Below are positions 1-64,000 of a stretch of 64,000 nucleotides of DNA, piece after piece. Each line of letters begins with the position of its first letter. The stretch's first letter is position 1. The notes under the pieces were generated by a model. It saw only the letters and a program-made list of their open reading frames with translations. It searched no databases and was not told where the DNA came from. This stretch comes from Pyruvatibacter sp. HU-CL02332 (GTDB lineage: Bacteria > Pseudomonadota > Alphaproteobacteria > CGMCC-115125), in NCBI RefSeq assembly GCF_040362765.1, contig NZ_BAABWK010000001.1:434001-498000 (forward strand), read 5' to 3'. The translations under genes and the position numbers were made by a program.

Positions 1-1100
1 ACAAATGTTTGCAGGAACCCAAGCACAGACGATGCGGTGCCAGCCACATGGCCCAGCGGGTCCATGGCCAGCGCGTTGAAATTGGTGCCGATAAAACCAA
101 AGCACGCAAAGATCGACGCGATCATCAAGCTGAACAGCCAGAACGGGAACGCATCTCCCAAGCCAAGTGCCAGAGCAAGCGCCAGCAGAATAAGACCGGC
201 AAAGCACATGAGGGCTGTATGCGACAGCCGCCGCATCCCCATGCGCTCCACGAGCCGTGAATTCATGAAACTGGCCGCTGCCATGAACACAACCGTGCCG
301 CTGAAGGCGAGCGTGAATAAGTCCCCAAGACCAAATGTCTGGGTAAACAGCTGCTCTGCCTGACTGATGAAGGCAAAGAGCACGGCAAAGGTAAGCGCGG
401 TGGCGAGCGCATAGCCAAATGACGCCCGCGTTGTGACAACCACCTTGAAGGCTGACGACACACGCGTGAATGTCAGCGGCATGCGGTACTCAGGATGCAG
501 TGTCTCCGGCAGGCGGATGTAGCTCCACACTGCCATGACGGCACCAAGAATGCCGGTGACCCAGAAGACCGACTGCCAGTCGCCGAACAGGATGATGAGC
601 TGACCGATATTGGGTGCGATCAGCGGCACCGCCATGAACACCATCATCACCAGCGACATAACTGAGGCCATGCGCGCGCCCCCAAACGTATCCCGCACAA
701 TCGACACCGCAATGACCCGCGTTGCCGCCGTGCCAATGCCCTGTATGAAACGGATCGCCAGCAGGGATTCAAAATTGGGAACGTAGGACGCAAGCGCCGA
801 CGCGCCCACATAGACCGCCAGCCCGAACATCAGGACCGGGCGCCGGCCAAACCTGTCCGAGATGGTGCCGTAAAAAAGCTGCGCGATGCCAAAGCCCATG
901 ATGTAGGCGGTAATCACAAACTGACGGCGGTTCTCGTCTTCCACGCTGAGCGCTTCGCCAATGTCCTGCAGCGCCGGGATAAACACATCAATCGCCAGCG
1001 CATTGAGCGCCATAAGCGCTGCCACCATGGCCACAAGCTCCCAGCGCGGAAGCGCAAGGGCCGGGCTCGATGCCGGTTCGGGTGCTGACGGGGAAGACAT
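1..1100 (-). CDS. Bcr/CflA family drug efflux MFS transporter (3' end cut by window)
   Basis: Inner membrane proton-driven drug exporter of the major facilitator superfamily. Reading leftward from the ATG at 1100 gives an open frame to the window edge: a short hydrophilic N-terminus, then hydrophobic helices. The MFS loop 2-3 signature GTISDRFGRRPVL lies near residue 80, and the helix 4 segment RFIQGIGTAATRVIAVSIVR is typical of Bcr/CflA. The visible end, HVAGTASSVLGFLQTF, is the conserved segment before the last helices of this subfamily, so only the C-terminal part is missing. An AAGG Shine-Dalgarno-like stretch precedes the start. The substrate cannot be read from sequence. It lies downstream of msrP, separated by a palindromic repeat, so it is probably transcribed separately. 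Confidence 0.88.
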   Translation of the reverse strand, partial: MSSPSAPEPASSPALALPRWELVAMVAALMALNALAIDVFIPALQDIGEALSVEDENRRQFVITAYIMGFGIAQLFYGTISDRFGRRPVLMFGLAVYVGASALASYVPNFESLLAIRFIQGIGTAATRVIAVSIVRDTFGGARMASVMSLVMMVFMAVPLIAPNIGQLIILFGDWQSVFWVTGILGAVMAVWSYIRLPETLHPEYRMPLTFTRVSSAFKVVVTTRASFGYALATALTFAVLFAFISQAEQLFTQTFGLGDLFTLAFSGTVVFMAAASFMNSRLVERMGMRRLSHTALMCFAGLILLALALALGLGDAFPFWLFSLMIASIFACFGFIGTNFNALAMDPLGHVAGTASSVLGFLQTF

Positions 1101-1216
1101 GAATGGCAGCCTTGAGACGCGGCCGGAATAGGCCGGACCCCACACTTAAAGGTTCATGCCGGAGCTGCAACCCCGAGACCGCATGGCAGATGTGTAGCGG
1201 TCATCACATCCATATC

Positions 1217-1309
1217 CGTGTCTCCGGACTTGATCCGGAGCCTACTCGCCGACAAACACATCTAAGCAAATGAGAGTGGACTCCGGATCAAGTCCGGAGA
1301 TACGGGAGG
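1217..1309. repeat. Composite REP-like palindromic element, copy 1
   Basis: Two 19-base palindromes, 1222-1240 and 1281-1299, each able to form a 7-bp stem (CTCCGGA / TCCGGAG) with a 5-base loop. They are exact reverse complements of each other, separated by about 40 bases. The same arrangement with the same flanks (GCCTACTCG, GAGAGTGGAC, GATACGGG) recurs at 33501-33650. It sits between two same-strand genes (msrP and the efflux pump) and may end or stabilise transcripts. Confidence 0.8.
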
Positions 1310-1354
1310 GTGTGACTGGCCGGGATCATCCACGCAGCGTGGCAGACAAACAGG

Positions 1355-2356
1355 TCACCGATACAGGTTCTGTCCCTCAAGGCCCTTGTAGAGGCCTGCC
1401 ACCTGTTCTTCATAGCCATTGAACATCAAGGTCGGCACGCGGCGGCCTGTGCCCAGCACTTCTTCCGTGGCCTGGCTCCAGCGCGGGTGTGGCACGTCGG
1501 GATTCACATTTGCCCAGAAGCCATATTCCTTGGGCGCAATCTCTTCCCAGAAGCTGGTGGGCTTCTTGCCAGTGAACTCGAATTTCACAATCGACTTGAT
1601 GGACTTGAAGCCATATTTCCACGGCACAGCGAGACGAATGGGCGCGCCGAACTGCTCACCCAGAGGTTTGCCGTAAATGCCGGTCGCCATGAAGGCCAGA
1701 TCATTGCGCGCCTCAGCCATGGTGAGGCCTTCAGTATAGGGCCACGGATACCAGGATTGCTTCTGGCCGCTGGCAACGCTGGGCTGCATGAAGGTCTGCA
1801 TCTTCAAATAGCGCGCTGACGATTTGGGTTTGGCAAAGTCAACAAGAGCTGCCAGCGGGAAGCCTGACCACGGCACGGTCATGGACCATGCTTCCACACA
1901 CCGGTGGCGGTAGATGCGTTCTTCAAGGGGCATCTGCGCAATCAGTTGATCCACATCCAGCGTTATGGGGGTGTCGACTTCGCCTGTGATTTCAATTTTC
2001 CACGGACGCGAAACAAGCGCTTCCGCCGCCCGCGAAATGCGCTTGTGAGACCCGAACTCATAAAAGTTGTTGTAGGTGGAGGAGACTTCCTCATCCGTTA
2101 CCGGGCGATCCACCGCGATGGACGTATTGGCGGGATAGGGAAAGAGCTCAGCCGCCTTCGCCGTCAGATCCGCTTCACCGCCTGCGAGGGCCTCAGCGTT
2201 TTCAGCTGCTTCACCACACCCCGCCACGGCCAGTGTAGCCGCACCGGCAATGCTGGCCGTCGTGCCGCGCAGGAATGCCCGCCGATTGAGAAACACGTTT
2301 TCCGGCGTCACCAGATTTTCAGACAGTTCCCATGCACGGGGACGTTTAATCAGCAT
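1355..2356 (-). CDS. msrP: Protein-methionine-sulfoxide reductase catalytic subunit MsrP (YedY)
   Basis: Periplasmic molybdenum enzyme that reduces methionine sulfoxide in oxidised envelope proteins. About 333 residues from the ATG at 2356, chosen over an upstream TTG because the family begins near this Met and an AAAAGGG sits upstream. A twin-arginine signal (RRAFLRG, residues 25-31) precedes a hydrophobic stretch. The sulfite-oxidase-fold core holds HRCVEAWSM, whose Cys (about residue 153) ligates molybdenum, and the PWSGFPL motif. The downstream QFGAPIRLAVPWKYGFKSIK is characteristic of YedY. The usual haem partner msrQ is not next to it on either side. moaD and moaE at 41 kb supply part of the cofactor pathway. 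The gene is divergent from the M48 protease across a 255-base intergenic region in which I see no clear operator. Confidence 0.93.
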   Translation of the reverse strand: MLIKRPRAWELSENLVTPENVFLNRRAFLRGTTASIAGAATLAVAGCGEAAENAEALAGGEADLTAKAAELFPYPANTSIAVDRPVTDEEVSSTYNNFYEFGSHKRISRAAEALVSRPWKIEITGEVDTPITLDVDQLIAQMPLEERIYRHRCVEAWSMTVPWSGFPLAALVDFAKPKSSARYLKMQTFMQPSVASGQKQSWYPWPYTEGLTMAEARNDLAFMATGIYGKPLGEQFGAPIRLAVPWKYGFKSIKSIVKFEFTGKKPTSFWEEIAPKEYGFWANVNPDVPHPRWSQATEEVLGTGRRVPTLMFNGYEEQVAGLYKGLEGQNLYR

Positions 2357-2611
2357 TTGGGGCGGGACCCTTTTCAAAGCAGAACAATATTGGTGTGACT
2401 AATGATGGCCCGCCACGCCAAAAGGGCAAATCACACCTGCGAGAGAGCTTTGCTATCTGTCGTGATGAGACAACACGCCGAACACCCGCAAAAAACGGCA
2501 GTTTATTGGGCATTCACGCAAAGGCCGCATTGCCGCTATAGTAAAGATCAGTAAAGGTTTTTGCCCGCGTGCCGCTTGCCCACTGTTGGACTACTCGAAG
2601 GGGACACCGCC

Positions 2612-3442
2612 ATGTCATGTCAGCATACAAAAGTAGACGAAAACTCTGTTGTCACGCTTGATACATCCATCAAGCCGATCCGCATGGACCGCCGTCAGAT
2701 CATGATGGGCATTGCCGCCGGCTCGATCGTGGCCTTCACCGGCTGCGCCTACAACGAGCAGCTCGGCCGCAATCAGCTGATGCTGGTAAGCGATGGCCAG
2801 ATGGCGTCGCTGTCTTCACGCGCTTGGAGCGACATGAAGAAGAAGCAGAAGATTTCGCGCAATCCCAAATACAACAATCGCCTGCGCTCGGTCGGCAAGA
2901 AGATCACCACCGCCGCCAACATGCAGAACATGAACTGGGAATACGTGGCGTTTGAATCCAAGCAGAAGAACGCCTTCGTGCTGCCCGGCGGCAAAGTCGG
3001 CTTCTATACCGGCATGATGGACTTCCTGGACAATGACGCACAGCTCGCTGCCATCATGGGTCACGAAGTAGGCCATGTCCGCGCCCGCCACGGCGCTGAA
3101 CGCTACAGCCAGGGACTGGCCAGCCAGGTCGGCATGACCGCGGCACAGGTTGCTGTGGCGGCATCAGATGTGAGCTATGGTGCACCGCTCGTTCAGGCGC
3201 TTGGTCTTGGTCTCCAGTTCGGTGTCCTGCTGCCCTATTCCCGCAGCCACGAACTGGAAGCGGATTCCATCGGCCTCAATTACATGACCAAGGCCGGTTA
3301 CAACCCGCATCAGTCCGTTGCCCTGTGGCAGAAGATGGCCTCTGAAGGCGGCTCGCGTCCGCCGGAATTCATGTCCACGCACCCGGACCCCACCACGCGG
3401 ATCGCAGCCCTGCGCCAGCAGATTGCGCGGATGGGGTACTAG
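2612..3442 (+). CDS. M48 family metalloprotease, probable lipoprotein
   Basis: Zinc metalloprotease likely involved in envelope protein quality control, in the style of LoiP/BepA. The ATG at 2612 is preceded by GAAGGGGAC, a better start than the upstream TTG; it gives 276 residues. The N-terminus carries DRRQ followed by a hydrophobic stretch and AFTGC (Cys about residue 45), which looks like a lipobox, so the protein is probably exported and lipidated. The catalytic HEVGH lies at residues 151-155 and the third zinc ligand in HELEADSIGLNYM near residue 215, followed by the AGYNP and STHPDPTTRI segments usual in this family. It converges on the DUF1826 gene with 14 bases between stop codons. 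No TPR tail is present, unlike BepA. Confidence 0.9.
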   Translation: MSCQHTKVDENSVVTLDTSIKPIRMDRRQIMMGIAAGSIVAFTGCAYNEQLGRNQLMLVSDGQMASLSSRAWSDMKKKQKISRNPKYNNRLRSVGKKITTAANMQNMNWEYVAFESKQKNAFVLPGGKVGFYTGMMDFLDNDAQLAAIMGHEVGHVRARHGAERYSQGLASQVGMTAAQVAVAASDVSYGAPLVQALGLGLQFGVLLPYSRSHELEADSIGLNYMTKAGYNPHQSVALWQKMASEGGSRPPEFMSTHPDPTTRIAALRQQIARMGY

Positions 3443-3456
3443 AAGCCCGTCGCCAC

Positions 3457-4047
3457 TCACGGCCCTGCCGATGAGACGACAAGCAACAACCTGACTTGCC
3501 CGGTCCCTTCAATTCGAGGGGACCGGTGCAACACCGGTGATGCTGACAGAGTGCCCGGCAGAATGGCTGCCTCAAATCGATCCGGCGTCACGAAGGGCCC
3601 GTTATAGGTATCGGGGTTTTTTGAAGCCGCTCTAACCTGACCGGTCGGCACCACACATGTCGTTGCGCCTCGATAGGTGCACACCATGCGCGCTGTCGCC
3701 ACGTCAGCATGGATACGGCAGCACGCATCGTCGCTGATCCGGTCAAGACGCACACTCACCCGCTCTGTCCCCATCTGCCGTGCAAAGCCGTCGGCCAGAG
3801 CTGCACAGTCATTTGCCAGCCAGCTCTGCCAGCCAGACGGCGGTGTTTTCGCAGCAGCAAGGAGCGCTGTGACACCCAGTGCCACATCATCCGGCTGCGC
3901 CTCGAACTTGCCATTCGGCAGCTGCATGGGAGCAAGCCCGTCCAGCCACGCACCCACCTGGTGAGGCACCTGCGACCGCCGTGGAAGGCTTATCCACGGT
4001 GCGTTGGCCAGTTCGCCAACTTCTGGACATGCATCTGTGACGGTCAT
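3457..4047 (-). CDS. DUF1826 family protein
   Basis: 196 residues, no signal peptide or membrane segment visible. The segment RIHADVATARMVCTYRGATT, about residues 110-130, matches the conserved core of DUF1826: a His-x-Asp followed by a Tyr-Arg-Gly turn. No biochemical function is established for the family; it is often encoded near zinc-uptake and GTPase (COG0523) genes. Here it lies 125 bases downstream of, and on the same strand as, the His-rich outer membrane protein whose promoter carries a Zur-like palindrome. The pair may therefore be co-transcribed under zinc control (inference). Several Cys and His residues (DACCRIHAD) could bind metal. There is no strong Shine-Dalgarno, which fits translation from a longer transcript. 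Confidence 0.75.
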   Translation of the reverse strand: MTVTDACPEVGELANAPWISLPRRSQVPHQVGAWLDGLAPMQLPNGKFEAQPDDVALGVTALLAAAKTPPSGWQSWLANDCAALADGFARQMGTERVSVRLDRISDDACCRIHADVATARMVCTYRGATTCVVPTGQVRAASKNPDTYNGPFVTPDRFEAAILPGTLSASPVLHRSPRIEGTGQVRLLLVVSSAGP

Positions 4048-4172
4048 CGCTGAGCAGTCTCACTCATGCCGAATGGAGGGGGCATCTGTTTGGAAAGTGA
4101 CCGGAAGGCGACCGTCAGACCCGACATGTGAGGATTCAAGAGTCATGACGGCCACCTTCCAGGTCTGGGGGG

Positions 4173-5000
4173 TTAGAACTTCAGCTCTGCATTGAGGGAC
4201 AGTGCGAGGTCGCGGCTGCCGTTGCTTGTCAGTCCTGGCAACACAGCGAAGCGCGTTTCAAGGACACGACCACGCCCCAGATCAGCGTCGAAGTAGATCG
4301 CCGGACCGAAATAGTGCGTCTGGTCCTTGAGGTCAGGCGCATCGCCGAACGCTTCTTCCACATCACCATGGGCTTCGACGCCAAGCTTCCAGGCGTCAGC
4401 AATTGGCGTGTTGGCGCTGAGCGCATAACCAAGCCCCGCGTCCTTGCCATCTTCGAATGGAATTTCGACGAACAGATTGCCGATGATCGAGAAAGAGCCA
4501 ACGCCGAACTCGGCAATGGGGCCAAGAGCAAGTGCGCCTTTTTCAATGCCGTCCTTGTTGGGCACTTCAAGCGCCGCATAGAAGCCGACTACCGGTCCAC
4601 CGCCATGTCCGTCATGTCCGTCATGTCCATGATCATGGTCGTGATCGTGGCCACCGCCGCTTTCGCCACCCTGCCAGAGAATGAAGATATTTTCCCATTC
4701 AAAGGCCTCAAGTTCAGCGGTTTCGTCTTCCGGATTGGCAATCTCGAACGCGGCAACTGTTTTCCACCAGTCCGTGACACCGACGCCCAGTGCAATCTCA
4801 TGGACGGATCGTTCTTCGCCCGTCGGCAGGTCATCGGCGAAAAGCGTGTTGAGCGATTCAAACTCAAAACCGCCTTCCACCACTTCCGGGTGGATGACTT
4901 CAAAAATGCCGCCACTTGCCTGCGCCGGTGCCGCCAGCATGGCGCAACTTCCCGCCGCAAACACTGTTGCTGCCAACCGTTTCATTAGATGCGGTTTCAT
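4173..5000 (-). CDS. Predicted outer membrane protein with a His/Asp-rich metal-binding loop
   Basis: 275 residues from the ATG at 5000, preceded by AAGGGGG nine bases upstream. A signal peptide (cleavage near APAQA, residue 28) is followed by alternating amphipathic segments ending in LSLNAELKF. The terminal Phe is typical of beta-barrel outer membrane proteins. Around residues 118-136 there is a His/Asp/Gly run, GHDHDHDHGHDGHDGHGGG, placed like an extended loop and suited to binding zinc or another transition metal. I do not recognise a named family. The Zur-like palindrome 48-70 bases upstream and the DUF1826 gene downstream suggest a role in zinc capture or entry across the outer membrane under zinc limitation (inference). 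Alternatively it could be a metal-storage or metal-stress barrel. Confidence 0.7.
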   Translation of the reverse strand: MKPHLMKRLAATVFAAGSCAMLAAPAQASGGIFEVIHPEVVEGGFEFESLNTLFADDLPTGEERSVHEIALGVGVTDWWKTVAAFEIANPEDETAELEAFEWENIFILWQGGESGGGHDHDHDHGHDGHDGHGGGPVVGFYAALEVPNKDGIEKGALALGPIAEFGVGSFSIIGNLFVEIPFEDGKDAGLGYALSANTPIADAWKLGVEAHGDVEEAFGDAPDLKDQTHYFGPAIYFDADLGRGRVLETRFAVLPGLTSNGSRDLALSLNAELKF

Positions 5001-5047
5001 CAACCCGCCCCCTTGTCTGGATCCTGATGTAAATTCAAGCGGGAGTC

Positions 5048-5070
5048 ATAATGTTATAACATAACATTAT
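5048..5070. promoter_or_regulatory. Zur-like operator palindrome
   Basis: A perfect 10-bp inverted repeat, ATAATGTTAT / ATAACATTAT, around a 3-base centre (AAC). The core ATGTTAT-N3-ATAACAT closely resembles proteobacterial Zur boxes. It lies 48-70 bases upstream of the His-rich outer membrane protein start. Binding by Zur is inferred; no zur gene is in this window. Confidence 0.72.
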
Positions 5071-5076
5071 CAAGCC

Positions 5077-5112
5077 AAAAGAATGGCGGCCCGTGAAGGC
5101 CGCCATTCAAAA
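5077..5112 (-). terminator. Intrinsic terminator downstream of aatA
   Basis: Perfect 11-bp stem, 5081-5091 with 5098-5108, and a 6-base loop. It is flanked by A4 on the + strand at both ends, so each strand reads a T4 run after the hairpin. It lies just past the aatA stop and separates aatA from the Zur-like promoter. Confidence 0.8.
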
Positions 5113-5149
5113 CGTCTCAGAAAATCAGAATCCGCGATGGCTCTGTCCC

Positions 5150-6445
<1,296 letters not shown>

Positions 6446-6491
6446 TCAAACCAGCCTCATTGAAGCAGGTCAAATATGCATCTGGATGCTG

Positions 6492-7157
6492 TCAGACAGC
6501 CCCCACAGGCTGAACACCGCGCTTGAGGGAATCCGCAAAGCCGTGGTTGCGATCCCGATGGCCCGCTTCGTCCGCACGCACCGCAATCACAACGTCCCGC
6601 AGCCGGGCGTCCGGTGCCAGGTTCCAGTACTCGATGGCAATGGCCGGTGCTTCCACATTGTCCTGATGGCCAGCGTCAATCTCGTCGAGATAGCGCGTGT
6701 AGCTGATGACCGCTTCTTCCTCGAAATAGCCGACCACACGATGGGCCGTCTTTGAGGAGAAGAGATACAGGAAGAAGTAGAAATTGTAGAAGATCGCCTG
6801 GGTGAGCATCACGACCACACGCTCAAACATATTGGGCTGCGCAATCTTGATGAAGGTCATCAGATGCATCCGCTCATTGTCTGCTTCTTCAAGCAGCTCA
6901 CGGATCCAGCCCTGATCATCTTCCATCTGGCGCAGGGACCGCAGGTGCTGCAGCAAACCACCCACCATGCCGGGCACAGCAGCGACCGTCTCCAGCACAA
7001 TCGCGCGATGACCATAGCGCTTGGCAAAGAACGTATCCGCGATGAAGCGCAGGAATTTGACAAAGACCAGCGCAATCCGATCGCTCATGTCAGCGGGGGT
7101 GTAGTGGCTCGTGTCGTCCGATACGCCACGAGCGTTGTCATGTGTTTCGTCAGCCAT
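6492..7157 (-). CDS. aox: Alternative oxidase (di-iron ubiquinol oxidase)
   Basis: Membrane-associated di-iron quinol oxidase that passes electrons from ubiquinol straight to oxygen, bypassing cytochrome bc1 and the proton-pumping oxidases. 221 residues from the ATG at 7157, which has GGAGGA seven bases upstream. All iron ligands are visible: E56 in LETVAAVPGM, E95 and H98 in NERMHLM, the Glu of FEEEAVISYTRYL near 147, and E197 and H200 in RADEAGHRD. The aromatic stretch QAIFYNFYFFLYLF, about residues 120-133, forms the membrane-facing helix. Bacterial homologues are scattered and are found mainly in marine alphaproteobacteria. The upstream region holds tandem TTGTCACAA sites, so expression is probably regulated. 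Confidence 0.95.
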   Translation of the reverse strand: MADETHDNARGVSDDTSHYTPADMSDRIALVFVKFLRFIADTFFAKRYGHRAIVLETVAAVPGMVGGLLQHLRSLRQMEDDQGWIRELLEEADNERMHLMTFIKIAQPNMFERVVVMLTQAIFYNFYFFLYLFSSKTAHRVVGYFEEEAVISYTRYLDEIDAGHQDNVEAPAIAIEYWNLAPDARLRDVVIAVRADEAGHRDRNHGFADSLKRGVQPVGAV

Positions 7158-7267
7158 GCAATGATCCTCCAAGACATCATGCATTCGTCAGTGTCCAGAG
7201 TAGCTGAAAACCAGCTCCCCGGGCAGCGCGTCCTGACTGAAGATCATATACACAAGGCGTTAATTCA

Positions 7268-7327
7268 CTTTGTCACAAGGCCGCAGCGCGGCTTTGTCAC
7301 AAGCGACAACCTGTCCATAAACGACAG
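7268..7327 (-). promoter_or_regulatory. Tandem operator-like repeats upstream of aox
   Basis: CTTTGTCACAAG occurs twice, at 7268-7279 and 7292-7303, exactly 24 bases apart. Each contains the palindrome TTGT-C-ACAA. A looser inverted repeat, CTGTC-N7-GACAG, follows at 7311-7327. All lie 110-170 bases upstream of the aox start. The binding regulator is unknown. Confidence 0.5.
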
Positions 7328-7337
7328 CTTTCATGAC

Positions 7338-8024
7338 CTATCGCCCGCTGGTCTCCAGCGCCTTGATCGCGTCAGGCACTTCCACATCCACCTGCATGCT
7401 GCGTGACGTGAGCGGCGACAGGTGCCGCGTCTCGATGGGGACGCAGCCCGCCCAGTAAGGCAGCTCCATGTCTTCCTCATCATCATTGGGTCCGCCGCGC
7501 CGGACTTTCGCCACCGCCTCTTCAAGCGGAATGCGCAGGATCATGGTGGCTTTCATTTCGGTCTTGTTAGGCGCGCGTGAGCCTTCAGCCCGGCCCTCGG
7601 CGATGCCTTCCATGACTTTCCACATGGCTTCCATCCGGGCGTCCTCACCGGTCACTTCCTCAGCCACCCCATGCACCATGACCGAGCGATAGTTCATGGA
7701 GTGGTGGAACCACGACCGGGCCAGCACCAGGCCATCAAGATGGGTGACAGTGGCGCATAGAGGCACACCGGACGCCAGCGTCTTGAACATCCGCGTCTTG
7801 CGGCTGCCGTGGATCAGAAGGCTTTCGCCATCGCGCACATAGAAGATGGGGATCACCACCGGTGCGTCCTCATGGACGAAGGCCACATGGGCCACATAGC
7901 CCGCATCCAAAATGCCGTGGACCGTCTCGCGGCCGTAATCCGCACGCTTGTGGATACGCACCTTCGTGCGCTTGGTCTTCTTGTAGGTCTCAGCTGTCGC
8001 CGGACGTGTGTGATCTTTTGGCAT
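7338..8024 (-). CDS. Pyridoxamine 5'-phosphate oxidase-like FMN-binding protein
   Basis: Small split-barrel flavin-binding protein of the pyridoxamine phosphate oxidase-like superfamily (COG3467 type). 228 residues from the ATG at 8024, with GGAGAG just upstream. The pattern HGILDAGYVAHVAFV, PVVIPIFYVRDGESLLIHGS and TVTHLDGLVLARSWFHHSMNYRSVMVHG is the usual FMN-binding half barrel. Most relatives have no proven substrate, so this is not a confident PdxH. It is divergent from a MocR regulator across about 98 bases of palindromic DNA, which suggests that the regulator controls it. It ends 180 bases before aox but a separate promoter region lies between. Confidence 0.82.
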   Translation of the reverse strand: MPKDHTRPATAETYKKTKRTKVRIHKRADYGRETVHGILDAGYVAHVAFVHEDAPVVIPIFYVRDGESLLIHGSRKTRMFKTLASGVPLCATVTHLDGLVLARSWFHHSMNYRSVMVHGVAEEVTGEDARMEAMWKVMEGIAEGRAEGSRAPNKTEMKATMILRIPLEEAVAKVRRGGPNDDEEDMELPYWAGCVPIETRHLSPLTSRSMQVDVEVPDAIKALETSGR

Positions 8025-8057
8025 AGTACTCTCCGTCAATATAACGCAGGAGATAGA

Positions 8058-8106
8058 ACCAATTTGGTTTGCCAAATAGCACCAATTATGGACAATTGGG
8101 GGTGCC
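8058..8106. promoter_or_regulatory. Divergent operator region for the MocR regulator
   Basis: Contains the palindrome ACCAA-T-TTGGT at 8058-8068, a partial repeat GCCAAAT at 8071-8077, ACCAAT again at 8081-8086, and then CAATTGG and GCCAAT. Repeated CCAAT/ATTGG half sites between divergent genes suit a GntR-type winged helix. Both start codons lie within about 60 bases. Confidence 0.5.
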
Positions 8107-8122
8107 AATCAGGAGAGACCCC

Positions 8123-9607
8123 ATGGCTGACACCCTCGCCGCCGCCCTTCCCGGCCTGACGCTGGATCGCACAAGCGACGTGCCGCTGCACGCACAGCTG
8201 GCGCAGGCCCTGCGGACTGCGATCCTCACCGGACAGGCCTCCCCCGGCACAAGACTGCCCGCAACCCGCAATTTGGCAGCAGAACTCGGCCTTGGCCGCA
8301 ACACCGTTGCCGATGCGTACGACCAGTTGACAGCCGAGGGGTATCTTGAAGCCCGCGTTGGCTCCGGCACCCGCGTGGCATCCATTGCCCCGGACGCCTT
8401 TCTGGCAACCGGTGCCTCATCAGATGAAGCAGACACAGCACCACCGCCGCCGCTCTCCCGGCGCGGCGATGCTCTTGCGGCTGCCATTCGTCCTGTCCCG
8501 CCACCGCCGGGCCGGTTCGGCTATGCCTTTCAGCCCGGCATCCCCGCTTTTGACGCTTTCCCCTATGCAAGCTGGACACGGCTGGCCGCCCGCGCCGCCA
8601 AAAACATGAAGGCCGTGGGCGATTACTCCCACCCCGAAGGTCAACCGGAGTTGCGCGCTGCCATTGCCGCGCATGTGAAGCTGGCCCGCGGCGTGGTGTG
8701 CGAGCCGGATCAGATCATCATTACGGCGGGCGCACAGGCGGGCCTCGACCTGGCCGCACGGCTGTTGGTCGACCCCGGTGACAATGCGTGGATTGAAGAC
8801 CCGGGCTATGCCGGCGCCCGCGGTGCCCTGATCGGTGCCGGGGCAACACTGGTGCCTGTGCCCGTCGATGAAGAAGGCATGGATATTGCCGCCGCCCGCA
8901 AGCTGCGCAAGCGGCCCCGACTGATTTACGTCACGCCCTCACACCAGTTCCCGCTCGGCGTCACCATGTCCCTGCCACGTCGGCTGGACCTTCTGGATCT
9001 GGCAGATGACGCAGATGCCTGGGTCATCGAGGACGATTACGACAGCGAGTACCGCTATCAGGGCCGTCCGCTATCATCTCTGCAGGGTCTCGATGGCGGC
9101 AGGCGCGTGCTCTATGTGGGCACCTTCTCCAAGACCTTCTTCCCCAGCCTGCGCATTGGCTATCTGATTGTCCCCGCAGCTCATGCTCAAGCATTCCGCA
9201 ATGCCATTCGCAATACCGGACACTCTGCCCCGGGTCTGCCGCAGCTGGCACTTGCTGCATTTCTGGAAGGCGGACACTACGAGGCCCACGCGCGGCGGAT
9301 GCGCAAACTCTATGATTCCCGCAGGCTGGCCGTGCTTGCCGCTCTTGAGGAGTTGGCACCAAGAACCCTGACGCCGCAAGTGCGAGAAGCAGGCATGCAG
9401 ATGCCCGCTCTGCTGCGTTCCAACCGCAACGATCAGGCCATTGCAGCAGACCTGGCAAAAGACGGAATCGCAGCAGGTTCCCTGAGCCGCTACACGCTGG
9501 ACGACAAGAACCTGCGTCAGGGATTGCTGCTGGGCTTTGCCGCCGTGGAAGAGCGGCATATCAGCCCTGCAATGCATCAACTTGTGAGCCACCTCAACGG
9601 TTCATAG
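8123..9607 (+). CDS. MocR/PdxR-type GntR regulator with aminotransferase domain
   Basis: Transcription regulator that senses a PLP-bound amine or PLP itself. 494 residues from the ATG at 8123, chosen because AGGAGAGA lies immediately upstream. The N-terminal GntR winged helix spans about residues 12-85 (PLHAQLAQALRTAILTG, GTRLPATRNLAAELGLGRNT). It is followed by a linker and a fold-type I aminotransferase domain, about residues 115-490, with the DDYDSEYRYQGRPLSSLQ and PLP-lysine GTFSKTFFPSLRIGY motifs. It is divergent from a PNPOx-like flavoprotein, its most likely target. Whether it acts as PdxR on vitamin B6 genes cannot be decided from this window. Confidence 0.92.
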   Translation: MADTLAAALPGLTLDRTSDVPLHAQLAQALRTAILTGQASPGTRLPATRNLAAELGLGRNTVADAYDQLTAEGYLEARVGSGTRVASIAPDAFLATGASSDEADTAPPPPLSRRGDALAAAIRPVPPPPGRFGYAFQPGIPAFDAFPYASWTRLAARAAKNMKAVGDYSHPEGQPELRAAIAAHVKLARGVVCEPDQIIITAGAQAGLDLAARLLVDPGDNAWIEDPGYAGARGALIGAGATLVPVPVDEEGMDIAAARKLRKRPRLIYVTPSHQFPLGVTMSLPRRLDLLDLADDADAWVIEDDYDSEYRYQGRPLSSLQGLDGGRRVLYVGTFSKTFFPSLRIGYLIVPAAHAQAFRNAIRNTGHSAPGLPQLALAAFLEGGHYEAHARRMRKLYDSRRLAVLAALEELAPRTLTPQVREAGMQMPALLRSNRNDQAIAADLAKDGIAAGSLSRYTLDDKNLRQGLLLGFAAVEERHISPAMHQLVSHLNGS

Positions 9608-9643
9608 CCTGCGCGCTCCTGTTTCGCGGAGGGAGGCTCGGCC

Positions 9644-10252
9644 ATGACGTATCGGCTCTATCACATGCAATCGTCCGGCAATTGCTGGAAACCTCGCGTA
9701 GCCCTGCATCAGCTCGGCCATGCGTTTGAGCTGATCGACATCGACATCATGACCGGCCAGTCCCGCACCGACGACTACATGGCCATGAACCCCAATGGCA
9801 GGGTGCCTTTGTTGCAGCTGCCTGATGGACGCTACCTCGCTGAGTCCAATGCCATGCTGGCCTATCTCGCCGAAGGCACGGACCTCATGCCGTCAGACCG
9901 CTATGACCGCGGCGTGATGTTTCAATGGATGTTCTTCGAGCAATACAGCCACGAGCCTTACATTGCCGTGGCACGCTACTGGCGGCACCTGGAAGGCAAG
10001 GAACCGCCCGAAGCCGTGCCCGGCCAGATTGAAGAACGCGGTTATGCAGCCCTTGGGGTGATGGAACAACGCCTTGGTGAAGCACCCTATTTTGCAGGCG
10101 ACACCTACTCCATCGCCGACATAGCACTTTATGCCTACACCCATGTGGCCCATGAGGGTGGCTTCTCTCTTGAGGCATATCCCAACATCCGCGCGTGGCT
10201 TGAGCGCGTCGCAGCCACACCGCGCTTCGTCGGCATGGACTGGCGGCCCTGA
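9644..10252 (+). CDS. Glutathione S-transferase family protein
   Basis: 202 residues, cytosolic. The N-terminal thioredoxin-like domain (residues 1-80) has SSGNCWKPRVALHQLG at the glutathione site, the cis-Pro segment NPNGRVPLLQLPDG and the glutathione-binding LAESNAMLAYLA. The all-helical C-terminal domain carries YFAGDTYSIADIALYAYTHV, the conserved N-capping box. A strong GGAGGGAGG precedes the start. It lies on the same strand 36 bases after the MocR gene and may be transcribed with it. The substrate is not predictable. Confidence 0.9.
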   Translation: MTYRLYHMQSSGNCWKPRVALHQLGHAFELIDIDIMTGQSRTDDYMAMNPNGRVPLLQLPDGRYLAESNAMLAYLAEGTDLMPSDRYDRGVMFQWMFFEQYSHEPYIAVARYWRHLEGKEPPEAVPGQIEERGYAALGVMEQRLGEAPYFAGDTYSIADIALYAYTHVAHEGGFSLEAYPNIRAWLERVAATPRFVGMDWRP

Positions 10253-10428
10253 CGTAGCCCGCGCAAACCATCGCGACTCGGCTCGCCACAAACTTGCCCC
10301 AAAATTCCCTCGGGGCCGCCCCATTGGCCGCGCGATGTCGCCCCATTGCGAGCGCTAACTCTCCATCACGCGGATGTGACCTGCCAGCAGGTGCCCTGAC
10401 ATCCGCAGTCGATGGAGGGGAACACCAG

Positions 10429-12765
10429 ATGACGACACTCGCCGGACCACAAAGGGTCGCGCAATATCACGAGGGAGTAAGCCACGCATTGCGGGCGCTC
10501 CTCATCATTACAAGCTTCATTCTTGCCGCCGTCGCGCTGTCCGGCGGCTTCTCCATGACTGCCTATGCGCAAACAGCATCCGCAGCTCCGGCGACCGCCA
10601 AACTTGCAACGGCCAAACTCGCAACAGTCCGTCCCGGTGACATGAATTCCGGCGCGCTACTGTTTGAGACACAGACCCCCGGCGAATATGTGCAGGCGCC
10701 ACTTGTGGCCACGGACGTCACACTTGATGTCACCGGCATCATCGCGCGCGGCACTGTCACCCAGCGTTTCCTCAATCCAAGCGATGGCTGGGTCGAAGGT
10801 GTGTATGTCTTCCCTCTGCCGGACGATGCCGCCGTGGACAGCCTGCGCATGCAGATCGGTGACCGCTTCATTGAAGGTCAGGTGAAAGAGAAGCAGGAAG
10901 CCCGCGAAATCTACGAAGAAGCCAAGGAACAGGGCTTCAAGGCGTCCCTCGTTGAGCAGGAACGCCCCAACATCTTTACAAACTCCGTCGCCAATATCGG
11001 CCCGGGCGAAATGATCGTCGTGCAGATTGCCTATCAGCAGACGGTGACCGTGGATGCGGGCGACTACTCGATCCGCTTCCCTATGGTTGTCGCGCCGCGC
11101 TACATGCCTGCGCCGACGGTCCACATGGTTGATTTCCAGACCGGCCCCAATGGCGAGACGACGGGCTTTGCCGCCATCTCCGATCCGGTTCCTGATCGCG
11201 AGCGCATTTCACCGCCGGTCCTGAATCCTAAGACCGAAGGCAAGACCAACCCGGTGACCCTGACCGTCAATCTGGACGCAGGCTTTGAGCTTGGTGACGT
11301 GACAAGCCACCACCATGCAGTGAAGCTCGATCAGGACGACATGAAAGCGACGCTGACACTGGACGCCCCCAAGGGTCAGGTGCCCGCCGACAAGGACTTT
11401 GAACTGACATGGACGGCGCAGGACGGCACAGGTCCCAATGCGGCCCTGTTCATTGAGACCACAACAGACGAAGACGGCAAGGAAACGCCCTACCTGCTGA
11501 TGATGCTGACACCGCCCACCGGTGCATCACTGCCGGATGCAGGCCCCCGCGAAGTGGTGTTCGTCATCGACAATTCCGGCTCCATGTCCGGCCCGTCCAT
11601 GGACCAGGCCAAGGCAAGCCTGCTGCTGGCCCTGGACCGTCTCGACACGGACGACACTTTCAATGTCATCCGCTTCGACCATGAGTTTGATCAGGTCTTC
11701 CCCGCTGCCGTGCGCGCAGACAAGGAGAACCTCGACATTGCCCGCGCCTTCGTCAGCAATCTGTCCGCAGATGGCGGCACAGAAATGCTGGCACCGCTGC
11801 AGGCCTCTCTTCAGGACGCCAACCCGACCGACACCAACCGTCTGCGTCAGGTCATCTTCCTCACCGACGGCGCCATCGGCAACGAAGTCGAGCTGTTTGA
11901 AACAATCTCACAGGGCCTTGGCCGCTCGCGCCTCTTCACTGTGGGCATTGGCTCTGCGCCCAACTCATTCTTCATGACGCGGGCTGCTGAAGTCGGTCGT
12001 GGCGCTTTCACCCATATCGGCTCAGCCGACCAGATCGTGCCGCGCATGGCTCAATTGTTTGAAAAGCTGGAGACACCAGTCATCACCGGTCTTGAGATGG
12101 ACTGGCCGGCGCGGGTGCTCAACGAAGTGTGGCCCAACCCGCTGCCCGATCTCTACAAGGGCGAACCCATTGTGCTGACCGCACGGCTGGCCCGCGCGCC
12201 CAAACCCGGCGAGTTGCTGGAAGTCGGTGGCAGCTTTGCCGGAGACCCCTGGCTTGTGCAGTTGCCGCTTGCCAAGGCGCAGGACGGCGACGGCATTGCC
12301 AAGCTGTGGGCCCGCCGCAAGATCGCGTCACTTGAAGGCTTCCGCTATTCCGGTGGCGACTGGGAAAAGATCGACCGGGACATTCTCGCTGTCGCGCTCG
12401 ACCACCATCTCGTCAGCCGCCTCACCAGCCTTGTCGCCGTGGATGTCACACCCTCGCGGCCGGACGATGAAAATCTCGGCACGGCGCAGATGCCGGTGAA
12501 CCTGCCCGATGGCTGGGACTTTGAAAAAGTCTTTGGTGGAGGCCCCTCACCAATGCCGACAAGCGCATCCATTGCACCTGATCCTGCATGGCAGGTGTTG
12601 AAAGTGGCCGCGGCACCTCCCGCTCCGGTAGCCGGTGCCAGGAGCGTGCCCTTGCCGCAGGGCTCAACCCCGGCACCCCTGCTGATGCTCATGGGCCTGA
12701 TCGGTCTTGCCCTCGGCTTTGCCCTCCTCGCGCTTTACCGGCGCGAGGACAAGTCGGCGGCGTAG
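10429..12765 (+). CDS. Marine proteobacterial sortase target protein (VIT + VWA domains)
   Basis: Exported surface protein, the dedicated substrate of the adjacent sortase. 778 residues from the ATG at 10429 (GGAGGGG nine bases upstream; an upstream in-frame start lacks this). A signal anchor (residues 23-47) ends near AYAQ. A VIT domain follows, about residues 90-205 (ARGTVTQRFLNPSDGWVEGV, FPLPDDAAVDSLRM), then a VWA domain, about 375-545, with the MIDAS motif VFVIDNSGSMSG and FLTDGAIGNE. The C-terminus is a sorting signal: LPQGST at 742-747, a hydrophobic helix, then YRREDK. The same architecture defines the known family, typically the only sortase substrate in its genome. Ligand and cell-envelope attachment point are unknown. 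Confidence 0.93.
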   Translation: MTTLAGPQRVAQYHEGVSHALRALLIITSFILAAVALSGGFSMTAYAQTASAAPATAKLATAKLATVRPGDMNSGALLFETQTPGEYVQAPLVATDVTLDVTGIIARGTVTQRFLNPSDGWVEGVYVFPLPDDAAVDSLRMQIGDRFIEGQVKEKQEAREIYEEAKEQGFKASLVEQERPNIFTNSVANIGPGEMIVVQIAYQQTVTVDAGDYSIRFPMVVAPRYMPAPTVHMVDFQTGPNGETTGFAAISDPVPDRERISPPVLNPKTEGKTNPVTLTVNLDAGFELGDVTSHHHAVKLDQDDMKATLTLDAPKGQVPADKDFELTWTAQDGTGPNAALFIETTTDEDGKETPYLLMMLTPPTGASLPDAGPREVVFVIDNSGSMSGPSMDQAKASLLLALDRLDTDDTFNVIRFDHEFDQVFPAAVRADKENLDIARAFVSNLSADGGTEMLAPLQASLQDANPTDTNRLRQVIFLTDGAIGNEVELFETISQGLGRSRLFTVGIGSAPNSFFMTRAAEVGRGAFTHIGSADQIVPRMAQLFEKLETPVITGLEMDWPARVLNEVWPNPLPDLYKGEPIVLTARLARAPKPGELLEVGGSFAGDPWLVQLPLAKAQDGDGIAKLWARRKIASLEGFRYSGGDWEKIDRDILAVALDHHLVSRLTSLVAVDVTPSRPDDENLGTAQMPVNLPDGWDFEKVFGGGPSPMPTSASIAPDPAWQVLKVAAAPPAPVAGARSVPLPQGSTPAPLLMLMGLIGLALGFALLALYRREDKSAA

Positions 12766-12772
12766 CGGAAAC

Positions 12773-13438
12773 ATGGGCATGGGGCTGACACGCAAACACA
12801 TGATCGGACTGGCAGCAGGCGCTCTGCTGCTGAGCAGCGGCGCCGCGCTTGCCGCCAGTCTTTACATCGACTCCAAGGCACTGGTGGGTCAGGTCCTGCT
12901 GGAGCGTGCATTCGCACAGACCCTTGAAACAGGCCAGCCGACAAAGCCGTGGGACTGGGCCGACACCTGGCCTGTCGCCCGTGTCTCAGCCCCCGCCCAC
13001 AATCAAAGCGCCATCGTGCTGGCCGGGGCGAGCGGCGAAGCCATGGCCTGGGGGCCCGGGCACATGGCAGGCACACCAAAGCCCGGCGACAATGGCATTT
13101 CCATCATCGCAGCCCACCGCGACACCCATTTTGCGTTTCTGGAACATGTGGCACCCGGTGACGACATCTCCGTCACCAATGCCGACGGATCACGCCACGC
13201 CTTTCGCGTCACCGGCACCAAGATCGTGCGCTGGGACCAGTCAGGCATAGACCCGGTTGCCCCCGGCAAGAAGCTGGCGCTGGTCACCTGCTACCCGTTC
13301 AACGCGCGCACCCAAGGTCCGCTGCGCTACGTGGTGATGACGGAAAAGATTGAAGAACAGACCGACCAACAAAGCGGGGGCCCTGCGGTACACGCGGCCC
13401 TCGACAGGCTTTCGCCGGAGGTGGAAATGGTGCGCTGA
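12773..13438 (+). CDS. Class GN sortase
   Basis: Membrane-anchored transpeptidase of the sortase superfamily found in Gram-negative bacteria. 221 residues from the ATG at 12773, eight bases after the target protein stop, so the two form an operon. An N-terminal membrane anchor spans about residues 10-30. Catalytic residues are visible: H115 in AAHRDTHF, C173 in LALVTCYPF and R185 in GPLRYVV. It is expected to cleave the LPQGST signal of the preceding protein. The acceptor in a Gram-negative envelope is not established. The C-terminal tail after the beta barrel (about residues 193-221) is hydrophilic. Confidence 0.93.
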   Translation: MGMGLTRKHMIGLAAGALLLSSGAALAASLYIDSKALVGQVLLERAFAQTLETGQPTKPWDWADTWPVARVSAPAHNQSAIVLAGASGEAMAWGPGHMAGTPKPGDNGISIIAAHRDTHFAFLEHVAPGDDISVTNADGSRHAFRVTGTKIVRWDQSGIDPVAPGKKLALVTCYPFNARTQGPLRYVVMTEKIEEQTDQQSGGPAVHAALDRLSPEVEMVR

Positions 13439-13557
13439 GGACATAACCGGTTGGCCCGCCCGATCCTTTCCCGGATCCCCTTCGCAAGGTGACGGCAAAC
13501 CATCTCCGGGACCCGCCCTCAGATCAACGCACTGCGTCTTTCACCAAAAGCGAAAGC

Positions 13558-13588
13558 CCGGCGGCGACCCCCAACAGGTCGCCGCCGG
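13558..13588. terminator. Strong GC hairpin between convergent sortase and GST genes
   Basis: A perfect 12-bp stem around a 7-base loop; the core is GGCGGCGACC at 13560-13569 and GGTCGCCGCC at 13577-13586. There is no clear T-run on the + side, so it may be a weak or bidirectional terminator. It lies between convergent genes ending at 13438 and 13615. Confidence 0.55.
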
Positions 13589-13614
13589 TGCCCATTCCCG
13601 GACTTTATAGAAAG

Positions 13615-14283
13615 CTATTCCGCTGCCTGCGTCGTGCTGCCCGGCACACCATCCGGCACAGTTGCCTTGTAGCTCTCAAGCGCTGTGACGGCCTCCCACC
13701 ATCGATACAGATTCTGACAACCGTCAAAAGCCTCCATACCGTCAGGCATCTGGCCCACATAGGTCAGCACCGGTGCATAGAGAAGATCAGCGATCGACAG
13801 ATCGTCGCCGGCCAGCCATGTGCGGCCTTCAAGCTCCTTGTCCATGATCAGCATGGCTTCACGAATCTTGGGCTTGGCCTCGTTGATCTTCGCCATGTCC
13901 GGCTGACCATTGGGACCGGACGGGAAGACATATTGCTGCGCAAAGTTGCGGATCGCCTGCGGGATCACATAGTCGAGCCCCGCTGAAATCCATTGCTCCA
14001 TGCGCGCACGTTCCAGCACATCGCCGGGCTGCAGGGCCTTGCCCTCATAGGCCTCGTCGATATAGCGGCAGATCGCCATGCTTTCCCACAGCGTCACCTT
14101 GCCGTCGGTGAACACCGGGATCTTGCCGAATGGATGCAGCTTGCGATGGTCTGGTGAGCCCAACGCGCCCACCGTTCCATCACCGACCTGGCCAAGTTCA
14201 TAGTCCAGACCCTTTTCATGTGCAGCCATACGAACCGTCCGGACAAAGGACGACGCGGCGGCTCCATATATGATGATCGTCAT
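13615..14283 (-). CDS. Glutathione S-transferase family protein
   Basis: 222 residues with GCAGGAG seven bases before the ATG. The N-terminal thioredoxin-like domain carries GAAASSFVRTVRMAAHEKGL at the glutathione site, HPFGKIPVFTDG with the cis-Pro, and LWESMAICRYID for gamma-Glu binding. The helical domain contains WLAGDDLSIADLLYAPVLTY. It is distinct from the transferase at 9.6 kb and shows no operon partner: the SRPBCC gene upstream is on the same strand but 156 bases away. Function beyond glutathione binding is unknown. Confidence 0.9.
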   Translation of the reverse strand: MTIIIYGAAASSFVRTVRMAAHEKGLDYELGQVGDGTVGALGSPDHRKLHPFGKIPVFTDGKVTLWESMAICRYIDEAYEGKALQPGDVLERARMEQWISAGLDYVIPQAIRNFAQQYVFPSGPNGQPDMAKINEAKPKIREAMLIMDKELEGRTWLAGDDLSIADLLYAPVLTYVGQMPDGMEAFDGCQNLYRWWEAVTALESYKATVPDGVPGSTTQAAE

Positions 14284-14439
14284 ATTATAACTCCTGCTTC
14301 TACTGTTTGGTGCGTCCGGCTTTGCATGCGCCGGGACACACCTCTCCCGTTAGCAGCCGGGCACCCCGACCGCTCCGCCACCGGTTTGACCAAAGATCAA
14401 CCGGCGATCAGCTCTTGAATGTTCGTCCTACGATGCAGC

Positions 14440-14916
14440 TCAGGCAGCCAGCAGGTCTGCCAGATGCTGCATGCTGTGGGCCCAGCCACCATTGAAGCCA
14501 TCGCGCAGCTCCAGATTGGCAAAGCCCGTGTGCAACAGATGAAGGCGCGTGCCCCCGCCTTGCTCCGTCAAAGTCAGTGTCAGCACCGTTGAGCGGCTCG
14601 AGCCATCCTCAAAGGTGCGGGTGAACTCAATGACCAGTTTTTCGGGCGGCGACAGGACAGTGATCCTGCCGCGCATGGAAAAGTCTTCACCGTTCTCGCC
14701 CCGCATATGGACGATGTAGCGACCCCCGACCTTTGCATCGACCTCAGCACCATCCACCATGTTGACCGCAGGGCCCCACCACTGAGCCACCTGCTCAGGG
14801 ATCGTCAGCGCTTCAAAGACACGCGCGCGCGGCGCATCAAGGTCACGATGCATGTCGATCTTGAGAATTTCGTCAAGGTCTTCGCGGTCGGCAGATGCCA
14901 TATCAACCTGTGCCAT
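14440..14916 (-). CDS. SRPBCC (AHSA1-like) domain protein
   Basis: 158 residues forming a single START/Bet v1-like ligand-binding fold. Visible landmarks are DAPRARVFEALTIPEQVAQW near the N-terminus, a central GRYIVHMRGENGEDFSMRGR and the C-terminal FNGGWAHSMQHLADLL, all usual for the AHSA1 subgroup. AGGAG lies just before the ATG. It starts 24 bases after the ArsR gene and is surely co-transcribed with it. ArsR-SRPBCC pairs are common in alphaproteobacteria, the second protein being thought to bind a hydrophobic ligand; no substrate is known. Confidence 0.9.
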   Translation of the reverse strand: MAQVDMASADREDLDEILKIDMHRDLDAPRARVFEALTIPEQVAQWWGPAVNMVDGAEVDAKVGGRYIVHMRGENGEDFSMRGRITVLSPPEKLVIEFTRTFEDGSSRSTVLTLTLTEQGGGTRLHLLHTGFANLELRDGFNGGWAHSMQHLADLLAA

Positions 14917-14940
14917 GGGAGTGCTCCTGAAAATCCGCTG

Positions 14941-15345
14941 CTATTTCTTTGAGGTCTTGGGACGCGTGCGGCCAGGCCGCGAGGATGTCCCGTTTGATGG
15001 TGATGTCTTGAGAAAGGCTTCCAGCGCATCCAGCTTCTCGTCCCAGAACCGCCGGTAGCGGTCCACCCAGTCCGAAGCGCGCTTGAGCGCTGCGGGATCA
15101 AGATGACAGATGCGCTGCTGCGCCTTTTTCTCGCGCCGGATCATGCCGGCATCTTCAAGCACCTTGAGATGCCGGGAGATGGCCGGTCCGGAGATGTCAA
15201 ACCCGTCACCCAACTCACCGGCGGGCGCAGGTCCGTCCGCCAGACGCTCGAGGATCGCCCGGCGCGTCGGGTCTGCCAGCGCCTGAAAGGCGGCAGAAAG
15301 CTGATCAGGACCCGATGGGTCAGAATGTGAGGCAGGCGGGGTCAT
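14941..15345 (-). CDS. ArsR family winged-helix repressor
   Basis: 134 residues. The winged helix covers about residues 15-95: FQALADPTRRAILERLADGP, then the recognition helix ISGPAISRHLKVLEDAGMI and the wing REKKAQQRICHLDP. No Cys cluster is seen, so it belongs to the metal-independent ArsR group paired with SRPBCC proteins. The tail is basic (Arg/Lys/Ser rich). A clear palindrome, 15361-15382, lies 15-37 bases upstream of its start, indicating autoregulation of the two-gene operon. Confidence 0.92.
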   Translation of the reverse strand: MTPPASHSDPSGPDQLSAAFQALADPTRRAILERLADGPAPAGELGDGFDISGPAISRHLKVLEDAGMIRREKKAQQRICHLDPAALKRASDWVDRYRRFWDEKLDALEAFLKTSPSNGTSSRPGRTRPKTSKK

Positions 15346-15360
15346 ATTTAGCCAATCCGT

Positions 15361-15382
15361 TATTTAACGTGATTGTTAAATA
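15361..15382. promoter_or_regulatory. ArsR operator palindrome
   Basis: Inverted repeat TATTTAAC-N6-GTTAAATA, perfect over 8 bases per arm, directly upstream of the arsR-type gene. The AT-rich arms contrast with the GC-rich surroundings. Repression by the ArsR product is inferred from position. Confidence 0.7.
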
Positions 15383-15431
15383 TACCCGTCCTGCAGGAGC
15401 GTCAAGCATCGGCAGCGCGAACACGCACGTG

Positions 15432-15452
15432 TCCTGACACCACGTGTCAGGA
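15432..15452. terminator. Perfect hairpin at the end of the five-gene operon
   Basis: A 9-bp perfect stem, TCCTGACAC at 15432-15440 and GTGTCAGGA at 15444-15452, with a 3-base loop. It lies 16 bases past the methyltransferase stop. There is no T-run, so termination is plausible but not certain. Confidence 0.45.
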
Positions 15453-15467
15453 AGTCGGGACCGTGCC

Positions 15468-16250
15468 CTACTTCACCGCCACAAAAAGATAGCGATTGAG
15501 CGAGAAGAAATACTGCCCGTTGGCGCCCATGGCCTTGAGGTCATCCGCCCAGGCCTGCGCCTCGTCTTCGGAGACACCATCGCGCCCGGACACAAATCCC
15601 TGAATGGCCCGCATGATGCCCCCCGAATAGCTGTGCGGGTTCCAGTCCGGATTGAACATGGGGATCAACTCGCGACGGGTGACGGTCATGCCCGCTTGAT
15701 GAAGGAGATGCGGCAGCTTGCGCGGCAGATGCGGGTCCACCAGATGCGCGTCCCAGACCTTGAGAACTTTCTCCATGCGCTCCCGGTTGGACGAATTCCA
15801 GACGATCGAGTCCCAGTCCGTATCCAGAATGACAATCCGGCCACCGGGCTTGAGCACCCTCTTCGCCTCATGCAACGCAGCGCCCATGTCAGAGACATAT
15901 TCATAGACCTGCGTCGACACGACCACGTCCACGCTCTCATTGGCCATGGGGATTTGTTCGGCCTCCCCATGCTCCACGGTTACCCACGGCATGTCCGCGC
16001 ACCGCTGGGCGGACATCTCCACCATGGGGCGTGACATGTCGATGCCGGTAACACTGCCGTCCTTGGTCACAGCCTTGCCCATGTCATGGACCAGCAGGCC
16101 GGGGCCGACACCGATGTCGAGCGCCGACATGCCGGGCCGCAACGCCATGGCGGCCATCACATGGGTCCGCTGCCCCACCACGTCCGGCGTCAGATACATC
16201 GCCTCAATGGCTTTCGCCGCGCGCTCGTCAAAATCGATCATATCGGACAT
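15468..16250 (-). CDS. Class I SAM-dependent methyltransferase
   Basis: 260 residues, soluble. SAM-binding motif I is ALDIGVGPG near residue 45, the acidic loop TGIDMSRPM near 70, motif II VDVVVSTQVYEYVSD near 110 and motif III LKPGGRIVILDTDWDS near 133; this is the UbiE/ArsM-like methyltransferase_11 pattern. The remainder (residues 150-260) probably caps the substrate site. It is the last gene of a compact operon running from 19142 leftward, 20 bases after the CMD gene. The substrate is not known; the ring-modifying neighbours suggest a cyclic or phenolic metabolite (inference). Confidence 0.88.
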   Translation of the reverse strand: MSDMIDFDERAAKAIEAMYLTPDVVGQRTHVMAAMALRPGMSALDIGVGPGLLVHDMGKAVTKDGSVTGIDMSRPMVEMSAQRCADMPWVTVEHGEAEQIPMANESVDVVVSTQVYEYVSDMGAALHEAKRVLKPGGRIVILDTDWDSIVWNSSNRERMEKVLKVWDAHLVDPHLPRKLPHLLHQAGMTVTRRELIPMFNPDWNPHSYSGGIMRAIQGFVSGRDGVSEDEAQAWADDLKAMGANGQYFFSLNRYLFVAVK

Positions 16251-16270
16251 GGGCGTTCCCTCGTTTGGAT

Positions 16271-16912
16271 CTAGTCTTCTTTGGCATCCACCATGGACAT
16301 CACATCATTGTCGCCACCGTCAGGTGCTGCAATCTCCACGATGCGGTCATCCACATCATCATATTCCAGACGCAGCGCCCGGCTCATGATGGCATGCATC
16401 ATGTAAGTGCAGGTAATGTAGGTGAACTCGAGAATTTCCTCGTCGGACAGATGTTTCTTGAGCGTGTCGATCACACCATCAGGCACCCGGCCCCGCTGCA
16501 GCACCAGACCGTCCGTATAGGCCAGCACCGCGCGCTCCACCTCTGAAAAGCAGTCTGCCACGCTCCAGTGCGGGATGGCCTCGATCTGCGCTTCCGTCAG
16601 GCCGACATCGCGGCTGGCCTTGCAGTGTTGTGAAAACACGAATTGCGAGCCGACCACATAGCCCGCCCGCGTCTGCCCCAGCTCGCGTAGCTTGGGATCA
16701 ATCACCCGCGCCTCGTCGCGATAGAACTTGAAGCCGTCGGTGGTGTGCGCAAAGGCATCCGGCACGATGTTGAAAACGGTCCACCAGTTGCCCGGCGTGC
16801 CCGTGGCTGTGCCCGGTTCCTTAAGGGGATCACGATCCCCGAACAGCAGATCGAAGATTGCATTGGCGTAAGGGTTTTCAGCCTCACGGCCCGCCTGTTT
16901 CAGTCTTGGCAT
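16271..16912 (-). CDS. Carboxymuconolactone decarboxylase (AhpD-like) family protein
   Basis: 213 residues, all-helical. The CMD core, about residues 75-125, reads LGQTRAGYVVGSQFVFSQHC followed by KASRDVGLTEAQI. A single Cys next to His replaces the CxxC of AhpD, so peroxidase-type chemistry is unlikely. Later segments (FSEVERAVLAYTDGL and SDEEILEFTYITCTYMMHA) match the larger, roughly 200-residue CMD proteins of alphaproteobacteria. AGGA precedes the ATG. It is the fourth gene of the five-gene operon, 21 bases after the SMP-30-like gene. Enzymatic role unknown. Confidence 0.85.
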   Translation of the reverse strand: MPRLKQAGREAENPYANAIFDLLFGDRDPLKEPGTATGTPGNWWTVFNIVPDAFAHTTDGFKFYRDEARVIDPKLRELGQTRAGYVVGSQFVFSQHCKASRDVGLTEAQIEAIPHWSVADCFSEVERAVLAYTDGLVLQRGRVPDGVIDTLKKHLSDEEILEFTYITCTYMMHAIMSRALRLEYDDVDDRIVEIAAPDGGDNDVMSMVDAKED

Positions 16913-16933
16913 GGGTGTGATCCTGTCAGAGTT

Positions 16934-17884
16934 CTAGCGTTGGTGAATGAGTTTCATGCCGGCAACGGGGCTGCGGGCCTTGATGACGTAGTCAGTGCCT
17001 ATGGAGCCGAAATAGACGTCCTTCATGTCCGCGCCGCCCCAGGTCACATTGGTGGGGTCGTTCAGCACCTCGCCGGTGGGGTCATGGGCAATGGTGACAA
17101 CCTCACGCTGCGGCGTGATCGCCACCACCTTGTTGGCGGCAGGCAGCGTCACCCACAGGTTGCCTTCCACGTCAAAGCCATTGCCATCTGTATAGGGCCA
17201 GTCCGCCATGTCAGCGGGAGTTGGCAGATTGTCCGGGTCTGCCTGAGCGGTGGGGAAGGTGCCAAGTACGGGGCCGTAATCTTCCCGCGCACCCAAACGA
17301 CCATCGGCCAGCACAGGATAGCGCACCACGTTGCCGCCTGCCGTCTGGCAGACATACAGATGGCTCTCGTCTTCATCGAGGCAGCAGCCGTTGGCGAATT
17401 TTAGTCCGTCCGCAAGCTTTTCCACCGCACCGTCCGGCGTGACGCGAAACACAAATCCGTCCGTGCGTCCGTCCAGCGCCTTGGGCCATGGGTTGGCCCA
17501 GGTGGAATGGGTGCAGTAGATGGTGCCGTCCTTTGCAACAATCGGATAGTTGCAGGCCGTCAGTGTCTGCCCGTCAATTTCGCTGGCAAGACTCTCGATC
17601 TCGCCGGTGTCCACATCGAGGCGCTGCAGCGGGCCGTCCTCGCCCTCATACACCCCAAAATTGGCGATGATGATCCGCCCCTGCGCATCCATGTTGATGC
17701 CATTGGGCGCGCCACCCGCCTTGCCCACGCGGCGTAGGCTGCCGTCAGGCAATATCTCCGCGCAGGCGGACGCCTGATCCGAGGCCCAGACCTTGCCATC
17801 CTTGCTGACAACGACGTCTTCGCAGCGAGCAATCCCCAGCCCGATCTTCTCCATGTCGCGTGTTTCGATGACTGCCAGTGGCAT
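16934..17884 (-). CDS. SMP-30/gluconolactonase-like six-bladed propeller protein
   Basis: 316 residues from the ATG at 17884 (GGGAGG ten bases upstream; a TTG six bases earlier is also possible). Repeated blades such as EDVVVSKDGKVWASDQ, GAPNGINMDAQGRIIIANFG, KFANGCCLDEDESHLYVCQT and GNGFDVEGNLWVTLPAANKV are typical of SMP-30/LRE lactonases. The Asn/Asp positions of the metal site are kept in NGINMD, NGCCLD and DGNGFD. There is no signal peptide, so a cytosolic lactone hydrolase acting on a sugar or ring-derived lactone is most likely. Third gene of the operon. Confidence 0.88.
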   Translation of the reverse strand: MPLAVIETRDMEKIGLGIARCEDVVVSKDGKVWASDQASACAEILPDGSLRRVGKAGGAPNGINMDAQGRIIIANFGVYEGEDGPLQRLDVDTGEIESLASEIDGQTLTACNYPIVAKDGTIYCTHSTWANPWPKALDGRTDGFVFRVTPDGAVEKLADGLKFANGCCLDEDESHLYVCQTAGGNVVRYPVLADGRLGAREDYGPVLGTFPTAQADPDNLPTPADMADWPYTDGNGFDVEGNLWVTLPAANKVVAITPQREVVTIAHDPTGEVLNDPTNVTWGGADMKDVYFGSIGTDYVIKARSPVAGMKLIHQR

Positions 17885-17908
17885 GGTCAAAGGGCCTCCC
17901 TGCCCGAA

Positions 17909-18799
17909 CTAGTTTTTATTGGGTATCTCAATCCAGTAGGGCTGATGGTCCGAGCCATCCGCCTCATTGTCTATCCACGCGTCGCTGATCTCAGCCGCCA
18001 CGTCTTCGGTGGCAAAAATGTAGTCCAGCTTGATCCCCGGCCGGCCATAGCGGGCTTCGTCCAGCGGATAGGTAAAACCATCGCGTGCACGATTGCCGAC
18101 AGCCTTCCAGCTATCGACGAGCTTGTGCCGCCCGGCCGACGCCGTGATCATCTGCACATAGGGCGCGGACCCCGGCACCATGTTGAAGTCGCCCAGCAAC
18201 AGCACGCTTTCAGGACTGGCGGGCGCTGCCTCCCCTTCCGACCAGTCATCCTCACCAAGGGATGCAGGTCCCGACCACGCAGCTCCCTCCGCCTCGCGCC
18301 GGTTGAGAATATCCAACACATGGTTGATCTGCGCCATGCGTTCGCCATCGCCCTTCTCCATGGAGATATAGGCCAGGTGCAGCAGAACGATGCGGATCGG
18401 CGGGCGGCCCTCGGGCTGAATCACAGCCTCAAGTGCCCCTTGATGCATGTTGAACTCATCGTCGTAGTGCGTTTTGGGCAGCGGATGCTGACGCGTCCAC
18501 ACAATCGGCCAGCGGCTGAACAGCATGTTGCCGAACTGGCGGCGGCGATTGCTCACTGTGCCGTCGTCCGCAACCACACTTGCATCCATGTCGAAGTAAC
18601 TGCCGAAGACCGCATGGTGCCTGGGCAGCAGTTTCATCAGCTCATCAGGTTGATCCACCATGCCGCTACGCTGCCAGAAGCGTTCAACCTCCTGCATGCC
18701 GATGATATCTGCATCGCGAATGGTATCCGCAATACGCGCAAGGTCCATCTCGCCATCACGGCCACGGGAGTATTGAATGTTGTAGGTGACGACACGCAT
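17909..18799 (-). CDS. Endonuclease/exonuclease/phosphatase (EEP) superfamily protein
   Basis: 296 residues of the Mg-dependent DNase I-like fold. Catalytic landmarks are the N-terminal VVTYNIQYSRG, the metal-binding Glu of DIIGMQEVERF near residue 37, LLHLAYISM near 145, LLLGDFNMVPGS near 208 and the terminal GSDHQPYWIEI with the catalytic Asp-His. The family includes phosphodiesterases and sphingomyelinase-like hydrolases as well as nucleases. In this operon of small-molecule enzymes a phosphoester substrate is more likely than DNA (inference). Second gene, 24 bases before the SMP-30-like gene. Confidence 0.88.
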   Translation of the reverse strand: MRVVTYNIQYSRGRDGEMDLARIADTIRDADIIGMQEVERFWQRSGMVDQPDELMKLLPRHHAVFGSYFDMDASVVADDGTVSNRRRQFGNMLFSRWPIVWTRQHPLPKTHYDDEFNMHQGALEAVIQPEGRPPIRIVLLHLAYISMEKGDGERMAQINHVLDILNRREAEGAAWSGPASLGEDDWSEGEAAPASPESVLLLGDFNMVPGSAPYVQMITASAGRHKLVDSWKAVGNRARDGFTYPLDEARYGRPGIKLDYIFATEDVAAEISDAWIDNEADGSDHQPYWIEIPNKN

Positions 18800-18836
18800 A
18801 CGAGGTCTCGATACGTAAAATCAGTTTACGGACGAC

Positions 18837-19142
18837 TTACATCAGATCACGAACACCCGAGACGTCGTAAATCTTGACAGACACCTCAGCGATTTTCGCG
18901 TCGCCCAGAGCTGCCTGAAACGCGGACATGTGCGCCGTCTGAAAATGAAAGTCGAGCGCCGCCTGATCGTCCCACAATTCCCAGATGCGCATGGTGCGGT
19001 CATCCGTGATGTCGCGCGAATAGGTGTAATCCTGGCACCCGGCTTCCTTGTGGGTTTCGGCAATCATTGCCTGACCGGCGGTGAGGAGTTTTTCCATTTC
19101 CTCAACGGTCTCGAACTTCGCTTTACCTGCAACGATAAGCAT
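18837..19142 (-). CDS. Antibiotic biosynthesis monooxygenase (ABM) domain protein
   Basis: 101 residues from the ATG at 19142, with GAGGAGA six bases upstream. A single ferredoxin-like ABM domain: MLIVAGKAKF at the N-terminus, AGCQDYTYSRDITD near residue 37 and WELWDDQAALDFHFQTAHM near 58, with the conserved Trp and His of the YgiN group. Such proteins are cofactor-free quinol monooxygenases or ring-oxidising enzymes and act as dimers. It heads the five-gene operon, 37 bases before the EEP gene. Confidence 0.87.
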   Translation of the reverse strand: MLIVAGKAKFETVEEMEKLLTAGQAMIAETHKEAGCQDYTYSRDITDDRTMRIWELWDDQAALDFHFQTAHMSAFQAALGDAKIAEVSVKIYDVSGVRDLM

Positions 19143-19239
19143 CGGGTATCTCCTCACCTGCTGTTTTTGTTTTGTCGTTCTTGCCCTCACCTTATCTGCG
19201 CAGTGCATCCGGTGCGACTCTTACCCGGCCAAATGACGG

Positions 19240-19743
19240 TTACGACTGGCGACGACGACCTGAAACCGCAGACATGACTGTCTGTGCAAAGGCATCCGCA
19301 TCGGCAACGTCATGCATTTCAAGGGGCGCAAGCCCGGAGTCTGAGAATGGCGCGGCAAATACCGATTTGGCGCTTCCAAGTCGAAGACCCACCAACCCGC
19401 GCGCCGGGCGAACATGCACCCGATCCAGAGATTTAAGTGGCACAGCAGACACGCGCCGGGGAAAGGGCCCTTGTAAGGCAACAAGCCGCTGATCCGTCAG
19501 CAGCAAGGTGGTGGTCCGCCGCCGCCAGAACGTCCAGAGCCCCAGCGCCGGCACAATGACCCCGACAACTGCCGCAGCCAAAAGCGCCAAAAGGTCCACG
19601 CCAATGACGGTGGCCCACCCGAACACAGCGCTCCACAGCACCGCAATGAACACCGCCGGAAGATAGACACCCCGACTGAGCCGCGCGCGTGCCTGAACCC
19701 ACTCAGCCGGTAACAGAACACCAGGCGGCAACTGAGTCGTCAC
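19240..19743 (-). CDS. Membrane protein with bacterial PH-like domain
   Basis: 167 residues from the GTG at 19743. GAGGAGG lies six bases upstream of it, but abuts the alternative GTG at 19749. Two adjacent hydrophobic helices (about residues 28-48 and 50-70) end in the basic FWRRRTTTLLLTDQRL, and a soluble domain follows with VALQGPFPRRVSAVPLKSLD. The TDQR and PLKSLDRV pattern is typical of bPH_2 (YdbS/YdbT-like) domains. Function unknown. It is 97 bases upstream of the ABM gene on the same strand, so co-transcription is possible but not evident. Confidence 0.72.
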   Translation of the reverse strand: MTTQLPPGVLLPAEWVQARARLSRGVYLPAVFIAVLWSAVFGWATVIGVDLLALLAAAVVGVIVPALGLWTFWRRRTTTLLLTDQRLVALQGPFPRRVSAVPLKSLDRVHVRPARGLVGLRLGSAKSVFAAPFSDSGLAPLEMHDVADADAFAQTVMSAVSGRRRQS

Positions 19744-19993
19744 AAACACCCTCCTCGTGAGGCTTCCGCTACGTCATCCGCGCATTAATCATCTGTTCAC
19801 CATGCGCTCACAATGCCCCAGCTAACGTACGGTTTCTAATACGAAATTTGCTTGAATAGGACCAGTTGACGCACCATGTGCTGTATGCGAATACGGTACA
19901 TAAGCGACAAAAAGGCAGCAAAAACAGCCATGTCGTATTGGTGTAGGACCGGGCCAGCCAAGGCCTGCCACCCACAGAATTTGGGAGCGAAAT

Positions 19994-20149
19994 GTGAGCG
20001 TAGTAGAGACAAGCAAAGACCAGTCGAATTTGGCCGATGCCGCGTCGTCGCACGCTGACCGCAAACCCGAAAGCAGCGCCTGCATCCGCCACATCTATGG
20101 TGGCATCGCCATGCTCGCCATCGGCGTTGGCTTGCTGATCATTACTTAG
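19994..20149 (+). CDS. Small predicted membrane protein (51 residues)
   Basis: Starts at the GTG at 19994 with GGGAG seven bases upstream and ends at the TAG at 20147-20149. The first 34 residues are hydrophilic (MSVVETSKDQSNLAD and on); residues 34-51 form one hydrophobic helix ending in GVGLLIIT. It converges on mrr with 3 bases between stops. The ordered layout, ribosome binding site and C-terminal tail-anchor shape support a real gene; I recognise no family. The 244 bases upstream of it (19750-19993) hold no other gene I can support. Confidence 0.5.
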   Translation: MSVVETSKDQSNLADAASSHADRKPESSACIRHIYGGIAMLAIGVGLLIIT

Positions 20150-20152
20150 GTT

Positions 20153-21016
20153 TTAGAACTCGGCGAAATAGCCGGTATCAACCTCAACCTGCTCCACCAT
20201 TTCCACCTTCGTACCAATGCGGAGGTTTTTGAGCAGGTCACACAAATCTTCTCCATCAATCAGATCAATCGCCGGTGCCCCGTCACGCGTCGCCTCCGCA
20301 CGTGCTTCCGCTGTGAACCGGCTGGTGGTGATGATCAGGCCCTTGTCAGCCCGTCCCATCATGGCCCCACGAAAATCACGCACGACAGAAGATCCGACGG
20401 AGCCCTGCCAGCGCTTGCTTTGGAACAAAACCTGAAAAGACACGAGATTGACCCGCAGGATGCCGTTTCCGTCTATGCCCCCGTCTGAACTGCGCCCTGT
20501 CACCTCAACCTTCACAAACCCGGACTCACGCAACACCCGCTGGCAAAGACGCTCAAAGGCGGATGGGTCCATAGCGAGAAGGGCCTGAAGAAGTTCTTCT
20601 TGCCAGTCGGGTTCAACATCTCCGGATTCATCCTCCATGCCAGAGGCCGAGTTGAGAGTCTCCGCCTCTTTGCGTGCGTTTCTGTTCATCGTGCGCACCC
20701 GCCTGGGAACCTCACCCAATTCGTCCTCCGACATCCCGAATCCGTGGGCCGTCAGTGTCCAGATGCCAGGTTTCGCGTTGTTGACTGCGCCGACCTTCTT
20801 CAGATAGGTGCGCGCCCATTTGAGGCGGTACTCCAACTCACTCAGCGTTGAGTTATCGCCATGAGGATGCTCTACGATTTCTTCCAGAAACCGTTCGAGG
20901 CGCACAACCTCATCATGAATTTCCTGATTGGACGCCGATCCGCCCAAAGACTTGAGCGCCGCAACAGTCGGCGCAATCAGTGCGCTAAATTTTGGGACAT
21001 CATCATTGGTGATCAT
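20153..21016 (-). CDS. mrr: Mrr-family restriction endonuclease
   Basis: Type IV-like endonuclease expected to cut methylated foreign DNA. 287 residues in two domains. The N-terminal Mrr_N winged helix, about residues 10-95, has IAPTVAALKSLGGSASNQEI and the wing PGIWTLTAHG. The C-terminal PD-(D/E)xK-like catalytic domain, about 140-287, has GFVKVEVTGRSSDGGIDGNG with D182, then VLFQSK with Q199 and K201 (the D...QxK signature of Mrr), and RADKGLIITTSRFT. It begins 9 bases after the MmeI-like gene stop and must share its transcript. The GC content is like that of the surrounding genome. Confidence 0.93.
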   Translation of the reverse strand: MITNDDVPKFSALIAPTVAALKSLGGSASNQEIHDEVVRLERFLEEIVEHPHGDNSTLSELEYRLKWARTYLKKVGAVNNAKPGIWTLTAHGFGMSEDELGEVPRRVRTMNRNARKEAETLNSASGMEDESGDVEPDWQEELLQALLAMDPSAFERLCQRVLRESGFVKVEVTGRSSDGGIDGNGILRVNLVSFQVLFQSKRWQGSVGSSVVRDFRGAMMGRADKGLIITTSRFTAEARAEATRDGAPAIDLIDGEDLCDLLKNLRIGTKVEMVEQVEVDTGYFAEF

Positions 21017-21025
21017 TCTTATTTC

Positions 21026-24000
21026 CTAATCCCGAGGCAGGAAGTAGCGCTCGCCGTCCTGCTGGACGTCGCCGAGTTCGGTGAGGGTGTCGAGCAGTTC
21101 GGTGATGCGGGCGTCGCGTTTGCGGCCGCCGGTAAAGCGGCGGGACAGGGCCTTGGCGTCGATTGGGGCTTCTTCGCCGACCAATGTAGCGCGCACCAGC
21201 CTGATCTGGTCGGGTAGCTTCGTCGGCCATTTAGGTTTGCCCGCGGCTGCTTCCACCGGCGTGCCAAGGTCGGCTGCCAGCTGCTCCTGCTCGGCGGGCT
21301 TGCCGAATTTTGGTATCTGATAGTCCGGCCGCAGCCACCGCACCTTGCCGGCTCGCTCCTCCGCCGCCCGCTCCTGATTGAGCGCCACAAGACGCTCGAG
21401 AATCTGCTCGTCACTCAGATCATGCGGCCAGCCATAGGCGTCAAACACCGCAGCGTCGATCTCGTCGTGAATCTCCCTGAGCACGGAGACAAGCCCCTGC
21501 TCATGAACGAGCTTGTCCTTGTCGTCCAGCGCTTCGCCGGCCCGCAGCTTTTCGAGCACGTTGTACAGCGCTGTCATAGTGAGTTTCGGGTGCTCCGCCA
21601 GCCGTTCTTTGCGAAATTCATCAAGGCGCTCGCCCAAAGCATCAAGTTGTGCCTTCTGCACTGCGGTAGGATCGGCAAAGGGGAATGGATCAAAGCATGA
21701 CGTTTTGACATAAACAGGTCTATCCTCAAGCAAAGCGCAGTTTGCCTCGAACCAATTGTAGTGAATGCGGCTTGACAAGGTCGCAAACTGCCAAAAACTC
21801 TCGAGCGCAAAACAGACCAGTTTGTTGTCCGGCAAGACTTCACCATCCAACATAACAAATACCCGGTGTTTGGCTGTTTCGGGCGTTGCAAAATATCGAG
21901 GCAATCCCTGCAAGGCTTCTCGAAACTGGGGTATGTTCTCGCCAAACAACCACCAGTTCTTTCTGCGATACTCCCTATTGTTCTGCTCACGCTCCGGTTT
22001 AACTCTCGTGAGAATGTGTTGATAGACTGACGGAAATTGCTCGCGAACTTCGGTTTCGATCATGCCAAATAGATCGATCGCATGCACGCCTCTGGGCAAT
22101 TGCATTAGGTCACGTCCGTTCCTGTACGGACGCACTATGGAACCGCCCTTGAGTTTTTCTTTTTCAATGAGGCTATGCGCCTCACTGTTGGTCAATATGA
22201 AGCCTGCACCGTGCAAAACCACGCCGCGGCCAGCCAAGCCTGAGTTAGCAATGAGCGGTAAGGCCTTCGCCAAGTCGGCGCCCAGCTTGAGGTTCGGCCT
22301 TATCGACCCAACACGTGTGGTTAGCTCCACAACTGGCTGATCCGTATTTAGATCAGCCTCCCTCACCACAGTCTTCAACTGCCCAACGACTGCACCAGGT
22401 ACACCAACCGTCATGGCAATGCGCACCGCTGCCTTATCGGCACTCTTGAGCCACGGGTGATCCGGGATCGCCATCAGCAGGCCGATAGGTTTTTTCTGCC
22501 CCATATGGTGCTCGATCACCCGGCGGGAAAATGTCTGGGTGATGGAGTTAGTGGTGATGAGGCCGAAGCGGCGCGGCTTGCCCTTTTTTCCTGCGCCCGG
22601 CCGTACAAGCTCCGCCGCCTTGTCCCAGAAATGCATGACAAAGTCGGCACCACCGGGAATGTGCTTGCGCGCCTTCCAGCAGGCCTCCGCATAGCCGTCG
22701 CCCAGTTCCGCCCGCATGTCCTTGCCACCGGTAAAGGGCGGGTTGCCGACGATGAAATCCGCGTCCGGCCATGTGGCGGGCCGGGGGTTTTCATAGGTAT
22801 AAAGCTCCATGCGCGCTGCTTCGTCCGGCACTTCCTCGCCGGTGACGGGGTGCAGCTTCATGGTGTGGCCGTCCCAGCGGGTGACGGGCTTGCCGTCGTC
22901 GCCGCGCAACAGCTCCTGCTTGTCGTAGGCCAGCACCGCGTCCTGGTTCTTGATGTTGTGGAACGCCTTGAGCACCGGTTCGTCGATGGCGGCGCGGCCG
23001 GATGTCCTGATCTGCCATTTGATGAAGCCGATCCACAGCACCAGCTCCGCAATGGCGACCGCGCGCGGATTGATCTCAAGGCCGAGGAACTGGTGCGGGT
23101 CCACCGTGTGGCTGGACAGCCCGGCGAGATAATCCGTCTCGCCCAGTTCGGCGAGGGTTTCCAGCACCTCCCCCTCCAGGCGCTTCATCAGCTCCATGGC
23201 CACATAGAGGAAGTTGCCGGTGCCGCAGGCCGGGTCCAGTACCTTTGTGTCCGTCAGCGACAGGTGGAAGGCCCGCACAACATCGCGCGCGTCATCATGC
23301 TTCCTGGCGTCGATGAGCTTTTGCGCTTCCACCTGCACGGCCCGCCAGTCCTCCGTCAGCGGATCAATGATCGTCGGGATCACCAGCCGCTCCACATAGG
23401 CGCGCGGCGTGTAATGAGCGCCGAGCTTGTGGCGGTCGCGTTTGTCCAGCGCGCGCTCCAGCAATGTGCCGAAGATGGCCGGCTCCACATCGCGCCAGTC
23501 CTTGCGGGCGGCAACCCACAATTCGTGAATCTGGCTGCCGTCCAGTTCCAGTGACGTTGGGCTCTCGAACAGCCCGCCATTAAACTGCCGCAGCACTTCG
23601 CCAAAGCCGGAGTAGAAGCCGCCGGTGTTCATCTTCTCCCAGAGGTCTTCCAGCATCAGGCGGAAGCGCTTGGGGTCTTCCTTGTGGTCCGCGAGAAGCT
23701 GTGTGAAGGCGCCTTCCGGCAGCAGCTTCACGTCTTCTGCAAACATCGTGAAGAGGCAGCGCATGAGATACTCGGCCACCGCTTCGGGTTGATGACCCTT
23801 GCCTTCAAGCTCGCGCGCTACCTTCGCCAGGCGCTCCGCAATGTCCCGCGTGACCTCCGCTGAGATGCGTGTGGGATCAAGCGACAGCGGGTCCGACCAC
23901 ACCGCCTTCAGCCGGTGCTGCACCTCCGGCTCGAGCAGATCGTCCAGATAGATGCGGTAAGACTGGCGATCAGGAAACTGCGCGTAGTTTTTTCCCTGCT

Positions 24001-24544
24001 GCGAGAAGTCGGCAAAAAGCTCAATGCAGTGGCCGACATCGACCACCACAAGAAACGGTGGCCAGCCATGATCCGTCGGCAGGGCGCGGGCGTAGTCCTC
24101 CGCCTGCCCGCGCGCGTTACGCATCGCCTTGTCCCAGCCCTTGGTGCCGCGCCGGGCCGTTCCGCCCTTGACCGCGTCCCCGGCCAGGTCAAACCCCGGC
24201 AGCGTCTCCGTCTCGACAAACTTCGAGCGGGCTTTACTGGAGCTCTGCTTGGCTTCCAGAACGAAGCTGCCGCGTTTGTACAGGTCGATGAACCCGGTGG
24301 TGCTGGAGCCGTCAGGGTGTTTGAACGCGACAGATCGCTCAAACACATAGTCGTTGTGCCGATTTTCTTCCTGCGACGGGTCAGGCTCCGGCTCGTCGAG
24401 CAGGCGTGCGAGTTCACTTAGAAAGAGCTGGTAATTCGACCGTTCGGAACCACCGGACTTCTGCCACTTCTCAACAAAGGCCGCCATCGCCTCCGGCGCG
24501 GCAATCGGCTGCTGTGTTTCAGATGGATCCCCCGAGTCACTCAT
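21026..24544 (-). CDS. MmeI-like type IIL restriction-modification enzyme
   Basis: Single-chain enzyme combining endonuclease, adenine methyltransferase and target recognition. 1172 residues from the ATG at 24544. The N-terminal nuclease shows D87, E97 and K99 in [16 protein letters not shown], the same D-x9-E-x-K spacing as MmeI. A helical connector follows, then the methyltransferase with [15 protein letters not shown] near 375, motif [10 protein letters not shown] at 437-445 and motif IV NPPF at 601-604. The recognition region is roughly residues 700-960 and has visibly lower GC. The last 200 residues exceed the usual MmeI length and end in a possible winged helix ([19 protein letters not shown]). 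Target site not predictable. It is followed at once by mrr. Confidence 0.88.
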
Positions 24545-24687
24545 CGGCGCAGCATTACCCGAAAGTGCATGAGGTTGAAGTTGTTTTTGTACTTTACCGG
24601 ACCTCAAGTTGATCAGAGGAGATTGCTGGCATTTGTCCTGTGCACCGCGTTGCCCAAATCACAACCCAAGGAACGTCTCACAAATAA

Positions 24688-24713
24688 GCCCGCCCGTTTT
24701 GCAACGAGCGGGC
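24688..24713 (-). terminator. Intrinsic terminator of the globin-coupled sensor gene
   Basis: On the minus strand, GCCCGC-T-CGTT pairs with AACG-G-GCGGGC around a GCAA loop: 11 pairs including one T-G wobble. TTATTTGT follows. It lies 28 bases past the chemoreceptor stop. Confidence 0.7.
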
Positions 24714-24741
24714 GTTCTTGTTTCTGGAGTTGGCGCGAGGC

Positions 24742-26103
24742 TTAGCTGGCCTGACGCGTCTCCTGATCACCCTGGCGCAGATCCTCAACGGTGGTCTGGA
24801 CCCGGTCGCGCAACTGGGTGGTGGCGCCGCGCAGTCCCGACGACACTTCCTGAAGCCGGGTGGCCATGGCGCTCATCGCGGTGATTTCAGCAGCCACATT
24901 TGCGATACTGCCGGACACTTCCTTGGTGCCGGTGGCCGTCTGCTGAACACTGCCGGCAATCTCGTTGGTGGCGGCACCCTGCTCGCCAATCGCTGATTCC
25001 ACCTGCTGGGCAATCTCTTCCAGCTGGCTGATGACATTGGTGATGCGCGTAATACCCTCTGATGCGCCAGCGGTTTGCTGCTGAACACGGGTAACCTGAT
25101 CAGAGATTTCCTGGGTGGCTTTTCCAGTCTGAGACGCAAGCGCCTTTACCTCGGACGCAACAACCGCAAAACCCTTGCCAGCTTCTCCGGCGCGCGCCGC
25201 CTCGATGGTGGCGTTGAGCGCCAGCAGGTTTGTCTGGTCTGCAACGTCCCGGATGAGATCGACGATTTTGCCGATCTGCTGCACCTCGGTGCTCAGACCG
25301 CTCATGGCCTCACCAATATGGCTGGCTTCGTCCGTCACACGCTGAACCGCCTGATGTGTTTCGCTCATCTGACGGCCAACTTCCTGAACGCTGGTTGCAA
25401 GTTCCTCACTTGCAGCAGCCACCGTTCCGATGCTGGCAGAGGCTTCTTCAGAAGCACTGGCAACGGATGACGACGCACCTTCAATCTTCGTCGCCGCATG
25501 GCCAAGCTCGCCGGAGGCAGTGTCGATGTCATCGACCTGCCCCACAACAGTCTCGACCGCCCCGGCCACATCCTTGTCGAGCCCATCAGCCAGAGACGAC
25601 AGCCGCTCCTGCAAGACGCGGTCACCGGCTTCAATGTAAACGGATACGGCGAGCTCCATGTCCAGCATCACCGCCTTGGTGACGGCTTCAACTGTCAGGT
25701 CCACAGACTTGCGCTTGGTGGCCTTGCGGACGATCGCCAGAAGGTCCCCAAGAACGATCGCATAGGCGCTCACATACCAGCGGGGTTCCAGATTGATCCG
25801 CTGATGCGCATTGCCAATGGTGACGGCGCGTTCGAAATAATCGACACCAAAGTCACCCTTGAACAGACGCTCCCAGTGAGAGGCCTGCGCCGCCTTGAGG
25901 GCTGCAACCTTGTCTAGCCCCCCGAGCAGCGGTTTCAATTCTTCATATTTCAGCAGGTGCTCGTAGAAACGATCCAGCAATGGCGCCAACTCTCCTTCAA
26001 GAGAGGGCCAGAGGACCTCAAGCGCCTCGCCGTGCTCCGGTGCAAGTCCGATGAATTCAAGCCGCGCCTCGCGCGTTTGCGTGCTTTTGTTCTGTCCCGA
26101 CAT
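24742..26103 (-). CDS. Globin-coupled methyl-accepting chemotaxis sensor (HemAT-like)
   Basis: Soluble haem-based oxygen sensor for chemotaxis. 453 residues with no membrane segment. The N-terminal protoglobin domain (about residues 15-175) has the proximal His at 100 in [20 protein letters not shown] coiled-coil linker leads to the MCP signalling domain, about 215-440, whose hairpin tip reads [20 protein letters not shown] followed by [15 protein letters not shown], the CheA/CheW contact site. The long coiled coils are rich in Ala, Ser, Thr and Gln. AAGGGGG lies nine bases before the ATG. It is monocistronic, with its own terminator. No other chemotaxis gene is in the window. Confidence 0.94.
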
Positions 26104-26313
26104 TTTTCAAAACCCCCTTAAGCCTTTGATTGAGGGAGTGTTTGACCGGCCCGGTTAACAACGAGACAACCGAAAAACACGCATAAGTAGAAGCGCTGCA
26201 ACCAGCGTTATTCTGACAAAACCTCATTGATTTGATGTCGTTGCCATTCCGCCGTTTACGGACCTTTTTCATGGCCACCGCAAACACCGAAAAAAGTGCA
26301 AAAAAATGTCTGC

Positions 26314-26727
26314 CTAGTCGAAATCAGACCAGTCATAGACAAATGTCAGGAAGGCGAGCAGCAGGATCGTGACCGCAGCAAGGCCCAGAACGACATATTG
26401 CATGAAGTCATCAATGGCAGCACCAGTGTGCGGATGAGCCAGACTCAGGCCCAGCAGGGATAGGTCCGTTCCCGCAGCACGCATCATGTCCAGGGACTGA
26501 CGCCCTGCTTCAGCAATGATGTAGAACTCACCGGCATTGACGATCAGTACCGTGAAGATAGCAAAGAAGGCAGCAAAGGCTCCCGCCTTCATCGGCATCG
26601 GCGCATGGCGCAGGAAATAGTAGAGCCCGCCCAGATAGGCGAGGACAAAGCCCGTGGCCGTGGTCAGCGCCAGCAGGATCAGCTCCTGCATGTAGGTGGT
26701 GATGGTGACAATCTCGGCTTCGTTCAT
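26314..26727 (-). CDS. Hypothetical three-helix membrane protein
   Basis: 137 residues from the ATG at 26727, with GGAGGG just upstream. Three hydrophobic helices are visible: about residues 12-38 (ELILLALTTATGFVLAYLGG), 48-70 (KAGAFAAFFAIFTVLIVNAG) and 112-132 (FMQYVVLGLAAVTILLLAFL). A short polar loop with SLAHPHTGAAIDD lies between helices 2 and 3. I recognise no family. It stands alone between the multicopper oxidase (100 bases upstream, same strand) and the globin sensor (210 bases downstream). The 210-base gap on its left holds no further gene I can support. Confidence 0.65.
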   Translation of the reverse strand: MNEAEIVTITTYMQELILLALTTATGFVLAYLGGLYYFLRHAPMPMKAGAFAAFFAIFTVLIVNAGEFYIIAEAGRQSLDMMRAAGTDLSLLGLSLAHPHTGAAIDDFMQYVVLGLAAVTILLLAFLTFVYDWSDFD

Positions 26728-26827
26728 CAGGCCCTCCGGATGGTCCGCAGCCCTCACACTGCGATGAAAACCGCCTTGGAAGGAGTCGCAATTTGTATCA
26801 CTTGGTACCACGGGCCTGCCAACCCGG

Positions 26828-28234
26828 TCAGGCCACGCGAATATACCCCGCCAGACCGGTCTTTTGATGCTCGATCACATGACAATGAAACGCCCAGTCG
26901 CCCGGATTGTCCGCCTTGAGAGCAATGTCCACGACCTCGTTTTTCATCAACAGGATCGTGTCCGTGTAGTTGCCCGGCAGCTGCCGCTGGTTTGATCGCA
27001 GCGGCTTGAACACCAGACCGTGCAGATGAATGGGATGCAGGTTGGGTGACTCGTTCTTCAGCCGAAGAATGTAGCTCTTGCCCAGCTCCAGCGTTGCCAG
27101 CGGGCCGACGCCCTCCACCGCATCACCGGGCCACGGGCTGCGATCGATCGACCAGAACGTATAGCCATAACTGCCGCACAGCCCGTTGTTGGAGCCCTTG
27201 CCGTCCGACGTCCAGCCGAACACCAGCTGGCGGATTTCTGCATTGGCCACGTCCGGCTCGGCGATGGGGTTGCGCGGCAGCGGTTTCAGCTCGGCGAGAT
27301 CGCGGCGACGGGAGGCCCCGGACGCCCGAAGCGTGACGACGGTCCGCTGCGATGTGCCGAACTGCCCGGTGAACGAGACCTCGCTGCCCTCACTGTCCGG
27401 CACTCGAAGCGCCACATCCATCCGCTGGCCCGGCCCAAGCCAGAGCGGCTTGTCTGCCATCGGCCACGCAATGTCTTCCTCCACCGGATGGCCGTCCCAC
27501 GCGATGATCCTGCCGGGCACATCCGGGAACGCCAGCTTGTAGATCCGCGTCGTGTCCGTTGCGGCAAACCGCAGACGAACAAGCCCGCCGCTGGGCACGT
27601 CATAGATGGGCTCCACCGACCAGTTCGTGGTGGAGACATTGCCAAGGGTGCCACCGCGCGCAGCCCCGCGCGGCGTGAAGAAGGGCCGCAGCTGACCTTC
27701 AGCGTCGAGCCGGAAATCCTTCAGGTTCAACGGCACGTCGAGATCAAACCCCGCATCTTCCGGCTCTTCGACAATGAGAAGGCCGGTCAGCCCCAGCGCC
27801 ATCTGGTTCATGGTCATGCAATGGGGGTGATACCAGTAGGTGCCGGCGTCGGGCGGCGTGTAGGCGTACTCAAACGTCTCGTCCTGCCCGATGGGGAACT
27901 GGGTCAGATAGGGCACGCCATCCATGGCATTGGGCAGGCGAATGCCGTGCCAGTGCATGGTGGTGTAGTCCTCCAGCCCGTTGGTCATGTGGATGACAGC
28001 ACGCTCGCCCTGGGTGAGGCGCACAACCGGCGGCGGCGCATTGTCCGCCAGACTGATCAGGCCCTCGGTCTCGAACGCGCCAACGCCCGGCCGGTTGAAC
28101 ACATGGCTGGTCATCCGCGACCGCAGCGAGATCGGCCCGCGTTCCGCCGCCAGAAACTGCGTCCCGCCCGCGGCCAGCGTCAGCCCGGCAGCGCCAACCG
28201 CCCCGGACCCCAGCAAAAACTGTCTCCTGTTCAT
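26828..28234 (-). CDS. Tat-exported multicopper oxidase
   Basis: Periplasmic copper oxidase of the laccase/CumA/CueO type. 468 residues from the ATG at 28234. The Tat signal NRRQFLLGSGAVGAAGLTLA is at the very N-terminus. Three cupredoxin domains carry all copper sites: TMHWHGIRL (about residue 92), YWYHPHCM (about 133), HPIHLHGLVF (about 400) and the terminal WAFHCHVIEHQKTGL holding the type 1 copper Cys-His pair. There is no Met-rich insert of the CueO kind, so cuprous oxidase activity is uncertain; phenols, Mn(II) or Cu(I) are possible substrates. It is divergent from uvrB. Confidence 0.9.
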   Translation of the reverse strand: MNRRQFLLGSGAVGAAGLTLAAGGTQFLAAERGPISLRSRMTSHVFNRPGVGAFETEGLISLADNAPPPVVRLTQGERAVIHMTNGLEDYTTMHWHGIRLPNAMDGVPYLTQFPIGQDETFEYAYTPPDAGTYWYHPHCMTMNQMALGLTGLLIVEEPEDAGFDLDVPLNLKDFRLDAEGQLRPFFTPRGAARGGTLGNVSTTNWSVEPIYDVPSGGLVRLRFAATDTTRIYKLAFPDVPGRIIAWDGHPVEEDIAWPMADKPLWLGPGQRMDVALRVPDSEGSEVSFTGQFGTSQRTVVTLRASGASRRRDLAELKPLPRNPIAEPDVANAEIRQLVFGWTSDGKGSNNGLCGSYGYTFWSIDRSPWPGDAVEGVGPLATLELGKSYILRLKNESPNLHPIHLHGLVFKPLRSNQRQLPGNYTDTILLMKNEVVDIALKADNPGDWAFHCHVIEHQKTGLAGYIRVA

Positions 28235-28371
28235 GGACACATGATAATTGTTCTCAGGTCTGAAGGGACCGTGCCCAATCCGCACAGGTGAAGGCCGCGC
28301 ATGTCAGGAGAGAGCAAAACGGGACCCATTGGCCCTTTCAAAATGGGGGCCTGCGTACCATATTCGTTCTC

Positions 28372-30768
<2,397 letters not shown>

Positions 30769-30874
30769 TGGTCCCGCTGCATGGGTAAAACGATACAAAA
30801 ACGACTTAGTAGTCCAATACCCAACACGAATCGGTTACGAAAACACAAAGGCAAATTGCATAACGTGAACAGAT

Positions 30875-30893
30875 GGACAATTTGCGATTGTCC
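30875..30893. promoter_or_regulatory. Palindrome upstream of the restriction-modification cassette
   Basis: Perfect 7-bp inverted repeat GGACAAT-N5-ATTGTCC, 64 bases before the methyltransferase start, in AT-rich DNA between uvrB and the cassette. It could be an operator for autoregulation of the restriction-modification genes. No separate controller protein gene is present. Confidence 0.5.
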
Positions 30894-30956
30894 GAATGCC
30901 CTAGGTAAGCGATAGTGAACATAAAGAGAACAAATCAGTTTGTTTCTAGGGGATGA

Positions 30957-32135
30957 ATGATGCATTCAGTCGAATTGTTCGCAGGAGCGGGAGGCTTAGA
31001 ACTTGGCATCAGCAAGGCAGGCTTCCGCCCGATTGGAATAGTCGAAAGGGATCGTTGGTGCTGCGACACGATTCGGGAAAACATAAATGCGGGCATTGGT
31101 TCGGTACGTAAATGGCCCGAACCTATTGAGAGCGATGTTCGCGTGCTCGATTTTCGGGATTTCGAGTCCAAAGCCGATCTGGTCAGCGGCGGACCGCCAT
31201 GCCAACCTTTCTCGCTTGCAGGCAGACATCAGGCCGATGCGGACCAACGGGATATGTGGACCGAAGCCGTACGTGCAGTCAGAGAAATCAAGCCGAAGGC
31301 GTTTATCTTCGAAAATGTAAAAGGCCTAACAAGGGCAACCTTCAACGAGTATTTCTCGTACATTCAGCATCAACTTCGATATCCAATGATAGAACAGGCA
31401 AATGGCGAAGCTTGGTCTGATCATATGCGCCGCCTCGAGCAGCACCACTCATCCAGCCCTCACCATGATGAAGACTTGGTCTATAATCTGCTGCCACGTG
31501 TGCTGAATGCCGCAGACTATGGAGTGCCGCAACGGCGTGAACGAGTAGTTATCGTAGGATTCCGAGCGGACTTAAATGTTACATGGAGTTTTCCGGCCCC
31601 CACACACTCCATAGATTCTCTGCTTTGGCAGCAGAAAACTGGTGAGTACTGGGAGAAACACCAAGTCGCGTCAAAAGACAGGCAAATGGCTCGGCAGTTT
31701 GCCAAGCGGGCGGATAGAATTGACAAGGCACCGAAATCAAAACCATGGCGGACCGTCAGAGATGCTCTAGTCGGACTAGAAGAGCCTATTGCTGATCCGT
31801 CGCAAAGTCAGGGTTTTGCCGATCACAAATTTCAGCCCGGAGCGAAGTCCTACCCAGGACACACCGGTAGCCCGCTAGATCTTCCTGCAAAGACACTAAA
31901 AGCCGGTGTGCATGGTGTTCCTGGCGGAGAGAACATGCTAGCGCGTCGCAACGGGACTGTTCGTTACTTTACGGTCAGAGAGAGTGCGCGCCTGCAAACA
32001 TTTCCCGACGAGTTTGTGTTCCACGGAGCATGGAGCGAGGTAATGAGACAACTCGGAAATGCCGTTCCTGTGGAACTGGCACATGTTGTTGCGAGGCATG
32101 TGGCGAAATCGCTCAAAGCGCGCAGTTCACAATGA
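30957..32135 (+). CDS. DNA cytosine-5 methyltransferase of a type II restriction-modification system
   Basis: Methylates C5 of cytosine to protect host DNA from the partner nuclease. 392 residues; AGGGG lies 4 to 7 bases upstream of two adjacent ATG codons (30957, 30960). m5C motif I is ELFAGAGGLELG at the N-terminus, motif IV SGGPPCQPFS with the catalytic Cys near residue 81, motif VI FENVKGL, motif VIII QRRERVVIVG and motif X RQLGNAVPVELAHVVA. The variable region between VIII and IX carries specificity. Its stop overlaps the nuclease start (ATGA), so translation is coupled. Lower GC than flanking genes points to horizontal acquisition. Confidence 0.95.
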   Translation: MMHSVELFAGAGGLELGISKAGFRPIGIVERDRWCCDTIRENINAGIGSVRKWPEPIESDVRVLDFRDFESKADLVSGGPPCQPFSLAGRHQADADQRDMWTEAVRAVREIKPKAFIFENVKGLTRATFNEYFSYIQHQLRYPMIEQANGEAWSDHMRRLEQHHSSSPHHDEDLVYNLLPRVLNAADYGVPQRRERVVIVGFRADLNVTWSFPAPTHSIDSLLWQQKTGEYWEKHQVASKDRQMARQFAKRADRIDKAPKSKPWRTVRDALVGLEEPIADPSQSQGFADHKFQPGAKSYPGHTGSPLDLPAKTLKAGVHGVPGGENMLARRNGTVRYFTVRESARLQTFPDEFVFHGAWSEVMRQLGNAVPVELAHVVARHVAKSLKARSSQ

Positions 32136-32887
32136 CCCACTACAAAGAGTTCGAGTTTGATTTACCTGAGGCACTTCTAGAGCGGCTTGTAAACTCGTTC
32201 GAAGAAATGGATGGCGGGCCGTTGCTCTCAGAGACCGTCGCTGATGTTCCAAATGAGCAAGGCGTTTATCAACTCTTTCTGGACAACCAACTCGTCTACA
32301 TCGGCAAAACTGATGCAGATGCTGGGTTGAACAGGCGACTCGCCCGACACGCCAAGAAAATCCTACACAGGCGAAATCTCACGCCGAGCCGCGTTTCATT
32401 TAAGGCAATCCGAGTGTTCGTTTTTACGGCCATGGATTTGGAAAGTGACCTAATAAGGCACTACGGGGGTACGAGAAACGTGGCGTGGAATGGCAGCGGG
32501 TTTGGATCAAATGACCCAGGACGCCGACGTGATACATCCGCCGTGAAAGACAACCATTACGACTGGCAATTCCCAATTAATATTGACGAAGAAATTGATT
32601 TTGAATTGGAGCCAGGTGGTTCGGTTGAGGATGCTCTTAGTAGGTTACGACTGGCTTTGCCCTATGTCCTGCGGTATGAGACACAAGAAGGTGGACGGGC
32701 CGCACACTCTGAACTCCAACAAGCGACCTTGGACCCCAGCGCAGGCACCACAAGCTGCCGCTTGATTGTTGAACAAGCGCTTTCAAAGCTGCCTTCTGGC
32801 TGGCAAGCGACGGCACTACCCGGTTACGTAATTATCTACCGTGAAGACCGGCACTATGACCGGGCTGAAGTCATTTCAAAATCCTGA
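32132..32887 (+). CDS. Eco29kI-like GIY-YIG restriction endonuclease
   Basis: Type II endonuclease of the GIY-YIG superfamily. 251 residues. GVY (44-46) and VYIG (55-58) form the name motif. R69 and H73 in RRLARHAKK, E104 and N116 follow with the same spacings as the catalytic R104, H108, E142 and N154 of Eco29kI. The segment WNGSGFGSNDPGRRRD is characteristic of the Eco29kI group, whose studied members cut CCGCGG. Whether this enzyme shares that site is unproven; CCGCGG occurs in this window, as expected if the paired methyltransferase protects it. Start overlaps the methyltransferase stop by four bases. Low GC like its partner. Confidence 0.88.
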   Translation: MTHYKEFEFDLPEALLERLVNSFEEMDGGPLLSETVADVPNEQGVYQLFLDNQLVYIGKTDADAGLNRRLARHAKKILHRRNLTPSRVSFKAIRVFVFTAMDLESDLIRHYGGTRNVAWNGSGFGSNDPGRRRDTSAVKDNHYDWQFPINIDEEIDFELEPGGSVEDALSRLRLALPYVLRYETQEGGRAAHSELQQATLDPSAGTTSCRLIVEQALSKLPSGWQATALPGYVIIYREDRHYDRAEVISKS

Positions 32888-32899
32888 CAAAAAACTTAT

Positions 32900-33480
32900 C
32901 CCCGCCCCGTCTGACCGCCCGTATCCTGTCCGGACCTTCTCACTGAGGGCATCCCGGGCCGACCGGGCTTGGTGGGGAGGGCGGATGTCCCGGAAGGGGC
33001 GGGTCTGAAAGTGCCTTAGGAACGGGGCGCGGACAGCCGTCCCGCGGCAGCTGGCGAGTAACGGGTGCCAGCGCCACAGGGGCGGTGACGGCGCGGCCAG
33101 GCGCATAAGATAAGACGAGACCCGGTGTCGAAAGGGCGTCCCCTTAGCCTAGGAGGCGGGATCAGGGCCCCCAGCGTGCACGTTCCACAGCACGTGGCAT
33201 CGGAAGCATGGCCGCCATGGGATCAGTTGCAGGGTAACGCCCTGCCCTCATGGGTTTCTGCCGGAGCCGAAGCGCATTCCGTGCGGGACGTGCTGCAAGG
33301 CGGCACTTCACGTCGACATTTTGGATCGCTGCCTCCCGCAAGGGCACGCTCCTCCCAGGCACGCTCATCAAGGGCGCCGCCTGAAGGAGCAAGGCAGCAC
33401 GTCCCGCTCCCTCTCTTTTGTTTGTCGGAGCGCTTGGCCATCGCTCCTCTCGCGCTCCCTTTTGAGCGCGGGGCGTTTGG
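32900..33480. other. GC-rich, hairpin-rich noncoding stretch; possible structured RNA
   Basis: No convincing coding frame on either strand. Several hairpins are visible: GCTGGC / GCCAGC (33050-33055 with 33067-33072), a nested stem with GCAGGG / CCCTGC (33229-33234 with 33240-33245) inside CCATG / CATGG (33215-33219 with 33249-33253), and GACGTG / CACGTC near 33290-33310. The loops of the first two share GTAACG or GGTAACG. I could not match it to RNase P RNA (its GAGGAAAGTC and AGAACCCGGCTTA blocks are absent), tmRNA, SRP RNA, 6S RNA or a known riboswitch. It borders the restriction-modification cassette on the left and a REP-like element on the right. Confidence 0.35.
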
Positions 33481-33500
33481 TGCTGGCCGGGCGCATATTC

Positions 33501-33650
33501 CGTGTCCCCGGACGTGATCCGGGGCCTACTCGCAGCGCTGCGGGCACACCCTCAGAGCATGATGTACAGCGGGCGCTGCGAATACGCTTCAGGCCCTGCG
33601 GCAAGCGGGAATGAGAGTGGACCCCGGATCAAGTCCGGGGATACGGGGGA
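33501..33650. repeat. Composite REP-like palindromic element, copy 2
   Basis: Two palindromes, 33506-33524 and 33622-33640, with stems CCCCGGA / TCCGGGG, near-exact reverse complements of each other (one mismatch). The flanks match copy 1 at 1217-1309. Where copy 1 has a T-A pair in each stem, this copy has C-G, so pairing is kept despite sequence change. The inner spacer is longer (about 97 bases) and unrelated. Confidence 0.8.
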
Positions 33651-33669
33651 GAGGAACGGAAAGGGACGG

Positions 33670-35532
33670 TTATTCAGCCGCCGCCTTGCCGGGCTTATCG
33701 TCCGCATCCGGATGAACAGGGATGGGCTTGGCGTCGTCTGATCCCGGGGCTTCGAGGCCCACATAGTCCCGCTCGCGGATGCGCATGATGATGTCGCCCA
33801 CGGCTTCGCGTGGCGTGCCGAGGCTTTCCAGCACCTGACCGGCAAGCTGCAGGGAGCTTTCCAGGGTCTCCGGCACAACGCCGGTGGCGCCGAGTTTGAA
33901 CAGTTCGTCCGAGTGCGACATGTCCCAGGCGCGCACGAAGATGGGAATGGCCGGCCAGCGGTCGCGGATGGCTTCCACGGCGCGCGATGCGGCGGCGAAA
34001 TTGTCCAGCGTGATGACGACGGCGCCCGCATGGTCAGCGCCGACACGCTCGAGCACGTCCGTCTTGGCGGCGTCGCCATAATAGACGGGCTCGCCCTTGG
34101 ACCGGCAGTCGCGGGTGCGCGGGACGTTGAGATCAAGCGCCATATAGGGGTGCTTGAGGTCGCCCAGCATCTTGGCGACGGTCTGCCCGACGCGGCCATA
34201 GCCGGCGATGATCACATGGCCATCAAGGCCGCGGGCTTCATCTTCAGATGCCTGAATGGGTTCAGCGCCCATACGGTCATCAATCAGCCGCTTGAGGAGC
34301 GCGCCGAAGTCCGCCAGGAACGGCGTCAGCGCCATGGAGACGGCGGCCACGATGAGCATGTATTGGGCCACCGGCTCGGAAATGATGTCGGAGCCCATGG
34401 CGGCGGTGACACCCACAAAGGCGAACTCGCCGCCCGCCGACAGAATGAGACCAGTGCGCAGGGAGGTCGTCAGCGGCAGGCCGAAGGCGCGGACGAGGCC
34501 GATCAGAATGGTCGCCTTGAGCACGATCAGGCCGACGACACCGATCAGCACGTTCGACCATTCGCTGGCCAGCACGCCAAAGTCGATGCCCATGCCGATG
34601 GAGATGAAGAACAGGCCGAGCAACAGCCCCTTGAACGGCTCGATATCGGTCTCGACCTGGTGGCGGAACTCGGTCTCTGACAGCAGCAGCCCGGCGAGGA
34701 ACGCCCCCAGCGCCATGGAAAGGCCCGCATAGCCGGTGAACCAGGCGGTGCCCAGCACGGCCAGCAGGGTCAGCGCCATGAACAGTTCCGGGCTCTGGGT
34801 CCAGGTGACCATGCGATAGAGATGCCGCACCAGCCAGCGGCCGACAAAGATGATGAGAAGGACCGCGATGACCGCCCGCAGCAGCGCCGTGCCCACCAGC
34901 TCCGCCACATGGCCGTTCTCACCGGCGGCAAAGATCGTCACCAGCATGAGCAGCGGCACCACGGCCAGGTCCTGCGCCAGCAGGATGGCAAAGCTCGTAC
35001 GCCCCATGCGCGAGGCGAATTCCCCGCGCTCCATCAGCAGCTGCATAATGACTGCTGTGGACGACAGCGCCAGACACAAGCCGATGATGATGGAGGCCTG
35101 CACCGAGTTGCCCCACCACAGGGCCGCCCCGGCAATAACCGCCCCGGACACCAGCACCTGCGCAAAGCCCAGGCCGAACACCATGGTCCGCATGGCCTTG
35201 AGCCGCTCGACAGAGAGTTCGAGCCCGATCATGAACAAAAGGAAGACGACGCCCAGTTCGGCCATGGCCGAGACACCCTGAACATCATCAATGATGGCAA
35301 GCCCGAAAGGACCAATCACCGCGCCGACAAACAGATAGCCCAGCACCGGGCTGGCCTTGAACCACTTGAACAGCGGCACCAAAAGCACACTGGCAACCAG
35401 AAAAACGATGATCTCGCGGATATAGGGAATGGCCACATGGCCGCCCCCATGGTCATCATGACCCGCACCGGATGCACCGGTTGCCATCTGAGCTGCCTGA
35501 CGGGCAACTTCCGCGATTGTATCGGGTTCCAA
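33670..35532 (-). CDS. CPA2-family cation:proton antiporter with TrkA-N domain (KefB/YbaL-like)
   Basis: Inner membrane potassium/proton antiporter. 620 residues if translation starts at the TTG at 35532 (AAAGGCGGT upstream); the ATG at 35487 would remove 15 residues. A short His/Asp-rich N-terminus (GHDDHGGGH) precedes about 12 hydrophobic segments, with the CPA2 features SPVLGYLFVGAVIGPFGL and GVVFLLFMIGLELSVERL. The C-terminal RCK/TrkA-N domain, about residues 425-550, has VIIAGYGRVGQTVAKML and YYGDAAKTDVLERVGAD for nucleotide binding. A TrkA-C domain is not obvious. Glutathione gating as in KefB/C cannot be judged. No ancillary kefF/G gene is adjacent. Confidence 0.9.
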   Translation of the reverse strand: MEPDTIAEVARQAAQMATGASGAGHDDHGGGHVAIPYIREIIVFLVASVLLVPLFKWFKASPVLGYLFVGAVIGPFGLAIIDDVQGVSAMAELGVVFLLFMIGLELSVERLKAMRTMVFGLGFAQVLVSGAVIAGAALWWGNSVQASIIIGLCLALSSTAVIMQLLMERGEFASRMGRTSFAILLAQDLAVVPLLMLVTIFAAGENGHVAELVGTALLRAVIAVLLIIFVGRWLVRHLYRMVTWTQSPELFMALTLLAVLGTAWFTGYAGLSMALGAFLAGLLLSETEFRHQVETDIEPFKGLLLGLFFISIGMGIDFGVLASEWSNVLIGVVGLIVLKATILIGLVRAFGLPLTTSLRTGLILSAGGEFAFVGVTAAMGSDIISEPVAQYMLIVAAVSMALTPFLADFGALLKRLIDDRMGAEPIQASEDEARGLDGHVIIAGYGRVGQTVAKMLGDLKHPYMALDLNVPRTRDCRSKGEPVYYGDAAKTDVLERVGADHAGAVVITLDNFAAASRAVEAIRDRWPAIPIFVRAWDMSHSDELFKLGATGVVPETLESSLQLAGQVLESLGTPREAVGDIIMRIRERDYVGLEAPGSDDAKPIPVHPDADDKPGKAAAE

Positions 35533-35839
35533 GTCTATGACCGCCTTTTAACAAATCAGTGTCTTTGCAACGCGCCGCCTGCCCATATATATCAAAGGAA
35601 TACTGCGCGGATATGGCGGGGGGCCGTGAATCGCAGCAGAAAAAGAGAATAATCTGGAGTCAGATGCCACAGCCGGATGAACGGGTGGGCAATTCGTAGG
35701 CAACAAGACCTACGCTGACGAATTTTGGGGCAGGAAACAGGATCTCCGTGACCAGCACAGACCACTCATCAAGCGCTGACGCCCTGCCTCTGGCAGCAGG
35801 CGCTGCAACGCTGTAGCTGGCGGGACGACAGATCACTCC
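35533..35839. other. Divergent intergenic region
   Basis: 307 bases between the antiporter and the Na/Ca exchanger genes, holding the promoters of both. An inverted repeat CGTAGG / CCTACG (35695-35700 with 35709-35714) is followed by TTTT but no gene ends nearby. A 22-codon frame from the GTG at 35748 has a weak ribosome binding site; I do not call it as a gene. Confidence 0.4.
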
Positions 35840-36784
35840 ATGATGTATCTCGCCCTCGCCGGTGGCCTAATCATTCTGCTGTTCTGCGGTGACCTGCTTG
35901 TGCGCGGTGCCGTGGCGCTGGCCAGCCGCTTCGGGCTGCATCCGCTGGTGATCGGTCTCACGGTGGTGGCCTTCGGTACGTCGGCACCTGAACTCATGGT
36001 GTCCCTCAAGGCAGCGCTCGAAGGCGCGCCGGGCATCTCCCTGGGCAACATTGTCGGCTCCAACGTGGCCAATGTGCTGCTGGTGCTCGGCATTCCGGCC
36101 ATCATCTACCCCACGGTCTGCAATCAGGCGTCGATCCGCCGTAATACCTCCATGATGGTCGGCTCCACGATGATCTTCGTGGCCATGTGTTTCACCGGCA
36201 TGCTGACCTTCTTTGATGGGTTCATCCTGTTCCTGCTGGTTCTCGCCTTCCTCGGTTACTCCGGCTACCGCGCCAAAATGTCCCCCGATGACAGCCTCGA
36301 CGACGAGCTGGAAGACATCTCCGGCCTGCCCGAGCGCGGATGGGCGATTGCAGCCTTCATGCTGATCGGCCTGCTTGGCCTGCCCCTGGGCGCTGAGCTT
36401 GTGGTGGAAGGCGCAACAGAGATTGCCCGCCGCTTTGGCGTCTCTGAGGCAACCATCGGCCTGACGGTTATTTCCATCGGCACATCATTGCCGGAGCTTG
36501 CCACTACCCTCGTCGCGGCCTTCCGCAAGCAGGCAGACGTGGCCGTGGGCAATGTCATCGGCTCGAACCTGTTCAACATTCTGGCCATTGGCGGCATCAC
36601 CGCCATGGTGGTGCCGCTGCCGGTCCCCGATGAGTTCCTCAAGTTTGACCTCTGGGTCATGCTGGCGTCAGCCCTGCTGGTCGTACCCTTCGCCTTCATG
36701 CGCGCAACCATCACACGGCTGGCCGGTGCAATCTTCACAGCGCTCTATGTCGGCTTCATCTTCACAGTGTTCCACATTTCCTGA
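35840..36784 (+). CDS. Sodium:calcium antiporter, CaCA family (YrbG-like)
   Basis: Inner membrane cation exchanger, 314 residues, about ten helices in two inverted halves. Each half holds an alpha repeat: GTSAPELMVSLKAALEG with GNIVGSNVANVLLVLG, and GTSLPELATTLVAAFRK with GNVIGSNLFNILAIGG. The central acidic loop (MSPDDSLDDELEDISGLPE) separates the halves. Its stop shares one base with the start of the short-chain dehydrogenase gene, so the two are probably co-transcribed although functionally unrelated. Confidence 0.93.
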   Translation: MMYLALAGGLIILLFCGDLLVRGAVALASRFGLHPLVIGLTVVAFGTSAPELMVSLKAALEGAPGISLGNIVGSNVANVLLVLGIPAIIYPTVCNQASIRRNTSMMVGSTMIFVAMCFTGMLTFFDGFILFLLVLAFLGYSGYRAKMSPDDSLDDELEDISGLPERGWAIAAFMLIGLLGLPLGAELVVEGATEIARRFGVSEATIGLTVISIGTSLPELATTLVAAFRKQADVAVGNVIGSNLFNILAIGGITAMVVPLPVPDEFLKFDLWVMLASALLVVPFAFMRATITRLAGAIFTALYVGFIFTVFHIS

Positions 36785-37548
36785 TGGCCCAGACCGCACC
36801 GCGAACAGCGATCATTACAGGCGGCGCCAAACGCATCGGCAAGGCGCTGGTGCAGGGCCTTGCGGAAGTCGGATGGGCCGTCGCCATTCACTATGGCGCG
36901 TCCAGCGATGATGCGCAGGCTCTGGCCGACGAGATCAATGCCAGCGGCGGCAAGGCGACGACTGTCCAGTGCGATCTGGCAAGTCCGCATGTAGCCGACA
37001 CCATCATGTCCGCCGTGCACAAGGATCTAGGTCCGGCCGACCTGCTGATCAACAGCGCCTCCCTGTTTGAGGATGACGACGCCCAAACAGTCTCAAGCGA
37101 CAGCTTCGATGCCCATATGGCGGTCAATCTGCGGGCGCCTGTGCTGCTTGCCAGCACTTTTGCAAAACAGCTGCCGGATGGTGTGGACGGCAACATCATC
37201 AACCTGATCGACCAGCGTGTCTGGCGGCTTAACCCGCGCTTCCTGTCCTACACCACGTCAAAGTCAGCCCTGTGGACCGTGACACAGACCCTTGCCCAGT
37301 CCCTTGCGCCCCGCATTCGCGTAAATGGCATTGGCCCAGGCCCGACCATGGGAAATGACCGCCAAACCCCTGAGGATTTTGCCGCGCAGGCATCTGCGGT
37401 ACCGCTCGAACGAGGTCCGGACATAGCTGAGTTTCAGCGCGCGGTGCGCTTTATCCTTGAAACACCCTCTCTGACCGGGCAAATGCTGGCTCTCGACGGT
37501 GGACAGCACCTCGCGTGGGAAACCCCCGACGCGACAGGCAAGGAATAG
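36784..37548 (+). CDS. Short-chain dehydrogenase, FolM-like pteridine reductase candidate
   Basis: 254 residues of the classical SDR fold. The cofactor site TGGAKRIGKALVQGLAE is at the N-terminus, LINSASLFEDDDAQT near residue 90 replaces the usual NNAG as in pteridine reductase-like SDRs, and the catalytic Tyr-Lys pair is in FLSYTTSKSALWTV near 160. The C-terminal VRFILETPSLTGQMLALDGG is standard. It ends 6 bases before folB, a recurrent pairing, so a role as dihydromonapterin/dihydrofolate reductase (FolM type) in pterin metabolism is likely. The arginine of TGGAKRIGKA, typical of NADPH-using pteridine reductases, is present. Confidence 0.83.
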   Translation: MAQTAPRTAIITGGAKRIGKALVQGLAEVGWAVAIHYGASSDDAQALADEINASGGKATTVQCDLASPHVADTIMSAVHKDLGPADLLINSASLFEDDDAQTVSSDSFDAHMAVNLRAPVLLASTFAKQLPDGVDGNIINLIDQRVWRLNPRFLSYTTSKSALWTVTQTLAQSLAPRIRVNGIGPGPTMGNDRQTPEDFAAQASAVPLERGPDIAEFQRAVRFILETPSLTGQMLALDGGQHLAWETPDATGKE

Positions 37549-37554
37549 TCACCC

Positions 37555-37989
37555 ATGACCAAGTTGGCGACTGAGACCTCAGGTAACGTAACTCCCCTGC
37601 GCATTGCAGATGCAGCACGGCTGACCCGCCACGTATTCGTGCGTGACCTCCGGCTCGATGCCCATATCGGCGTTCATCGTCATGAAGAAGGCCGCGCCCA
37701 GCCAATTATCGTCAATGTCGACCTGACGGTAACCGAAGGCGAAGAGACCCTGAACGACAGTCTGGCTAATGTGGTCTGCTACGAGCGTGTCGTGAACAAC
37801 ATCAAGGATCTGGTCGCTCAGGGCCATGTCCGCCTGGTGGAAACCCTGGCTGAAAGCATTGCCGAGGACTGCTTCACAGACGAACGGGTGCTCGCAGCAC
37901 GGGTCCGCATTGAGAAGCTGGACGCTATCGAGGAAGCCCATAGCGTGGGAATCGAAATCGAACGCATGCGCCCTCTGCCCCAGAACTAA
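37555..37989 (+). CDS. folB: Dihydroneopterin aldolase
   Basis: Converts 7,8-dihydroneopterin to 6-hydroxymethyl-dihydropterin in folate synthesis. 144 residues; the catalytic domain begins after about 25 residues with VFVRDLRLDAHIGVHRHEEG, followed by QPIIVNVDLTV, the ANVVCYERVVNNIKDLV helix and VRLVETLAESIAEDCF. The C-terminal VRIEKLDAIEEAHSVGIEIE contains the conserved catalytic Lys. The N-terminal 25 residues are an extension compared with E. coli FolB. It forms an operon with the FolM-like SDR. Confidence 0.93.
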   Translation: MTKLATETSGNVTPLRIADAARLTRHVFVRDLRLDAHIGVHRHEEGRAQPIIVNVDLTVTEGEETLNDSLANVVCYERVVNNIKDLVAQGHVRLVETLAESIAEDCFTDERVLAARVRIEKLDAIEEAHSVGIEIERMRPLPQN

Positions 37990-38345
37990 ACTGAGTGTTT
38001 CCAGGTAATCGCGCTGCCCTGATAAGCCGGTGACAGCTGAACTGTCACATGGGTGACAAAGACGTCGTTTTGCACATGCGCACAAGGTGCGTATATGGCG
38101 GAATTCTGCGATTCCTTCAGTTGAGGAAACAACAGTGGGTAGCTGCTGAACACTGAGATTGTGCCCATAATTTCAACAACTTAGACGCAAGACGAATTTT
38201 GGGCAGGCATGGCAAAATTCCGCGCTCTATAGGCCAATGGTGAATCGAGCCACAGGGTTTCCAACAGACTTATCCACAGGTGATGAAAATAGATTCGTCA
38301 CGGTTCAATCTTCTATTTCAGCCCCGCGGGTGCATATTCATACCC
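37990..38345. other. Intergenic region before uvrC
   Basis: 356 bases without a gene. A 7-bp hairpin, GTGACAG (38030-38036) with CTGTCAC (38042-38048), lies 41 bases past folB and may end its transcript, although no T-run follows. A single perfect DnaA-box consensus TTATCCACA is at 38270-38278. The stretch is more AT-rich than its surroundings and presumably contains the uvrC promoter. Confidence 0.5.
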
Positions 38346-40289
38346 ATGAGCGACACACCTCAAACAGCGTCAGAAAAAGAGACCCAAAAGGGCGAAGAGG
38401 CTGAAGCAGCACCGCTGGTCGGCGCGGACCTGATTGCCGACTACGTCACCCGATTGCCCAATGCCCCGGGCGTCTATCGCATGTTCGGCGCTGATGGGGA
38501 TGTGCTCTATGTGGGCAAGGCCCGTAGCCTCAAAAAGCGGGTGACCAGCTATACCCGCCTTATCGGCCACACCAACCGCATCGCCCGGATGATCACTGCC
38601 ACCACCGCCATGGAATTCGTGGTGACGGAAAGTGAAACCGAAGCGCTGCTGCTGGAAGCCAATCTCATCAAGCAGCTGCGCCCGCGCTACAACGTGCAGC
38701 TGCGCGACGACAAATCATTTCCCTACATTCTCATTGCCCGCGACCATGACGTGCCGCAAATCCTCAAGCATCGCGGCGCACGCAGTCGCAAGGGTGACTA
38801 CTTCGGGCCCTTCGCGTCCGCAGGTGCTGTGAACCGCACACTGAACGCCTTGCAAAAGGCGTTTCTTCTGCGGTCCTGCTCGGACACTGTCTATGAAGCC
38901 CGCTCCCGGCCCTGCCTGCTCTATCAAATCAAACGCTGCTCAGCCCCCTGCACCGGAGAGATCAGCGGCGAGGACTATGCGGCGCTCGTAGGAGAGGCGG
39001 ACTCATTCCTCACCGGCAAGAGCAAGAAAATCCGTGAGCGGATGGCACAGCACATGGAGCAAGCCTCCAGTGAACTGGATTTCGAGAAGGCCGCCATCTA
39101 TCGCGACCGGCTTCGCGCCCTGAGCCACATTCAATCCCGCCAGGGCATCAACCCGCAAACGGTTGAAGAGGCCGACGTGTTTGCGATCCACGCCGAAGGC
39201 GGTCAGGCATGTGTGCAAGTCTTCTTCTTCCGCGCGGGGCAGAACTGGGGCAATCGCGCCTACTTCCCCAAGCATGACAAGGACATGGAAGCCGCTGAAA
39301 TCCTCGATGGATTCCTGGCTCAGTTCTATGAAGAGCGCCCCGCACCACGCCTGGTGCTGCTGAATGCTGACGTGGAAAACGCGGATCTGCTGGCCGATGC
39401 GCTGACTATCAAGCGCGGTCGCAAGGTTGCCGTCGGGAGACCGCAGCGCGGCGAGAAGCGTGAGCTCGTGCAATATGCCTTCGACAATGCCCGCGAGGCC
39501 CTTGGCCGCCGCATGGCGGAGTCCTCGACCCAGACCAAGCTTCACGCGGGTCTGGCCGAAGCATTTGCCATGGACGCGCCGCCAGAACGCATCGAGGTCT
39601 ACGACAACAGTCATATCTCCGGCACCAACGCAGTCGGCGGCATGGTCGTCGCAGGCCCTGAGGGCTTTCGCAAAAATCAGTACCGCAAGTTCAACATCAA
39701 GGACCCTGACACCGAGCCAGGCGATGACTACGCCATGATGCGCGAAGTCCTGACCCGCCGGTTTGCCCGGCTGGTCAAGGATCAGGCCGCCATCGACAAC
39801 GCCGAAGATGGTGAAACCACCGAACCACCGCCCGACTGGCCAGACCTGGTGTTGATCGACGGTGGCGCCGGACAGCTCTCAATCGTGCAGTCTGTTTTTG
39901 ATGATCTGGGGATCGACCGTGTGACCCTGGTCGGCATTGCCAAGGGCCCGGACAGGGACGCCGGGCGCGAACGGTTCTTCATGACTGGCAAGCAGCCCTT
40001 CATGATGGAACCCAAGAGCCCCGTGCTCTATTACCTCCAGCGCCTGCGGGACGAAGCCCATCGCTTCGCAATCGGCACTCATCGCGCCCGCCGCAAGAAA
40101 GCCATCGGCAAATCGATGCTGGACGGCATCGCGTCCATTGGCCCCAAGCGCAAACGTGCCCTGCTCAACCATTTCGGCTCTGCCAGAGCTGTCGCAGCCG
40201 CCGGATTGGCTGACCTTGAGTCTGTTGAAGGCATATCGACCACCGTCGCGCGCTCGATCTATGACCACTTCCATGAAGGGGCCAAATAG
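38346..40289 (+). CDS. uvrC: UvrABC excinuclease subunit C
   Basis: Makes both incisions around damaged DNA in nucleotide excision repair, recruited by UvrB. 647 residues from the ATG at 38346; an in-frame GTG at 38280 is possible but adds residues without family support. The N-terminal GIY-YIG nuclease reads [20 protein letters not shown]. The Cys motif [20 protein letters not shown] follows, then the UVR motif [20 protein letters not shown]. The RNase H-like nuclease includes [20 protein letters not shown] and [12 protein letters not shown], and tandem helix-hairpin-helix motifs end the protein ([20 protein letters not shown]). The full domain set is intact. uvrB lies 8 kb upstream. Confidence 0.97.
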
Positions 40290-40394
40290 CGGCTCTCAGC
40301 GTCGCACATACTTTGTAAACCGATGTGCAAATTTGTGATGCTGTGTTGTGCACACCCCCTCCCCGCCGCCGCATGCCTCGTATATGATCCCGCC

Positions 40395-41012
40395 ATGTCG
40401 AGTGACCCCACCACACCTTCACGCGTCGACTCTGTCGCCTGGACACTGCCAAACATCCTCACCTATGCGCGGATTGCGCTGGTGCCGGTGCTTGTTGCCA
40501 CGTTCTTCATCTCCGGTGAGATGGGCCGATGGATCGCAGTCTGCATCTTCATTGCCGCGAGTGTGACGGACTATATCGACGGCTACATCGCCCGCGCCTG
40601 GCAGCAGCAATCGAGCCTCGGCACCATGCTGGACCCGATCGCCGACAAGCTTCTGGTGTCCGCTGCACTGTTGTTGCTGGCAGCCAACGAAACCATTGCC
40701 GGCATCAGCCTGTTTGCTGCCGTCATTATTTTGTCGCGCGAGATTCTCGTCTCCGGCCTGCGGGAGTTTCTGGCAACGGTTCAGGTGAGCGTGCCGGTTA
40801 CACAACTGGCCAAGTGGAAGACCGCCATTCAGATGACAGCTGTGACGTTCCTGCTGTGCGGTCCTGAAGGCCGGGAGCTGTTCTGGTTCAGCTCGGAACT
40901 GGGCATTGTCCTCTTGTGGCTTGCAGCCATGCTGACGCTCTATACGGGCTATGACTATTTCCGGGCCGGCATGCATCACGTGATTGCAGCCGATGACAAG
41001 GATGACACCTAG
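40395..41012 (+). CDS. pgsA: CDP-diacylglycerol--glycerol-3-phosphate 3-phosphatidyltransferase
   Basis: First committed step of phosphatidylglycerol synthesis in the inner membrane. 205 residues from the ATG at 40395. Begins LPNILTYARIALVPVLVATF; the CDP-alcohol phosphotransferase signature DYIDGYIARAWQQQSSLG followed by TMLDPIADK gives all Asp residues of D-x2-DG-x2-AR-x8-G-x3-D-x3-D. About six hydrophobic helices. It directly abuts moaD (stop at 41012, start at 41013), giving a pgsA-moaD-moaE operon; uvrC precedes by 105 bases, the same gene order as in many alphaproteobacteria. Confidence 0.95.
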   Translation: MSSDPTTPSRVDSVAWTLPNILTYARIALVPVLVATFFISGEMGRWIAVCIFIAASVTDYIDGYIARAWQQQSSLGTMLDPIADKLLVSAALLLLAANETIAGISLFAAVIILSREILVSGLREFLATVQVSVPVTQLAKWKTAIQMTAVTFLLCGPEGRELFWFSSELGIVLLWLAAMLTLYTGYDYFRAGMHHVIAADDKDDT

Positions 41013-41273
41013 ATGAGTGCAGAAGTCACAGTCCTGTACTTCGCACGTCTGCGCGAAGCTGTCGGCACCCCGGAAGAGCACATTGCGCTGCCCGATGGTG
41101 TGACCACCGCCGGTCATCTGCTGGCGCACCTTGCTGCCAACGACGACCAGAAGCACGCAGCCTTTGACGGTCTGGACATCAAGATTGCCGTCAATCAGGA
41201 ACAGGCAACACCCGACACGCCCATCAAGGGTGGCGACGAAGTGGCCCTGTTCCCCCCTGTAACCGGCGGCTGA
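41013..41273 (+). CDS. moaD: Molybdopterin synthase small (sulfur carrier) subunit
   Basis: 86-residue ubiquitin-like sulfur carrier for molybdenum cofactor synthesis. The C-terminal GDEVALFPPVTGG ends in the Gly-Gly that is adenylated and thiocarboxylated by MoeB. The N-terminal VTVLYFARLREAVGTPEEHI is typical. It lies directly after pgsA and four bases before its partner moaE; together they form the MoaD2-MoaE2 synthase. MsrP at 1.4 kb is one user of the cofactor. Confidence 0.95.
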   Translation: MSAEVTVLYFARLREAVGTPEEHIALPDGVTTAGHLLAHLAANDDQKHAAFDGLDIKIAVNQEQATPDTPIKGGDEVALFPPVTGG

Positions 41274-41277
41274 CATC

Positions 41278-41730
41278 ATGCCGGTGCGCATTCAATCCCA
41301 CGCCTTTGATGCCGGTGCCGAACTCATGGCATTGACCAACGGACGGCCAGATATCGGGGCCAGCGTCACATTCGTAGGGCAGGTCCGCGAACTCACCGGC
41401 GGCAAGTCACTGCATACCATGACGCTTGAGCACTACCCGGCCATGGCTCAGGCAGAACTTGAACGCATCGAGGCGGAAGCCAGGGTGCGCTTTGAGGTGC
41501 AGGACATCGAAGTCATTCATCGCTTCGGTGATCTGTCGCCCGGCGACCCGATTGTGCTGGTGATTGCAACGTCTGCATCGCGGCAACCAGCATTCGACGC
41601 TGCGAACTTCATCATGGATTTTTTGAAAACCAACGCGCCGTTCTGGAAGAAGGAACATGACGCGGAAGGCAGCCACTGGGTGGATGCGAAATCAAGCGAT
41701 GACGCAGCCACCCAGCGCTGGCAAAAATAG
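41278..41730 (+). CDS. moaE: Molybdopterin synthase catalytic subunit
   Basis: Transfers sulfur from MoaD thiocarboxylate to precursor Z to make molybdopterin. 150 residues. Landmarks are GASVTFVGQVRE near residue 30, MTLEHYPAMAQAELERI near 55, IEVIHRFGDLSPGDPIVLV near 80 and the catalytic LKTNAPFWKKEH near 122 with the conserved lysines. Converges on ilvE with 7 bases between the genes. Confidence 0.95.
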   Translation: MPVRIQSHAFDAGAELMALTNGRPDIGASVTFVGQVRELTGGKSLHTMTLEHYPAMAQAELERIEAEARVRFEVQDIEVIHRFGDLSPGDPIVLVIATSASRQPAFDAANFIMDFLKTNAPFWKKEHDAEGSHWVDAKSSDDAATQRWQK

Positions 41731-41737
41731 AAAAACT

Positions 41738-42634
41738 CTACTCGGCAGCCGCGACCGCACCCGTGCGGTTCACCAAAGCCATATAGTCGTTCATCAGGTT
41801 CTCGGTGATCTCACCGGGCGTGAACCGGTACTCACCAATCTCCGAAACCGGCGTCACTTCAGCAGCTGTGCCCGTAATGAAGCACTGATTGAAGTCAGCC
41901 ATTTCTTCCGGCTTGATGTGACGTTCCACAATCTCAATGCCCCGCGCCTTCGCCAGATCAATGACCGTGCGGCGGGTGATGCCGTCCAGGAAACAGTCCG
42001 GCGTCGGCGTGTGCAGCTTGCCGTCTTTTTCAAAGAAGACATTGGCACCCGTCGCTTCAGCCACATAGCCGCGATAGTCCAGCATCATGGCGTCCGAGTA
42101 GCCTTTGTCTTCGGCGGCATGCTTGGAGATCGTGCAGATCATGTAGAGACCTGCAGCCTTGCTCTTGCATGGTGCCGTTTCGGGCGCTGGACGGCGATAC
42201 TCAGCCATATCCAGTCGAATGCCCTTGAGGCGTTCTGCGGGGTCAAAGTATGAGGGCCATTCCCAAACCGCGACCGCCAGATTGATTTTCGTTTCCTGAG
42301 CAGAGACGCCCATCATCTCGCTGCCACGCCACGCAACCGGGCGCACATAGCCGTCGGTGAAACCCTGTGCCGCAACGGCTTCCTTGCAGGCAGCATCAAT
42401 CTCATCGGCCGTATAAGGAATTTCAAAACCGAGGATGCGCGCAGACTCGATCAGCCGGTCCGTGTGTTCGCGCAGCTTGAAAATCTCACCGGAGTACACC
42501 CGCTCCCCTTCAAACACGCAGCTGGCGTAGTGCAGCGCATGGCTAAGGATATGGATGTTCGCGTCACGCCAGGGGCGCAGGCTGCCATTCATCCAGATCG
42601 ACCCGTCCCGGTCGTCAAACGGTATTGAGGCCAT
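41738..42634 (-). CDS. ilvE: Branched-chain amino acid aminotransferase
   Basis: PLP fold-type IV transaminase for valine, leucine and isoleucine. 298 residues from the ATG at 42634 (GGGAG nine bases upstream; a GTG nine bases earlier is less well placed). Contains IWMNGSLRPWRDANIHILSH, YVRPVAWRGSEMMGVS, the PLP-lysine region CKSKAAGLYMICTISKHAAE, YSDAMMLDYRGYVAEATGAN and the FITGTAAEVTPVSEIGEYRF terminus. Shares a divergent promoter region (256 bases) with the MarR gene, an arrangement often kept in alphaproteobacteria. Confidence 0.94.
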   Translation of the reverse strand: MASIPFDDRDGSIWMNGSLRPWRDANIHILSHALHYASCVFEGERVYSGEIFKLREHTDRLIESARILGFEIPYTADEIDAACKEAVAAQGFTDGYVRPVAWRGSEMMGVSAQETKINLAVAVWEWPSYFDPAERLKGIRLDMAEYRRPAPETAPCKSKAAGLYMICTISKHAAEDKGYSDAMMLDYRGYVAEATGANVFFEKDGKLHTPTPDCFLDGITRRTVIDLAKARGIEIVERHIKPEEMADFNQCFITGTAAEVTPVSEIGEYRFTPGEITENLMNDYMALVNRTGAVAAAE

Positions 42635-42890
42635 GATGGCCACTCCCTCAAATAGCTGTCCGTCTTTGGTGAGAGGCTCCGCCGCAATAAGGGCGGAGTA
42701 TCGCGTTACAAAGCGCGGGCAATTGTGAGCACCCTACGGGCGCAATCTGTTTTAGACAGGCGTATCGTGACCGCTGGAAGCCTGAATTTCACCCGATTCG
42801 AGGGAGAAATCCCGGCATTTGGAACCGATCACGACTTATCCTGTCGTTTATGTGGCATCATGAGTAACAATCTAACCAATATAAGTCAAC

Positions 42891-43436
42891 ATGGCTGACA
42901 TAAATTCTTTTGACGATGCTCCACAGGCAAGTGGCGAGGACGCGCAGGCGGAAGCACGTCTGATCGAGGCTATGGAGCTTTTGTTCTTTGCCTATCGCGA
43001 CTTTGTCGGCGATCCAGACACCATTCTGGAAGGTCAGGGCTTTGGCCGTGCCCATCACCGGGTGCTCCATTTTGTCGGGCGCAACCCTGGCATCACCGTG
43101 CAGAGCCTGCTTGCGATCCTGCAGATCACCAAGCAGAGCCTCGCCCGCGTCCTGCGCCAGCTCGTGGAAGCCGACCAGATCGAACAGCGCACCGGCGCCC
43201 AGGACCGCCGTGAGCGGCATCTGCACCTGACCGACAAGGGCACAGCCCTGTGGCACAAGCTGCAGGCACCCCAACGCACACGGCTTGAAAAAGCATTTGC
43301 GACCGTCGGCCCGGAAGGCGAAGCTGCTTGGCGCACCGTAATGGCCGCCATGCTGGACCGTGCCAGCCGAAACGAACTTCATCCGGGCACAGACCATATT
43401 CCAAGCGCCAAGCCAGAGGTGACACGGGATGACTGA
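42891..43436 (+). CDS. MarR family regulator, PetP-like
   Basis: 181 residues with a MarR winged helix at about residues 50-140: GFGRAHHRVLHFVGRNPGIT, the recognition helix ITKQSLARVLRQLVEADQIE and wing GAQDRRERHLHLTDKG. Its end overlaps the response regulator start by eight bases. In Rhodobacter capsulatus the homologous pair petP-petR, of the same order and types, is needed for cytochrome bc1 expression; assignment here rests on order and similarity and is an inference. Divergent from ilvE. Confidence 0.88.
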   Translation: MADINSFDDAPQASGEDAQAEARLIEAMELLFFAYRDFVGDPDTILEGQGFGRAHHRVLHFVGRNPGITVQSLLAILQITKQSLARVLRQLVEADQIEQRTGAQDRRERHLHLTDKGTALWHKLQAPQRTRLEKAFATVGPEGEAAWRTVMAAMLDRASRNELHPGTDHIPSAKPEVTRDD

Positions 43437-44148
43437 AGTCACCGCTCCCATCCGGCGCGGCTCAGCACCTGCTGACGACGCGCCCCACCTGTTGATTGTC
43501 GACGATGACCGCCGCATTCGAGAGCTGCTGCAAAAGTACCTGAGCGACAATGGCTTTCGCGTCACGGCAGCAGAACACGCCGCCCATGCGCGCGAACGTC
43601 TCAACGGCCTCGCCTTTGATCTCATCATCCTCGATGTGATGATGCCCGGTGAAAGCGGCATCACATTCGCCAAGTCCCTGCGCACCACATCAGACGTACC
43701 GGTATTGATGCTCACCGCACGCACCGAAGCAGAAGATCGCATCGAGGGTCTTGAAGCCGGAGCGGACGACTATCTGCCAAAGCCCTTTGAGCCGCGCGAA
43801 CTTCTCCTGCGCGTCAAGACGATCCTGCGGCGGACGAACACACGCCCCCAACCGCAAAAGGATGTGACCTTCGGCGGCTTCACGTTCGACATTGAGCGGG
43901 GCCTCCTCTCCAAGGAGGACAAGCCTGTGCGCCTCACAACGCGTGAAATCGAGCTGATGAAGCTCTTCACCCGCGCCGCCGGCCGCGCCCTCCCCCGCGA
44001 AGAACTGACAGGAGGTGACGCTGGCATCTCCGACCGCGCCGTCGATGTGCAGATCAACAGATTGCGCCGCAAAATCGAGCCAGACCCAAAGGAACCGCGC
44101 TATCTGCGGACCATCCGCGGGGCCGGATACATGTTTATCCCCGATTGA
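43429..44148 (+). CDS. OmpR-family response regulator, PetR-like
   Basis: 239 residues. The receiver domain, about residues 20-135, carries the acidic pocket IVDDDRRIRELLQKYL, the phosphorylated Asp in LIILDVMMPGESG near residue 69, the switch Thr in VLMLTARTEAED and the Lys in DDYLPKPFEPREL. The C-terminal winged-helix DNA-binding domain has VRLTTREIELMKLFTRAAGR and ISDRAVDVQINRLRRKIEPD. The kinase gene follows after 55 bases. It closely resembles PetR of the bc1-controlling PetPR pair, and cytochrome bc1 genes lie at the right edge of this window. Confidence 0.92.
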   Translation: MTEVTAPIRRGSAPADDAPHLLIVDDDRRIRELLQKYLSDNGFRVTAAEHAAHARERLNGLAFDLIILDVMMPGESGITFAKSLRTTSDVPVLMLTARTEAEDRIEGLEAGADDYLPKPFEPRELLLRVKTILRRTNTRPQPQKDVTFGGFTFDIERGLLSKEDKPVRLTTREIELMKLFTRAAGRALPREELTGGDAGISDRAVDVQINRLRRKIEPDPKEPRYLRTIRGAGYMFIPD

Positions 44149-44203
44149 GCCTCAATCCGTTAGACTTGGAGTACAGGCCGCATGCCTGTGCAGGAGTAGA
44201 GCC

Positions 44204-45589
44204 ATGGCTGACACCACAGTAACCCGCCCGACACCCCGCCCGCCTGCGAGACGGTTTCTCGCGGCCATCGACCCGTCCGTCCTCATCAAGGACCTGACGC
44301 CGCGCGGCCTGTTCGGACGCTCGCTCATTATCGTGATCGCGCCGATGCTGCTTTTGCAGATCGTGGCAACTTTCGTGTTTCTCGATCGTCACTGGGAAAA
44401 GGTGACGCGTGGCCTCGCCTATATGGCCGCCAACGACATGGCGCTCATCATGAGCCTCTATGATGACCTCACCGGCACCAGAGGATACGAAGCCTTTGCA
44501 GAGCGTATCGGCAGCACGGTGGAAGTGCAGGTCTTCATCTGGCCCGGCGAGCGCCTGCCGCCAAAAGTAGACCCTGGCCTCTTCCCGATGCTGCAGGAAA
44601 GCCTTGAAGCTGAAATGGCGCAGCGCTTTGACGAACCCATCTGGATCGACACCGTCACCTACGAAAAGTTTGTGGACGTTCGCATTCAAAAACCTGAAGG
44701 CGTCGTGCGCGCCCTGTTCCTGCGCAGCCGCGTCTCGGCCACCAATAGCCACATCTTCCTCTCCTGGATGGTCGCAGCCTCGATCATCCTGCTGCTGGTT
44801 GCAGTGCTGTTCCTTCGCGGACAGGTGCGGCCCATCCAGCGTCTTGCCCATGCGGCAGAAGCCTTTGGTCTTGGCCGTGACATGCCGGACTTCAAACCCA
44901 CCGGCGCAACCGAAGTTCGCCGCGCCGCGCAATCTTTGATTGTTATGCGCGACCGGCTTGCCCGACAGATTGAGCAGCGCACGTCGATGCTGGCGGGTGT
45001 CAGCCATGACCTGAAAACACCACTGACCCGGTTCAAGCTGCAGCTGGCCATGATGGGGGATGACCCGGAGATCAAGGAGCTGGAGCGCGATGTCACCGAG
45101 ATGCAGCGCTTGCTGGATGAGTATCTGGACTTCGCCCGTGGTCAGGGTGGCGAAAGTGCCAGATCGTTGGAGCTTGAAGAATTTCTGGAAGACATTCGCG
45201 TCAACGCTGCCCGCAAGGGCGGCAACGTAACCCTCGATATGGATGGGCCGCTGAATGTGCGTGCCCGCCCGGCGGCCCTCAAACGCTGCATTACAAATCT
45301 CGTCGAGAACGCGGCAGGCCATGCCGACCATGTGCGCCTGAGCGCAGTCCAACATGGGCACTCAGTCGAAATCTATGTGGATGATGACGGCCCCGGAATT
45401 CCGCCCGAGCAAATGGAAGATGCTTTCCGGCCGTTCCACCGTCTGGATGAGTCCCGCAACCAGAACCGGTCAGGCTCAGGTCTTGGCCTCGCCATTGCCC
45501 GTGACGTGGCGCGCGGACATGGGGGAGAAATTCTGTTGCTGGAAAGCCCGCTCGGCGGTCTCAGGGCACTTGTTCAACTGCCCGTCTAG
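44204..45589 (+). CDS. EnvZ-like sensor histidine kinase
   Basis: Inner membrane kinase for the adjacent response regulator. 461 residues from the ATG at 44204, with AGGAG upstream. Two membrane helices (about residues 42-62 and 186-206) flank a periplasmic sensor of about 125 residues. A HAMP linker follows, then the phosphorylated His in LAGVSHDLKTPLTRFKLQLA near residue 268, the N box CITNLVENAAGHA, G1 DDDGPGIPPEQM and G2 GSGLGLAIARDVARGHGG. The signal sensed is unknown. It converges on a TetR gene. Confidence 0.93.
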   Translation: MADTTVTRPTPRPPARRFLAAIDPSVLIKDLTPRGLFGRSLIIVIAPMLLLQIVATFVFLDRHWEKVTRGLAYMAANDMALIMSLYDDLTGTRGYEAFAERIGSTVEVQVFIWPGERLPPKVDPGLFPMLQESLEAEMAQRFDEPIWIDTVTYEKFVDVRIQKPEGVVRALFLRSRVSATNSHIFLSWMVAASIILLLVAVLFLRGQVRPIQRLAHAAEAFGLGRDMPDFKPTGATEVRRAAQSLIVMRDRLARQIEQRTSMLAGVSHDLKTPLTRFKLQLAMMGDDPEIKELERDVTEMQRLLDEYLDFARGQGGESARSLELEEFLEDIRVNAARKGGNVTLDMDGPLNVRARPAALKRCITNLVENAAGHADHVRLSAVQHGHSVEIYVDDDGPGIPPEQMEDAFRPFHRLDESRNQNRSGSGLGLAIARDVARGHGGEILLLESPLGGLRALVQLPV

Positions 45590-45601
45590 GCGTCCGGTCA
45601 C

Positions 45602-46285
45602 CTACTGACGCGACGCGAGCCCGGACAGGGCTTCAAATGAGCTGCGCATCAGGCCGGACACATTATCCACCATGCCCGAGGCCTGCTCCATCAGGCTTTC
45701 AGCCCGCCGCAAACGCCGGTCAAGATCAGCCATGGTCTTGGCCATGTCCTGGCTCTCTTCATTGAGCCAGACACGAAGATTGGCGGCATAGATCACGCCG
45801 ATGGCGCGCACCCGTATGGCACCACGCACCCCGCTGGTATCAATGTCTGCGGCTTCCAGCATCCACTGCACGCTTTCGAGCGCCGGCGACATGGCGCCAA
45901 CAAGCGCGCCGGGATCCGTCGGCAGATCACCGAGAATGGCTCGCAACGCCGGGCGATACGGCCAAAGCAGATCGTAGCGGCTCATCAAGACATCAAACAA
46001 ACGATCCCGTGCCGGCTCGTCGCTGACTTCATCCTCAACATCATTGAGAACCTTTGCGTCGATCTTCTGGGAAAAAGCACTCAGGATGGCGGTCTTCGAC
46101 GGCGTCACCTTGAGGGCTTCCGCAAGCGGAACACCTGCGGCTTCCGCAATCTCTGCCATGGACAGATCCCGCCAGCCTTTGGTTTCAGCCAGCGTCAGCG
46201 CGGCATCCACAAGACGTGCCTTAAGCTTGGCTTTCCCGGCCTTTTTCAGCTTTTTGCGCGGCTTTGTTTCACTATTGGCGTTCAT
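45602..46285 (-). CDS. TetR-like regulator
   Basis: 227 residues. A Lys-rich N-terminus precedes the helix-turn-helix, about residues 22-70: LVDAALTLAETKGWRDLSMA, EIAEAAGVPLAEALKVTPSK. The rest is helical and ligand-binding-like (LWPYRPALRAILGDL, RAIGVIYAANLRVWLNEE). The divergent helix-turn-helix and the overall shape also recall COQ9-type TetR-fold proteins, so a non-DNA-binding role is possible. It lies 73 bases after the proC gene on the same strand. Confidence 0.78.
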   Translation of the reverse strand: MNANSETKPRKKLKKAGKAKLKARLVDAALTLAETKGWRDLSMAEIAEAAGVPLAEALKVTPSKTAILSAFSQKIDAKVLNDVEDEVSDEPARDRLFDVLMSRYDLLWPYRPALRAILGDLPTDPGALVGAMSPALESVQWMLEAADIDTSGVRGAIRVRAIGVIYAANLRVWLNEESQDMAKTMADLDRRLRRAESLMEQASGMVDNVSGLMRSSFEALSGLASRQ

Positions 46286-46358
46286 GGGCCAAAGGATAGG
46301 CCAAGAAGGGTGACGCTTCCACTAACGCAGCAACGCTACGGCGAACGCGGGAAGAGCC

Positions 46359-47195
46359 CTAAAGCTCCCGTGCGCGGTCCCGTGCAGCGGTCAAAGCCTT
46401 GGCCATAAGGGGTTTGAGGCCATCATCCGCCATCAACACCGCCAGTGCTGCCGCCGTTGTGCCGCCGGGCGACGTGACGTTTTCACGCAACGTCGAGGCC
46501 GGTTCAGCAGCCTGATGCATCAACTCCCCCGCCCCGCTGACGGTGGCGCGGGCCAGGGCATCTGCCAGATCATCCGGCAATCCCAGTTCACGACCAGCTG
46601 CGGCCATGCATTCCGCCAGCCAGAATACATACGCCGGACCACTGCCGGATACGGCGGTTACCGCATCCATCAGATCTTCATCGTCCAGCCAGACGACATC
46701 GCCCACCGCCTTCAGAAGGGCCGTCGCAAGATCGCGCTGCTCGTTACTGACATCTGAACCTGCATAGGCCGCCGTGATGCCGCGTCCCACAGACGCAGGC
46801 GTATTGGGCATGGACCGCACGACGGGTGAATCGCCTAAGGCCTGAATGATATCCGCTACGCTTTTGCCCGCCGCAATTGATACGACCAAAGGCTTCGACG
46901 CCATCACGGGCGCAAGGGTCGTTGCTGCTGCATCAAGTATTTGCGGCTTCACCGCCAGCACCACAATGGCGACGTCATTCAGCTCGGACGCATCAGGATG
47001 AATTGAAAAGCCTTGCTCGGCAGCAAGCGCCAGCATGTCAGGGGCAGGCTGCGGATCAACAACCGCAATCTGAGCAGCCGCCGCGCCGGCATCAAGCCAA
47101 CCCCGCAACATGGCGCCGCCCATTTTGCCCGCGCCGGCCAGAACAAGAGTGCCGGGCAGAACCAGCTGTGAGGAAGACGCGGGCGTATGGGTCAT
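46359..47195 (-). CDS. proC: Pyrroline-5-carboxylate reductase
   Basis: Final step of proline synthesis. 278 residues. The NADPH-binding VLAGAGKMGGAMLRGWLDAG is at the N-terminus, followed by VVLAVKPQILDAAATTL, VVRSMPNTPASVGRGI near residue 120 and the signature VSGSGPAYVFWLAECM with LRENVTSPGGTTAAALAVL. It begins 5 bases after the YbjN gene stop, so the two are co-transcribed, a pairing seen in many alphaproteobacteria. Confidence 0.95.
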   Translation of the reverse strand: MTHTPASSSQLVLPGTLVLAGAGKMGGAMLRGWLDAGAAAAQIAVVDPQPAPDMLALAAEQGFSIHPDASELNDVAIVVLAVKPQILDAAATTLAPVMASKPLVVSIAAGKSVADIIQALGDSPVVRSMPNTPASVGRGITAAYAGSDVSNEQRDLATALLKAVGDVVWLDDEDLMDAVTAVSGSGPAYVFWLAECMAAAGRELGLPDDLADALARATVSGAGELMHQAAEPASTLRENVTSPGGTTAAALAVLMADDGLKPLMAKALTAARDRAREL

Positions 47196-47200
47196 AAGTG

Positions 47201-47701
47201 TCAGGCGGATCCTTGGGTCTCAAACATGCAGGCAGCCATTGCATCTTCCGCCGACTGGCCGGCCCACAGCACAAACTGGAATGCCGGGTAGTACCGCTCA
47301 CACGCTTCAATCGCCAGCGATAAAAGCATTTCGCATTGTTCAGGCGACGCATCGCCTGTACCCAGAAGCAGGCCGTGGCGGAACAAGACCACGCCTTCTT
47401 CCTTCCAGATATCGAAATGGCCAAGCCACATCTGCTCGTTGATACGCGCAAGAAGGCTGTGCACATCGTTGAGCTTGCCGCCTTTGATTTTGAGGTCGAA
47501 CGCGCACGCAAGGTGCAGCCCGTTCAGATCGTCACGCCAGGTAAAGGAGAGGTCGTAGTCACACCACGAGCCGGTGACAGTGAGGGACAGCTCGTCCTCA
47601 GCCGACCGGTCAAATGGCCAGTTCTGGCTTGTCGCGATGGACTCCAGAACATCAATCGGGTTTTCAAGAAGGGTGGCGGTATCAGCGGTGGTCAACGACA
47701 T
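47201..47701 (-). CDS. YbjN domain protein
   Basis: 166 residues, soluble. The pattern NPIDVLESIATSQNWPFDRS, DLSFTWRDDLNGLHLACAF, LLARINEQMWLGHFDIW and VVLFRHGLLLGTG matches the YbjN/T3SS-chaperone-like fold. It probably acts as a small chaperone or regulator, but no function is proven in alphaproteobacteria. GGAAGG precedes the start. Upstream operon partner of proC. Confidence 0.88.
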   Translation of the reverse strand: MSLTTADTATLLENPIDVLESIATSQNWPFDRSAEDELSLTVTGSWCDYDLSFTWRDDLNGLHLACAFDLKIKGGKLNDVHSLLARINEQMWLGHFDIWKEEGVVLFRHGLLLGTGDASPEQCEMLLSLAIEACERYYPAFQFVLWAGQSAEDAMAACMFETQGSA

Positions 47702-47927
47702 GGCAGGCCTTCCCGTTTTTCGGGGGCCTGACGCAGGCTGGCCTCAACGATCAGCTAACCGGCATCACCCCCCGGTGACACTGAAGCATCTCGTCCGCCA
47801 TCCAGCCCTGCATGCCTTCGAAGGCACATCTTGTGCCGGAGGCGAAGCGACACACTATGGTCACCGTGCATGGCCGATTGAGTCGGTGCAAGGACGACTT
47901 GATGAATCTTGAAAGACGATAAAGCGC

Positions 47928-48203
47928 TCAACCTTTTGAGGTGGTGGCTTCAAGCGCGTCCAACCGCGCCTCCATGGCCTCCAGTCTGGCTTTCAGGCCT
48001 TCGGCTTCTGTCCGCGCAGCAACGGCAACGTCTTTCATGACGTCGAATTCTTCACGCGGCACGAGGTCGAGATCAGCCACCATTCGCTCCGCCTGCGCAC
48101 GAATCAGCGTTTCCACTTCATTCCGCACCCCTTGCGCCGCACCGGCAGCACTGGTCACAAGCTTGGCAACATCATCAAGAAGGCGGTTTTCGTACTGGGT
48201 CAT
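47928..48203 (-). CDS. ubiK: UbiK/BMFP accessory factor
   Basis: 91 residues from the ATG at 48203 (GGAG nine bases upstream). The N-terminus MTQYENRLLDDVAKLVTSAA, the central VRNEVETLIRAQAERMVADL and the coiled coil ending LEAMEARLDALEA are the BMFP signature. In enterobacteria UbiK assists oxygen-dependent ubiquinone synthesis; earlier work called the Brucella homologue a membrane-fusogenic protein. The 226 bases on its left hold no gene; a hairpin GGCACA / TGTGCC lies at 47823-47837. Confidence 0.88.
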   Translation of the reverse strand: MTQYENRLLDDVAKLVTSAAGAAQGVRNEVETLIRAQAERMVADLDLVPREEFDVMKDVAVAARTEAEGLKARLEAMEARLDALEATTSKG

Positions 48204-48447
48204 GGCTCTCAACTCCTGCGCGCGTGTTCATGGGCGCGCCCGATCATGGAGCCGCACTATCGCGCGAGCGCCATATCCGGTGCAAGCGCGGCAAATGGAC
48301 CATGAAAAGCCGTTCAGCCAGCCTCCGGTTCAGCTTTGAAGCAGCGGGGGCTATGTCACGCGCAGTTTTCTTGACATACACGGCGCTGGGAAGAACCCTC
48401 CGCCTTCACACCTGCTTGCAGCACGTCACCGCCAAAAGGCCTCCTCG

Positions 48448-49341
48448 ATGTATGAAATTACCTATCCGCAGTTTGACCCGGTCCTCTTCGAGATCGGCCC
48501 GCTGGTCATTCGCTGGTACGCCCTGGCTTACATTGCCGGCATCATCGGCGGCTGGCGGCTCGCATTGCGCATGGTGTCATCGCCCAGGCTCTGGGAGGGC
48601 TACCCCTACCCCGCAGCCGCCTCAAAGCGCAAACACGCCAAGCCCGACGCGCCGATCACCCGGGACCACATCGACGACTTTCTGGTCTGGGCCACCTTCG
48701 GGGTCATTCTGGGCGGTCGCATCGGTTTCGTGCTGTTTTACAATCTGCCCTACTACCTCTCGAACCCGCTCGAGATTCTGTATGTCTGGCAGGGTGGCAT
48801 GGCATTTCACGGCGGCCTTGCGGGCGTTGTTGTTGCCATCATCCTGTTTGCGCGCTCGCGCGGCATCAACATGTACTCCCTGGGCGACCTGATCGCGACA
48901 GTCGCGCCTCTGGGTTACTTCTTTGGCCGCATTGCCAACTTCATCAATGGTGAATTGTGGGGCCGCGCGGCGGACGTGCCCTGGGCCATGGTCTTTCCGC
49001 GTGACCCGCTTCAGATCGCCCGTCACCCAAGTCAGCTTTATCAAGCAGGTATCGACGGCGCCTTGCTCTTCGCCATCATGCTGCTGGCGGTCTATCGGTT
49101 CGGCACGCTCAAACGTCCCGGCATGACCCTGGGCATCTTCCTTACCGGCTATGGCTGCGCACGTTTCTTCACCGAGAACTTCCGCGAGCCGGATCAACAA
49201 CTCGGCTATCTCATCGGCAATTGGCTGACCATGGGCATGACCCTGTCCCTGCCCATGATCGTGGCAGGTATCTGGTTCATCTGGCGCGCCAACACCGAAC
49301 CTTATCTGGGCACGCAGACGGCTGTTAAAGACAAAAAATAA
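48448..49341 (+). CDS. lgt: Prolipoprotein diacylglyceryl transferase
   Basis: Attaches diacylglycerol to the lipobox Cys of prelipoproteins at the inner membrane. 297 residues, about seven helices. Contains FGVILGGRIGFVLFYNLPYY, the essential His in WQGGMAFHGGLAG, the Lgt signature GRIANFINGELWGR and RHPSQLYQAGIDG. It has a larger cytoplasmic insert (YPYPAAASKRKHAKPD) than E. coli Lgt. First gene of lgt-midA-pgeF; stop and next start share one base. Confidence 0.96.
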   Translation: MYEITYPQFDPVLFEIGPLVIRWYALAYIAGIIGGWRLALRMVSSPRLWEGYPYPAAASKRKHAKPDAPITRDHIDDFLVWATFGVILGGRIGFVLFYNLPYYLSNPLEILYVWQGGMAFHGGLAGVVVAIILFARSRGINMYSLGDLIATVAPLGYFFGRIANFINGELWGRAADVPWAMVFPRDPLQIARHPSQLYQAGIDGALLFAIMLLAVYRFGTLKRPGMTLGIFLTGYGCARFFTENFREPDQQLGYLIGNWLTMGMTLSLPMIVAGIWFIWRANTEPYLGTQTAVKDKK

Positions 49342-50423
49342 TGCCCGACCTTTCCACGATTATCCGCGATGAAATCAGCGAAACGGGGCCGATGCCGGTT
49401 GCTCGCTTCATGGCACTGGCCCTTGGCCACCCCCAGCACGGCTACTATACAACCAGCGATCCTCTGGGTACGGACTTTACGACCTCGCCCGAGATCAGCC
49501 AGATGTTCGGCGAGCTTGTCGGGGCATGGGCAGCTGACGTGTGGCATCAGATCGGCTCGCCAGTTGCTTTCACACTGGTTGAGCTTGGCCCCGGCCGTGG
49601 CACCTTGATGGCAGACGCCCTGCGCGCAGCCTCCGGCCAGCCGGGCTTTGCCAAGGCCGCCCGCATCCAGATGGTGGAAACAAGCCCGGTACTCGGCCGG
49701 GTTCAGCAGGCAACGCTCGCCCCCATCACCACAAAATTCGGCTATGCGGAACCGGAATGGATCAGCTCGGTCGACCAGTTGGCAGACGGTCCTCTGATCA
49801 TCATCGCCAATGAATTTTTTGATGCCCTGCCGATCCACCAGTTCGTAAAGACCGACAAGGGTTGGCGCGAACAATGTGTGGTCGAGGCTGATGGCGAACT
49901 TGCTTTCGCGCCATCTCCGACACCGGTGCCCGGCGGCGTCATGCTGGCCCCGTCCCTCAAGGATGCTCCTTTTGGAACCATCACGGAAACCTGCCAGGCA
50001 GGCACGGCCATCATATCCGAACTATGCCAGCGCATCGCCAATACCAGCGGCGCGGTCCTGATCATCGACTATGGCTACACCCGTAGTGCGGCCGGCGACA
50101 CGCTGCAGGCCATGCGCAAGGGCAAATTCGTGCCGGTGCTCGAAAATCCCGGCAAGGCCGACCTTACTGCCCACGTGGATTTCCAGGCACTTGCCGAGTG
50201 CGCAGGCGAAGGCACCACGGCCCACCCTGCCACCACACAGGGGCAGTTCCTGATACAGCTTGGCATCGCGCAAAGAGCCGCCATGCTGAAGCAGGGAGCG
50301 ACGCCTGATCAGGCAGAAGCCATCGATGAGGCCGTACGCCGCTTGACCGATGACGATGCAATGGGGACGCTGTTCAAAGTGCTGGCGATCACCGCCGGGC
50401 GCATTGACCCCGCAGGATTCTAG
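49341..50423 (+). CDS. MidA/NDUFAF7-type SAM-dependent methyltransferase
   Basis: 360 residues. In mitochondria NDUFAF7 dimethylates an arginine of the complex I 49-kDa subunit; the bacterial homologue is presumed to do the same on NuoD. The SAM site is FTLVELGPGRGTLMADAL near residue 80, with upstream RFMALALGHPQHGYYTT and TDFTTSPEISQMFGEL, and downstream PLIIIANEFFDALPIHQFV, all conserved. It lies between lgt and pgeF in a conserved alphaproteobacterial operon. Confidence 0.92.
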   Translation: MPDLSTIIRDEISETGPMPVARFMALALGHPQHGYYTTSDPLGTDFTTSPEISQMFGELVGAWAADVWHQIGSPVAFTLVELGPGRGTLMADALRAASGQPGFAKAARIQMVETSPVLGRVQQATLAPITTKFGYAEPEWISSVDQLADGPLIIIANEFFDALPIHQFVKTDKGWREQCVVEADGELAFAPSPTPVPGGVMLAPSLKDAPFGTITETCQAGTAIISELCQRIANTSGAVLIIDYGYTRSAAGDTLQAMRKGKFVPVLENPGKADLTAHVDFQALAECAGEGTTAHPATTQGQFLIQLGIAQRAAMLKQGATPDQAEAIDEAVRRLTDDDAMGTLFKVLAITAGRIDPAGF

Positions 50424-50429
50424 AAGATC

Positions 50430-51206
50430 ATGCCCACCCGTCCGATCCACGCTATGGAACTCGAAGATTTGCCCGGCATCCGCCACGGATTCTATACGCG
50501 CACGGGTGGCGTCTCCACGGGCATCTACAGAGGTCTCAATTGCGGCCCTGGCTCCAACGACGATGCCAGCGCCGTCGAGCTGAACCGCACCCGGGTCGCG
50601 ATCTCCATGAATGTCGCGCCGGAAAACCTGATGTCGCTCTATCAAATCCACTCGGCATCCGCGATTCCAGTGACAGAACCCTGGACGGACAACGCCCGTC
50701 CCCAGGCGGACGGCATGGCAACGGCCACACCCGGCATTGCCCTTGGCATCCTCACCGCTGATTGCGCGCCCATTCTGTTTGCCGACCCCAAGGCACAGGT
50801 GATTGGCGCTGCCCATGCAGGCTGGCGTGGCGCCGTTGCCGGTGTGGCTGAAGCAACGCTCGACCAGATGGAAAAGCTGGGTGCCAAACGCGCAGACATC
50901 ATCGCTGTCGTCGGTCCCGCCATCAGCCAGGAAAACTACGAGGTTGGCGCTGATCTACGCACCGACGTGCTGGCCGAGAGCGAAGGCAATGCCCGGTTCT
51001 TTGATGCCTCGGATCGGCCGGATCATTGGCGTTTTGACCTTGAGGCCTATGTGCTGCACCGCCTGAAAATGGCGGGTGTCGGCACCATGGCGGGCCTGAG
51101 TGAGTGCACCTATGCAGATGATGACCGTTTTTTCAGCTATCGCCGCACAACCCACCGGGGCGAGGCGGACTATGGGCGCCAGATATCCTGCATTGCCCTC
51201 TCCTGA
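50430..51206 (+). CDS. pgeF: Peptidoglycan editing factor (laccase-domain protein)
   Basis: 258 residues of the YfiH/LACC1 family; E. coli YfiH removes wrongly incorporated amino acids from peptidoglycan precursors. The signature residues are HGFYTRTGGVSTGIYRGLNC, SLYQIHSASA, LGILTADCAPILFADPKA, IGAAHAGWRGAVAGVAEA and FFSYRRTTHRGEADYGRQIS, covering the zinc-binding His/Cys/His set. Six bases after midA; last gene of the operon. Confidence 0.93.
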   Translation: MPTRPIHAMELEDLPGIRHGFYTRTGGVSTGIYRGLNCGPGSNDDASAVELNRTRVAISMNVAPENLMSLYQIHSASAIPVTEPWTDNARPQADGMATATPGIALGILTADCAPILFADPKAQVIGAAHAGWRGAVAGVAEATLDQMEKLGAKRADIIAVVGPAISQENYEVGADLRTDVLAESEGNARFFDASDRPDHWRFDLEAYVLHRLKMAGVGTMAGLSECTYADDDRFFSYRRTTHRGEADYGRQISCIALS

Positions 51207-51343
51207 GGACCCGTCTTGAAGACCCGGCTGCAAAGCCGACGCGGGCCCACTGATCGCCTATACTTTGCGCAACAACCCAAAACGTGATTCGATTCACGGC
51301 ACAACTGGCGCGTGTGCGCCCCATCAGGCGATCTGACCAGACA

Positions 51344-52357
51344 ATGACCCCCGTCCGCTCCATATGTGTTGCCGCCATGGCGCTACTGGCCACCGCCAGT
51401 TGCGGCACATGGGGCGATGAAGCGGAAAACCCGGTGGATGTCACAACGCTGGATGTCGCCCGCCCGGGCCTTGCAGTGGCCCCCATTATCGGTGCACCGG
51501 TTGATGCCAGCGCGCGCCTGACCGAAATCATCTCAAGCGCGGCCTCTGCCCGCGGCGTGCCCCTGGCTATGGACAACATGGCCGCCGGCTTTGATTACGT
51601 GCTGGAAGGCACAGCCTCCGCCCGTCAGACCCCACAGGGAACCGTCCTGGCCTTTGCCTGGGACCTGACGGACGCCAACGGCATCCGGCAGCACAGGTTC
51701 ATAGACACCCAGATCGTCCCCACCCGCTCTCCGCAGGTGGCCTGGAGCACGGCAGGCAATGCCTCCTTGTCCAAAGTCGCCATGCAGGTTGCCGACGAAC
51801 TGGCGGGCTTTTATGGCCAGCAGGCGGTGCTGGCCAATGCGGGCACCTATGTGGGCGATACCTCTATGATCACGACCGCTGCTCTGCCGCCCACGGGCGC
51901 ACCGTCAGCGCCAGCACCCGCTCCGGTTGATCTGACCGGCCCCATTACACTCCATCTGCGCGAAGTCGCTGGCGAACCAAAATCCGCCCAACCGATTCTC
52001 GGGCCCGCCCTGCGGCGCGCCTTCCAGAGCAAGGGTGCCAATCTGCTTGCAGCGCCCGAGCCCGGCATCCTGCTGGTGACCGGCTCCATGGTTGTGCGCC
52101 CCTCGTCAGCAGGCGGCGATATGGTGACCCTGCAATGGGATGTCACCCGCGCGGGCGGCGCCCCGGTTGGCTCTATTGTGCAGGAACGCCTGTTTGCGCC
52201 CGGGCAGATCAACACGGCATGGACACAGGCCGCACCGGCGGCCGCGGAAGAGGCCGTGCGTGCCGTCTATGCACTGGTGTCTCCTGACCGCGACACCAAG
52301 GCAAAAACGGCGGCCTTAAGAGAGCTTCGCGGGTTTACATCGCCGGACGCGTATTGA
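51344..52357 (+). CDS. Hypothetical lipoprotein
   Basis: 337 residues from the ATG at 51344. Signal peptide MTPVRSICVAAMALLATASC with a lipobox LLATASC|G at residues 14-20. The mature protein has two similar-looking halves joined by a Pro/Ala-rich linker (GAPSAPAPAPVDLTGP); each contains an LEGT or LVTGSM-type strand and a W-D-(V/L)-T strand (FAWDLTDANG, LQWDVTRAGG), suggesting a duplicated domain. No recognised family. It lies between pgeF and prs on the same strand. Confidence 0.7.
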   Translation: MTPVRSICVAAMALLATASCGTWGDEAENPVDVTTLDVARPGLAVAPIIGAPVDASARLTEIISSAASARGVPLAMDNMAAGFDYVLEGTASARQTPQGTVLAFAWDLTDANGIRQHRFIDTQIVPTRSPQVAWSTAGNASLSKVAMQVADELAGFYGQQAVLANAGTYVGDTSMITTAALPPTGAPSAPAPAPVDLTGPITLHLREVAGEPKSAQPILGPALRRAFQSKGANLLAAPEPGILLVTGSMVVRPSSAGGDMVTLQWDVTRAGGAPVGSIVQERLFAPGQINTAWTQAAPAAAEEAVRAVYALVSPDRDTKAKTAALRELRGFTSPDAY

Positions 52358-52465
52358 TACAACGCGCCCGCTGACTAGGCGTCATGGAAGTGTCATCCAA
52401 CGCCCACAAAGCTCGCGCATCGACTGCTTAAAGGGGGCCTCGCACCAAGCGGGGATCGGGACCGA

Positions 52466-53398
52466 ATGAAGCTTCTTGCCGGTAACTCCAACCGGGCGCT
52501 GAGCGAAGCCATCGCCGCCTATCTCAACGTGCCGCTCACCAAGGCCATCGTCCGCCGGTTTGCGGATATGGAAGTTTTCGTCGAGATTCAGGAAAACGTC
52601 CGCGGCGAGGATGCCTTTGTCATCCAGTCCACGTCGTTCCCGGCCAATGACCATTTGATGGAACTGCTGATCTGCATTGATGCGTTGAAGCGTGCCAGCG
52701 CGCGCCGCATCACGGCGGTCATTCCCTATTTCGGCTACGCCCGCCAGGACCGCAAGCCCGGTCCGCGCACGCCGATCTCCGCCAAGCTGGTCTCCAACCT
52801 CATCACCAATGCCGGTGCGGATCGCGTGCTGACCGTTGATCTCCACGCCGGACAGATCCAGGGCTTCTTTGATATCCCGACAGACAATCTGTTTGCCGCC
52901 CCTGTCCTGACCCAGGACATCAAGGAGAATTTCGGCGCCGACCCGCTCATGGTTGTGTCGCCGGACGTAGGCGGCGTGGTTCGGGCTCGTGCCCTGGCCA
53001 AACGCATTGATGCGGACCTCGCCATCGTCGACAAGCGCCGCGAACGCGCCGGTGAAAGCGAAGTCATGAACATCATCGGCGACGTTGAGGGCCGGTCCTG
53101 CATCCTCATGGATGACATCGTCGACAGTGCCGGCACCCTGTGCAACGCGGCACAGGCCCTCCTCGATCAGGGCGCAAAGGAAGTCTCAGCCTATGTGAGC
53201 CACGGCGTGCTCTCCGGTGGCGCGGTTGCCCGCGTGTCATCGTCCAAGCTGAAGAACCTCGTCATCACCGACACGATCCAGGCCACCGAGGCCATCCGCG
53301 TCAGCCACAACATCCGCGTTGTATCGATCGCACCACTCATCGGCGAAGCCATGCACCGCATCGCCGAAGAACGCTCCGTGTCGAGCCTGTTCGACTAG
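52466..53398 (+). CDS. prs: Ribose-phosphate pyrophosphokinase
   Basis: Makes PRPP from ribose 5-phosphate and ATP for nucleotide, histidine and tryptophan synthesis. 310 residues. Contains [40 protein letters not shown] (ATP-binding flexible region), [36 protein letters not shown] and the PRPP loop [20 protein letters not shown]. It also supplies the substrate of Apt (61.4 kb). Converges on a MarR gene. Confidence 0.97.
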
Positions 53399-53413
53399 AG
53401 CAGCTTCGATCGA

Positions 53414-53860
53414 TCAGGTCAGACTGCTGGCGCTTCCTGCAACAAGCCGGGAGAGCAGCTGTGACAACTGCGTCAGGTCGCTTTCATCCCAGCGGTCCTC
53501 AAAGACGTATCCCGCGTGTTTGGCAAATGTCTCGCGCGCCTCGCTGAGTTTTCGCCGACCGGCATCACTGAGAACGACAAAAGCCAGTCTTGCATCACGG
53601 GCATCCGCCTCGCGGTCGACCATCCCCAGTTTCTCCATCGGCGCCACCATGCGGGTCACCGTGGAAGCACTGACATACATCCGCTTGGCCAGCTCCACCC
53701 GCGATAGCCGGTGCGCGGGCGCATGGTCGAGATGCATGAGCAAAAAGAACTCGTTCACCGACAAGCCGTGAACGGCTGAGAACTCGCCCGCAAGCCGGGC
53801 CCGGATATCGTCTGCGGATTGCAGCAGGCGCAGGGCATTGATGACGCGACTATCTTCCAT
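53414..53860 (-). CDS. MarR family regulator
   Basis: 148 residues from the ATG at 53860. The winged helix spans about residues 30-115: GLSVNEFFLLMHLDHAPAHR, LSRVELAKRMYVSASTVTRM and the wing DREADARDARLAFVVLSDAG. It is divergent from the ABA4-like gene, and two palindromic sites (53879-53926) lie between them, giving a compact autoregulated switch. The ligand is unknown. Confidence 0.91.
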   Translation of the reverse strand: MEDSRVINALRLLQSADDIRARLAGEFSAVHGLSVNEFFLLMHLDHAPAHRLSRVELAKRMYVSASTVTRMVAPMEKLGMVDREADARDARLAFVVLSDAGRRKLSEARETFAKHAGYVFEDRWDESDLTQLSQLLSRLVAGSASSLT

Positions 53861-53878
53861 GGTAGAAATATAACCGAT

Positions 53879-53926
53879 ATACTTGCATATGCAAGTATTA
53901 TGCGTCATATCTTGCAGATCGCAAGA
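53879..53926. promoter_or_regulatory. Two MarR operator sites between divergent genes
   Basis: Site 1 is a perfect 20-base palindrome, ATACTTGCAT / ATGCAAGTAT, at 53879-53898. Site 2, TCTTGC-N5-GCAAGA, is at 53910-53926. Both share CTTGC...GCAAG arms and lie 18 bases upstream of the MarR start and 21 bases upstream of the ABA4-like start, as expected for repression of both. Confidence 0.75.
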
Positions 53927-53947
53927 CACAGGGTGTGAGGGTTGGTT

Positions 53948-54388
53948 ATGGATTTTGAAAGTGTGTTCTCGGCTGTTGGCCTGCTCGCCATGCTTGGTTG
54001 GCTCACCCTGGTGATCTCGCCGCTCATTCCGATCTGGTCAGACCGTATCGCAGGCCTGATTGCGCCCGTGCTCCTTGCCGCCACCTATGTGGCCTTCCTG
54101 CTGCTCGTCCCGTCTGAGAACGGCGGTGGCTTCGGCAGCTTTGCGGAAGTAAAGCAACTCTTCACAAATCCCGGGGCTGTCATGGCCGGATGGATCCACT
54201 TCCTCGCCTTTGACCTTCTCATCGGCGCATGGATCTGCCGCACCGCGCGGCGTGAAAACATCCCCTTCTGGATGGCACTGCCCTGTTTGCCGGCAACCTT
54301 CCTGTTTGGACCAGCCGGGTTCCTCCTGTTCACAGCCGTTCGCGGGATCAAGCGGATGACAGGCCCAGCGGCACCTACAGCGGCGTAA
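53948..54388 (+). CDS. ABA4-like (DUF4281) membrane protein
   Basis: 146 residues from the ATG at 53948, with GAGGG seven bases upstream. Four hydrophobic helices; the signature of the ABA4-like family is WIHFLAFDLLIGAWICRTAR near residue 80 and FGPAGFLLFTAVR near 118. Plant ABA4 acts in neoxanthin formation; no bacterial role is proven. Divergent from a MarR regulator, with the two operators in between, so it is the likely regulated gene. Confidence 0.85.
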   Translation: MDFESVFSAVGLLAMLGWLTLVISPLIPIWSDRIAGLIAPVLLAATYVAFLLLVPSENGGGFGSFAEVKQLFTNPGAVMAGWIHFLAFDLLIGAWICRTARRENIPFWMALPCLPATFLFGPAGFLLFTAVRGIKRMTGPAAPTAA

Positions 54389-54392
54389 CGCG

Positions 54393-54764
54393 TCAGGCCC
54401 GTAGCCAGACCGCCCACGCCAGAAAGAACAGGACCGGCAGGCACACAAGATCAGCAAGCGCTATGCGCTGGATTGGCCCTGCGGGACTGCCACCCACCCA
54501 GTAAGCCACCAGAAATCCCACCATGCTCCACCCGGCGAGGATCAGCACCGGCTGCCGGATCGCCGGGACAAAGGCCGCGGCCAGGCAGGAGAGCGCCACA
54601 AGGGCAAACCCCATGGCTCGGTGATGCAGCAGAATCCCCAACCCGCTCTCGGTGACAGCAGGCCCATAGAGCGATGCCATCATGCCCGGGCGCACCGCCG
54701 ACAGCGCCGGCTGGGCATGAAGGGCTGTCAGGATCAAAAAGCCGACAGAAATGGCGTAAGACAT
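54393..54764 (-). CDS. Hypothetical four-helix membrane protein
   Basis: 123 residues from the ATG at 54764, with GAGGAA eight bases upstream. Hydrophobic segments cover most of the protein: residues 2-20, 45-70, 75-95 and 103-122. The LLHHRAMGFALVALSCLAA and AGWSMVGFLVAYWVGG segments resemble small DoxX/DUF4345-like membrane proteins, but I cannot assign a family. Converges on the ABA4-like gene with four bases between stops. The 248 bases to its right hold the rplY leader. Confidence 0.6.
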   Translation of the reverse strand: MSYAISVGFLILTALHAQPALSAVRPGMMASLYGPAVTESGLGILLHHRAMGFALVALSCLAAAFVPAIRQPVLILAGWSMVGFLVAYWVGGSPAGPIQRIALADLVCLPVLFFLAWAVWLRA

Positions 54765-54924
54765 GGCCGAATTCCTCAATTCGTGATGATTGAGGAGTGA
54801 TCGCGCAGACGCCCCGGGGCTTGAAATTCCCTCCAAGGTAAGCGCACTGCAGGCGCCGCTTGCCCTGCCCCCGATTTTCCCCTAAAACCCCGCCACCACT
54901 GCCTTTTCCGCACCCCTGGAGGGG

Positions 54925-54986
54925 ACAAGGTTCGTGGAGGAGGACGGCTGGTCCGCTTGGGACCTTGTGGCCGTCCTTTTGTTTTG
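54925..54986 (+). promoter_or_regulatory. Possible rplY leader: attenuator with competing or pseudoknot pairing
   Basis: AGGACGGC (54941-54948) pairs perfectly with GCCGTCCT (54970-54977), followed by TTTTGTTTTG, an intrinsic terminator shape ending 27 bases before the rplY start. An inner stem GGTCC / GGACC fits within. An upstream segment ACAAGGTTC (54925-54933) can pair with GGACCTTGT (54960-54968), which would either cross the terminator stem as a pseudoknot or displace the inner stem. No + strand gene ends within 500 bases upstream, so this is not simply a terminator of a preceding gene. Confidence 0.5.
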
Positions 54987-55012
54987 ACGCTCATTTTTTA
55001 CGGAGACGACCC

Positions 55013-55675
55013 ATGGCAGAGACCCTGGCGTTGACCGCAGAGCGCCGCGACCGTGCCGGCAAGGGGGCCGCACGGGCAGCAAGGCGTGAGGACAAAGTTC
55101 CTGCGGTTATTTACGGCGACAAGAAAGAACCCACCCTCATCAAGGTTGGCTCACGCGACGTGACCAAGCTTTGGAACACCGGCACCTTGATGTCCACATT
55201 GCTGGACCTCGACGTTGAAGGCGACACCACCCGCGTGATTGCCCGTGACGTACAGCTTGATCCGGTGCGTGATTGGGTGATCCACGTTGACTTCCTCCGC
55301 CTTGGTAAGGGCGCGAAGATCAACGTCATGATTCCGGTGAACTTCATCAATGAAGAAGCAAGCCCCGGCATCGACAAAGACAAGGGTGTTCTCAACGTGG
55401 TCCGCCACGAAGTTGAGCTTCTCTGCCCTGCCTCCAACCTGCCTGACGAGATCACCATTGATCTCACCGGCAAGGAAATTGGTGACTCAATTCACATCTC
55501 CGAGGTGACCCTGCCCGAAGGTGCGAAGCCCACCATTACCGACCGCGACTTCACCATCGCTACAATCGCTGCACCCACAATTGCACCGATTGAAGATGAC
55601 GCACCCGAAGAGCCGGATGCACCTGAAGTTGAAAACGGCGGCGACGCTGACGACGCTGCCAGCAGCGACGACTAG
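55013..55675 (+). CDS. rplY: 50S ribosomal protein L25 (Ctc/TL5 type)
   Basis: Binds 5S rRNA in the large subunit. 220 residues from the ATG at 55013, with GGAG upstream. Two-domain form: the N-terminal L25 domain (LALTAERRDRAGKGAARAAR, VPAVIYGDKKEP, VIHVDFLRL) and the C-terminal TL5 beta domain (VNFINEEASPGIDKDKGVLN, ISEVTLPEGAKPTITDRDFT). The tail after residue 190 is Asp/Glu/Ala rich. It precedes pth by 84 bases, as is usual in alphaproteobacteria. Confidence 0.96.
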   Translation: MAETLALTAERRDRAGKGAARAARREDKVPAVIYGDKKEPTLIKVGSRDVTKLWNTGTLMSTLLDLDVEGDTTRVIARDVQLDPVRDWVIHVDFLRLGKGAKINVMIPVNFINEEASPGIDKDKGVLNVVRHEVELLCPASNLPDEITIDLTGKEIGDSIHISEVTLPEGAKPTITDRDFTIATIAAPTIAPIEDDAPEEPDAPEVENGGDADDAASSDD

Positions 55676-55759
55676 TCTGCCCACACGGTTTGACCGGGCC
55701 GCGTAGAACTTGCGTTTTACGCGGCCCACCAAAACCGCCGCACAACTAGGACGCCGCAC

Positions 55760-56404
55760 ATGCTCCTCATTGCAGGGCTCGGCAACCCCGGGCAAAAATA
55801 CGAGCACAACCGACACAACATTGGCTTTAAGGTCGTGGACGCGATTGCCCGCGACCATGGCTTCAGCCCGTGGCGCCAGCGCTTTCATGGCGAGGTAGCC
55901 GAGGGCCGCATGGGCACGCAGAAAGTCATGCTGCTCAAGCCAACCACCTACATGAACGACAGTGGCATTGCCGTTTCCGAGGCTGCCAATTTCTTCAAGC
56001 TCGGCCCCAACGAGGTCTATGTCATTTATGACGAGATCGACCTCGCCCCTGCAAAGGTCCGCGTAAAGGCCGGTGGCGGCGCTGCAGGTCACAATGGCAT
56101 TCGCTCCATTGTTTCCCACTTCGGCAAGGATTTTATGAGGGTACGTCTGGGTGTCGGCCACCCTGGCGACAAGAACCGCGTGCCCGGCTATGTGCTCAAG
56201 GATTTCGCCAAATCTGAAGGTCCCTTCGTAGAGGCGCTTATAGCTGCGGTCAGCAATGCAGTTCCGGACCTTGCGCAGGAGCGTGATTCCGAGTTCATGA
56301 ACAAAGTTGCGCTTGATCTGCGCGAGCAGGGCTTTGGCGAAAAGCCCGCGAAAAAGAAGAAGGCTGCGGATGATGCGGCAGCCAAGAATGGAGACGACGC
56401 CTGA
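55760..56404 (+). CDS. pth: Peptidyl-tRNA hydrolase
   Basis: Releases peptides from prematurely dissociated peptidyl-tRNA. 214 residues. The catalytic His is in [10 protein letters not shown] near residue 20; [36 protein letters not shown] with the catalytic Asp near 93, and [15 protein letters not shown] follow. The Lys/Ala-rich tail ([18 protein letters not shown]) is an extension. Its stop overlaps the ychF start by one base. Confidence 0.96.
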
Positions 56405-57501
56405 TGGGTTTTAAGTGCGGCATTGTTGGCCTTCCCAATGTGGGGAAATCGACGCTGTTCAACGCGTTGACAAAAACGGCCGCTGCTCAGGCGGAGAACT
56501 ACCCCTTCTGCACCATCGAACCCAATGTGGGCGAGGTCGCCGTGCCAGAAGAACGCCTTATGAAGCTGGCAGGCATCGCCACCTCCAAGGAAGTGATCCC
56601 CGCCCGCCTCACCTTCGTGGACATTGCAGGCCTCGTGAAAGGTGCGAGCCAGGGCGAAGGTCTGGGCAACCAGTTCCTCGCCAACATCCGCGAAGTTGAT
56701 GCCGTGGCCTATGTGCTGCGCTGCTTTGAAGATGACGACATCACCCATGTGGAAGGGCGCATTGACCCGACCAATGACGCGGACGTCGTTGAAACAGAAT
56801 TGATGCTCTCGGACCTCGACAGCCTGGAGCGCCGCATCGCGCCTTTGGAAAAGAAAGCCAAGTCCGGCGAGAAAGAAGCCAAGGCGCAGATCGCGCTGAT
56901 GGAAAAAGCGCTGGTACTATTGCGCGACGGCAAACCAGCCCGCCTTGCTGACATTTCCGACGATGAAAAGCAGGATTGGAAGAACCTCCAGCTGCTGACC
57001 TCCAAACCCGTTTTGTACGTCTGCAACGTTGAAGAAGAATCTGCGGCAACCGGCAACAGTTTCTCCGAGCAGGTTGCAGAGCGCGCCAAGGCCGAAGGCG
57101 CAGCCTTCGTTGTGATCTCCGCCAAGATTGAAGCCGAAGTCGCCCAGCTCGATGACGAAGAAGCAGGCGAATATCTCGAGACCCTGGGGCTTGAAGAACC
57201 CGGCCTCAACCGCCTGATCCAGGCTGGCTACAATCTGCTAGGCCTGTGCACCTATTTCACCGCCGGCCCCAAAGAGGCCCGTGCATGGACAATCCGCACC
57301 GGCACGCGCGCGCCACAGGCCGCCGCAGTGATCCACACAGATTTCGAAAAAGGCTTCATCCGCGCCGAAACCATTGGCTATGACGACTATGTCAGTCTTG
57401 GCGGCGAGACAGCGGCCCGTGAAGCAGGCAAGATGCGCCTAGAGGGCAAGGAATACATTGTCCAGGACGGCGACGTGCTTCATTTCAGATTTGCAAATTA
57501 G
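56404..57501 (+). CDS. ychF: Redox-regulated ATPase YchF
   Basis: Obg-like P-loop ATPase that binds ribosomes. 365 residues. G1 GLPNVGKS, G3 VDIAGLVKGASQGEGLG and the altered G4 NVEE (in VLYVCNVEEE), which favours ATP over GTP, are all present. A coiled-coil insert (ERRIAPLEKKAKSGEKEAKA) is followed by the C-terminal TGS domain with RTGTRAPQAAAVIHTDFEKG and YIVQDGDVLHFRFAN. Third gene of rplY-pth-ychF. Confidence 0.97.
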   Translation: MGFKCGIVGLPNVGKSTLFNALTKTAAAQAENYPFCTIEPNVGEVAVPEERLMKLAGIATSKEVIPARLTFVDIAGLVKGASQGEGLGNQFLANIREVDAVAYVLRCFEDDDITHVEGRIDPTNDADVVETELMLSDLDSLERRIAPLEKKAKSGEKEAKAQIALMEKALVLLRDGKPARLADISDDEKQDWKNLQLLTSKPVLYVCNVEEESAATGNSFSEQVAERAKAEGAAFVVISAKIEAEVAQLDDEEAGEYLETLGLEEPGLNRLIQAGYNLLGLCTYFTAGPKEARAWTIRTGTRAPQAAAVIHTDFEKGFIRAETIGYDDYVSLGGETAAREAGKMRLEGKEYIVQDGDVLHFRFAN

Positions 57502-57526
57502 TCAAAGCGCCGGGACAATCAAAAAG

Positions 57527-58000
57527 ATGGCAAGCAAACCAGAGCTTTATTGGGAAGATTTCCCAATCGACGAAGAAGCAACCTTCGGGGCTTACGAAGT
57601 AAAGCGCGAAGACATGATCGAGTTCGCGTCCGAATTTGATCCGCAGCCATTTCATCTGAACGAAGAAATCGCCAAGACGTCCCTTCTGGGTGGCCTTGCA
57701 ACCTCAGGCTGGCAGAACTGCGCCATCGCCATGCGCATCATGTGGGACGGCTATCTGCACAAGTCGGCGTCCATGGGCGCACCTGGCGTTGAAGAAGTGC
57801 GCTGGCGCAAACCTGTTTATGCGGGCGACGTGCTCTCCATGAAGCGCAAGACGCTCGAAACCCGCCGCTCAAAATCACGCCCCGGAATGGGTCTGGTGCG
57901 CTTTGGTTGGGAAATGTTCAACCAGAACGGCGACCTGAAAATGACCATGGAAGGTTGGGCCATGTTCGAGTGCCGCACCGATAGCAAGGTGGGAGCGTAA
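57527..58000 (+). CDS. MaoC-like hydratase domain protein 1
   Basis: 157 residues of the hot-dog fold. The (R)-hydratase site is FASEFDPQPFHLNEEIAKTS near residue 38 (Asp and His of the dyad), with GGLATSGWQNCAIAMRIMWD following. Such proteins hydrate 2-enoyl-CoA. It starts 25 bases after ychF and ends 3 bases before a second, similar gene; the two probably form a heterodimer or heterotetramer acting on acyl-CoA. The substrate chain length is unknown. Confidence 0.9.
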   Translation: MASKPELYWEDFPIDEEATFGAYEVKREDMIEFASEFDPQPFHLNEEIAKTSLLGGLATSGWQNCAIAMRIMWDGYLHKSASMGAPGVEEVRWRKPVYAGDVLSMKRKTLETRRSKSRPGMGLVRFGWEMFNQNGDLKMTMEGWAMFECRTDSKVGA

Positions 58001-58003
58001 GTC

Positions 58004-58486
58004 ATGTGGTTTGAAGATTTTAAAATTGGCGCGCGCATGGAGCTTGGCTCCTACACCTTCTCCGAAGACGAGATCATCCGCTTCGCCAAGAAATACGACC
58101 CCCAGCCTTTCCACGTAGACCCTGTTGCAGCCAAGGACGGCCCCTATGGCGGCCTCATCGCCTCAGGCTGGCATACCAGCGCCACCTGGATGAAACTGAT
58201 GATCAGCCTGCGTCAGAGCACGCCACGCTCCGCAGAAGACGACAGCCCGCAAGGCGGCCCCTCACCCGGATTTTTCGACATGCGCTGGCCCAATCCGGTC
58301 CGTGCCGGAGACACCATCACCTACACCGCTGAATGCGTTGAACTGGTGCCCCTCAAGTCACGACCCGAATGGGGAATCGTGCGGCACAAAAATGAGGGCT
58401 TTAATCAGGATGGTAAAATGGTGTTCCATTTCATTGGGCAGGGCCTGATGCCCCGCCGTGAGCCGGGCAGCGACCTGCCGGGCTAA
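58004..58486 (+). CDS. MaoC-like hydratase domain protein 2
   Basis: 160 residues of the hot-dog fold, with FAKKYDPQPFHVDPVAAKDG near residue 28 holding the Asp-His dyad, followed by GGLIASGWHTSATWMKLMIS and MRWPNPVRAGDTITYTAE. It is clearly paralogous to the preceding gene (DPQPFH and the GGL-A-SGW motif are shared), suggesting tandem duplication. Three bases separate the two genes; translation is likely coupled. Confidence 0.9.
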   Translation: MWFEDFKIGARMELGSYTFSEDEIIRFAKKYDPQPFHVDPVAAKDGPYGGLIASGWHTSATWMKLMISLRQSTPRSAEDDSPQGGPSPGFFDMRWPNPVRAGDTITYTAECVELVPLKSRPEWGIVRHKNEGFNQDGKMVFHFIGQGLMPRREPGSDLPG

Positions 58487-58516
58487 CGATCCAACTGGCT
58501 GGGAGCTGAAAACACG

Positions 58517-59203
58517 ATGGCGCACAAAGGTGAAATGATGACCCTGAAGAGTGCCGGTGATGGTGCTCAGCTATCCGCCTACCACGTCACACCTTTCGGC
58601 GACAAAAAGGGCGGTCTCGTCCTTGTTCAGGAAATTTTCGGCGTCACGGACCACATCAAGGATCTGTGCGACGGCTTTGCTGCCGACGGCTACGAGGTCG
58701 TTGCCCCCAGCCTCTATGACCGCGAAGAGACAGGTTTTCAGGCCACCTACTCCGACGAAGACATCGCCCGCTCCCTGAAACTGCAGCAAGCCACCGGCTA
58801 CGACCATGTCAAAGGTGACATTCAGGCAGCCATCGACTTCCTGCACACCCGCAACAATCTGCGCGTCCACATCACCGGCTATTGCTATGGCGGGTCCGTG
58901 GCATGGGTCGCTGCATGCCGCTGCACAGGCTTGACGTCAGCTGCTGGATATTACGGCCGCCACATCATCGACCATGTGGAAGAAGAGCCCCAGTGCGAGA
59001 CGATCCTGCATTTCGGCGAGCAGGACAAAGCCATCCCCATGGAGTGGGTCCGCGACATCGAAGCCGCACACCCGGACATTCGCGTCTATGTCTATGACGC
59101 CGACCACGGCTTCAATTCAGACCGTCGCGCCAACTACGACGAAGACGCCACCCAGCAGGCCCGTGAGCGGACGCTGGAACTCTTCGAGATGGCCGACCTC
59201 TAA
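58517..59203 (+). CDS. Dienelactone hydrolase family protein
   Basis: 228 residues of the alpha/beta hydrolase fold. The nucleophile Cys lies in HITGYCYGGSVAWVAA near residue 121, the conserved Glu in LVQEIFGVTDHIKDLCDGFA near 38, Asp in FGEQDKAIPMEWV near 172 and His in YDADHGFNSDRRANYDE near 198. Dienelactone hydrolases open cis/trans-dienelactones in chlorocatechol breakdown; many homologues have other ester substrates. It is the last gene of the + strand run after the MaoC pair and converges on the HIT gene with a four-base overlap of stops. Confidence 0.91.
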   Translation: MAHKGEMMTLKSAGDGAQLSAYHVTPFGDKKGGLVLVQEIFGVTDHIKDLCDGFAADGYEVVAPSLYDREETGFQATYSDEDIARSLKLQQATGYDHVKGDIQAAIDFLHTRNNLRVHITGYCYGGSVAWVAACRCTGLTSAAGYYGRHIIDHVEEEPQCETILHFGEQDKAIPMEWVRDIEAAHPDIRVYVYDADHGFNSDRRANYDEDATQQARERTLELFEMADL

Positions 59204-59613
59204 CGGCCCTGAAGCACGTCTCGGAGCGCCGCCAGTCGCTCAGCCTTCAGCGTGTCATCCATTGGCACACGCTCGCCAACGCCCCACACAGGGCCGGGCC
59301 AGGCGAAGTCACCTTCGTAGCGCGCCATGATGTGCACATGCAGCTGACGGACAATATTGCCAAGCGCACCGGTATTGACCTTGGTCGGCTGCGCGATCTC
59401 GCCAACGGCCTTGGATACTTGCCCAACCTCCAGCATCAGCCGGGCCTGGTCATCGGCAGACAGATCATGAAGCTCCTCAAGCCCCGCCAGACGCGGCACC
59501 AGAACAACCCACAAGGTCCGCGCGTCATCGCGCAGGAGCACATCACACAGCGTCAGGGACACCGCGAGAACACTTTCATCCGCAAGGCGGTGGTCCAGAA
59601 CAAACACGGTCAT
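59200..59613 (-). CDS. HIT domain protein
   Basis: 137 residues. The histidine triad region reads NIVRQLHVHIMARYEGDFAW near residue 95: the first two His of H-x-H-x-H are kept and the third is Met, so the middle (catalytic) His remains. The trailing WPGPVWG is typical of this HIT subgroup. Nucleotide-phosphate hydrolysis or transfer is likely. Its start overlaps the aldolase stop (ATGA), making it the last gene of the methylthioadenosine salvage operon; no role there is known. Confidence 0.86.
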   Translation of the reverse strand: MTVFVLDHRLADESVLAVSLTLCDVLLRDDARTLWVVLVPRLAGLEELHDLSADDQARLMLEVGQVSKAVGEIAQPTKVNTGALGNIVRQLHVHIMARYEGDFAWPGPVWGVGERVPMDDTLKAERLAALRDVLQGR

Positions 59614-60263
59614 GCGTCTTCTCCTGGCTGTTGTCCGTATCCGGCAAATTTGGCGATGACGCGTTCCATCTCGGCATCATCAAGTATCACCGGATTGCCC
59701 ACCTGACGCGCCCGCCAATATTGCGCGCACAAATCTTCCACCTCGTGCGCCAGCTCCAGCGCGGATGTGAGGCTGTCCCCAAAGGCCAGCTGCCCATGGT
59801 TTGCCAGCAGGCAGGCTTTGCGGTCGGTCATGGCTGCAACCGCATTGCGAGCCAGATCTTCGGTGCCGAATGTCGCGTAGTCCGCACACCGGATGTCTTT
59901 GCCACCTGCAACCGCAATCATGTAGTGAAACGGCGGGATGTCCTCTCGCAGACATGCCAGCGCCACGGCAAACGCGCTATGGGCATGAACGACCGCCTGC
60001 GCCTGCGGACGCGCTGCAAAGAGCGCTTGATGCATATGCCACTCGCTGGAAGGCTTACGCTGGCCTTCTGGTTGTGAGCCATCCATGGCCACATAGGCCA
60101 CGTCCTCAGGCGTCAGGTCCTCATAGGACATGCCGGTGGGCGTAATCAAAAAACCATCGCCGGACCGCACCGAGACATTGCCTGAGCGCTGGGGCGACAG
60201 CCCGCTGGCCTGCATGGCGCACGCTGTATCGATCACGTCCTGACGCAGAACCATGTCACTCAT
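59610..60263 (-). CDS. Class II aldolase, probable 5-methylthioribulose-1-phosphate aldolase (Ald2-like)
   Basis: 217 residues of the fuculose-phosphate aldolase fold. Zinc ligands are visible as E and H in [18 protein letters not shown]-x-H in [16 protein letters not shown] and the later His in [34 protein letters not shown] binds phosphate. It overlaps mtnA by four bases and follows mtnP and apt. In Rhodospirillum rubrum and some E. coli, an aldolase in this position splits methylthioribulose 1-phosphate into DHAP and methylthioacetaldehyde (the DHAP shunt). The sequence looks aldolase-like rather than MtnB-like, but MtnB dehydratase is the alternative. Confidence 0.78.
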
Positions 60264-61351
60264 TTGCCTGCGTGCTCCGGGTAAAGCCCTGCAAGACCCT
60301 CAGCACTGGCCTCGCACACGCCGCGCTCCGTGATGAGGCCAGTAACCAGACGTGCGGGCGTCACATCAAAAGCAGGGTTCGCAGCCGGTGAGCCAGGAGC
60401 AGCAATATCAACGTCGATCACTTCACCCGACGCAGTACGTCCAGACATGCGCGTCACTTCATCAGCACTGCGCTCTTCGATGGGAATGGCCATCCCATCC
60501 GTCATCGTCCAGTCAATGGTCGTGCCCGGCAATGCCACATAGAACGGCACACTATTGTCATGCGCCGCCAATGCCTTGAGGTAAGTTCCAATCTTGTTAG
60601 CCACATCACCCGCAGCCGTAGTGCGATCCGTGCCGGTGATGCATAGATCAACCTGCCCGCGCTGCATCAGATGCCCGCCCGCATTGTCCACGATGATGGT
60701 ATGCGGCACGCCATGGGCCCCGAGCTCAAACGCCGTGAGGGCGGCACCCTGATTGCGCGGACGGGTCTCATCCACCCAGACATGCACATCAATGCCTTTG
60801 TCGTGGGCCATGTAGATGGGCGCCAGTGCCGTGCCCCAGTCCACCGTCGCCACCCAGCCGGCATTGCAATGGGTCAGAATATTGACCGGACCAGTCTTGC
60901 GAGCGGCCACAGCTTCGATCAACGGCAATCCGTGCTGCCCGATGGATCGGCATATCTCGACATCTTCGTCACAGATCTGCCCTGCCCGCTCAAACGCGAG
61001 TGCTACCCGCGCATCATGAGCCGCTGGGCGCAGATGCCCCATCATATCGTCGATCGCCCAGCGCAGATTGACGGCTGTGGGCCGCGTCGCCATCAAGACC
61101 TCAGCGGCTTTCTCCAGCGCTGCGTCCGACGCATCGTCACGCAGGGCCAGCCAAAGCCCATAGGCAGCCGTCGCCCCGATCAGCGGCGCACCGCGCACCC
61201 GCATGGTGACAATGGCCCTCGCTGCATCCTCAAGTGTGCGCAGCAGCGTCGTCTCGAACCGGTGCGGTAGGAGCGTCTGATCAATGATTTCAACCGACGC
61301 GCCGTCAGCGCCGGGCCAGATGGTGCGGTAGTGCGTGCCGTTGATCTTCAT
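60260..61351 (-). CDS. mtnA: S-methyl-5-thioribose-1-phosphate isomerase
   Basis: Converts methylthioribose 1-phosphate to methylthioribulose 1-phosphate. 363 residues of the eIF2B-alpha-like fold. Conserved segments are [20 protein letters not shown], the catalytic Cys in [20 protein letters not shown] near residue 160, [18 protein letters not shown] and the catalytic Asp in [20 protein letters not shown] near 240. It lies 24 bases after apt and overlaps the aldolase gene. Confidence 0.94.
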
Positions 61352-61375
61352 GAGGTCGGCCTCGCCTGCTTGAGG

Positions 61376-61903
61376 TCAGTCGCCTTCAAACTCACACAAA
61401 GTCTGAACTTCAACGCCCATGTCTTCCAGCTTCTTGCGCCCGCCTATGTCCGGCAGGTCAATGACAAAGCTCGCAGCAATCACCTTGCCGCCTGCCTGAC
61501 GCACAAGCTTGATGGCCGCTTCAGCCGTCCCGCCTGTGGCAATCAGATCGTCCACCACAAGCACGCATTGCCCCTCGGTCACCGCATCAATATGCATCTC
61601 CACGGTGTCTGTGCCGTATTCAAGCGCATATTCCACGCCAATGGTCTCGCCGGGCAGCTTGCCCTTCTTGCGGATCGGCACGAATGGCTTGCCGAGCTGG
61701 TGGGCCACCGCACCGCCGAGAATGAACCCCCGCGCTTCGATGCCCGCCACAATGTCGATCTCCGACACCACGTTGAGCTGCACCAGCTGGTCGACAGTGC
61801 AGCGGAAGCCACGCGCGTCATTCAGCAATGTCGTGATGTCACGAAACATGATGCCCGGCTTTGGATAGTCGGGGATGGTGCGGATCAGGTCTTTGATGTC
61901 CAT
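61376..61903 (-). CDS. apt: Adenine phosphoribosyltransferase
   Basis: Salvages adenine to AMP with PRPP, here the adenine freed by MtnP. 175 residues from the ATG at 61903; another ATG at 61918 adds five residues without a better ribosome binding site. Contains [40 protein letters not shown] and the PRPP loop [20 protein letters not shown]. It lies between mtnP and mtnA, as its function suggests. Confidence 0.95.
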
Positions 61904-61930
61904 GGGATCACTCTGCATAGATGGAAGGGT

Positions 61931-62806
61931 TCAATTGGAGTTGAGCACGCGGCCGGCAACCGCGTCGAGTTTGGCAATCAATGCGGGGTCGCGGGCCTCT
62001 GGCGCTGTAATGAGTGCCGTATCAAGCGTGGTATCAGCGCCGGACGGGCACGCGTCGCGTTCGCGCGGAAAATCGCGCGCGAGGTGCGTCACAAGATTGA
62101 CCGCATTGGCCGCATTGGCATGCATGACTTCCAGAATGTCAGAGACTTCCACCGCGTCATGTCCGGGATGCCAGCAATCAAAATCCGTCACCATGGCAAC
62201 GGTCGCATAGGGAATTTCCGCCTCGCGCGCCAGTTTCGCCTCCGGCATGTTGGTCATCCCGATCACATCACACCCCCAGGTGCGATACAGGTTGCTCTCC
62301 GCCAGAGATGAGAATTGCGGGCCTTCCATGCACAGATAGGTGCCGCCACGGGCGATGTTGATGCCCGCAGCCTTGGCTGCCGCTTCTGCATGGTCCTGCA
62401 ATCGCGACACGACGGGATGCGCCATGGAGACATGCGCCACCAGCCCGTTGCCGAAGAATGACTTCTGGCGATCAAACGTCCGATCAATGAACTGGTCAAC
62501 GAGGACGAAACTGCCCGGTGGCAAATCCTCGCGAAATGATCCGCAGGCGGAAATTGAAATGATGTCGGTGACGCCTGCCCGCTTCATGATGTCGATATTG
62601 GCGCGGTAGTTGATGCCCGATGGCGACAGCCGGTGGCCACGCCCGTGCCGCGGCAGAAACACGACCTTCTGCCCTTCCAGCTCGCCGATGTTCAGGGCGT
62701 CTGATGGCTGGCCCCACGGGCTCTCAAACGTGGTCCATGTCGCGTTCTTGAGGCCTGGATGGTCATAGACCCCTGACCCGCCAATGATGCCCAATACTGT
62801 TTCCAT
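61931..62806 (-). CDS. mtnP: S-methyl-5'-thioadenosine phosphorylase
   Basis: Splits methylthioadenosine, the by-product of polyamine and other SAM-using reactions, into adenine and methylthioribose 1-phosphate. 291 residues. The N-terminal GIIGGSGVYDHPGL, the phosphate-binding FLPRHGRGHRLSPSGINYRA, ISISACGSFREDLPPGSFVL, CMEGPQFSSLAES and GMTNMPEAKLAREAEIPYAT with the base-contacting Asp in TDFDCWHPG are all present. First gene of the mtnP-apt-mtnA-aldolase-HIT operon. Confidence 0.95.
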   Translation of the reverse strand: METVLGIIGGSGVYDHPGLKNATWTTFESPWGQPSDALNIGELEGQKVVFLPRHGRGHRLSPSGINYRANIDIMKRAGVTDIISISACGSFREDLPPGSFVLVDQFIDRTFDRQKSFFGNGLVAHVSMAHPVVSRLQDHAEAAAKAAGINIARGGTYLCMEGPQFSSLAESNLYRTWGCDVIGMTNMPEAKLAREAEIPYATVAMVTDFDCWHPGHDAVEVSDILEVMHANAANAVNLVTHLARDFPRERDACPSGADTTLDTALITAPEARDPALIAKLDAVAGRVLNSN

Positions 62807-62856
62807 GCCGCCCTGCCCCTGTTTGCGCCGGATGCCGCCAATTGCTGTGACCCGTC

Positions 62857-62889
62857 ATGCAAAAGGCCGCCCGTGAATACGGACGGCCT
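62857..62889 (-). terminator. Intrinsic terminator of petC
   Basis: On the minus strand AAGGCCGTCCG pairs with CGGGCGGCCTT (one G-T wobble) around a six-base loop, followed by TT. It lies 30 bases past the petC stop and upstream of mtnP, separating the two operons. Confidence 0.8.
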
Positions 62890-62919
62890 TATGTGTATCT
62901 CGTATCTGCGGCTTACGCC

Positions 62920-63717
62920 TTAATGCTGGTCGGACCAGATCTTGCGCTGCGTGAAATACAGCAGCCCTGCCAGGATCACCAGGAATGTCATCACCATGAA
63001 GCCGGTGCTCTTGCGAGCTTCAAGCTTTGGTTCAGCGGCCCAGTGCAGGAACGTTGTGACGTCCTTTGCCATCTGATCAACGGTGGCTTCCGTGCCGTCC
63101 GCATACTCAACAGAGTCAGGATAGAGCGGCTGTGCCATCGCAATCTGGTGGCCGGAGAAGTACTTGTTGTAGTTCATGCCCGGCTGCATCTGCATGTCAG
63201 CAGGCGCATCTTCATATCCAAGCATCAGCGAGTAAGTGTAGTCGGCTCCACCATCGCGCGCCTTGGTCATCAAGGAGAGATCAGGTGGGTAGGCACCATT
63301 GTTGGCCAGGCGACCAAGCTGCTCGTTTTCAAACGGAGCTTTGAAAGCATCCTTTGGCTGCGCGGGGCGCTCGAACATGTCGCCCTCATCATTCGGGCCG
63401 TCCTGGACCTGATAGGCAGCAGCAATTGCTTTCACTTCGGCTTCAGAGAACCCGGGGCCACCTTCGTCACCAAGGTTACGGTATTTGAGGTATTTCAGAC
63501 CGTGACAGGCGGCACACACTTCTTTGTACACCTGAAACCCGCGCTGCAGTGAGGCGCGATCAAAAGTGCCAAACGGCCCTTCCCAGCTCCACTGCATATC
63601 AAGTGGCTTTTCGTAGTCACCGGCTGCCTGGGCAACGCTGACACCGCTGACAGCAATCGCGGCTGCAATGGCTGCACCGGCAAGTTTGCCCACAAGTCTG
63701 GATGAGAACTGGCGCAT
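62920..63717 (-). CDS. petC: Cytochrome c1 of the bc1 complex
   Basis: Membrane-anchored haem c subunit that passes electrons from the Rieske protein to cytochrome c. About 265 residues from the ATG at 63717, which has AAAGAG upstream and gives a clean signal peptide ending SVAQA; ATG codons at 63732 and 63744 are possible. The haem site is VCAACHGLKYLKYRN, the axial Met in SGHQIAMAQPL near residue 205, and the C-terminal anchor STGFMVMTFLVILAGLLYF is followed by TQRKIWSDQH. It follows petB in the usual petABC order. This is a separate c1, not the fused cytochrome b/c1 precursor of some rhizobia. Confidence 0.95.
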   Translation of the reverse strand: MRQFSSRLVGKLAGAAIAAAIAVSGVSVAQAAGDYEKPLDMQWSWEGPFGTFDRASLQRGFQVYKEVCAACHGLKYLKYRNLGDEGGPGFSEAEVKAIAAAYQVQDGPNDEGDMFERPAQPKDAFKAPFENEQLGRLANNGAYPPDLSLMTKARDGGADYTYSLMLGYEDAPADMQMQPGMNYNKYFSGHQIAMAQPLYPDSVEYADGTEATVDQMAKDVTTFLHWAAEPKLEARKSTGFMVMTFLVILAGLLYFTQRKIWSDQH

Positions 63718-63736
63718 CTGCGTCTCTTTCATCTTC

Positions 63737-64000
63737 TTAAACATTACGGTCAGGTGCTGCGGTTGCTCCTGCAGGAGCACCACCACCGCCGGAACCGCCA
63801 TCACCATGGCTGCCCCCGTTTTCAGCCAGCACAGCATCCGAGATGCTGGTCGGCACGGGCTTGGGTGTCTCGATCAGGCCCAGCACAGGCATGACCACCA
63901 GGAAGAACGCAAAGTACAGTCCTGTGAAGATCTGCGCAGCGAGGATGTAGCCGCCTTCAGCAGGCTGGCCACCGAGCCACCCCAGAACGAGGCAGACACC
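63737..64000 (-). CDS. petB: Cytochrome b of the bc1 complex (C-terminal end only)
   Basis: The 5' part lies beyond the right edge. The visible 87 codons read VLGWLGGQPAEGGYILAAQI, FTGLYFAFFLVVMPVLGLIE and TPKPVPTSISDAVL, the last transmembrane helix and post-helix segment of alphaproteobacterial cytochrome b, then a Gly/Ala-rich tail (GGSHGDGGSGGGGAPAGATA) and a TAA stop at 63739-63737. The tail is longer than usual. petC follows after 19 bases. Confidence 0.93.
   Translation of the reverse strand, partial: GVCLVLGWLGGQPAEGGYILAAQIFTGLYFAFFLVVMPVLGLIETPKPVPTSISDAVLAENGGSHGDGGSGGGGAPAGATAAPDRNV

Follow-up and report, generated by a model that had tools for sequence, protein, structure and literature searches.

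The window analysed here, a stretch of 64,000 nucleotides, lies in the 3.45-Mb genome of a marine alphaproteobacterium and carries an operon read on the minus strand. Its first gene (4173..5000, minus strand, stop included; ATG at 5000) encodes a 275-aa protein recognised through its homologues and a structure model as an outer-membrane barrel, and its last is a DUF1826 gene (3457..4047, minus strand; PF08856, E=2.3e-27). Between both genes there is a remnant of zigA, which encodes a COG0523 GTPase (4096..4146, minus strand), in which the first 17 codons, MTLESSHVGSDGRLPVT, are followed by a deletion scar, with the leftover frame stopping at 4060. A perfect 10+3+10 palindrome, ATAATGTTAT-AAC-ATAACATTAT, is found 48 bases 5' of the barrel ATG (5048..5070, no strand assigned), and it is most likely a Zur box, as argued below from its sequence and distribution. 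A terminator-like hairpin (5081..5108, minus strand; 12 pairs followed by TTTT) appears to end the upstream aminotransferase gene and stands between that gene and the unit formed by the box and the barrel gene. A sigma-70 consensus scan across the operon region found no promoter. The barrel protein starts with a signal peptide read from the sequence (4917..5000, minus strand; residues 1-28), with predicted cleavage between AQA and SGG, and both the protein start and the cleavage region are conserved in the genomes G001 and G002. It also carries the stretch GGGHDHDHDHGHDGHDGHGGG and a C-terminal Phe. A preliminary description had reported the perfect palindrome with its ATGTTAT-N3-ATAACAT core, a signal-peptide protein with a His/Asp/Gly stretch and a C-terminal Phe, and a DUF1826 gene next on the same strand, and all of these are borne out.

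The gene content of the operon varies among related genomes. In G002, which belongs to the same genus, the order is box, barrel, zigA and DUF1826, with an intact zigA that scores 623.7 against a curated ZigA cut-off of 600. Read from the sequences, zigA is deleted between the barrel and DUF1826 genes in the window, leaving the 17-codon scar. The window's genome yielded no further ZigA-type gene; its sole CobW-family match is a 207-aa frame of about UreG size. The DUF1826 gene stands behind zigA in both G001 and G002, and in G001 the pair is found outside the barrel operon, as a separate unit elsewhere (L019, 200-943 and 919-2139) with its own one-mismatch Zur box, another one-mismatch box being found at the znu region of that genome. 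A second zigA-like gene was observed in G002 (L022, 40-1275 and 1486-2187), beside an apparent multicopper-oxidase gene on the opposite strand. In the sister species G003, which has a 99% identical aminotransferase, the flanking genes are adjacent and the whole barrel unit is absent: at this empty site (L075, about 1410-1500) an M48 peptidase adjoins the aminotransferase, with barrel, zigA and DUF1826 missing and zur/znu kept. Earlier work had already placed DUF1826 and COG0523 genes in Zur-linked clusters (PMC2770081, PMC5786701). The most telling case for a zinc neighbourhood is G421, which represents a different family of the class. Its homologue is the next gene after znuA, the two being divergent from znuC-znuB-zur, and a box with one mismatch lies in the space that separates the units. 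Additionally, znuA of the window's genome has as a neighbour a gene for a membrane protein (L012:9180-10160, minus strand) that weakly matches a nickel/cobalt efflux transporter model (E=3.9e-5), and a similar gene also adjoins znuA in G003.

Symmetry alone was not decisive for the identity of the palindrome, since about 0.8 palindromes with 10-bp arms are expected per window when gaps of 0-8 are allowed; for such arms and a gap of 3, any sequence being accepted, about 0.09 are expected per 64 kb. The sequence itself is more specific. The 17-mer ATGTTAT-N3-ATAACAT was observed once in the whole genome, where 0.0013 occurrences are expected, and the core GTTAT-N3-ATAAC was observed twice in 3.45 Mb against 0.8 expected, with no genomic match for the reversed-pattern control. 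The second copy of the core is intergenic, with zur-znuC-znuB on one side and znuA on the other. Since the core occurs in this genome only here and at zur/znuA, the palindrome was assigned to Zur, in agreement with its earlier description as Zur-like. Several imperfect sites were judged to be chance matches outside the regulon, namely boxes with two mismatches at C2:633364 and C2:682452, which lie within or close to pdxA/ksgA-like and chemotaxis genes, and sites with one mismatch in L086 and L085, close to accB/accC and a deacetylase. Among sites with at most one mismatch, no further outer-membrane protein gene with a Zur box was found.

A zur gene stands beside the second copy. The Fur-family gene adjoining znuCB matches the Zur model with E=2e-27, ahead of all Fur and PerR models, and the best PDB relatives of its product are 7dh7, a Fur-family regulator, and 4mtd, a zinc uptake regulation protein. 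The box also recurs in other genomes. G002 carries exactly two copies of GTTAT-N3-ATAAC, at the same two genes (the barrel gene and zur/znuA), and G003 carries one, at zur/znuA. In a Kiloniellales MAG (L025), a homologue with 53% identity has a perfect box core shortly 5' of its start. When nine such promoter regions were aligned, the conserved core was TGTTA...ATAACA, and the reported core of the Caulobacter Zur sites, GTTA-N5-TAAC, is the same as in the boxes found here (PMC4176598). Thus the barrel gene carries in its promoter region a palindrome of the type found at zinc genes, which, on sequence grounds, would place it in the Zur regulon.

No Pfam or NCBIfam family matched the barrel protein, and a PDB match to NDUFX (E=0.008) was set aside since it spans the His run only. 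An AlphaFold2 model of the mature 247-residue protein, built from an alignment of 36 sequences, is a 12-stranded barrel (mean pLDDT 90.1, pTM 0.85), with an ordered 16-residue N-terminal stretch ahead of strand 1 and only residues 86-105 below pLDDT 50. The protein had been proposed to be an outer-membrane protein of beta-barrel type, and the model agrees with this and not with a periplasmic fold. A TonB receptor consists of a 22-stranded barrel and a plug. The absence of TonB-receptor features noted earlier also held, given the 12 strands, the 247 residues and the lack of both a plug domain and a TonB-receptor family match. The nearest solved folds are FapF (E=1.9e-7) and the COG4313 channel Pput2725 (E=5e-6), both outer-membrane channels, with TM of about 0.65. 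The faces of the barrel were assigned by hydrophobicity, which differs little between faces in some strands, and the inward face as assigned has 15 Asp/Glu versus 5 Lys/Arg, an acidic lining that, in the model, would suit cations. Conservation extends over the whole barrel, with 79% identity between species of the genus.

A His/Asp/Gly-rich segment (4593..4670, minus strand; mature residues 83-108) connects strands 4 and 5. This turn is short in the relatives, and the His/Asp/Gly-rich insertion is found only in the branch of proteins with zinc-gene neighbourhoods or Zur boxes, called the zinc branch here. The remaining periplasmic turns have 2-4 residues and the outer loops 6-13. Because both termini are expected to be periplasmic in an even-stranded outer-membrane barrel, the connection between strands 4 and 5 would be periplasmic as well, and in the model the segment most likely faces the periplasm rather than the outside. 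The preliminary description had proposed zinc capture or import at the outer membrane: the barrel stands, and the loop is placed in a periplasmic turn on topological grounds. This position therefore suits the trapping or hand-over of zinc behind the pore better than its capture on the cell surface. All five zinc-branch proteins retain His9. The lumen His at mature position 183 had been considered as a diagnostic zinc ligand and was dropped, as it is absent in the G421 protein.

Profile searches and alignments verified that the window barrel is homologous over its full length to a family of barrels linked to FTR1. The proteins of the window, G001, G002 and the Kiloniellales MAG group into a single clade on a long stem, supported at 100/100, and the G421 protein belongs with them on account of its sequence (47% identity) and its insertion. 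Judged by sequence, this zinc branch is one clade of an unnamed FTR1-linked family of outer-membrane barrels, and the wider family is present in 31 of the 385 Alphaproteobacteria sampled. Each of the eight distant relatives in L026-L033 is accompanied by a cupredoxin gene and by FTR1, immediately upstream or fused to it. The order cupredoxin-FTR1-barrel recurs in alpha-, beta- and gammaproteobacteria (L026-L033; L069:3801-5618; L070:3876-5618), and on the gammaproteobacterial plasmids with this order the barrel is annotated as a hypothetical protein. On a conjugative Hydrogenophaga plasmid, pPBL-H3_B2-1, FTR1, a barrel annotated as two pieces, a TMEM165/GDT1-family protein and the Co/Ni exporter DmeF were observed in a row (L068:4993-8482). 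In nine cases, FTR1 and the barrel run through a single uninterrupted open frame, roughly 510-530 codons long (L026:5170-6735, L031:1394-2968, L032:5179-6753, L033:5155-6738, L017:6686-8272, L037, L039, L045 and L048). These fusions have a hydrophobic stretch ahead of the barrel, which in several ends in an AxA-type site resembling that of signal peptidase, and they could possibly be polyproteins cut into inner- and outer-membrane parts. Such linkage was rejected as a universal rule, since many of the more distant members in Alphaproteobacteria lack FTR1 within 1.5 kb. Within the zinc branch FTR1 is neither adjacent nor fused, the neighbours being zigA/DUF1826 or znuA, or neither. No relatives were found on viral contigs, a viral fold library returned generic barrels only, and a search of open-licence papers found no description of the barrel family.

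Taken together, the gene probably encodes a Zur-repressed, TonB-independent outer-membrane entry pore for zinc, with a periplasmic loop that collects zinc for ZnuA. The regulation and the fold of the barrel are well supported, and zinc transport is inferred. When zinc is scarce, Zur would leave the box at 5048-5070, so that the barrel and the DUF1826 protein, together with ZigA where it is kept, would be made along with ZnuABC. Zinc ions would then enter the acidic lumen of the 12-stranded barrel, probably with the N-terminal segment inside it, as in COG4313 channels. The flexible His/Asp-rich periplasmic segment would bind the incoming zinc, block its back-diffusion and pass it to ZnuA. More broadly, the barrel of the wider family is possibly an overlooked outer-membrane part of FTR1 iron systems. 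A unifying proposal, on which we find the evidence evenly poised, is that one unrecognised barrel family supplies the outer-membrane step both for FTR1 (iron, with cupredoxin) and for ZnuABC (zinc), the zinc branch having been re-tooled into a TonB-independent zinc entry pore when one turn gained a His-rich periplasmic trap and the gene came under Zur control.

Several observations count against the zinc-pore reading. The zur gene scores under the curated NCBIfam cut-off of the Zur model, the box at the barrel gene of G001 is weak, and the sister species G003 lives without the operon. The zinc branch is also rare, its profile matching 2 of 398 sampled genomes across the phylum, the window's own included. 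Additionally, the lumen face and the side of the loop were deduced from strand order and hydrophobicity, and the insertion of the G421 protein is poorer in His, with 4 His and many Asp/Glu. Finally, none of the closest characterised fold relatives is proposed to carry metals: the suggested cargo is hydrophobic molecules for COG4313 (PMC4493636) and amyloid subunits for FapF.

The main doubt concerns the role of the barrel itself, which could conduct zinc or serve only to anchor a buffer. A Zur-regulated periplasmic zinc buffer, in which the barrel would be mainly an anchor and the His-rich segment would store or relay zinc that enters elsewhere, is unlikely but deserves weight, since the segment has low confidence in the model, is probably disordered and occupies the position of a periplasmic turn, and since PcoB, a copper barrel, has a disordered His-rich region whose roles go beyond the pore (PMC12509749). 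However, a buffer needs no pore, and both the conservation of the whole barrel and its acidic inward face speak for one. We regard as rather improbable a Zur-regulated channel for a zinc chelate or a small organic zincophore instead of free zinc ions. Such a channel would account for the Zur regulation, and transport of organic molecules has been suggested for the COG4313 fold relatives (PMC4493636), but the loci examined show no zincophore genes beside the gene, the inward face is acidic and the relatives pair with an ion permease, FTR1. Although PcoB is likewise an outer-membrane barrel with a His-rich segment (PMC12509749), a metal efflux barrel of that type is very improbable, considering that the box is common to the barrel and the zinc uptake operon, that the G421 homologue follows znuA, and that no efflux pump, P-type ATPase or multicopper oxidase gene is adjacent in the loci examined. 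If the spacing may vary freely, a perfect palindrome this long is no rarity, but a coincidental palindrome at a gene unrelated to zinc is scarcely credible when the motif is shared genome-wide with zur/znuA only, is kept 5' of the same gene in other lineages and accompanies both zigA/DUF1826 and znuA operon contexts.

The entry pore for zinc is the preferred reading. What is known of zinc crossing the Gram-negative outer membrane concerns mostly TonB-dependent receptors, and apart from them the step is ascribed to unspecific porins (PMC4176598, PMC6103462). If the preferred reading is true, a small barrel under Zur control, equipped with its own periplasmic metal trap, would represent a dedicated passive zinc route, placed in the znuA operon itself in the G421 lineage, and the wider cupredoxin-FTR1-barrel operon would suggest that FTR1 iron systems have an outer-membrane part overlooked under the annotation of hypothetical protein. 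ZnuD of Neisseria and ZnuK/L/M of Caulobacter (PMC4176598) are also Zur-controlled outer-membrane barrels for zinc entry, but they are TonB-dependent, whereas the window barrel is small and plugless. The cupredoxin-FTR1-linked barrels share about 26-29% identity and a common EAFEWEN region with the window barrel; they differ in having no His-rich insertion, in having FTR1 as partner and not znuA/zigA, and in showing no Zur box in the stretches fetched. FapF (5o65/5o67/5o68) is the best fold match, with 8% sequence identity, and it serves amyloid secretion with no zinc regulation. COG4313/Phenol_MetA_deg channels (PF13557), such as Pput2725 (4rl8, PMC4493636), likewise have 12 strands and a residue stretch before strand 1, but their proposed role is hydrocarbon uptake, whereas the context here is metal and the window protein has a His-rich insertion. 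The PF13557 profile does not match the window protein, and 2 of the 36 relatives match it weakly (best E=5.6e-5). PcoB/CopB (PMC12509749) is an outer-membrane barrel that needs a disordered His-rich region to handle metal, a precedent indicating that such segments can matter; its region is N-terminal and not in a turn, it serves copper efflux, and it is absent from the best 50 fold matches of the window barrel. Lastly, MspD of Mycobacterium smegmatis (PMC13098993) is an MspA-type porin from another protein family and envelope, but it is induced by zinc starvation and by zur deletion, and this precedent demonstrates that a non-TonB porin can be under Zur control.
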